A DNA stretch of 21,495 bases from a virus. Positions 1 through 21,495 of this stretch are shown here, in pieces. Under the pieces are notes generated by a model. That model made no database searches, was not told where the DNA came from, and worked only from the letters and a program-made list of their open reading frames with translations. Every line of letters begins with the position of its first letter. The first letter of the stretch is position 1. The position numbers and the translations under genes were made by a program. The stretch spans positions 1-21,495 of the IMG/VR virus record IMGVR_UViG_3300047550_005328. The stretch is one strand, 5' to 3'.

Positions 1-140
1 GGGTCTGAGGGGGGTAGGGGGTATGTATATCTCTATGGGTGTTTCCCGGGAAAAACCGTTACAAGCGTTTCGCGCGTCACATCCCTTGCGGCGCAAGGGT
101 TTTCGGTGAAACACCCACCGTTTCATGACCCCCAAAACCG
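1..140. repeat. Repeat-rich non-coding region downstream of primase
   Basis: No gene is visible here. The 13-base sequence AAAACCGTTACAA occurs at 52-64 and again in the same orientation at 134-146, where the second copy covers the stop codon of the primase gene. GGGTGTTTC (37-45) is repeated inverted as GAAACACCC (108-116). A palindrome with 8-base arms, CCCTTGCG/CGCAAGGG, lies at 83-99 and is followed on the plus strand by TTTTC. G-runs occur at 1-3, 9-14, 17-21 and 37-39. This density of repeats beside the replication genes would suit a terminator, an operator array or an origin; I cannot choose between them. The region runs off the window on the left. Confidence 0.6.
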
Positions 141-2729
141 TTACAAAGTCTCAAGCGTCTCAAGTGGGACCAACGTTGCGCGTGCAACGCCGCTTCCTTT
201 GAATCGGACGGTCCCGGCACTGGTCGAGGCACCAGATAGCCGCCTCAGGGCTTGCCGGTAGGCGTTGCCGGCCCACGGGGTGTCTTTCAGCAGGGCCTGC
301 AGGTTGGTGCTGTTGTTGGCCACGGCGAGCGTGCCACCGGTCACCTTCAGGCCGTAGCGACCGAGGATCGTCTCGATCTCATCGGAGGGGTGGTCACGGC
401 CCGGGATGGCGAAGATCACGCCGCGCTGGGCCATCTGGACGAGCTCCAGCACCGACATCCGCTTGCCGCCATCCACCTGGATCAGGGCCTGGAGGATGTG
501 GTTGATGCACTTGACCTCGTCCGCATCGGTGGCGTCCACCTCGCGGCTCTCCCAGTCCATCATGTTGATCCACTCCATGGCCTGATAGAGCGTCAGCTCG
601 CCACCACCGCCGGGCTCGAGCGTCCAGGCGCCAGCGAGCAGGGTTCCGTACTGATCGCCGAAGCGCTGCCCGAAGCGGCGTGAGAGGGCAGCTGCGAGGG
701 TCTTGGCGTTCCTGCGGATGGTCGGGATCTGCTGAAGGGTGCGAGCCACCAGACGACGCCCGTTCTCCTCAGTGCAGGTGTTCAGGATCTGCTGCTCGAA
801 TTCATTCCAGTCGTCCTTGTCCATGTGGTCTTTGCGGAGGCTCAGGACGCAGAAGCGATCGAGATCAGCGCGTTGAATCAGTGCGACGTTGATAGAGCTA
901 CAGCAGAACATTGAGCGTATCTCAAATGAGTTTGAGCCGCCGGATGTTGTGCCTTTGTAAATCTTTCCGCCCTCGGAAGATGCGATGCGTGCTAAGGCGA
1001 GAATGTTCTGGACGGTCTGCTTGTCCTTCTGCTCATTCTGCTCGAGTTCGTCGAACACGACCGGGATAGCATCGGAGCGCAACTGACCCCGCAATCCGGC
1101 CTCGGTTGTGCCACCAGTCGCGCCCTCAAACATGCCACCAAGCAGTGGCTTCATGAAAGCTTTGAGGATGGTCGTCTTGCCCGTGCCAGCACCACCGGTG
1201 ACCCAGATGTGTGGCCGCCAGTCGAGTGCGCCACAGACGGGCGCGAGAACGATCCAGCCGAGGAGCAAGTTGGCGGAAGCGGGTGTCTCCCAACGAAAAC
1301 GTTCGGCGATGATGCGCACCTCGGCGCAGAGGTCATCAGAGAGGACGTCACTGCCGGGGCCGTCGATGGCTTTGGCGTTTTCGTAGAAGTAGAAGGTCTT
1401 GAACTTGAGCGGCAGCTTGGTGATGGGGTGTGAGTAGCCGTCGATCACGAGGCGGTTGCCGAGGTGAAGGATCACCCGGGAGGAATCAGCCCAGGCACCG
1501 CGACCACGAATGCGGGACGGGTCGTAGACGCCCTGCGAGATACAGGAACCCATGATGGCGTTGGCGGCTGAATCCCAGTCGATGCGGCCGTTGTCGTTGC
1601 CGAAGCCGTTTGCCCACCACTCGAGGGGGGCGAGCTGCAGACAGTGAGACTTATTGTGCTGAGCGGCGGTGAGGGCAACGACCTGGCAGGCCGCTGCTGG
1701 CAGGTAGTAGTAGATGCCGTGATCAAAGCCGAGGGGGCGGAAGGGGAGGTTGTCGGCAGGCTCAGGCTGCGGATCGATGGGAGCTGCCTGCTGGATTGAG
1801 GGGAGCTGCCGCAGCTCAGGCGGGCCGGGCCGCACGCGCACCGGCGCCCGGTAACCGTGCTCCTTGGCCCAGTACCAGAAGGTGCCAGCACCGACGTCGT
1901 TGCCACCGGATCGAGCGACCTGATCGATGCCATGCCACTGTGGTGAGTGGGCAGCCATCATCGAGATGGCAGTGGCCTCGGAGTTGCCGGCCTCCTCGAC
2001 GGCGGCGATCAGACCCCAGAGGATGTTGCGGTACATCGGGTAGGTGCCACCACCAGGCACCCGGGGCGGGATGTGGTTGAGAGCCTTCTGGATCTCGTCG
2101 AGCCCCTGGGCCTCGTAGTCGTTGAAGGTGCGGGCCTGCTCGATACGCTGATCGACCACCGGCGCCGGCATGGTCGCGGCGAACTCGGTGAGTGAGTAGC
2201 GGGCATCAGAGAGGTGGATCAGCCTGGCCTGCTCACCGGTTTCAGGGTGCGGGGTGCCGGGCAGTCGCATGACCCTCGAGGGGTTCTTGAGCTGGCGGTC
2301 GGCGTTGGCGTGGTCGAGCAAGCGGGTCTGGACGGGTTTCCAGAGCTCGGGGCTGACCGAGCCGGAGAGGATCCAGTAGTTGTGGATCGACTTGCCACCG
2401 GTGTCGACCTGCATCGAGGGCTCCGGGAGGCCGAGCTCCTTCCATGCGGTGATCTGCCAGTCTTTGGGGCGATCGTCCCACTCGCAGAAGAGGGCGATGC
2501 ACTCGGTGATGTCGGCGTCCTTGTCCCCGCCGTTGTTGATGACGACGTAGACGCCGCGGCCATCGGCCACCCAGGATTCGATCAGCGATTTACTGGGATC
2601 ACCCTTGGCACCGTGGTCGTTTGCTTTGCGCGGATCGGTCTTGGCGTAGAAGCCGCGGAGGCGGATGGTGCCTTTGGGTTTGCCGAGGGCGGCCAGGAAC
2701 TGGCGTACTGCATCAATGTCAACGGGCAT
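141..2729 (-). CDS. Primase-helicase (prim-pol + PriCT-2-like + P-loop ATPase)
   Basis: Large replicative protein (862 aa) that would prime and unwind phage DNA. The N-terminal part resembles RepB/archaeo-eukaryotic-type primases: an acidic FCEWDD motif near residues 81-86, a histidine in KSIHNYW near 116, and RVMRLPG near 152-158. A middle segment (about 210-300) fits a PriCT-2-like primase C-terminal domain, ending near TFWYWAKEHGY. The C-terminal part has a Walker A motif (GGAGTGKTT, near 510), a Walker B motif (VVFDELEQ, near 555), and a later DRF with an arginine that could be the finger. An upstream in-frame ATG exists at 2795. I choose 2729 (MPVDIDAV) because its ATG overlaps the stop of the small gene at 2719-2835, and the 22 residues upstream are low-complexity and lie inside that gene. 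It is the last gene of the leftward replication operon. Function is sure at the level of primase/ATPase; the exact family is not. Confidence 0.85.
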   Translation of the reverse strand: MPVDIDAVRQFLAALGKPKGTIRLRGFYAKTDPRKANDHGAKGDPSKSLIESWVADGRGVYVVINNGGDKDADITECIALFCEWDDRPKDWQITAWKELGLPEPSMQVDTGGKSIHNYWILSGSVSPELWKPVQTRLLDHANADRQLKNPSRVMRLPGTPHPETGEQARLIHLSDARYSLTEFAATMPAPVVDQRIEQARTFNDYEAQGLDEIQKALNHIPPRVPGGGTYPMYRNILWGLIAAVEEAGNSEATAISMMAAHSPQWHGIDQVARSGGNDVGAGTFWYWAKEHGYRAPVRVRPGPPELRQLPSIQQAAPIDPQPEPADNLPFRPLGFDHGIYYYLPAAACQVVALTAAQHNKSHCLQLAPLEWWANGFGNDNGRIDWDSAANAIMGSCISQGVYDPSRIRGRGAWADSSRVILHLGNRLVIDGYSHPITKLPLKFKTFYFYENAKAIDGPGSDVLSDDLCAEVRIIAERFRWETPASANLLLGWIVLAPVCGALDWRPHIWVTGGAGTGKTTILKAFMKPLLGGMFEGATGGTTEAGLRGQLRSDAIPVVFDELEQNEQKDKQTVQNILALARIASSEGGKIYKGTTSGGSNSFEIRSMFCCSSINVALIQRADLDRFCVLSLRKDHMDKDDWNEFEQQILNTCTEENGRRLVARTLQQIPTIRRNAKTLAAALSRRFGQRFGDQYGTLLAGAWTLEPGGGGELTLYQAMEWINMMDWESREVDATDADEVKCINHILQALIQVDGGKRMSVLELVQMAQRGVIFAIPGRDHPSDEIETILGRYGLKVTGGTLAVANNSTNLQALLKDTPWAGNAYRQALRRLSGASTSAGTVRFKGSGVARATLVPLETLETL

Positions 2730-2835
2730 GTCGGCGTGGAGGAGAGTTGAGTGCGCGGTCCATCTCTTCGTCGGTCGGCTCCGGGAACCACTCAACGAGC
2801 TTGCTGAAGAAGCGTTGCAGCTGCTCAGACGCCAC
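2719..2835 (-). CDS. Overlapping 38-aa small protein between VRR-NUC and primase
   Basis: Small gene with a GTG start inside GTGGCGTCTGA, which contains the stop of the VRR-NUC gene, and an end inside ATGCCCGTTGA, which contains the primase start. Both junctions are 11-base overlaps, so the three genes would be translationally coupled. The peptide begins VASEQLQRFFSKLVEWF and continues with an acidic stretch (PEPTDEEMDRAL) and a basic end (RRHAR), so it looks like a real helical, charged protein and not an antisense shadow. It fills the gap left if the primase begins at 2729. I do not recognise it. It could be a small primase/helicase accessory factor, or an N-terminal piece split from a larger protein. 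Confidence 0.55.
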   Translation of the reverse strand: MASEQLQRFFSKLVEWFPEPTDEEMDRALNSPPRRHAR

Positions 2836-3196
2836 GGAACGGTTCTGTCGCAATTTGCAATGCGTCGTTTGTGGAGCGAACAATGCCAGAGATGCCGCCG
2901 GCTGATCGGATGTGCTCGATGAAGCGGCGCTGCTCTGGGGTGGCGCGACCGGTTGCGGTCTTGACCTCGAGGGCGGTGAAGACGGCGACTTTACGGCCGA
3001 CCATGTCTGGGGTGATCTCGATGGTGCGGTAGCCGATGAGGTCGGAGCCACCGGGGGAGGCGACACCGAACTGGACCCAGCGGCCGGTGCGGGGGTCGGG
3101 GAGCTTGCCGGAGTTGTTTCGCCAGAGGCGGAAGCCGTGAAGAGTGCCAACTGCGAGACGGATCCGTTGCTGGATCTCGGTCTCGATGTTGGCCAT
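2825..3196 (-). CDS. VRR-NUC domain nuclease
   Basis: Small stand-alone nuclease (123 aa) of the VRR-NUC branch of the PD-(D/E)XK superfamily, a typical length for phage members. Visible motifs are an N-terminal E in IETEIQQ, a RNNSG segment at 26-30, GGSDLIGY with Asp52, and ALEVKTATG with Glu77 and Lys79. These are followed by a TPEQRRFIEHIRSAGG segment characteristic of the family. It probably cuts structured or branched DNA during replication or recombination. It sits between the SF2 helicase (25 bases upstream) and the small gene that overlaps its stop codon, and phages commonly pair this nuclease with an SF2 helicase. Start ATG at 3196, with a GGAGCC sequence upstream but too distant to be a clear ribosome site. 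Confidence 0.85.
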   Translation of the reverse strand: MANIETEIQQRIRLAVGTLHGFRLWRNNSGKLPDPRTGRWVQFGVASPGGSDLIGYRTIEITPDMVGRKVAVFTALEVKTATGRATPEQRRFIEHIRSAGGISGIVRSTNDALQIATEPFRGV

Positions 3197-3221
3197 GGAT
3201 CTGTGCAGGACGCTGGCTCCA

Positions 3222-4595
3222 TCATGCTGCGGTTCGCTTGCGCTGCCGCGCCGCGAGGATGTGCCGCGCCCAGCCTTCGGGGTACTTCATGCCGCGGCGG
3301 CGGCCGATCTCAATCAGCTGCTCGAGCGATTGCGCCCCAGCTTGTTCGCGATTCCGCTGACGCCGTAGAGCTGCTGGATCCACCTCCACCAGCTCGCCGT
3401 CGACCTGTTCAGGGCCTTGCGGCACTGTCTCCCGGACATATACGTGGCCACAGCAGGGGCAAACAGGAGCCGGAGCATGGGCGGCAAAGCAGGACGGACA
3501 TTCGCGAACAGCAGGGGGACTGCCGGCTCGCTTTGGTTTGGCATCCAGTGTCCACTCGCGTGGATCTTGCGGAAGGCCATGCGTAAAGACGCAACTGGCG
3601 TGATCTAAGACGATCAGATCGCGTTTGCCATTCGCTATTCGCAAACCACGACCGACTGACTGCAGGTACATGGTCAGGGACTTGGTGGGGCGCAGCAGGA
3701 TGACGCAGCCGATCTCGGGGCAGTCGACACCGGCAACCCAGAGGGCGCAGTTGCAGACGACGTCGATGGCGCCGGAGCGTAGGCCGGTGAGGGCGTCCTG
3801 GCGCTCCTGGCGTGTGGAGTTACCGGAGATGGCGACAGCGCGGTAGCCGGCAGCGGTGAAGGCCGCGGCGGTGTGCTCGGCGTGGGCGATGTTGACGCAG
3901 AAGGCGACAGCGGGCCGGCCGTGCGCGATGCGGCGGTAGTGGGCGACGGCATCACCGATGATCGATGGCCGGTCGACGGCCTCTGCGAGCTGAGCGACGG
4001 CGTAGTCGCCGGCCTGGGAGCGGATGCCGGTGAGGTCGGGCTTGGTGGGGGCGTAGTAGCGGATGGGTGCGAGCAGGCCCTCGGCGATGAGGTCACCGGT
4101 GGAGCAGGTGGGGATGATGAGATCAGAGACCTCGCCGAGGCCGCGACCGTCCAGCCTGCTCGGGGTGGCCGTAAGCAAAAGCAGCCTTGGGTTCCCGGCC
4201 TCGGCGACCACCTTCTTGTAGGTGTCAGCTACACAGAGGTGAGCTTCATCGATGATGATCAGGCTTGGCTTGGTGACAACCGGCCGGCGAACAGCGGTCT
4301 GCACCGAGACCACCTGGACCGGCTTGAAGGGGTTGCGGGGCATGCCGGCCATGATGAAGCCGTGCTCGATGCCGGCTTGTTCAAGGCGTCGGGCGGTGTC
4401 GTCGAGGATCTCGCGGAGGTGAGCGAGGAACCAGACGGTTCCGCCCTTCTCAATAGCGGATCGAATGATCTCTGCGGCGATAGTTGTTTTGCCTGCACCG
4501 GTGGGAGCGACCAGGCATGGCGCTTTGTAGCCGGCAGCATAAGCAGCGCGAAGATCCGCGATGGCCTTGGCCTGGCGAGGACGAAGCTGGATCAT
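3222..4595 (-). CDS. SF2 DEAH-box DNA helicase with zinc-ribbon tail
   Basis: Superfamily II helicase (457 aa) of the RAD25/SSL2-like phage type, expected to unwind or translocate on DNA during replication. Visible motifs in order: Q-like RPRQ at 6-8, motif I PTGAGKTT at 31-38, motif II DEAH at 116-119, motif III TATPS at 142-146, and motif VI QSVGRGLR at 312-319. A Cys4 knuckle follows at C366/C369 and C379/C382. The C-terminus has repeated Arg/Gln and a basic end (RQRKRTAA). Its ATG overlaps the stop of the preceding gene (ATGA at 4592-4595) and is preceded by GGAG, so translation is coupled to that gene. It is upstream of VRR-NUC and the primase-helicase in the same operon. Confidence 0.93.
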   Translation of the reverse strand: MIQLRPRQAKAIADLRAAYAAGYKAPCLVAPTGAGKTTIAAEIIRSAIEKGGTVWFLAHLREILDDTARRLEQAGIEHGFIMAGMPRNPFKPVQVVSVQTAVRRPVVTKPSLIIIDEAHLCVADTYKKVVAEAGNPRLLLLTATPSRLDGRGLGEVSDLIIPTCSTGDLIAEGLLAPIRYYAPTKPDLTGIRSQAGDYAVAQLAEAVDRPSIIGDAVAHYRRIAHGRPAVAFCVNIAHAEHTAAAFTAAGYRAVAISGNSTRQERQDALTGLRSGAIDVVCNCALWVAGVDCPEIGCVILLRPTKSLTMYLQSVGRGLRIANGKRDLIVLDHASCVFTHGLPQDPREWTLDAKPKRAGSPPAVRECPSCFAAHAPAPVCPCCGHVYVRETVPQGPEQVDGELVEVDPAALRRQRNREQAGAQSLEQLIEIGRRRGMKYPEGWARHILAARQRKRTAA

Positions 4596-5251
4596 CGCTC
4601 CGACCTCCGCTGTTGCTGATTAAAAACGCGCTCGATTGACCAGCCGCGATCTAAGCGGTGCTTGAGAGCGGCGTAGGAGTAGCCAGTCTCTCTAGCCCAG
4701 TCGGCAATCGTCTTTGTCTCACCGTTGTAGGTAATCCAGCGATTGCGGGTCGTGTTGTTCATCTGGACGATTGCGTCGACGAACCGACAGTTCTCAGGGC
4801 AGTAGTCGCCATTTACGTCCATGCGATCAATTTGCAGATCGGGGGCGGCGCCGTTCTCGATGCACCACTGATAAAAACGCTTTCGACCGGCTGGCCCTAT
4901 CCAATCGTCGCAGACGCGGATTCCCCTGCCTCCGTAGTGCGAATAGCGCTCGCTACCAGGGTCGTAGCAGCGCCGGAGCATGTTGCCGTAAGCGTGCTTC
5001 AGCTTTTGACGCAGCTCTGTCGGAATCCAGTTGTTGCGACTCCTGTGCTGCTCGCAGTTGGCTCGCGCTTGATCCTTTGATCCGCACCCGCAGCTCTTGG
5101 TCGAGCCGTAGCGCAAGACCGCCCCGCGGACGATGGTCTGCTTGCCGCAAGAGCACTGGCAGAGCCAGTGAACGCCGTTGTTGCTGTGGGCGCGTTCGGC
5201 GACGCGCAGCCTCCCGAACACTTGGCCCGTGAGGTCGATTGCTTGGCCCAT
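4592..5251 (-). CDS. HNH/AP2-associated zinc-finger DNA-binding protein
   Basis: Protein (219 aa from this ATG) of a phage family whose members begin with IDLTGQ-FGRL, carry a cysteine cluster (here C31, C33, C35, C54, C56), and then a core with MLRRCYDP, HYGGRGIRVCDDW, IDRMDVNGDY and PENCRFV. The C-terminal part (NGETKTIADWARETGYSY...GWSIERVF) resembles a helix-turn-helix module. Homologues are often called hypothetical, AP2-like or HNH-related, and may be homing endonucleases or degenerate derivatives; I see no standard HNH triad. An upstream ATG at 5311 would add 20 residues. I prefer 5251 because family members start close to the IDLTG motif and the longer start lies inside the palindromic control region. 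It is the first gene of the leftward operon and coupled to the helicase by ATGA. Confidence 0.7.
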   Translation of the reverse strand: MGQAIDLTGQVFGRLRVAERAHSNNGVHWLCQCSCGKQTIVRGAVLRYGSTKSCGCGSKDQARANCEQHRSRNNWIPTELRQKLKHAYGNMLRRCYDPGSERYSHYGGRGIRVCDDWIGPAGRKRFYQWCIENGAAPDLQIDRMDVNGDYCPENCRFVDAIVQMNNTTRNRWITYNGETKTIADWARETGYSYAALKHRLDRGWSIERVFNQQQRRSER

Positions 5252-5298
5252 AAAACCGTGATCGCGGTTTGATGGTAGCAAGGGCGTCAAGCTGTTGG

Positions 5299-5340
5299 CC
5301 GTTACTTGCATGGGTCTTGACCTGAAGCGGTCAGTAACGG
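5299..5340. promoter_or_regulatory. Inverted-repeat operator between divergent operons
   Basis: CCGTTACT at 5299-5306 is repeated inverted as AGTAACGG at 5333-5340. Nested within are GGTC-TT-GACC (5313-5322) and GACC-6-GGTC (5319-5332), so several alternative hairpins or a protein-binding dyad are possible. The element lies between the leftward replication genes and the rightward recombination genes and covers the -35 and spacer of the proposed rightward promoter. This is the expected place for a repressor that controls both directions. The dyad is directly visible; its operator role is inference. Confidence 0.5.
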
Positions 5341-5345
5341 ATAAA
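5317..5345 (+). promoter_or_regulatory. Sigma70-like promoter for the recE-recT-ssb operon
   Basis: TTGACC at 5317-5322 is a good -35 hexamer (five of six to TTGACA). GATAAA at 5340-5345 is a weaker -10 (four of six to TATAAT), with a 17-base spacer. Transcription would begin near 5352 and read into the exonuclease gene. It is embedded in the inverted repeat at 5299-5340, which supports a regulated promoter. No equally clear leftward promoter was found. Confidence 0.45.
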
Positions 5346-5373
5346 AGAAAAAGCCCAGCAATCCTAAGGGCTT
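5341..5373 (-). terminator. Intrinsic terminator-like hairpin on the minus strand
   Basis: On the minus strand AAGCCC (5373-5368) and GGGCTT (5356-5351) form a 6-bp stem followed directly by a T-rich run (TTTCTTTTAT). This is the form of a rho-independent terminator for leftward transcripts. Nothing leftward-coding lies immediately to its right, so it may block antisense read-through into the replication operon or act as an attenuator of a leftward leader. Read rightward it would be a hairpin at the very 5' end of the recombination-operon transcript. Confidence 0.5.
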
Positions 5374-5423
5374 AGCCGTGAAAAGTCGTGAAGTGCGAAG
5401 AATTACAACAGGAGACCGCGAAG

Positions 5424-6293
5424 GTGCGTGAAGAGACGGTAAGGTTGCGCGAGACACGCGTTGGCATGACCCTTACCAATGCCGAGTACCACGCTCGGCC
5501 AGAGGTCTCGAAGTCAGGGCTGGACATGGTCCGCCGCAGCCCACTGCACTTCTGGAACCGCTACCTCAACCCTGATCGCATCATCGAGCCACCGACAGCT
5601 GCGATGACGATCGGCTCAGCGCTGCACACGCGGGTGCTGGAGCCGCACCTGTTCGACGACGAGTATGCAGTGGCACCGCACTGCGATCGGCGCACGAAGG
5701 AGGGCAAGATGATCTGGGCGGATTTTGAACAGGAAGCGGCTGGCAAGACACTGCTGAAGGCCGAGGATGCGCTGCAGATCACTGCGATGGCGGATTCACT
5801 GCGCCGTCACCCGGCGGCCAGGGTGCTGCTGAACAAAGCCGGCAAGGCAGAGCAGTCTTACTTCTGGACTGATGATGAGACCGGCGAGAAGTGCAAGTGC
5901 CGGCCGGACTTCCACACGGACGATCGACGGATCATCGTCGACGTGAAGACCACTGAGGACGCCAGCCCTGGCAAATTCCTGCGCAGCTCGGTGCTGCAGT
6001 GGCGGTATCACGTCCAGGCAGCGTTCTACATGCAGGGCGTGCCCGAGGCTGAGCTGTTCTTGTTTGCGGTTGTGGAGAAGAAGCCGCCGTTCGCAGCTGC
6101 GGTGTACACGCTGCCGACCAAGCTGGTGGAGCGCGGCCTGGAGGACGCCCGGGCCGACCTTCGGTGCATCGCTGAATGCCGGGCTGCCGATCGGTGGCCG
6201 GGCTACGGCGACGAGGTACAGGAACTCTCGCTGCCGAAGTGGCTCGAGGACGATCGAGCTGTTGACCTTATCTCTGAAATCGAAGGTTTCTGA
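5424..6293 (+). CDS. RecE-like PD-(D/E)XK exonuclease
   Basis: Probable 5'-3' double-strand exonuclease of the RecE C-terminal/YqaJ-like group. It would resect DNA ends to give single strands for the adjoining RecT-like annealase. Visible features are EYHARPEVSKSGL and a SPLHFW motif near the N-terminus, GSALHTRVLEP with the conserved histidine, then CRPDF followed eleven residues on by DVK. The catalytic residues are D162, D173 and K175 from this start, and a later WRYHVQAAFY contains the helical Gln motif. The frame is open from a GTG at 5388. I use the GTG at 5424 because GGAG at 5411-5414 lies nine bases upstream. The ATG at 5466 (MTLTNAEYHA) matches where homologues usually begin and is the main alternative. 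The extra residues are charged and helical. The stop overlaps the next start in TGATG. Confidence 0.87.
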   Translation: MREETVRLRETRVGMTLTNAEYHARPEVSKSGLDMVRRSPLHFWNRYLNPDRIIEPPTAAMTIGSALHTRVLEPHLFDDEYAVAPHCDRRTKEGKMIWADFEQEAAGKTLLKAEDALQITAMADSLRRHPAARVLLNKAGKAEQSYFWTDDETGEKCKCRPDFHTDDRRIIVDVKTTEDASPGKFLRSSVLQWRYHVQAAFYMQGVPEAELFLFAVVEKKPPFAAAVYTLPTKLVERGLEDARADLRCIAECRAADRWPGYGDEVQELSLPKWLEDDRAVDLISEIEGF

Positions 6294-6949
6294 TGTCTAA
6301 TTCGCTCACGACCACCACCAATGAGGGTGTCTTCACCGGCATCCAGCAGTTTGAGAACGCCCAGCGGATCGCCAAGGCACTGGCCAGCAGCCAGCTGGTG
6401 CCGAAGGAGTTCCAGGGACAGCAGGGACTGGCGAACGTGCTGGTGGCAATGGAGATCTCGGGCCGGATGGGCCTGAGCCCGCTCCAGGTTATGCAGAATC
6501 TGCATGTGATCCATGGCCGCCCGTCATGGAGCAGCCAGTTCATTATTGCAACGATCAACGGCTGCGGCCGGTTCACGCCGCTGGATTACAACATCACCGG
6601 CGAAGGCGATGGCATGGCGTGTCAAGCTGTCGCAACCGAAATCGCAACAGGCAAGGAACTGAAGGGTCCGACCGTTTCTATCGCGATGGCGAAGAAGGAA
6701 GGTTGGTACAGCAAGACCGGCTCTAAATGGCAGAGTTTCCCAGAACTGATGCTGCGTTACCGTGCGGCAGCATTCTGGGGCCGGGTGTACGTGCCTGAGT
6801 ATCTGGTTGGCATGAAGACGCAAGAAGAAGTGATCGAAATTGAAGCGGTGGACGTTTCAGAAGCAAAGAAAGGCAAGCCTGCGATCGTTGAAGAGATCAA
6901 CGCGCAGATAGAAGAGACAACGGGGGAAATGGATGACACAGTCTGGTAA
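6293..6949 (+). CDS. recT: RecT-like single-strand annealing protein
   Basis: Protein of 218 aa with the features of RecT-family recombinases: an N-terminal segment on availability/selection (AMEISGRMGLSPLQVMQNL), HGRPSWSSQFIIA, a central SIAMAKKEGW, and the conserved PELMLRYRAAAFWGRVYVPE followed by GMKTQEE. It would coat and anneal the single strands made by the exonuclease just upstream, the classic RecE-RecT pairing. The acidic C-terminus (EEINAQIEETTGEMDD) is common in such proteins. It starts at the ATG in TGATG that overlaps the exonuclease stop, and its own 3' end overlaps the next gene by 17 bases. The protein is shorter than E. coli RecT (269 aa) but within the range of phage members. 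Confidence 0.85.
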   Translation: MSNSLTTTTNEGVFTGIQQFENAQRIAKALASSQLVPKEFQGQQGLANVLVAMEISGRMGLSPLQVMQNLHVIHGRPSWSSQFIIATINGCGRFTPLDYNITGEGDGMACQAVATEIATGKELKGPTVSIAMAKKEGWYSKTGSKWQSFPELMLRYRAAAFWGRVYVPEYLVGMKTQEEVIEIEAVDVSEAKKGKPAIVEEINAQIEETTGEMDDTVW

Positions 6950-7148
6950 CTACTTGACGCCACGCGAACTCGCTGAGCGTTGGCGTAATGTTGTGAGCCT
7001 GTCGACCTTGGACAACTGGCGATCACAGCAACGTGGTCCGCGATGGTTCAAGGCCGGGGGTCGGGTGCTCTACCCGATTCACGAAGTCGTCCAATTCGAG
7101 CAGCGCAACATGCGCGGCTTTCCCAACACCATCACCGGAGAACGATGA
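6933..7148 (+). CDS. Excisionase/MerR-type helix-turn-helix protein
   Basis: Small DNA-binding protein (71 aa). Its sequence LTPRELAERWRN...STLDNWRSQQRGPRWFKAGGRVLYPIHEVVQFE has the order of AlpA/excisionase-type winged HTH proteins: a recognition helix, a wing containing GPRWFK..GRVLYP, and a closing helix. It could regulate the divergent promoters near 5300, or serve as an excisionase for the integrase that survives only as a remnant at 16406-16711. Position inside the recombination operon, with a 17-base overlap to recT and an ATGA overlap to the next gene, favours co-regulation with recombination. Confidence 0.75.
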   Translation: MTQSGNYLTPRELAERWRNVVSLSTLDNWRSQQRGPRWFKAGGRVLYPIHEVVQFEQRNMRGFPNTITGER

Positions 7149-7396
7149 ATCGCATCACTGCCGAGCAGGCCCTTGCTCAGACCGGCCGCCAGTCGAAGAC
7201 AGCTCCGCTGCGCAACGAGATCCTGGATCTTGAGCCCGGTGAGGCCGTCGAGGTGACTTTCGACGAGTTCAAACCGACCACGATCGCCCAGGTAGCCGGT
7301 AACCTGAGCCGCCGCGACACCACCCGCCGTTACTCGGTGCGGAAGCGTCGCGATGGCGCCGGCTGCTTCGTCATCTGCCAACCCCGTAACGATTGA
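7145..7396 (+). CDS. Small conserved-looking protein upstream of ssb
   Basis: An 83-aa protein starting MNRITAEQALAQTG, with acidic/hydrophobic DLEPGEAVEVTFDEF and a basic C-terminal half (NLSRRDTTRRYSVRKRRDG), ending FVICQPRND. The alternation of short beta-prone strands and basic turns suggests a small nucleic-acid-binding fold, but I do not recognise a family. Its ATG overlaps the preceding stop in ATGA and the SSB start lies two bases after its TGA, so it is translated with the recombination genes. Confidence 0.75.
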   Translation: MNRITAEQALAQTGRQSKTAPLRNEILDLEPGEAVEVTFDEFKPTTIAQVAGNLSRRDTTRRYSVRKRRDGAGCFVICQPRND

Positions 7397-7398
7397 TC

Positions 7399-7824
7399 AT
7401 GTTCAACGGAACCCTTACCGGCAACCTGGGCCGAGATCCCGACTTCCAGACCACGCAGTCTGGCCAGATGGTGGCGAAGTTCTCGCTTGCCGTTCGCCAG
7501 CCCAAGAAGGACGCACCTGCGTTCTGGGTCAAAGTGGAGGTCTGGGGCAAACAGGCCGAGTACGTCGCCAACTACTTGAAGAAGGGCGCCAGCGTTTGCG
7601 TCACCGGACAGGTGGCGGAGGAGACCTGGAACGACAAGAACACCGGCGAGCTCAAAAAGGCCGTCGTGATCAAGAACGCCTCCGTGGAGAGCTGGCAGGC
7701 TCGAGCCGAGCAGGCACCTGCTCCTACGCCCGCTCCTCGTCCAGCACCAGTTGTGACGGTCGCTGCTCAGAGCGTCGCTGATAATTTCGCCGGTGACGTC
7801 ATCAACGACGACATTCCCTTCTGA
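7399..7824 (+). CDS. ssb: Single-stranded DNA-binding protein
   Basis: SSB of 141 aa with an OB fold. It begins MFNGTLTGNLGRDPDF and includes AKFSLAVRQ, FWVKVEVWGKQAEYVANYLKKGASVCVTGQV and WNDKNTGELKKAVVIKNASVE, the standard SSB strand order. It is followed by a Pro/Ala-rich linker and the acidic tip NDDIPF, which recruits partner proteins in bacterial SSBs. It would protect single strands made during replication and by the RecE-like nuclease. ATG at 7399 is chosen over the TTG at 7393. An intrinsic terminator follows at once. Confidence 0.95.
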   Translation: MFNGTLTGNLGRDPDFQTTQSGQMVAKFSLAVRQPKKDAPAFWVKVEVWGKQAEYVANYLKKGASVCVTGQVAEETWNDKNTGELKKAVVIKNASVESWQARAEQAPAPTPAPRPAPVVTVAAQSVADNFAGDVINDDIPF

Positions 7825-7838
7825 TCTACGACAACATC

Positions 7839-7866
7839 GGCCCGAGTCTTTCGGGCCATTTTTATT
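7839..7866 (+). terminator. Rho-independent terminator after ssb
   Basis: GGCCCGA (7839-7845) pairs with TCGGGCC (7851-7857) across a five-base loop. ATTTTTATTT follows. It ends the recombination operon 15 bases after the SSB stop. Confidence 0.85.
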
Positions 7867-7883
7867 TCGATCTGTTGCAACGA

Positions 7884-8360
7884 ATGAAGCTCACTTTTCG
7901 CAGTCACGAGTTCGGTCGCGATGTCGCTTTGGAAGAGGTCTACGAGATGGATCTCGAGAACGTCAGACGGTTTCACGTTGAACTGACGATTGCGGTTCAG
8001 GGCATGGACGACGCGATCATGCAAGCGCTGAGGCTTGAGAACGACGCCGGCATGCCGTTCGATCGGGACTGGATGCACAAGACCCGGAAGAAGCGTCGGA
8101 TCACGATTGCGTTTGCCAGCGAAGCCAAGCGCCGGCTGATGAAGCTGGAAGGGTTTGAGCCGATCAAGCGGCAGTCGATCTACGACGCTCAGCGCACCAA
8201 GTTCCAGATCATGCGGCACGACAAGCTGCGAGAGCTGCTGAAGGATGAGCTTGGCCCTGGTGTGCTCGAGGAGATCGAGAGCGAGGCGCACGAGGCCGCT
8301 GAAGAGCTGTTCAGGACGTGGCTGACCGAGAACAAGTACGAGCAGGTGTACGTGACATGA
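7884..8360 (+). CDS. Hypothetical charged helical protein
   Basis: First gene of the small-gene train (158 aa from ATG 7884; a TTG at 7875 is possible). It is strongly charged and predicted helical, with MDLENVRRFHVELTIAVQGMDDAI, a DWMHKTRKKRRITIAF basic strand and a long acidic C-terminal helix (LLKDELGPGVLEEIESEAHEAAEELF). I do not recognise it. No clear promoter was found between it and the ssb terminator, so it depends on read-through or on a promoter inside ssb. The stop overlaps the next small reading frame in ATGA. Confidence 0.75.
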   Translation: MKLTFRSHEFGRDVALEEVYEMDLENVRRFHVELTIAVQGMDDAIMQALRLENDAGMPFDRDWMHKTRKKRRITIAFASEAKRRLMKLEGFEPIKRQSIYDAQRTKFQIMRHDKLRELLKDELGPGVLEEIESEAHEAAEELFRTWLTENKYEQVYVT

Positions 8361-8425
8361 AGAAATGCGACAGGGTCACTGCCGGTGGCGCGGTGCCTTG
8401 CTTTGATGTGCGGGGTTCTGCCTAG
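8357..8425 (+). CDS. Possible 22-aa microprotein
   Basis: A short reading frame beginning MKKCDRVTAGG and ending FDVRGSA, with its ATG overlapping the previous stop in ATGA. It ends just before a strong AGGAGG ribosome site used by the next gene. The coupling pattern matches the surrounding genes, but the peptide has no recognisable feature, so coding is uncertain. Confidence 0.3.
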   Translation: MKKCDRVTAGGAVPCFDVRGSA

Positions 8426-8433
8426 GAGGGCGA

Positions 8434-8709
8434 ATGACATTCCTTGAGGTCGTCGGTGCCGTGGCATTGGTCATGGCTGCCGCCGGCGCTGTCCGAAGGG
8501 TGATTCACAAGCCGGAACCGTTGATCTCGATGTCGACAGCCGAGATACACATGGGCGTGGCAATTCGCGACGCTTTCCAGGCTGGGATGCTGTGCGCAGC
8601 GGACATCGTTACCCATAGCGGCAACGAAGCCCTTGCGGGCGACATTCGCAAAACCGTTGAGTACGTGCGACTCAACGGTGCAAACGACAACCGATTCACA
8701 CACTCATGA
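8434..8709 (+). CDS. Membrane-anchored small protein
   Basis: A 91-aa protein with an N-terminal hydrophobic segment of about 18 residues (FLEVVGAVALVMAAAGAV) followed by RR, so the N-terminus would span or anchor in the membrane with the C-terminal part in the cytoplasm. The remainder contains IRDAFQAGMLCAADIVTHSGNEALAGDIRKTVEYV. The ATG is preceded by AGGAGG at a good distance, unusual in this train where coupling replaces ribosome sites. Function not recognised. The stop overlaps the next start (ATGA). Confidence 0.72.
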   Translation: MTFLEVVGAVALVMAAAGAVRRVIHKPEPLISMSTAEIHMGVAIRDAFQAGMLCAADIVTHSGNEALAGDIRKTVEYVRLNGANDNRFTHS

Positions 8710-8930
8710 AAGGCGGACCCGTTAGTTTTCAATGGCAGGAGCACCCTCAGGGCTTGTTCGGTCCGGGTGTCAGCAGGCCGGCTGAGCCGAAGCGAGCCAA
8801 GCCGTTCACGCTGATCGTGAAGCAGCAGACAGCGCGGCCGATCAAGGTCACGCTGATGGCCGAGAACAAGACGCTGGCGAAGCGCTATGCCGCAAATCGG
8901 TGGCCTGGTGCTGAGGTGGAGGCGGCATGA
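8706..8930 (+). CDS. Hypothetical basic protein
   Basis: A 74-aa protein whose second half (KPFTLIVKQQTARPIKVTLM) looks beta-rich, followed by a helix with LAKRYAANRWPGAEVEAA. The ending resembles short proteins in which a residue-to-position pattern such as AxNRWPGxxV closes a strand-helix-strand fold. No family recognised. It is joined to both neighbours by ATGA overlaps. Confidence 0.7.
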   Translation: MKGGPVSFQWQEHPQGLFGPGVSRPAEPKRAKPFTLIVKQQTARPIKVTLMAENKTLAKRYAANRWPGAEVEAA

Positions 8931-9073
8931 TCGAACCACCGATTGAACTGATCGAGCATTGGATCGAAGACGCGCTTGACATGATCCAAGAGGGCGTGAT
9001 CGACGCCGAGGCCATGCCGTTCCACATCGCGTTCTCCGCTGCAGAGTGGGGGTACAACCAAGCCAAGCAATGA
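8927..9073 (+). CDS. Acidic 48-aa microprotein
   Basis: A 48-aa, mostly helical and strongly acidic protein (MIEPPIELIEHWIEDALDM...GVIDAEAMPFHIAF) ending AAEWGYNQAKQ. It overlaps both neighbours by ATGA. The amphipathic, negatively charged sequence would suit a DNA-mimic or protein-binding inhibitor, but that is only a guess from composition. Confidence 0.6.
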   Translation: MIEPPIELIEHWIEDALDMIQEGVIDAEAMPFHIAFSAAEWGYNQAKQ

Positions 9074-9276
9074 ACTCACCCAAGAAGCTCTGCCACAAGT
9101 GCGGTCGCATGCTGGGCGGCTTTTACATCGATGACCGCTTCGTCGGTCCTGTTACCCACATTGCCACCTTCAAGCTGCGCACCTGTGACGTGTGCGGCAC
9201 CAAGGGTCCCGTCGCTGATCTGAACGACTTCGGCGGGCTGAAGAAGGACTGGCAGTACTACCTGAGGAAGCGATGA
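9070..9276 (+). CDS. Zinc-ribbon small protein
   Basis: A 68-aa protein with CHKCGRM near the N-terminus and CDVCGTKG about 35 residues later, the CX2C...CX2C arrangement of a zinc ribbon or treble clef. The C-terminal tail (DWQYYLRKR) is aromatic and basic. It may bind nucleic acid or a host protein. ATG at 9070 is taken because it overlaps the previous stop; an in-frame ATG at 9046 exists within the neighbour. Confidence 0.72.
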   Translation: MNSPKKLCHKCGRMLGGFYIDDRFVGPVTHIATFKLRTCDVCGTKGPVADLNDFGGLKKDWQYYLRKR

Positions 9277-9596
9277 CTCCTTCTTATCCCGAGAGCAGGC
9301 TGCTTGAGATCTACCGCGAGCAGATGAGCCCAGTTCACCCACCGGATGTGGTGACACTGATCCGCTGGGCTGACCGGATCGAGACCGCAGCGCAGTTCAA
9401 CGTGGCACGGCGCGGCTGGAGCTACGAGCGGGCCGGCACGTTGGTGGATGAAGTGAACGAGCTGATGCGGCTGTGGCGCTCAGAGCTGCCCATCTGGGTG
9501 GTCGAGATGCCCTGCGACGATGGCATGATCCACAGCCGCCACATCGAGGCGCCGACCTACGAGCAGGCGATTCAGCTCTGGGATCGACGGGGGTAG
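9273..9596 (+). CDS. Hypothetical protein
   Basis: A 107-aa protein, mainly helical in the first two thirds (VVTLIRWADRIETAAQFNVARR, GTLVDEVNELMRLW), then a short beta-like segment (WVVEMPCDDGMIHSRHIEAPTYEQAIQLW) resembling small two-strand-helix tails. I do not recognise a family. Its 3' end overlaps the convergent minus-strand gene at 9572-9775 by 25 bases. Confidence 0.72.
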   Translation: MTPSYPESRLLEIYREQMSPVHPPDVVTLIRWADRIETAAQFNVARRGWSYERAGTLVDEVNELMRLWRSELPIWVVEMPCDDGMIHSRHIEAPTYEQAIQLWDRRG

Positions 9597-9775
9597 TCCA
9601 TCAGCAGGAGCTCTAGCCGGGCGATCTCGTTGACCGCCTGCTGGAGCTGAAACTGCTGCTGGCAGCACAGCCGGTAGAGCATCGCTGTGCGTGGATCCTC
9701 TTTGCGGGCAGTGATTTCCACTTGCCACTTGTCTTCAGCCGTCATTTCAGCCTGCAACCATCGACCGAATTCCAT
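9572..9775 (-). CDS. Antisense-oriented coiled-coil small protein
   Basis: The only minus-strand gene in the small-gene train. The 67-aa sequence (DKWQVEITARKEDPRTAML, then CCQQQFQLQQAVNEIARLELLLMD) is a convincing amphipathic helix with coiled-coil character. The plus-strand alternative across the same bases is Ser/Cys-rich and unconvincing. From ATG 9775 it begins head-to-head with the plus-strand gene at 9774, sharing CATG. An internal ATG at 9745 has an AGG six bases upstream and may be the true start, giving 57 aa. No family recognised. Confidence 0.65.
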   Translation of the reverse strand: MEFGRWLQAEMTAEDKWQVEITARKEDPRTAMLYRLCCQQQFQLQQAVNEIARLELLLMDYPRRSQS

Positions 9776-10271
9776 GGATCAACGGGAAGAGGACTTGTCC
9801 ACCGTAGGCAGCGGTGTCTGTGGCCATCAAAACAACAGGATTGTTTCCACTGGTCTGAATTATGACGGCACCAGGTACAAGGTTCGCTTGTGCAAGGACT
9901 GCGGCCACCGCTGGATGGAGGGCCGCGTCTATGCGCAGCGCCGCAAGCTGTCGGACGAGGACGTGCTGGAGATTCTCGCGACGCCACGCACGGTATCGGA
10001 CAGGATCATGGCCGAGCGCTTTGGTGTGAGCCGGGAGGCGGTGCGCCAGGTGCGGGCAGGGTTGATCCACGCGACGGTGGCCGCTGAAATCGATCGATCG
10101 CAGGCTGGGCGGCTGTGCAGCAGCTGCTCGTTTTTCGACCTCGAGGATGGCTGCCTGATGCAGTTTCCAGATTTTGAGGAGCTCGGGCCGGCGTTCGCCA
10201 GGGAATGCAACGCCTATGTAACGAGTTGCGACAAGCCGGCTGCGTCACCCAGCGCCGGCAGCCAAGATTGA
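9774..10271 (+). CDS. Zinc-ribbon/HTH DNA-binding protein with a four-Cys module
   Basis: A 165-aa three-part protein. Part 1 (about 13-50) is a C/H-rich ribbon, with C16, H18, C40 and C43 around a strand pair ending CGHRWMEGRV. Part 2 (59-100) is a helix-turn-helix: LSDEDVLEILATPRTVSDRIM then AERFGVSREAVRQVRAGL. Part 3 (115-148) is CX2C-X8-C-X17-C with a Pro, Gly and FA between, ending C145-N-A-Y, and it is shared with the product of 15047-15385. This arrangement points to a DNA-binding regulator or nuclease accessory. No ribosome site is visible before ATG 9774. The frame is open upstream to 9687, but that part overlaps the minus-strand gene and reads as its shadow. Confidence 0.75.
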   Translation: MDQREEDLSTVGSGVCGHQNNRIVSTGLNYDGTRYKVRLCKDCGHRWMEGRVYAQRRKLSDEDVLEILATPRTVSDRIMAERFGVSREAVRQVRAGLIHATVAAEIDRSQAGRLCSSCSFFDLEDGCLMQFPDFEELGPAFARECNAYVTSCDKPAASPSAGSQD

Positions 10272-10289
10272 CCCGTCACCCAGACACCC

Positions 10290-10409
10290 ATGAAGCGCAT
10301 TCTCATCTTCATCATCCCTGTCCTGACCATCGCCGCGATCGTGCATGAGCACGCCGTGCGCTGCCAGACCGCTGCTACTCCGGCAGGTCAGCTGCCGATC
10401 TGCGAATGA
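10290..10409 (+). CDS. Single-TM or secreted 39-aa microprotein
   Basis: A 39-aa peptide with MKR then a hydrophobic run (ILIFIIPVLTIAAIV), followed by HEHAVRCQTAATPAGQ and a terminal PICE. This is either a signal-anchor membrane peptide or a short signal sequence. The stop overlaps the next ATG in ATGA. No function recognised. Confidence 0.6.
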   Translation: MKRILIFIIPVLTIAAIVHEHAVRCQTAATPAGQLPICE

Positions 10410-10597
10410 CCTTGCGCAACTACCACTTCACCATTCCACAGTCGAACATCTTCGACTTTGTTACCGCTGAGAGCTTTACTGATGCCAAAGCAAAAGCTTT
10501 TGACGAATACGGCCCCTGGTGGAGCCTCATCGAATGGCTCGACCCGGGCGATGACGTTGAACGACGCGCTGGCCCCCTGGATGGTGGTGCGCGATGA
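10406..10597 (+). CDS. Hypothetical 63-aa protein
   Basis: Begins MTLRNYHFTIPQSNIFDFVTA and continues with an EAFDEYG-like helix (SFTDAKAKAFDEYGPWW) and EWLDPGDDVE. The strand-helix-strand pattern resembles small proteins in which a beta hairpin is followed by an A-rich helix. It overlaps the next gene (10551) by 47 bases in another frame, and its last residues (RRAGPLDGGAR) may be read-through of that overlap. Confidence 0.65.
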   Translation: MTLRNYHFTIPQSNIFDFVTAESFTDAKAKAFDEYGPWWSLIEWLDPGDDVERRAGPLDGGAR

Positions 10598-10802
10598 CGT
10601 CGACTGGGACAGCTGCCCAGACAAGATCTGGGACCAGCTGCTGAGCCAGGCGCCAAAGGTCGCAGCCATCAGCCGGTTCTGGTTCCTGAAAGGGATCCAC
10701 CGCGCCATCGCCGAGATGGAGCGCAAGATCGACGGCAAGCCGCTCTGGTCGACCCGTCAAGAACTCATCGATCACCTCAACTCGATCAATGCACCCAACT
10801 GA
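10551..10802 (+). CDS. Hypothetical 83-aa helical protein
   Basis: Starts MTLNDALAPWMVV, with WDSCPDKIWDQLLSQAPKVAAISRFWFLKGIHRAIAEM and a terminal LWSTRQELIDHLNSIN, all helical. A second possible start is the ATG at 10581 (MVVRDD). No ribosome site is strong at either. It overlaps the upstream gene by 47 bases and the downstream alpha-CTD-like gene by 14. No family recognised. Confidence 0.65.
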   Translation: MTLNDALAPWMVVRDDVDWDSCPDKIWDQLLSQAPKVAAISRFWFLKGIHRAIAEMERKIDGKPLWSTRQELIDHLNSINAPN

Positions 10803-11178
10803 AGACGACTTCCGGCTGATACCGGAGACCACGGTCTACATGAGCACCAGAACCATTAACTCACTGTTGCGCGGTGGGTATCTGACGGCCGAGCAGATCA
10901 TGTTGGCCAGCAGCGACGACCTGATGAAGCTGAAGAACTTCGGTCTGCAGGCGCTGGCTGAGGTGGCTGCCTGGCGCGATGCGCTGATGGAGCCTGATCC
11001 GCGGCTGTACAAGGAGACTTTTGATGTGGTCGCCGAGGCGCTGGATGGATGCGGCTCGATCATGGCCGACCACGAGGCGGTGGTGGCGATGAAGACGATC
11101 TGGGGGCTGATCGCCCGCGGGCCGTTCACCGCCAGCCGGATCCGTCAGATGCTGATGCCACCGGAGGTGCAGTCGTGA
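10789..11178 (+). CDS. RNA polymerase alpha-CTD-like HhH protein
   Basis: A 129-aa protein whose residues 17-60 read like the C-terminal domain of the RNA polymerase alpha subunit: STRTINSLLRGGYLTAEQI, ASSDDLMKLKNFGLQALAEV. Set against E. coli alpha with no gap, R21 falls on R265, N24 on N268, N50 on N294 and G52 on G296, the main DNA-contacting positions; K298 and S299 are Q54 and A55. The second half (EVVA to EVQS) is a different helical segment. It could bind UP-element-like DNA or compete with host alpha-CTD for activators. Function is inference; the helix-hairpin-helix resemblance is what I see. It is followed by an AP2 gene through a GTGA overlap. Confidence 0.75.
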   Translation: MHPTEDDFRLIPETTVYMSTRTINSLLRGGYLTAEQIMLASSDDLMKLKNFGLQALAEVAAWRDALMEPDPRLYKETFDVVAEALDGCGSIMADHEAVVAMKTIWGLIARGPFTASRIRQMLMPPEVQS

Positions 11179-11438
11179 AGCGCCTCATGAGCGACAAGGA
11201 CTACTACCTGTCGATGGCCAACCGGCCGCTGCCGAAGGGGAAGTTCAGCAAGTACCGCGGGGTGCAGAAGAATACAAATCCCAAGAAGCCGTATCGCGCT
11301 GCATTCCGGTACAAGGGCAAGCAGTACATGCTCGGAGCGTTTGAAACCGAGATCAAGGCTGCGCTTGCGTACAACAAGGCAGCGCTGGCGGTGATCGGTG
11401 AGTACGCGCTGCTGAATGAGGTGCCGAGTGATGAGTGA
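11175..11438 (+). CDS. AP2-domain DNA-binding protein
   Basis: An 87-aa protein with a stand-alone AP2/ERF-like domain: SKYRGVQKN, YRAAFRYKGKQYMLGAFETE, AALAYNKAAL and a closing IGEYALLN. This is the three-strand plus helix order found in phage homing endonucleases and plant transcription factors. There is no nuclease domain, so it may be a DNA-binding regulator or the remains of an HNH-AP2 endonuclease. The GTG at 11175 follows GGAGG (11163-11167) by seven bases and overlaps the previous stop (GTGA). ATG 11187 is an alternative. Confidence 0.85.
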   Translation: MKRLMSDKDYYLSMANRPLPKGKFSKYRGVQKNTNPKKPYRAAFRYKGKQYMLGAFETEIKAALAYNKAALAVIGEYALLNEVPSDE

Positions 11439-11655
11439 CGTGATTGCGACGATCATGGCCGTGGCTATTCACCGCGAAAACGACAACCCCTGCTATGCGG
11501 AGGGTGTGATCGAGCTCCGGATGGCCGACGAAACCGGCGGAGCGTTCTTTGAGCTGCGACAGGAGGATGTCGGACCGATCCGCGCTGACCTCGAGGATCT
11601 GGAGCTGCTGGCCAAGCAGGCACGGCGGCTGATGCGCCAGAAGGGGGTGTGGTGA
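11431..11655 (+). CDS. Hypothetical 74-aa protein
   Basis: Short beta-rich then helical protein: IATIMAVAIHREN, AEGVIELRMADETGGAFFELRQEDVGP, then a helix DLEDLELLAKQARRLMRQ. The pattern looks like a small two-layer fold. The eight-base overlap with the AP2 gene (ATGAGTGA) is one of several such junctions. No family recognised. Confidence 0.72.
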   Translation: MSDVIATIMAVAIHRENDNPCYAEGVIELRMADETGGAFFELRQEDVGPIRADLEDLELLAKQARRLMRQKGVW

Positions 11656-11999
11656 TGACTGACCAACACCCGATCACCCCACCGCCGGAGCTGGTGCAGC
11701 AGTGGGAAGCAGACGCCACGATCAGCCGAGAAGCTGCGTCTTCGTGGACTGCGGCTTTTGCCACCCGTGCCGCCCAGTGGGGCGCAGACACTGAGCTGGA
11801 GGCGTGCTGTGAGTGGCTAAAGAAAAATACTAATTACCACATGACTATTGAATACCTCCGCGCTGCCCGCCGCCCCAAGCCGCCGAGCTTGAAGGAGCAG
11901 GCGCTGGCTGCACTGGGACGGTACATGACCGGGGAAACAATTCTCACCAAGGACTCCCTTGACACCATCCGCCGCGCCCTAGAGGCGCTGCCCGAATGA
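11655..11999 (+). CDS. Hypothetical protein, cyanophage-style small protein
   Basis: A 114-aa protein beginning MTDQHPITPPPELVQQWEADA, with AAQWGADTELEACCEWLKK, ARRPKPPSLKEQALAAL and DTIRRALEALPE at the end. I associate this sequence style with variable small proteins in picocyanobacterial phages, but know no function. The start overlaps the previous stop in TGATG. The segment 11820-11850 is AT-richer than its surroundings (KKNTNYHM), as if locally replaced. Confidence 0.72.
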   Translation: MTDQHPITPPPELVQQWEADATISREAASSWTAAFATRAAQWGADTELEACCEWLKKNTNYHMTIEYLRAARRPKPPSLKEQALAALGRYMTGETILTKDSLDTIRRALEALPE

Positions 12000-12208
12000 A
12001 GTATCTAACAGGCCACAGTCAAGAAATCCGAGGTCTACTTGTAGCTCTCGGCATTGAGTGCAAGGGCGTCACTGGGCTTCGCTTAATTGTTGAACCCGAT
12101 CGCATTGTTCGGCTTGAACTGGAGCGATTGGTTACTGACGATGAAGTAGCAGAGCTGACGACATGGATCTTGAAGCAAAACATTGAAGCCGAGCAACTCG
12201 ATGGCTGA
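11996..12208 (+). CDS. Hypothetical 70-aa protein
   Basis: Starts MKYLTGHSQEIRGLLVALGIE, followed by a beta-rich middle (LRLIVEPDRIVRLELERLVTDDEV) and a helix with LTTWILKQNIEAEQLDG. The fold looks like a small ferredoxin-like or strand-helix domain. ATGA overlap upstream and an eight-base overlap (ATGGCTGA) downstream. Codon use is less GC-biased than its neighbours. Confidence 0.7.
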   Translation: MKYLTGHSQEIRGLLVALGIECKGVTGLRLIVEPDRIVRLELERLVTDDEVAELTTWILKQNIEAEQLDG

Positions 12209-12632
12209 CTTCCGAACACTTTGCGCTGAGCTTGTTGACTGCTTGGAAAAAGCCAACTGGCCCTTGCGGTATAAGACTGTCTTTGGGATCTGCCTTGACA
12301 ACGCCCGCGCCGCCTTGGCCCAGCCCGAGCCGCAGGGGCCGACGGATGAGGAGCTATGGGAGCTGTATGACGAAATGGGCGGAGTTCCAGAAGACTCTGC
12401 GTGGTGCCTTAACTACGCCCGCGCCGTCCTTGCCCGCTGGGGCCGCCCCGCCATCGAGCCGGTGCCTGTCGCTGAGCGCCTGCCAGGGCCGGAGGACTGC
12501 GATGCGGAGGGCTGCTGCTGGGTTGCCAGCGAGGACTGTCCTGCCTGGCACCGTGTCAGCCGTCACTATGACGCCTGGCATTACTGGCTCCCCCACCACG
12601 CGTTGCCGGTGCCGCAGCAGGAGGCTGCGTGA
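12201..12632 (+). CDS. Modular protein with DUF551-like C-terminus
   Basis: A 143-aa protein in two parts. The N-terminus (DFRTLCAELVDCLEKANWPLRYKTVF, then NARAALAQ) is paralogous to that of the product of 13091-13453. The C-terminus (PVAERLPGPEDCDAEGCCWVAS, DAWHYWLPHHALPVP) has the order of DUF551 proteins: xVxERLP, CCWV, then THWLP-like WHYWLP and PVP. DUF551 occurs widely in phages with unknown role. An ARAVLARWGRP segment sits between. The gene looks like a fusion of exchangeable pieces. Confidence 0.72.
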   Translation: MADFRTLCAELVDCLEKANWPLRYKTVFGICLDNARAALAQPEPQGPTDEELWELYDEMGGVPEDSAWCLNYARAVLARWGRPAIEPVPVAERLPGPEDCDAEGCCWVASEDCPAWHRVSRHYDAWHYWLPHHALPVPQQEAA

Positions 12633-12700
12633 TGATTTCCATGGTGATTGCTTTCATCGCTGTCTTCCTCATCGGCTTATTCGTAGGTAGCCTGCGATGA
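12632..12700 (+). CDS. 22-aa transmembrane microprotein
   Basis: Sequence MISMVIAFIAVFLIGLFVG then SLR, a single hydrophobic helix over almost its whole length. Its ATG overlaps the previous stop (TGATG) and its stop overlaps the next ATG (ATGA). It is very short, but the coupling at both ends and the clean membrane helix support it. Confidence 0.55.
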   Translation: MISMVIAFIAVFLIGLFVGSLR

Positions 12701-12843
12701 CGCGATGGTTTTCTATCCGCAAAGCTGAGTTTGACAAAACATTCTTTGTTGGCATTGGCTTTGGCGGGGACATTCTGAAGATTGAACTCGCTGTAATTGT
12801 CGTGATCGGACCTCGTGTAATCTGCCTCGGACCCCACAAATGA
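12697..12843 (+). CDS. 48-aa protein, probably beta-rich
   Basis: Begins MTRWFSIRKAEFDKTFFVGIGFGG, then IELAVIVVIGPRVICLGPHK. The strands WFSI, FFVGIGF and AVIVVIGP suggest a small beta-sheet fold or a membrane-contacting peptide. ATGA overlaps join it to the microprotein before it and the gene after it. No family recognised. Confidence 0.62.
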   Translation: MTRWFSIRKAEFDKTFFVGIGFGGDILKIELAVIVVIGPRVICLGPHK

Positions 12844-13094
12844 CTGACCTCTCACCTGCCGCAATCGCAGTTGATGATGCCCTAGCTGCTTGTATCCAGC
12901 TTCAAGGCGAAATAATCCGTGCTCGCCCTCTCGCTGCCGCCGCCCTGCGTGCTGCTGCGGATCAGGTGGTGCCAGCTGTGGATGATCGAGAATGGTGGCC
13001 TGGTAACTGCCGCGAAAGGAACATCAAGGCCGAGCAGCAAGACATCCGCCGCGAACTCCTCGCCATTGCCGCCGAGCTGGAGGGTGCGCAGTGA
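12840..13094 (+). CDS. Hypothetical Ala-rich helical protein
   Basis: An 84-aa protein with LSPAAIAVDDALAACIQLQGEI, AAAALRAAADQVVP and IRRELLAIAAELEGAQ. The AAALRAAADQVVP...IRRELLAIAAELEG pattern is one I associate with variable small proteins of cyanophages. It is helical, with a conserved-looking Trp pair (EWWPGNC) in the middle. The stop overlaps the next GTG start (GTGA). Confidence 0.7.
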   Translation: MTDLSPAAIAVDDALAACIQLQGEIIRARPLAAAALRAAADQVVPAVDDREWWPGNCRERNIKAEQQDIRRELLAIAAELEGAQ

Positions 13095-13453
13095 CCACCG
13101 ACTTTCGCGCACTGTGCGTTGAGCTGACCGACTGCCTTGAGAAGGCCGACTGGCCGCACCGCTACAAAGTCGTGTTCCAGCAGTGGACGGACATCGCTCG
13201 CGCCGCCCTTGCCGAATCAGATGGACCGGCTGTGTCCGATGACAGGGAGCCGGCCTCTGTCATGGATCAGCTTAAGTACCAGCTCTTCCTCAAAGTGAAA
13301 GCTGATCTGATCCGCGAGGTGATCAACCAAGCCTTGAAAGACACCGCTTCAGTCCACTGGCGTGTGACCGACACCGGCGAGCAGATCGTTCGGGTTGGCG
13401 ATCTGCTGAGATGGGCTGAGCAGGCTGCAAGCAAAATCGAGCAACAAGCATGA
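13091..13453 (+). CDS. Modular protein, N-terminal paralogue of the 12201 gene product
   Basis: A 120-aa protein starting with GTG. Its N-terminus (DFRALCVELTDCLEKADWPHRY) is plainly related to that of the product of 12201-12632, while the DNA has diverged. The C-terminal half is different: KYQLFLKVKADLIREVINQALKD and TDTGEQIVRVGDLLRWAEQA. The two genes therefore share a head and have different tails. Confidence 0.7.
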   Translation: MTTDFRALCVELTDCLEKADWPHRYKVVFQQWTDIARAALAESDGPAVSDDREPASVMDQLKYQLFLKVKADLIREVINQALKDTASVHWRVTDTGEQIVRVGDLLRWAEQAASKIEQQA

Positions 13454-13602
13454 CTATCGAAGAAGCCAAAGCCGCTAAGGCAGCACTGCGCGAGCGGATT
13501 CGTCTGGCGCTGCGCGAATTCACCAGGGACACGGGCCTCACGGTGGAACGCTTGGAGCTCAGTCCTCCTCATTACTGGGTAGACATAGAGGTGCAGTTGT
13601 GA
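13450..13602 (+). CDS. 50-aa small protein
   Basis: MTIEEAKAAKAALRERIRLAL is a charged helix, continuing into REFTRDTGLTVERLELSPP and the beta-like HYWVDIEVQL. It looks like a helix plus a two-strand hairpin. ATGA overlap upstream and GTGA overlap downstream. Function not recognised. Confidence 0.68.
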   Translation: MTIEEAKAAKAALRERIRLALREFTRDTGLTVERLELSPPHYWVDIEVQL

Positions 13603-13856
13603 ACGATCTCTCCTCGGACCAAATCGCCGCCATCGAAGCCGCCGCCCAACAGCACCTTCAGGACTGCCGCAACCGGCCAACGCTCCCAACCGACACCCAG
13701 CTCTTCGAGGAAGCCATCGCCTGCGGCCTCGTCACCCACATCCGGCTGGCCGCCGCCTGCCACCCGGACAAGATCAAGCTCGAGGAGGTGTGCTCACCTG
13801 CCAATGCGGCGCTGATTGTGTTTGCACGTAATGTCCTCGCCCGCTGGAGCCAATGA
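13599..13856 (+). CDS. Hypothetical protein with FARNVLARW tail
   Basis: An 85-aa protein (GTG start) with LSSDQIAAIEAAAQQHLQDCR, LFEEAIACGLVTHI and a C-terminal ALIVFARNVLARWSQ. The ending recalls ARAVLARWGRP inside the 12201-12632 product, so this may share a module with the other small proteins. Its stop overlaps the next start (ATGA). Confidence 0.7.
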   Translation: MNDLSSDQIAAIEAAAQQHLQDCRNRPTLPTDTQLFEEAIACGLVTHIRLAAACHPDKIKLEEVCSPANAALIVFARNVLARWSQ

Positions 13857-13942
13857 CCCTCACCACCGCCCTCTGGCTTGCAGCCGGCTACTGGCTGGTC
13901 TGCATCCTTTTCCTGTGCCTCTGCAAGAAACTCCTGCCATGA
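13853..13942 (+). CDS. 29-aa transmembrane microprotein
   Basis: MTLTTALWLAAGYWLVCILF followed by LCLCKKLLP: one hydrophobic helix with a short basic end, probably inserted in the host membrane. ATGA overlaps at both ends place it in the coupled train. No homologue recognised. Confidence 0.55.
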   Translation: MTLTTALWLAAGYWLVCILFLCLCKKLLP

Positions 13943-14097
13943 CCCCCGGCTTTTACCGCATCCGCCTGACCCGTCCCGACGGCACCAGCTGGATCTGGCT
14001 GGCCTGGGCTGTGACGGCCACCAACGCCCACTGGATGGCGACCGAACTGCATCCCGATTGCCAGATCGCAGTGCTTGGCCTAGAGGGCGAATGGTGA
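13939..14097 (+). CDS. 52-aa hypothetical protein
   Basis: MTPGFYRIRLTRPDGTSW begins a strand, followed by IWLAWAVTATNAHWMAT, a helix, and then HPDCQIAVLGLEGEW. The strand-helix-strand layout resembles small single-domain phage proteins with a DG turn. No family recognised. Confidence 0.68.
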   Translation: MTPGFYRIRLTRPDGTSWIWLAWAVTATNAHWMATELHPDCQIAVLGLEGEW

Positions 14098-14288
14098 TTC
14101 ACTCGGAGCAGGGGATCTACAAGGGTCAAAACCACCCCTGCTACGGCGTGCATCCCGTCGACCGCGGGCTGGGGCTAGCGTTCCAACCGTGGTGCTTTGA
14201 CGGCGCCTACGTCACCTGGGGCCCCTCCTTTGAGACACACTCGGAGGCGCTCGCTCATGCTCGCATTCTCGCTGGACACGATGTTTGA
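14091..14288 (+). CDS. 65-aa hypothetical protein
   Basis: Starts MVIHSEQGIYKGQNHPCYGVHP and continues GLGLAFQPWCFDGAYVTWGPSF, ending SEALAHARILAGHDV. Aromatic-rich strands and a closing helix are visible. GAGGG lies just upstream of ATG 14091; GTG 14094 is an alternative. Overlaps the previous stop by seven bases. No family recognised. Confidence 0.65.
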   Translation: MVIHSEQGIYKGQNHPCYGVHPVDRGLGLAFQPWCFDGAYVTWGPSFETHSEALAHARILAGHDV

Positions 14289-14493
14289 CTGCCACCCCGC
14301 CCAAGAGCAAAAGAAGGCTGACTTCCTCGACCATCTGTACGAGCAGTCTTGCCGTGATGACCTGCCCGTGGGCGATCCGCGCCGCAAGACCTACACCGGC
14401 CTGTGGCAGGAATTTGAGCGTCGCAGCGCTGAAGAAGCCCGCGATGCCTGGTGGGACACTCAACAGATTGATCCTGAAGCCTTTGACCGATGA
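14281..14493 (+). CDS. 70-aa charged helical protein
   Basis: MFDCHPAQEQKKADFLDHLY, then KTYTGLWQEFERRSAEEARD and WWDTQQIDPEAFDR. It is helical and charged. The ATG at 14281 overlaps the previous stop by eight bases (ATGTTTGA), a junction type seen twice more in the train. ATG 14257 (MLAFSLD) has GGAGG nine bases upstream and is a real alternative. No family recognised. Confidence 0.68.
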   Translation: MFDCHPAQEQKKADFLDHLYEQSCRDDLPVGDPRRKTYTGLWQEFERRSAEEARDAWWDTQQIDPEAFDR

Positions 14494-15056
14494 ACAACGA
14501 CTACGACCGTGAGGACAACATCCAGCTGATCGGGCTCTACAGCCCAGCGCCGCAGTCAGGCAAGACCTTTGCGGCAACGGTGCTGGCTCATCAGGGCTAT
14601 CACCCGGTGTCCTTTGCCGAGCCGCTCAAGCGGATGGCGATGGCATTCCTGCGGGACTTTGGTTACCGCGAAGACCAGGCCGCTCGGCTGGTGTGGGTCG
14701 ACAAGCACAAGCTGGTGCCCGAGGTTGGCGTCACGGTCCGCGAGATCCTGCAGCGCCTTGGCACCGAGTGGGGGCGCCAGCAGATCGCCGACGATGTCTG
14801 GATCCGATGCTGGCAGGCGCGGGTCAAGGGGCACGATCAGGTGGTCACCGACGACGTGCGCTTCCTGAACGAGGCCGAAGCGGTCAAGGCTGCCGGCGGT
14901 CAGGTGTGGATGATCCGCCGGCCAAGTGCTGCGCACAACGGTGAGCACGTTTCTGAAGGTGCTCTGGATAATTGGGACGGATTTGACGTTGTCCTCGATA
15001 ATGACGGCAGCCTTGAAGAATTCCGTCGCAAGATCGACGTAGCGCTATGGGGATGA
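14490..15056 (+). CDS. Deoxynucleoside monophosphate kinase
   Basis: A 188-aa kinase that would convert dNMPs (for example dTMP) to dNDPs using ATP. Visible features are the P-loop GLYSPAPQSGKTFAA (a GxxxxGKT variant), SFAEPLKRMAMAF, the TVREILQRLGTEWGRQQIADDVWIRCW segment that is the best mark of phage dNMP kinases (T4 gp1-like), VVTDDVRFLNEAEAVKAAGG and a terminal DVVLDNDGSLEEF. It fits with ThyX and dCTP deaminase on the other strand as nucleotide-supply genes. It is coupled upstream by ATGA. Confidence 0.87.
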   Translation: MNNDYDREDNIQLIGLYSPAPQSGKTFAATVLAHQGYHPVSFAEPLKRMAMAFLRDFGYREDQAARLVWVDKHKLVPEVGVTVREILQRLGTEWGRQQIADDVWIRCWQARVKGHDQVVTDDVRFLNEAEAVKAAGGQVWMIRRPSAAHNGEHVSEGALDNWDGFDVVLDNDGSLEEFRRKIDVALWG

Positions 15057-15385
15057 TGCGGTTTCATGCCGGGCGCATGATCCTGAACCAACAGGACAGC
15101 ATCTGGCATCTCCGCATCAGGCTTGGGTCAACACCAGACAAGCAGCTCCGAACCAGCCTTGAGACCGCCGATGTAGAGGAAGCGATCTTCAAGGCGGAGC
15201 GGGTCTATGCCGACATGAAACGGCAGCTCTGCAACAAGGCCGATCAGAAGCCGCTGTGCTGGCAGTGCATTCACTGGGAGGCGGTTCGCGCACAGTGTGG
15301 TTTCGGCTGGCCAGAGGCGAGCCAGACTGGTGGAAGGTTCGCCGCCCAGTGCTCGGTCTTCAAAGCATGCCCAACCCGACAGTGA
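15047..15385 (+). CDS. Four-Cys-module protein with integrase-arm-like N-terminus
   Basis: A 112-aa protein. The first part (IWHLRIRLGS, KQLRTSLETADVEEAIFKAERVYADM) resembles the N-terminal arm-binding domain of tyrosine integrases: strand, strand, SLxTxDxEEA, helix. The C-terminal part is C71-X2-C74-X9-C84-X17-C102, with P at 89, G at 95-96 and FA at 98-99, which matches the C-terminal module of the 9774-10271 product. No catalytic domain follows. It overlaps the kinase gene by 10 bases; ATG 15053 is an alternative start. Confidence 0.68.
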   Translation: MGMMRFHAGRMILNQQDSIWHLRIRLGSTPDKQLRTSLETADVEEAIFKAERVYADMKRQLCNKADQKPLCWQCIHWEAVRAQCGFGWPEASQTGGRFAAQCSVFKACPTRQ

Positions 15386-15540
15386 TCGGCCGCCTCGAGC
15401 GGGACGGCGGCTACATCGAGACGCTGGAGCCGGAAGGCGGCGGCGAGCTCTATTACATGTCATGCGCTAACGGCTACTGCCGCTACTCAAGCGATCTGTG
15501 GCAGGCGGAGCTGTATCTTGATCATCTGCTGGCGCGATGA
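15367..15540 (+). CDS. 57-aa hypothetical protein
   Basis: MPNPTVIGRLERDGGYIETLEP, then GGGELYYMSCANGYC and a helix DLWQAELYLDHLLAR. This looks like a two-strand plus helix domain with two cysteines. It overlaps the end of the preceding gene by 19 bases. No family recognised. Confidence 0.65.
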   Translation: MPNPTVIGRLERDGGYIETLEPEGGGELYYMSCANGYCRYSSDLWQAELYLDHLLAR

Positions 15541-15617
15541 GCATTCCTCCGGTCGTTGTCTTCGGCCTGACCTGGCTGCTGGGAATGCTCGTGGTGACGA
15601 TCTGTCTGACGCTGTAA
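15537..15617 (+). CDS. 26-aa transmembrane microprotein, end of the train
   Basis: MSIPPVVVFGLTWLLGMLVV then TICLTL, a single hydrophobic helix. ATG overlaps the previous stop (ATGA). It is the last plus-strand gene before the convergent minus-strand HNH gene at 15708. I see no T-tailed terminator hairpin in 15618-15707, only a GGCCGG/CCGGCC pair with a long gap. Confidence 0.5.
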   Translation: MSIPPVVVFGLTWLLGMLVVTICLTL

Positions 15618-15707
15618 AGGGTTGGCCGGTGGCGCCGACTCACGCATCCGCACGCCTCACCGCTGCCGGCCGCAACGGACATCCCTCCGCATGAAGCAAA
15701 GGAGTCA

Positions 15708-16052
15708 TCACTCTATGGACTGGTTGATCCATTCGTGGATGACCTGGGCCCTGATCTCGGAATAGAACGGTTGAGACTCAAACCACGGCAGCCAGTCGTG
15801 GTGCTGCTTGTGGGCATTGCACGCCAGGCATGCCGGCACCAGATTGCGTCGGTCGGTGGTGCCGCCCTTCGCCTTGGGTACGACGTGATCAAGGGTCGCC
15901 GAACGGCCTAGGTACTCATTGCAGTACGCGCACTTGTAGTCCCACCTGAGCAGGATCTGGTCACGGAACCGGAGCTTCGCCTCCTTCCTCGGGATCAACT
16001 CCGTCTCCGAAATCTGGTGATCCACCTGGCTCCTGGGGTAGGGGAAAGGCAT
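15708..16052 (-). CDS. HNH endonuclease
   Basis: A 114-aa HNH nuclease. Visible motifs: RWDYKCAYC with C41 and C44, LDHVVPKAKGG with D55 and H56, N70 in RRNLVPACLACNAHK, C75 and C78, then H81. All HNH residues and the zinc cysteines are present, so it should be active. It may be a homing nuclease or a packaging-associated cutter. No terminase gene is in view, so homing is as likely. The frame overlaps the next gene upstream by 92 bases. The first 20 residues may therefore not be used, and a GTG at about 16025 would shorten the protein. Confidence 0.85.
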   Translation of the reverse strand: MPFPYPRSQVDHQISETELIPRKEAKLRFRDQILLRWDYKCAYCNEYLGRSATLDHVVPKAKGGTTDRRNLVPACLACNAHKQHHDWLPWFESQPFYSEIRAQVIHEWINQSIE

Positions 16053-16194
16053 CCAGCTCGATGTCGATGATGTGCTCGTCGTCGGGGACGAACTCAGCGA
16101 TGCGCGAGTAGGTGTTGGCGAGGAAGGTTTCGATGTCCTCCTCGTCGGCGTGCACCACCACCTTGGCCATCACTTCGAGGAGGTAGGTCGCCAT
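15961..16194 (-). CDS. Acidic 77-aa protein
   Basis: MATYLLEVMAKVVVHADEED then IETFLANTYSRIAEF and a strongly acidic C-terminal end (DIELDAFPLPQEPGG, then GVDPEEGGEAPVP). The first part looks like a compact strand-helix domain and the tail is disordered. ATG at 16194 is chosen; ATG 16173 is an alternative. The frame is open further upstream, to 16329, but reads there as low-complexity Arg/Ser residues. No family recognised. Confidence 0.62.
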   Translation of the reverse strand: MATYLLEVMAKVVVHADEEDIETFLANTYSRIAEFVPDDEHIIDIELDAFPLPQEPGGSPDFGDGVDPEEGGEAPVP

Positions 16195-16319
16195 GGGCGC
16201 CCCGGACAAGGTCCTTGGAAACGGTAGCCAGCAGTACCGCTGCCCAAGGTTTTCTTTGGGATCACTGCGGGATTGGGGTGCGCGAATAGTGCGCGAACGG
16301 CCGCTGGCACAGCACTGGC

Positions 16320-16345
16320 GGCTTAACATAATATTTTTTATGTTG
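16320..16345. promoter_or_regulatory. AT-rich palindrome in the integrase-remnant island
   Basis: AACATAA (16325-16331) and TTATGTT (16338-16344) form an inverted repeat with a six-base AT spacer, in an otherwise GC-rich genome. It could be an operator, a leftward promoter region (TATTAT as -10 on the minus strand) or part of a recombination site. Nothing in the sequence decides. Confidence 0.3.
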
Positions 16346-16405
16346 CTGAGCTTGCTGGAAGAATTGATAAACTTGTCTGGAATTAAGCTCCAAATTTTTG
16401 GTTAA

Positions 16406-16711
16406 GACTTCTCCATTCTTGCTTCAGACGAAGAGTTGAAGCGGCTCATAGCCGCACTGGACACGTTCCCCACCACGCCACTGCAGTGGCGCTTCGCTCA
16501 GCTGGTGAAGCTGTTGCCGTTGGCTGGGTGCCGCCTGAATGAGATCTGCTCTGGCAGATGGGAATGGCTCAACGAGAAGGCAGTTGTTCTGGTGATTCCG
16601 AGAGAGTGTCACAAGACCGGCAAGAAGACCGGCAAGGATCGGGTCGTGCATCTTCCTCCTGCAGCGATTTGCATCCTGAGAGAGTTGAGACTCAAAACGA
16701 ACTCAGAATGA
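16406..16711 (+). pseudogene. Tyrosine integrase catalytic-domain fragment
   Basis: The frame from just after a TAA at 16403-16405 reads ILASDEELKRLIAALDTF, PTTPLQWRFAQLVKLLPLAGC then RLNEICSGRWEWL, VVLVIPRECHKTGKKTGKDR and VVHLPPAAICILRELRL. That is the start of a tyrosine recombinase catalytic domain with the first catalytic Arg (RLNEI) and the beta-hairpin Lys (KTGK). It then stops at 16709-16711, before the HxLR, H/W and Tyr motifs. There is no ATG; TTG at 16436 is the only start. I read this as the remains of an integrase, cut at both ends. It is flanked by an AT-rich stretch at 16320-16405. Confidence 0.75.
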
Positions 16712-16752
16712 ATTATCGCAGGTCGGGCAGATGAGCGCTTGATCAGCGCCGA

Positions 16753-17064
16753 TCAGCTCGGGTTGTAGTCCTCGTCATACCAGGGCGAGGGCTTGTAGGC
16801 CGGCTCGAGCTCATCGGTGAGCAGCGGCTGCACCTGCCGATCGATGATCATCTGGTGCAGCGTCACGTAGGCCATCATCTCCTTCAGGTGGGTCGCCAGG
16901 GCGTTGTACTCGCTCTCGCCGACCACGCCAACTTCGTTCTCCTGGTCGGCGTAGGCGAGAAACATCATGGCCGCCTCCCGCGGGCGGCCGTCCTCGAACA
17001 GCTTGTAGGCCATCTCGAGGCCCTCCCGAGGGCTGACCTCGCCAGAGCGGGAAGCGAACCTCAT
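16753..17064 (-). CDS. Hypothetical protein downstream of thyX
   Basis: A 103-aa protein from ATG 17064, which overlaps the thyX stop (ATGA). It is helical, with REGLEMAYKLFEDGRPREA, MMFLAYADQ, YNALATHLKEMMAYVTLHQM and an acidic, aromatic tail (PSPWYDEDYNPS). The layout of repeated helices suggests a small helical bundle. No family recognised. The frame is open upstream to 17157, inside thyX, where it is shadow. Confidence 0.7.
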   Translation of the reverse strand: MRFASRSGEVSPREGLEMAYKLFEDGRPREAAMMFLAYADQENEVGVVGESEYNALATHLKEMMAYVTLHQMIIDRQVQPLLTDELEPAYKPSPWYDEDYNPS

Positions 17065-17792
17065 GGCGCCAGCCGTGCCTTGTGCAGGCGGGTTTTCTCG
17101 TACCAGGCGGCAATGTCCGGCGCCCAGATCGCGAACGGCTTCATCATCAGATCGCACAACGCCTGAATCTCAGGCTGAGCGTCGGCCTTGGCCCGCAGAT
17201 CGAGGAAGTGCATCAGCGCCCGCATGCTGAACGACACCACGAAATTCTGGCGGAAGTCGAACGGCAGGATGCCGCGAGCGTGCTCTTCGGCGTAGCCGGC
17301 CTTGAGCATCTCTCTGTACTTCCAGGCAGCAGCGTTGCACCAGTCCAGGTCAATCCCTCGCTGGTAGTCGCTGTAGGTGTACCGCTTGCCCTGTCGGTCG
17401 CGGTATTCGCCAACCGGGCGCAGGTAGAACACGTCCTCGATGTCCAGCTCGCCGGCGGCGGCCCGCACAATCCGCTCGCCGGTGTAGCGCATCGACTGGA
17501 CGTCAAAGCTGATACCCACGCGATGCGTGCGTGCCTGCTGCATCACCGAATGCGGGAAGCCGGCAGTCGCCAGCGTGATGCTCGGGTGCTCGAGCGGGCC
17601 ATAGTGGCCGCGCTCACCGGCCAGCAGGTGCTTGACCACCAGCTCGCCGGCTTTGCGCTCCTCGGGAGCCTCGCAGTCGAGCACCGATCCCTCGAAGTAG
17701 TCGGTGTGCATGGCCCGCCAGATGGTGGTCTGCGCTTCAGGCGTCCAGGTGAGGGCACCGACGCGGAAGCGAGGATCGATCAGGCTTCCCAT
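17061..17792 (-). CDS. thyX: Flavin-dependent thymidylate synthase ThyX
   Basis: A 243-aa ThyX that makes dTMP from dUMP with methylene-tetrahydrofolate, FAD and NADPH. Visible features are HYGPLEHPSITL (67-74) and R88-T-H-R91-V-G-I-S-F-D-V-Q-S100-M-R102-Y103. This corresponds to the RHRX7S signature, but with eight residues between Arg and Ser and without the usual Asn-Glu. LPFDFRQNFVVSFSMRALMHFLDLRA gives the C-terminal dUMP and FAD contacts. The overlap with the dCTP deaminase gene is 13 bases. dCTP deaminase supplies dUTP, and so dUMP, to ThyX, and the dNMP kinase at 14490 could use the dTMP. Confidence 0.93.
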   Translation of the reverse strand: MGSLIDPRFRVGALTWTPEAQTTIWRAMHTDYFEGSVLDCEAPEERKAGELVVKHLLAGERGHYGPLEHPSITLATAGFPHSVMQQARTHRVGISFDVQSMRYTGERIVRAAAGELDIEDVFYLRPVGEYRDRQGKRYTYSDYQRGIDLDWCNAAAWKYREMLKAGYAEEHARGILPFDFRQNFVVSFSMRALMHFLDLRAKADAQPEIQALCDLMMKPFAIWAPDIAAWYEKTRLHKARLAP

Positions 17793-18298
17793 GACGGCAT
17801 GACGTGGGTGTGCTTGTTGTAATGACCGACCTGGGCGTAGGAGATGTCCGGGATGCCAGCCATCAGGAAGAACACCATCTGCCCAATCTTGAGCCCTGGG
17901 TAGAGCGGCCGTGAGCGCAACTGGCGAGCGTTGGTGAGCTCAAGGGTCAGCTTTGAGCCGTTCCACTGCGGATCAGCAAAGCCGGCGTGGCTGTGCTCAA
18001 GGCCCTCGCGTGCCCGGCTGGACTTCAGGAAGAACAGCCCCGCCACGTCGTCGGGCATGTTGAAGGTCTCCCATGTCTCGCCCAGCACCCACTGACCCGG
18101 CCGCAACCAGTAGGGGTCGTCCTTGGTGCAGTCGCTGATATCGACGCGCACTAGGTCGTCGCCAACAGCGCTTTCGATCATGATCTCGTTGCCGAGAAGC
18201 AGGTCGTAACTCGCTGGGTTGAGCTGATCAAGGTCGAAGGGAACGATCATCCGTTCTTCTTCGCAAAAGCGGCGAATCTCGCGGTCGTGAAGGATCAC
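17780..18298 (-). CDS. dcd: dCTP deaminase
   Basis: A 172-aa protein of the dCTP deaminase/dUTPase-fold family, converting dCTP to dUTP. Visible features are LNPASYDLLLGNEI, RPGQWVLGETWETFNMP, the FLKSSRAREGL catalytic segment (Ser93, Ser94, Arg95, Arg97), HAGFADPQWNG and KLTLELTNARQLRS. Glu120 in TLEL corresponds to the catalytic Glu138 of E. coli Dcd. Slightly shorter than E. coli Dcd (193 aa). It starts with GTG, overlapping the upstream stop (GTGA), and its 3' end overlaps thyX by 13 bases. Confidence 0.9.
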   Translation of the reverse strand: MILHDREIRRFCEEERMIVPFDLDQLNPASYDLLLGNEIMIESAVGDDLVRVDISDCTKDDPYWLRPGQWVLGETWETFNMPDDVAGLFFLKSSRAREGLEHSHAGFADPQWNGSKLTLELTNARQLRSRPLYPGLKIGQMVFFLMAGIPDISYAQVGHYNKHTHVMPSWEA

Positions 18299-18489
18299 GG
18301 CACTTCTGTGATTTCGGCCTCAGGGTACTCTTCGGCCGCGACGGTGGAGATTACGTTTTGCGACTGCCGCTGCTCCAGCCACAGCCGTGCAAACCCCTCG
18401 TGAAACGTCCGCCGGGTCTCGCCTGCCCAGGCCGCCATCCAGACAGTGCCGCGGCCGGGCACGAACAGCTTCCACAGGCCTGGTGCCAC
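18295..18489 (-). CDS. Small protein between lysozyme and dCTP deaminase, start uncertain
   Basis: The segment GLWKLFVPGRGTVW, then ETRRTFHEGFARLWLEQR and ISTVAAEEYPEAEITEVP, is clearly protein-like: strand, strand, helix, acidic tail. The only ordinary start is GTG 18489 (64 aa). The reading frame stays open into the lysozyme gene, and the protein-like character (DADGHRWIDPINRK) seems to begin at about 18525, where no ATG, GTG or TTG is in frame. So the start may be non-canonical, or the gene may be read by a frame change from the lysozyme gene. No family recognised. Confidence 0.6.
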   Translation of the reverse strand: MAPGLWKLFVPGRGTVWMAAWAGETRRTFHEGFARLWLEQRQSQNVISTVAAEEYPEAEITEVP

Positions 18490-18506
18490 CTTGCGGTTGA
18501 TGGGGT

Positions 18507-18929
18507 CTATCCATCGGTGCCCGTCTGCATCATCCTCGAGAGCCGCTGCGCCCTCATCCCCACCTGCTTGGCCCAGAGGCTGTCCAGCATCATCTCGCCG
18601 GCTTTCTGGTAGTTGCCAGCCTCGATCGTCGCCAGGGTGTTGCGGAACTTCAGCAGGCCATCGATTCCGAGATTGAAGGCCATGTCGAGCAACACACGCT
18701 GCCGCACATCGCTCAGCCCAGTCACCCACGGAAGTCTCGCGTTCAGCTCTGTCCATACCCTGTCGATGTCGTTGCTCAGCAGATAGGCCGACTCCTGGGC
18801 CGTGATCCCGCGATCATCCAGATTGCGCCCGACACCGATGGTCAGCTTGCCGGCGGTGCAGCGGTAGGGCTTCAGCCGCTCGCCTTCATGACGGCGGAGC
18901 TGCTGGATCAGCTTCTGACGATCGAACAT
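18507..18929 (-). CDS. GH24 lysozyme (T4-type endolysin)
   Basis: A 140-aa muramidase that cuts the host peptidoglycan at lysis. The N-terminus has HEGERLKPYRCTAGKLTIGVGRNL, with E15, C24 and T30. E15 and T30 keep the spacing of T4 lysozyme E11 and T26, and C24 sits at the position of D20. FNLG and DMAFNLGIDGLLKFRNT and the later WAKQVGMRAQRLSRMM are also typical. No signal peptide, so export relies on the holin-like proteins beside it. ATG 18929; the frame is open upstream to 19118 but shadows another gene. It lies in a lysis group with a C39-like peptidase. Confidence 0.9.
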   Translation of the reverse strand: MFDRQKLIQQLRRHEGERLKPYRCTAGKLTIGVGRNLDDRGITAQESAYLLSNDIDRVWTELNARLPWVTGLSDVRQRVLLDMAFNLGIDGLLKFRNTLATIEAGNYQKAGEMMLDSLWAKQVGMRAQRLSRMMQTGTDG

Positions 18930-19158
18930 GGCGTGATCTCCGCGGCGGGATGGCTGGTGCGCTGGGCGAATCGATGAAGTAGGCGAGCAGGGTGGACAGC
19001 AGGCCGCTGCTGACGGTGAAGCCCTTGTCCCATTCGGCTGAGCACTGACCGGAGCGCATGCGCTCGCAGACGGCGATCTGGGCGCCGGCGAGGCCCAACT
19101 GGTAGGCAAAGCCGACACCGATGCCGGTGACGATCGCCTGCTGCACTGCCCGGTTCAT
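18886..19158 (-). CDS. Holin-like small membrane protein
   Basis: A 90-aa protein with two hydrophobic stretches (AIVTGIGVGFAYQLGLAGAQ and SSGLLSTLLAYFI) and a charged loop between them (CERMRSGQCSAEWDKG), followed by a Pro/Arg-rich C-terminus. This is the layout of a class II holin. It overlaps the lysozyme start by 44 bases and the peptidase stop by ATGA, consistent with a lysis cassette. Homology not recognised, so the holin role is inferred from position and topology. Confidence 0.65.
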   Translation of the reverse strand: MNRAVQQAIVTGIGVGFAYQLGLAGAQIAVCERMRSGQCSAEWDKGFTVSSGLLSTLLAYFIDSPSAPAIPPRRSRHVRSSEADPAAPPS

Positions 19159-19856
19159 GGCCGCTCCGCAATGATGCACCACCCGGTGTTGGCGCCATCG
19201 GGCATCCAGCGCGGGCCGAAATTCTTCCGGCTGTAGCTCAGGCCGGCACCCTTGCTGCTCAGGTAGGTGCCGCTGACTAGGTCAAGATCTCCGTAGGGAT
19301 CGTTCACCAAGACCGCATCGCGGTTGAAGCCGATCACGGTGATCCAGTGCCCCCCACCTACGGGATGGCCGACCGGCCCTTTGTGAAGGATGCCGCATGG
19401 CACCGGAATGCCGGCCTTGATCTGTTTCTCGATCAGTCCAAAGTTGCCGTTCGTGACGAAGCGAGCCGTGATGCCGAAGCTGGCCAGCGCCTTGATCTGT
19501 GCCTGACTGTCGGTGGTGTCGCCGTAGCGGAAGACGCGGCCGAGGTAGGTGTCATCACCGTTCGGGCCGGCCAGCGTGCCGGGCTTCAGCGCCTCGAGGA
19601 GCATTGCACAGCTGCTCGAGAAGCACATCCGGTGGGCGTGCGCCGTGCCGGAGTCGCGCTGGCTGTAGTAGGGCACCCGGAGCGGGTTGGTCGGCGGCGA
19701 TGGTTTGGGGTCCACCGCCGCCTTCCAGATACTGCCGAGTTCACCGGTGGGCTCGAGCGAACCAGGCGGCAACTTTTCTTCGACCGCGTTCCAGAACGCG
19801 ATGTGGTGCGAGAGCGACAGATCGCTGTGCTTTACGTGGTCGAGGAGTTTGGCCAT
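19155..19856 (-). CDS. C39-like cysteine peptidase
   Basis: A 233-aa papain-fold C39-type peptidase. Visible features are VPYYSQRDSGTA (the glutamine near the oxyanion hole), RMCFSSSCAMLLEAL with the catalytic Cys in MCFSSS, GGGHWITVIGF with the catalytic His, and VNDPYGD with the Asp. The first about 55 residues (HSDLSLSHHIAFWNAVEEKLPPG) are a separate region. It may be a cell-wall peptidase acting with the lysozyme. ATG follows AAAGG closely and sits four bases after the stop of the upstream gene. Confidence 0.83.
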   Translation of the reverse strand: MAKLLDHVKHSDLSLSHHIAFWNAVEEKLPPGSLEPTGELGSIWKAAVDPKPSPPTNPLRVPYYSQRDSGTAHAHRMCFSSSCAMLLEALKPGTLAGPNGDDTYLGRVFRYGDTTDSQAQIKALASFGITARFVTNGNFGLIEKQIKAGIPVPCGILHKGPVGHPVGGGHWITVIGFNRDAVLVNDPYGDLDLVSGTYLSSKGAGLSYSRKNFGPRWMPDGANTGWCIIAERP

Positions 19857-19860
19857 CCTT

Positions 19861-20016
19861 TCAGGGGCGACGCTTCGGGAAGGCGAGGCGCAGCATCTGC
19901 ATGACGAGCTGCAGCCAGCTGTTGGACTTCAGGGGACTGATCGCGATGATCTCGGAGCCTGCAGCGACGATGATCGCGATGATCGCAACGGTAGTCGGGT
20001 CCATCTCTGGGGTCAT
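19861..20016 (-). CDS. 51-aa membrane protein
   Basis: MTPEMDPTTVAIIAIIVAAG then SEIIAISPLKSNSWLQLVMQ and a basic end (FPKRRP). One hydrophobic helix and an amphipathic C-terminal half. The ATG follows AGGAG by seven bases. Such proteins (DPTT..IIxxxGSEIIAxSPLKSNSW) are common next to lysis or tail genes in cyanophages, to my recollection. It may be a holin partner. Confidence 0.7.
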   Translation of the reverse strand: MTPEMDPTTVAIIAIIVAAGSEIIAISPLKSNSWLQLVMQMLRLAFPKRRP

Positions 20017-20037
20017 GTGGCGCTCCTAAGGCTAGCC

Positions 20038-20301
20038 CTACTTTGAAATGACAGCAGCGGTCGGCTTGATGTCGAGCTGGAAGTGCTGGCCGAGGAATGA
20101 CGCAAGCGGTGGCAACACGAGACTGGCGATCACTGCCACCAGCACCACCTGCGCCATGCGTATCTCAAGCCGGTTCAAGCGGGTGAAGATGTCCTTCTTC
20201 TCCTCGTCGTCTGCCGTTCGACTGAGGATGATGGCATCCATTTTGCCTTGGAGGATGCCGAGTTCCCGATAGATCTCAGCGTGTGAAACCTCGCGCTCCA
20301 T
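20038..20301 (-). CDS. XhlA-like coiled-coil membrane protein
   Basis: An 87-aa protein with an N-terminal coiled coil (HAEIYRELGILQGKMDAI, EKKDIFTRLNRLEIRM) and a C-terminal hydrophobic helix (VVLVAVIASLVLPPLASFLG). That is the layout of XhlA/haemolysin-type lysis proteins. The ATG is preceded by AGGAG. It may act with the holin-like proteins in lysis. Function inferred from layout. Confidence 0.7.
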   Translation of the reverse strand: MEREVSHAEIYRELGILQGKMDAIILSRTADDEEKKDIFTRLNRLEIRMAQVVLVAVIASLVLPPLASFLGQHFQLDIKPTAAVISK

Positions 20302-20327
20302 CGGGGCTCCTGGCCAATCTCATCATC

Positions 20328-20477
20328 CTAGTGATCGACCCTTGGTGGGTCTCCAAGAGGATCTGGCCTACCGGCAAGGATGGCAAGAGCACGCTTGTAG
20401 TACCAGTTGTCGGTTTTACCCGCTGCTTCGAGAGCGTCCCTGACTTTGCGCCAGTTTTCCCGCTCATGCTGGGTCAT
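20328..20477 (-). CDS. 49-aa hypothetical protein
   Basis: MTQHERENWRKVRDALEAAG then KTDNWYYKRALAILAGRPDP and a short Pro-rich end (LGDPPRVDH). A compact two-helix protein with NWYYKRALAI as its best mark. Separated from the XhlA-like gene by 26 bases. No ribosome site is clear. No family recognised. Confidence 0.7.
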   Translation of the reverse strand: MTQHERENWRKVRDALEAAGKTDNWYYKRALAILAGRPDPLGDPPRVDH

Positions 20478-20553
20478 GGTCTGCCGCGACTAAGGTAGGG
20501 GTGCCCCAGCGGGTTGCCGCCCCTGGAGCGCGACCACCTGTAAGTCCCAGGCG

Positions 20554-21054
20554 ATGCCAAATTTTAGGCCGCTGCCGCCGATCTGTCGGCTGCGCGAAAT
20601 TTTTCAAATCGATGCGAGCTGCCCAAGCGGCCTGCGGAATCTCAAGACCCGTGGGCGATTAAGGGCAGGACTGCCAGCTGGCAACAAGAGTACGTTTTAC
20701 TGGGTCGTTGGAATTGACGGCGATTACTTCAATGTCCAGCGCATCGTTTACGCAATTCACTATGGCACCGATCCGGGCGATAGTCTCGTGGATCACATCA
20801 ATAGAGACAGGTTTGATAATCGCGCAAGCAACCTTCGCCTAGTTGACCACGCTTTAAATGCAGTAAACTGCGGTGTCTACGCGCACAATACGACTGGAGT
20901 CAGGGGCGTGAGCTACAACAAGCGCGACAGGGTGTACTACGCTCAAATTAAGCTCAATCAAAAGGTTAGACACCTAGGCAGCTTTGCGACTGTCGAAGAG
21001 GCGGCAAAAGCAAGAAAGGCTGCCGAGCTTCAGTACTTCGGGGAGAACTGCTAG
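20554..21054 (+). CDS. HNH homing endonuclease with AP2 domain, antisense insertion
   Basis: A 166-aa protein on the strand opposite to its neighbours. The N-terminus (LREIFQIDASCPSGL, YWVVGIDGDYFNVQRIVYAIHYG) leads into an HNH core: D80-H81-I-N83, D88-N89, SNLRLVD, N102. The residue usually His in VHR is Gln62 (NVQRIVYA), a deviation. The C-terminus is an AP2-like domain (TTGVRGVSYNKRDRVYYAQI, RHLGSFATVEEAAKA). HNH-AP2 genes are mobile in phages. Its TAG stop overlaps the stop of the convergent basic protein in the palindrome CTAG (21051-21054). Local base composition is AT-richer than its neighbours. Confidence 0.88.
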   Translation: MPNFRPLPPICRLREIFQIDASCPSGLRNLKTRGRLRAGLPAGNKSTFYWVVGIDGDYFNVQRIVYAIHYGTDPGDSLVDHINRDRFDNRASNLRLVDHALNAVNCGVYAHNTTGVRGVSYNKRDRVYYAQIKLNQKVRHLGSFATVEEAAKARKAAELQYFGENC

Positions 21055-21191
21055 CCGCGCCCCTGCCCCACGCGAGGCTTTTTCCCCCGCCGCCTCGGGC
21101 GAGAGTGCTGGCCATGTCCAGCCCGAGTAGTTTTCGGCGGACCGGGCTTGTGCTCGACGCGAGCAGTGCCGACCTTGGACTTAACCGCCAT
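21051..21191 (-). CDS. Small basic protein (46 aa)
   Basis: MAVKSKVGTARVEHKPGPPK then TTRAGHGQHSRPRRRGKKPR and a terminal GQGRG. Very basic, Gly/Pro-rich and probably disordered. I recall near-identical starts (MAVKSKV..xRVEHKP) in small proteins of cyanophages in the structural region, but not their function. DNA-, RNA- or virion-binding roles would fit. It begins in TGATG, overlapping the stop of the upstream tail protein. Confidence 0.72.
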   Translation of the reverse strand: MAVKSKVGTARVEHKPGPPKTTRAGHGQHSRPRRRGKKPRVGQGRG

Positions 21192-21495
21192 CAGGCTTCC
21201 GGCCAGGTGCCGTAGTCAATTCCTGCAATGTACTCAGCCAGCTCATCGGTGTCGATGGTGGCCTTGATTGCAGTGACCTTCTCCTCACAGGCGGCTCGGA
21301 TGGCCTGCCGCCAAGTCTTCGTCGCCGCCGGCACATCGGTGCCATTGTCAGCTTCGCGGATCACCATCCAATCGGTCGGCGCCAGCAGTGTGCCAGCGGT
21401 GGTTCGCGTACCAGCAACCCATTTGGCGATGAGCTGCTCGTGATCCTTGGGCAGCTTGGGGCCCCAGTAGAAGCGCTGGTCGTAGGGCTCAGGAT
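21191..21495 (-). CDS. C-terminus of a probable tail fibre protein (partial)
   Basis: Minus-strand frame running off the right edge, ending at TGA 21191-21193. Reads YDQRFYWGPKLPKDHEQLIA, TAGTLLAPTDWMVIREADNG, then TKTWRQAIRAACEEKVTAI and ELAEYIAGIDYGTWPEA. The LLAPTDWMVIRExDNGT-type motif and the closing WP tail occur in tail fibre or tail-tip associated proteins of phages. Only the last ~100 residues are in the window, so the start and full length are unknown. Confidence 0.7.
   Translation of the reverse strand, partial: PEPYDQRFYWGPKLPKDHEQLIAKWVAGTRTTAGTLLAPTDWMVIREADNGTDVPAATKTWRQAIRAACEEKVTAIKATIDTDELAEYIAGIDYGTWPEA

Follow-up and report, generated by a model that had tools for sequence, protein, structure and literature searches.

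Direct repeats common to an operon junction and to attachment-type sites in an uncultivated phage family: possible operators of an excisionase-type protein

Introduction

Operators of an excisionase that also regulates transcription are a known kind of element. In phage 186, Apl is reported to have seven 6-bp operators, 10-11 bp apart, lying between two face-to-face promoters, and five at attP (PMC7498355). RdfS of the element ICEMlSym-R7A, a winged-HTH excisionase, is reported to bind both attP, upstream of the integrase gene, and its own promoter (PMC11963761).

The DNA analysed here, called the window throughout, is a whole stretch of 21,495 bases, positions 1-21,495 of the IMG/VR virus record IMGVR_UViG_3300047550_005328. 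Between two divergent operons it carries a control region whose layout is, by analogy, of the phage 186 Apl/P2 Cox operator type. It is proposed, with a probability of about 0.64, that an excisionase-type protein acts at repeats of both attP and this divergent replication/recombination control region.

Results

A conserved junction between replication and recombination operons

To the left of the junction lies a helicase-primase operon and to its right an exonuclease-RecT-HTH-SSB operon. The leftward gene set consists of a DNA primase (141-2795), a VRR-type nuclease (2825-3196) and the helicase (3222-4595, minus strand; phrog_16, E 7.9e-99), the first ancestral gene of the leftward replication operon. 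The rightward operon opens with an exonuclease VIII-like gene (5424-6293, plus strand; phrog_412, E 1.4e-96 over residues from 5466; Pfam DUF3799), which is followed on the same strand by a RecT-like annealing protein (6293-6949; phrog_561, E 3.2e-73) and a 71-aa HTH_17 protein (6933-7148), the candidate excisionase (recombination directionality factor, RDF) and regulator; the set also includes an SSB gene ending at 7824. The flanks of the divergent promoters are helicase/HNH and exonuclease, and no repressor gene adjoins them as in a lambda-type cI/cro switch. The window, which is a fragment, has no HTH_3 match; such a match is above cut-off in 5 of 14 phage records, the copy in G006 being about 6 kb away, in the leftward set.

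An HNH endonuclease gene (4592-5311, minus strand, with the HNH-like part at 4592-5251; phrog_374, E 1.3e-64) is inserted at the helicase start codon. Relatives that lack it begin their helicase at an ATG equivalent to window position 5311, and thus in the window and in loci L003 and L085 the HNH gene occupies the helicase start codon. In these three the HNH frame begins at what was formerly the helicase ATG (5311). The L003 and L085 HNH proteins are 76% and 70% identical to that of the window, and a mobile HNH gene seems to have been inserted here repeatedly. Three more endonuclease genes, of HNH or AP2 type, are present at 11187-11438, 15708-16052 and 20554-21054, making, with 4592-5251, four in 21.5 kb. 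Elsewhere, the product of 9774-10271 (165 aa) begins with a Cys-rich stretch and has an HTH-like part; identity among the relatives in which it was found is 30-88%, and searches of phrogs and Pfam gave no confident family for it.

Relatives were found by an exonuclease scan, a helicase scan and a junction pattern (14 stretches on 13 contigs, one of them a near-identical twin). The window and 12 further contigs that share the junction were aligned, giving 13 rows; L002, the window's near-identical twin, and L113, which has the same interval as L007, were left out before counting. L107 is identical to L085 in the junction and is counted in the 13 rows, not in the 12 distinct ones, and was excluded from the leader matrix. 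Loci L009-L081 (35-45% exonuclease identity), L092, L098 and others stand outside the alignment; the junctions differ in four of L009-L081 and in L093, L094 and L097. A contig from a gammaproteobacterial MAG also has the same interval as L007 and may be mis-binned.

Over 5312-5423 the 13 rows are 64-100% identical, and 50 of the 112 columns of this noncoding stretch are invariant. Fourfold sites nearby are invariant at a level of 7-9%: 4 of 59 in the exonuclease (13 sequences) and 13 of 149 in the helicase (12 sequences). The region is far more invariant than these sites and is therefore under selection as DNA or RNA, in agreement with the first-pass annotation of this DNA, which had described a compact divergent region between replication and recombination genes. 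Of 17 stretches upstream of helicases, all of about 230 bases except for one that is shorter, only L127 belongs to the family; the other 16, whose helicases are 43-63% identical, have no such region by eye.

A phased repeat array beside face-to-face promoter-like elements

On the plus strand, from 5375 to 5444, run seven degenerate direct repeats phased at 10 bp, with the core CGNKAA; this array is the proposed excisionase-type operator. It lies just outside the interval of the first-pass annotation and brackets the ribosome-binding site of the exonuclease gene. Its units are GCCGTGAAAA (5375), GTCGTGAAGT (5385), the weak GCGAAGAATT (5395), ACAACAGGAG (5405), which is without the core and holds the Shine-Dalgarno (SD) sequence, ACCGCGAAGG (5415), TGCGTGAAGA (5425) and GACGGTAAGG (5435). 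Five of the seven match the core well, with mean scores of 5.8 to 10.1, against -0.6 for unit 3 and -12.2 for unit 4. The SD (AGGAG, 5410-5414, located by eye) and the start codon of the exonuclease (GTG, 5424-5426, plus strand) lie between repeat units; the start codon is GTG in 11 of the 13 rows and ATG in 2.

The periodicity and its conservation are direct observations. In the window the array matches itself at a lag of 10 at 29 positions, compared to a shuffle mean of 17.1, and none of 1000 shuffles is as high. Every one of the 13 rows has the excess (at most 12 of 1000 shuffles as high), with 10 the best lag in 12 of them. Across the record, 17 of 21,425 overlapping 70-bp windows reach the lag-10 value of the leader, and a single place, 13962, goes above it with the maximum of 32. 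The CGNKAA pair occurs three times in the window, where 0.10 would be expected.

Immediately to the left of the array there is a rightward sigma70-like promoter, TTGACC-17-GATAAA (5317-5345, plus strand), with a predicted start at about 5352. TTGACC is present in all 13 rows and GATAAA or GATAAG in 12, with GATAGA in L090 and a spacer of 16 or 17. In a matrix scan of the 13 rows this is the best plus-strand promoter column, and only 0.03% of the scanned window positions score as high, on a matrix whose hexamer frequencies are approximate. Neither a promoter nor a terminator was reported for 4500-7500 by a simple scanner, whose misses follow from its requirement for a T at the last -10 position and for a loop of 3-8.

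Facing this promoter is a leftward -10-like element, TAGGAT (5361-5366, minus strand; family consensus TANNAT), with a predicted start at about 5354. It is the best minus-strand column; its T, A and final T are present in 13 of 13 rows, and an A at the fifth position in 12 (TATGCT in L008). No recognisable -35 for it was found by the matrix scan in the 13 rows. From sequence we infer that TANNAT may be the -10 of a leftward promoter facing the rightward one. The rightward promoter-like site and the facing -10-like element are thus both conserved, with predicted starts only, and the array is situated beside rather than between them.

Other conserved elements of the junction include an A/T tract and two short palindromic sequences. 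The palindrome TAAGNNCTTA (5365-5374) overlaps the leftward -10; on the minus strand all four of its pairs form in 12 of 12 distinct rows, with a single wobble pair in one of these rows, and it is possible that it is a site for another regulator. A GACC-N5/6-GGTC dyad (5319-5332) lies over the rightward -35, just upstream of the ancestral helicase start, again in 12 of 12 distinct rows: 11 are exact and one has a G-U, since a change to GGCC on the plus strand pairs only on the minus strand. The longer form TTGACC-N5/6-GGTC was considered as a repeated operator. Its copy counts are against this; it occurs once in 11 of 14 records, the two copies in G013 are that record's overlapping ends, G008 has one extra copy elsewhere and G007, which reads GGCC, has none.

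The main rival to the proposed reading concerns the sign of regulation: the array could be an activator site at which the HTH_17 protein switches replication on, by analogy with XisF4 of Pf4. A leftward -10 with no recognisable -35 in 13 rows would suit such a promoter, and the -35 position, 5384-5389, lies between the cores of unit 1 (5377-5382) and unit 2 (5387-5392). At the lambda promoter pRE the CII sites flank the -35 position. Further, XisF4 is reported to bind and activate both its own promoter and that of the initiator (PMC7379572). Against activation, Apl is stated to repress both its promoters (PMC7498355) and RdfS to have lowered its own promoter by about 54% (PMC11963761), and the array also covers the exonuclease ribosome-binding site, which suits repression. 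Activation is on balance unlikely, though it deserves serious attention.

The same repeats are found at attachment-type sites of relatives

Direct repeats spaced one per helical turn by early promoters suggested an excisionase-type operator, and a second array was therefore expected at attP. A matrix built from the leader units gave high-scoring arrays in 9 of 10 integrase regions (L184-L192); the exception is L183, in which the integrase is truncated. The pattern CGNKAAN4CGNKAA has 47 matches in the 14 phage records (604,934 bases), compared to 10 for the reversed control pattern. These are distributed as 29 at the exonuclease leader (one pair is counted twice because the ends of G013 overlap), 16 no further than 1200 bp from an integrase domain, 2 in G009 and none elsewhere; the two in G009 are about 330 bp from the fragment end and are accompanied by attP-type sequence. 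For three units in phase there are 11 matches, 6 at the leader, 4 at the integrase and 1 at the G009 end, and none for the reversed control. In these records the pattern is restricted to the leader and to attP-type places.

An integrase was found in 12 of the 14 records. All nine records with an integrase frame of at least 370 aa have phased pairs near its start. No phased pair lies near the truncated integrases of the window (G000), G001 and G002 (120-185 aa), nor is there a pattern match near the second integrase match of G013 (a 305-aa frame, 17288-17737). In eight of the nine loci the units are upstream of the first start codon; in L186 this holds only if a later integrase start is chosen, as was done here, since from the first start (464 aa) the array falls inside the 5' end of the frame.

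The search was also made in the opposite direction with a matrix of 28 attP units from nine relatives, none of the window's lineage. The window leader took ranks 1-3 among 42,952 two-unit positions (17.3, 15.2 and 14.7; next 11.1), a result to be read with the fact that the unit pattern was derived from the leader before the attP search and that a pattern close to it then served to choose the attP units. At 12 other loci the leader came first in 11; in L107 its own attP array was first.

In L184-L192 the phased units sit between a tRNA part and the integrase. ARAGORN found complete tRNA-Lys genes in L184, L185 and L192, on the far side of the outer arm-type pair; in the other six, 3' parts of a tRNA were read by eye. 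Pairs of TGCGCGAA 11 bp apart (once 12) flank both sides in seven of the nine loci; L187 has TGCGCCAA instead, and one unit is changed in L186. Judged on these features, the place upstream of the integrase looks like an attachment site, and the TGCGCGAA pairs would be integrase arm sites. The tRNA sequence at attP varies among L184-L192; the layout of the flanking sites is common to all.

In the window itself the integrase is broken (16430-16747), a 120-aa frame with a stop within the match, and attP and its arrays are gone; the link to attP thus rests on the relatives. What is left on the attP side is an arm-type-like TGCGCGAA pair, 11 bp apart (16279-16300, plus strand), preceding the truncated gene. 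The phage of L003 has an integrase piece of 171-185 aa. The window's lineage seems to have lost integration, and in both lineages the leader array is retained.

Alternatively, the array could be bound by the arm-binding domain of integrase, which would then be the regulator of the operon. In the attP arrays TGCGCGAA arm-type-like units are in register with the X-type units, and leader units such as ACCGCGAAGG are near the arm consensus; with a matrix of arm-type units, leader position 5415 ranks second in the window. That score is however only 0.9 (first 2.3), compared to 17.3 with the X-type matrix. Moreover, in G006 the arm-type sites have become TGCGCCAA while CGTGAA/CGGTAA units are kept in both the leader and the X-type sites at attP, which separates the two classes of site, albeit in one phage. 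The retention of the array by the window and L003 lineages despite a truncated integrase also speaks against this reading, and binding by integrase is improbable.

A further alternative is that the leader is simply conserved, with no regulator, the spacing being a by-product of constraint from the promoter, the ribosome-binding site and coding. The units are degenerate, and units 6 and 7 are in coding sequence. Against this, the 10-bp period differs from the codon period, the pattern is confined to the leader and attP-type places, and the GAA and GTA codons within units 6 and 7 are identical in 13 of 13 rows. A leader without a regulator is thus very improbable, and binding of the array by an excisionase-type protein is still preferred.

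A candidate for the binding protein

Each of the 13 related contigs searched has the HTH_17 protein that the window encodes at 6933-7148. The window's copy shares 83-99% identity with its homologues (12 sequences, alignment A5); the corresponding range for the exonuclease is 66-97%, with the distant L010 left out. All 12 homologues match phrog_66, "excisionase and transcriptional regulator", with weak E values (best 4.3e-5, window 3.2e-4), and HTH_17 is likewise found in 12 of 12, the window copy falling under the Pfam cut-off (23.4 vs 27 bits). NCBIfam gave no match for the protein, and a search of PDB sequences with the HTH_17 profile yielded no relative (one match, E 0.084).

A structural model predicted from the 12 sequences has the order helix-helix-strand-strand-helix of a winged HTH, at a mediocre mean pLDDT of 67.7. 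The first Foldseek match is the RdfS excisionase (8dgl) at E 0.22, none reaching E <= 0.001; BldC is second, and the first 12 rows also include Tn916 Xis, a putative excisionase and unrelated entries. With VIA-align the best row is the excisionase 8c3t at Z 5.0, which is not set apart from unrelated rows at 4.7.

No rival excisionase was found among the other window ORFs searched (10 in phrogs and 10 in Pfam, partly the same ORFs). The protein at 6933 is therefore, on family matches and gene position, the best candidate ligand of the repeats. The first-pass annotation had also named it as a candidate ligand, of an inverted repeat further to the left; the choice of candidate is supported, and its proposed site moves to the repeats.

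Four named phages, Persinger, PPpW-3, MQ-4 and Arya, encode an HTH_17 protein 43-50% identical to this one in the same gene order behind a divergent helicase, following genes in the exonuclease and RecT positions. In Persinger and PPpW-3 the stretch examined includes an annotated integrase. In none of the four does the attP-unit matrix find a clear array at the leader or attP, so their sites, if any, differ.

The dyad and hairpin of the first-pass annotation

That inverted repeat, CCGTTACT (5299-5306) and AGTAACGG (5333-5340), had been put forward as a bidirectional operator, together with a minus-strand terminator-like hairpin (5351-5373) attenuating the leftward operon. All the listed elements are where they were placed: both arms, TTGACC (5317-5322) and GATAAA (5340-5345), with a spacer of 17 nt and with GATAAA beginning on the last base of the dyad. 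The hairpin is also present, as AAGCCC (5373-5368), an 11-nt loop and GGGCTT (5356-5351), then a T-run.

The dyad is nonetheless at the level of chance. There are 24 perfect 8-bp inverted repeats with a gap of up to 40 in the window, where 20 first-order Markov simulations gave 19.5 on average, and such a dyad is present in 27% of 500 simulated 500-bp stretches. A look for it in related phages, the check the annotation had proposed, found the left arm in three places only: the window, the twin L002, and L003, where it pairs at 7 of 8 positions; it is missing from the other 11 rows. This arm sits within the HNH-inserted stretch, and the sequence of the right arm (AGYAANGG in most rows) falls in the promoter spacer. 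On the chance-level count and the lack of conservation the dyad is rejected as an operator. An unconserved dyad was one half of what the annotation had said would refute its reading, the other half being the absence of a transcript start near 5352.

A terminator or attenuator is similarly unsupported. The hairpin segment does not fold clearly better than its shuffles (44 of 200 fold equally well, z -0.77), and the innermost stem pair is kept in 3 of 12 distinct rows. In an alternative register the minus strand gives pairing in 86.9% of cells, some of it by wobble, which is no better than shuffles, and covariation does not exceed that of shuffles, 257 of 500 of which score as high by most measures. 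The RNAalifold consensus is weak (-6.93 kcal/mol), with one of ten pairs changed on both sides, and there is no Rfam match at E <= 1 in 5250-5480. The T-tract, a U-run in the RNA, is conserved. The loop contains the leftward -10-like element and is more conserved than loops need be, as expected if it holds a -10. Taken together, although dyad and hairpin exist, an operator at the one and an attenuator at the other can hardly account for this region.

Discussion

The sharing of units between leader and attP suggests that events at both places may be under the control of a single small protein of the phage. In the mechanism proposed here the region 5312-5423 would control the divergent replication (helicase, nuclease, primase) and recombination (exonuclease, RecT, HTH_17, SSB) operons. 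Its rightward and leftward promoters appear to be face-to-face, and their predicted starts (about 5352 and 5354) nearly coincide, so that one polymerase should exclude the other. The winged-HTH protein at 6933-7148 would be the recombination directionality factor and would bind the repeats head-to-tail. At attP it would direct excision; at the junction it would coat the area of the leftward -35 together with the exonuclease gene's leader, its SD and its start codon. By covering the exonuclease leader and SD it would repress its own operon and so tune replication versus recombination; by analogy with Apl and RdfS, one would expect the rightward operon to be repressed and the leftward -35 to be covered.

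More tentatively, and with somewhat more doubt than belief, it may be suggested that in these temperate phages the 71-aa excisionase is the master timer of DNA metabolism, a single switch both for excising the prophage and for whether replication or recombination genes are expressed, and that lineages such as the window's, having lost integrase, keep the array for the second task only. The filament that resets attP would then also coat the operon junction and close the ribosome-binding site of its own operon, and the same filament would decide which of the two mutually exclusive, face-to-face promoters fires.

From these comparisons the likely excisionase sites of an uncultivated phage family can be defined at the level of sequence, apart from those of integrase-arm type; comparison alone places such likely sites on an early control region too. 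Among the papers listed in literature searches, judged on titles and the opening of abstracts, none was found to describe an excisionase array at a helicase/exonuclease-recT junction.

Several known systems resemble this one in part. BldC of Streptomyces is a MerR-like protein of 68 residues that also binds direct repeats head-to-tail, but it is a developmental regulator and not an excisionase (PMC5859096). XisF4 of Pf4, also an excisionase, binds the promoter of the replication initiator gene as well as its own; unlike the arrangement here, it belongs to a filamentous phage, activates, and is divergent to the repressor C gene (PMC7379572). RdfS, the first, though weak, fold match of the candidate, lowers its own expression; its authors state that they could identify no consensus motif, whereas here the repeats are common to both places (PMC11963761).

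P2 Cox is likewise an excisionase that regulates face-to-face early promoters through att-like sites (PMC7498355); in contrast to P2, no repressor gene was recognised next to the region described here. The closest resemblance in detail is to 186 Apl as that source outlines it: six-bp cores in direct repeats one helical turn apart, of which seven lie in the early control region and others at attP, promoters that are face-to-face, here predicted ones, and a small HTH-type regulator and excisionase, here a candidate, encoded in an early operon (PMC7498355). The differences are that Apl acts between lytic and lysogenic promoters rather than at replication and recombination operons, that its gene is the first of its operon where the candidate gene is the third (PMC7498355), and that the present array is next to the leftward promoter and spans the ribosome-binding site of the exonuclease gene. 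What appears to be new is this location, at a replication/recombination junction and over the exonuclease ribosome-binding site, and the retention of the array where the integrase is broken. On this proposal the Apl/Cox idea would hold beyond the lysogeny switch, where replication genes meet recombination genes, and another lineage with a similar layout would be added, including members that keep the promoter array after the loss of attP.
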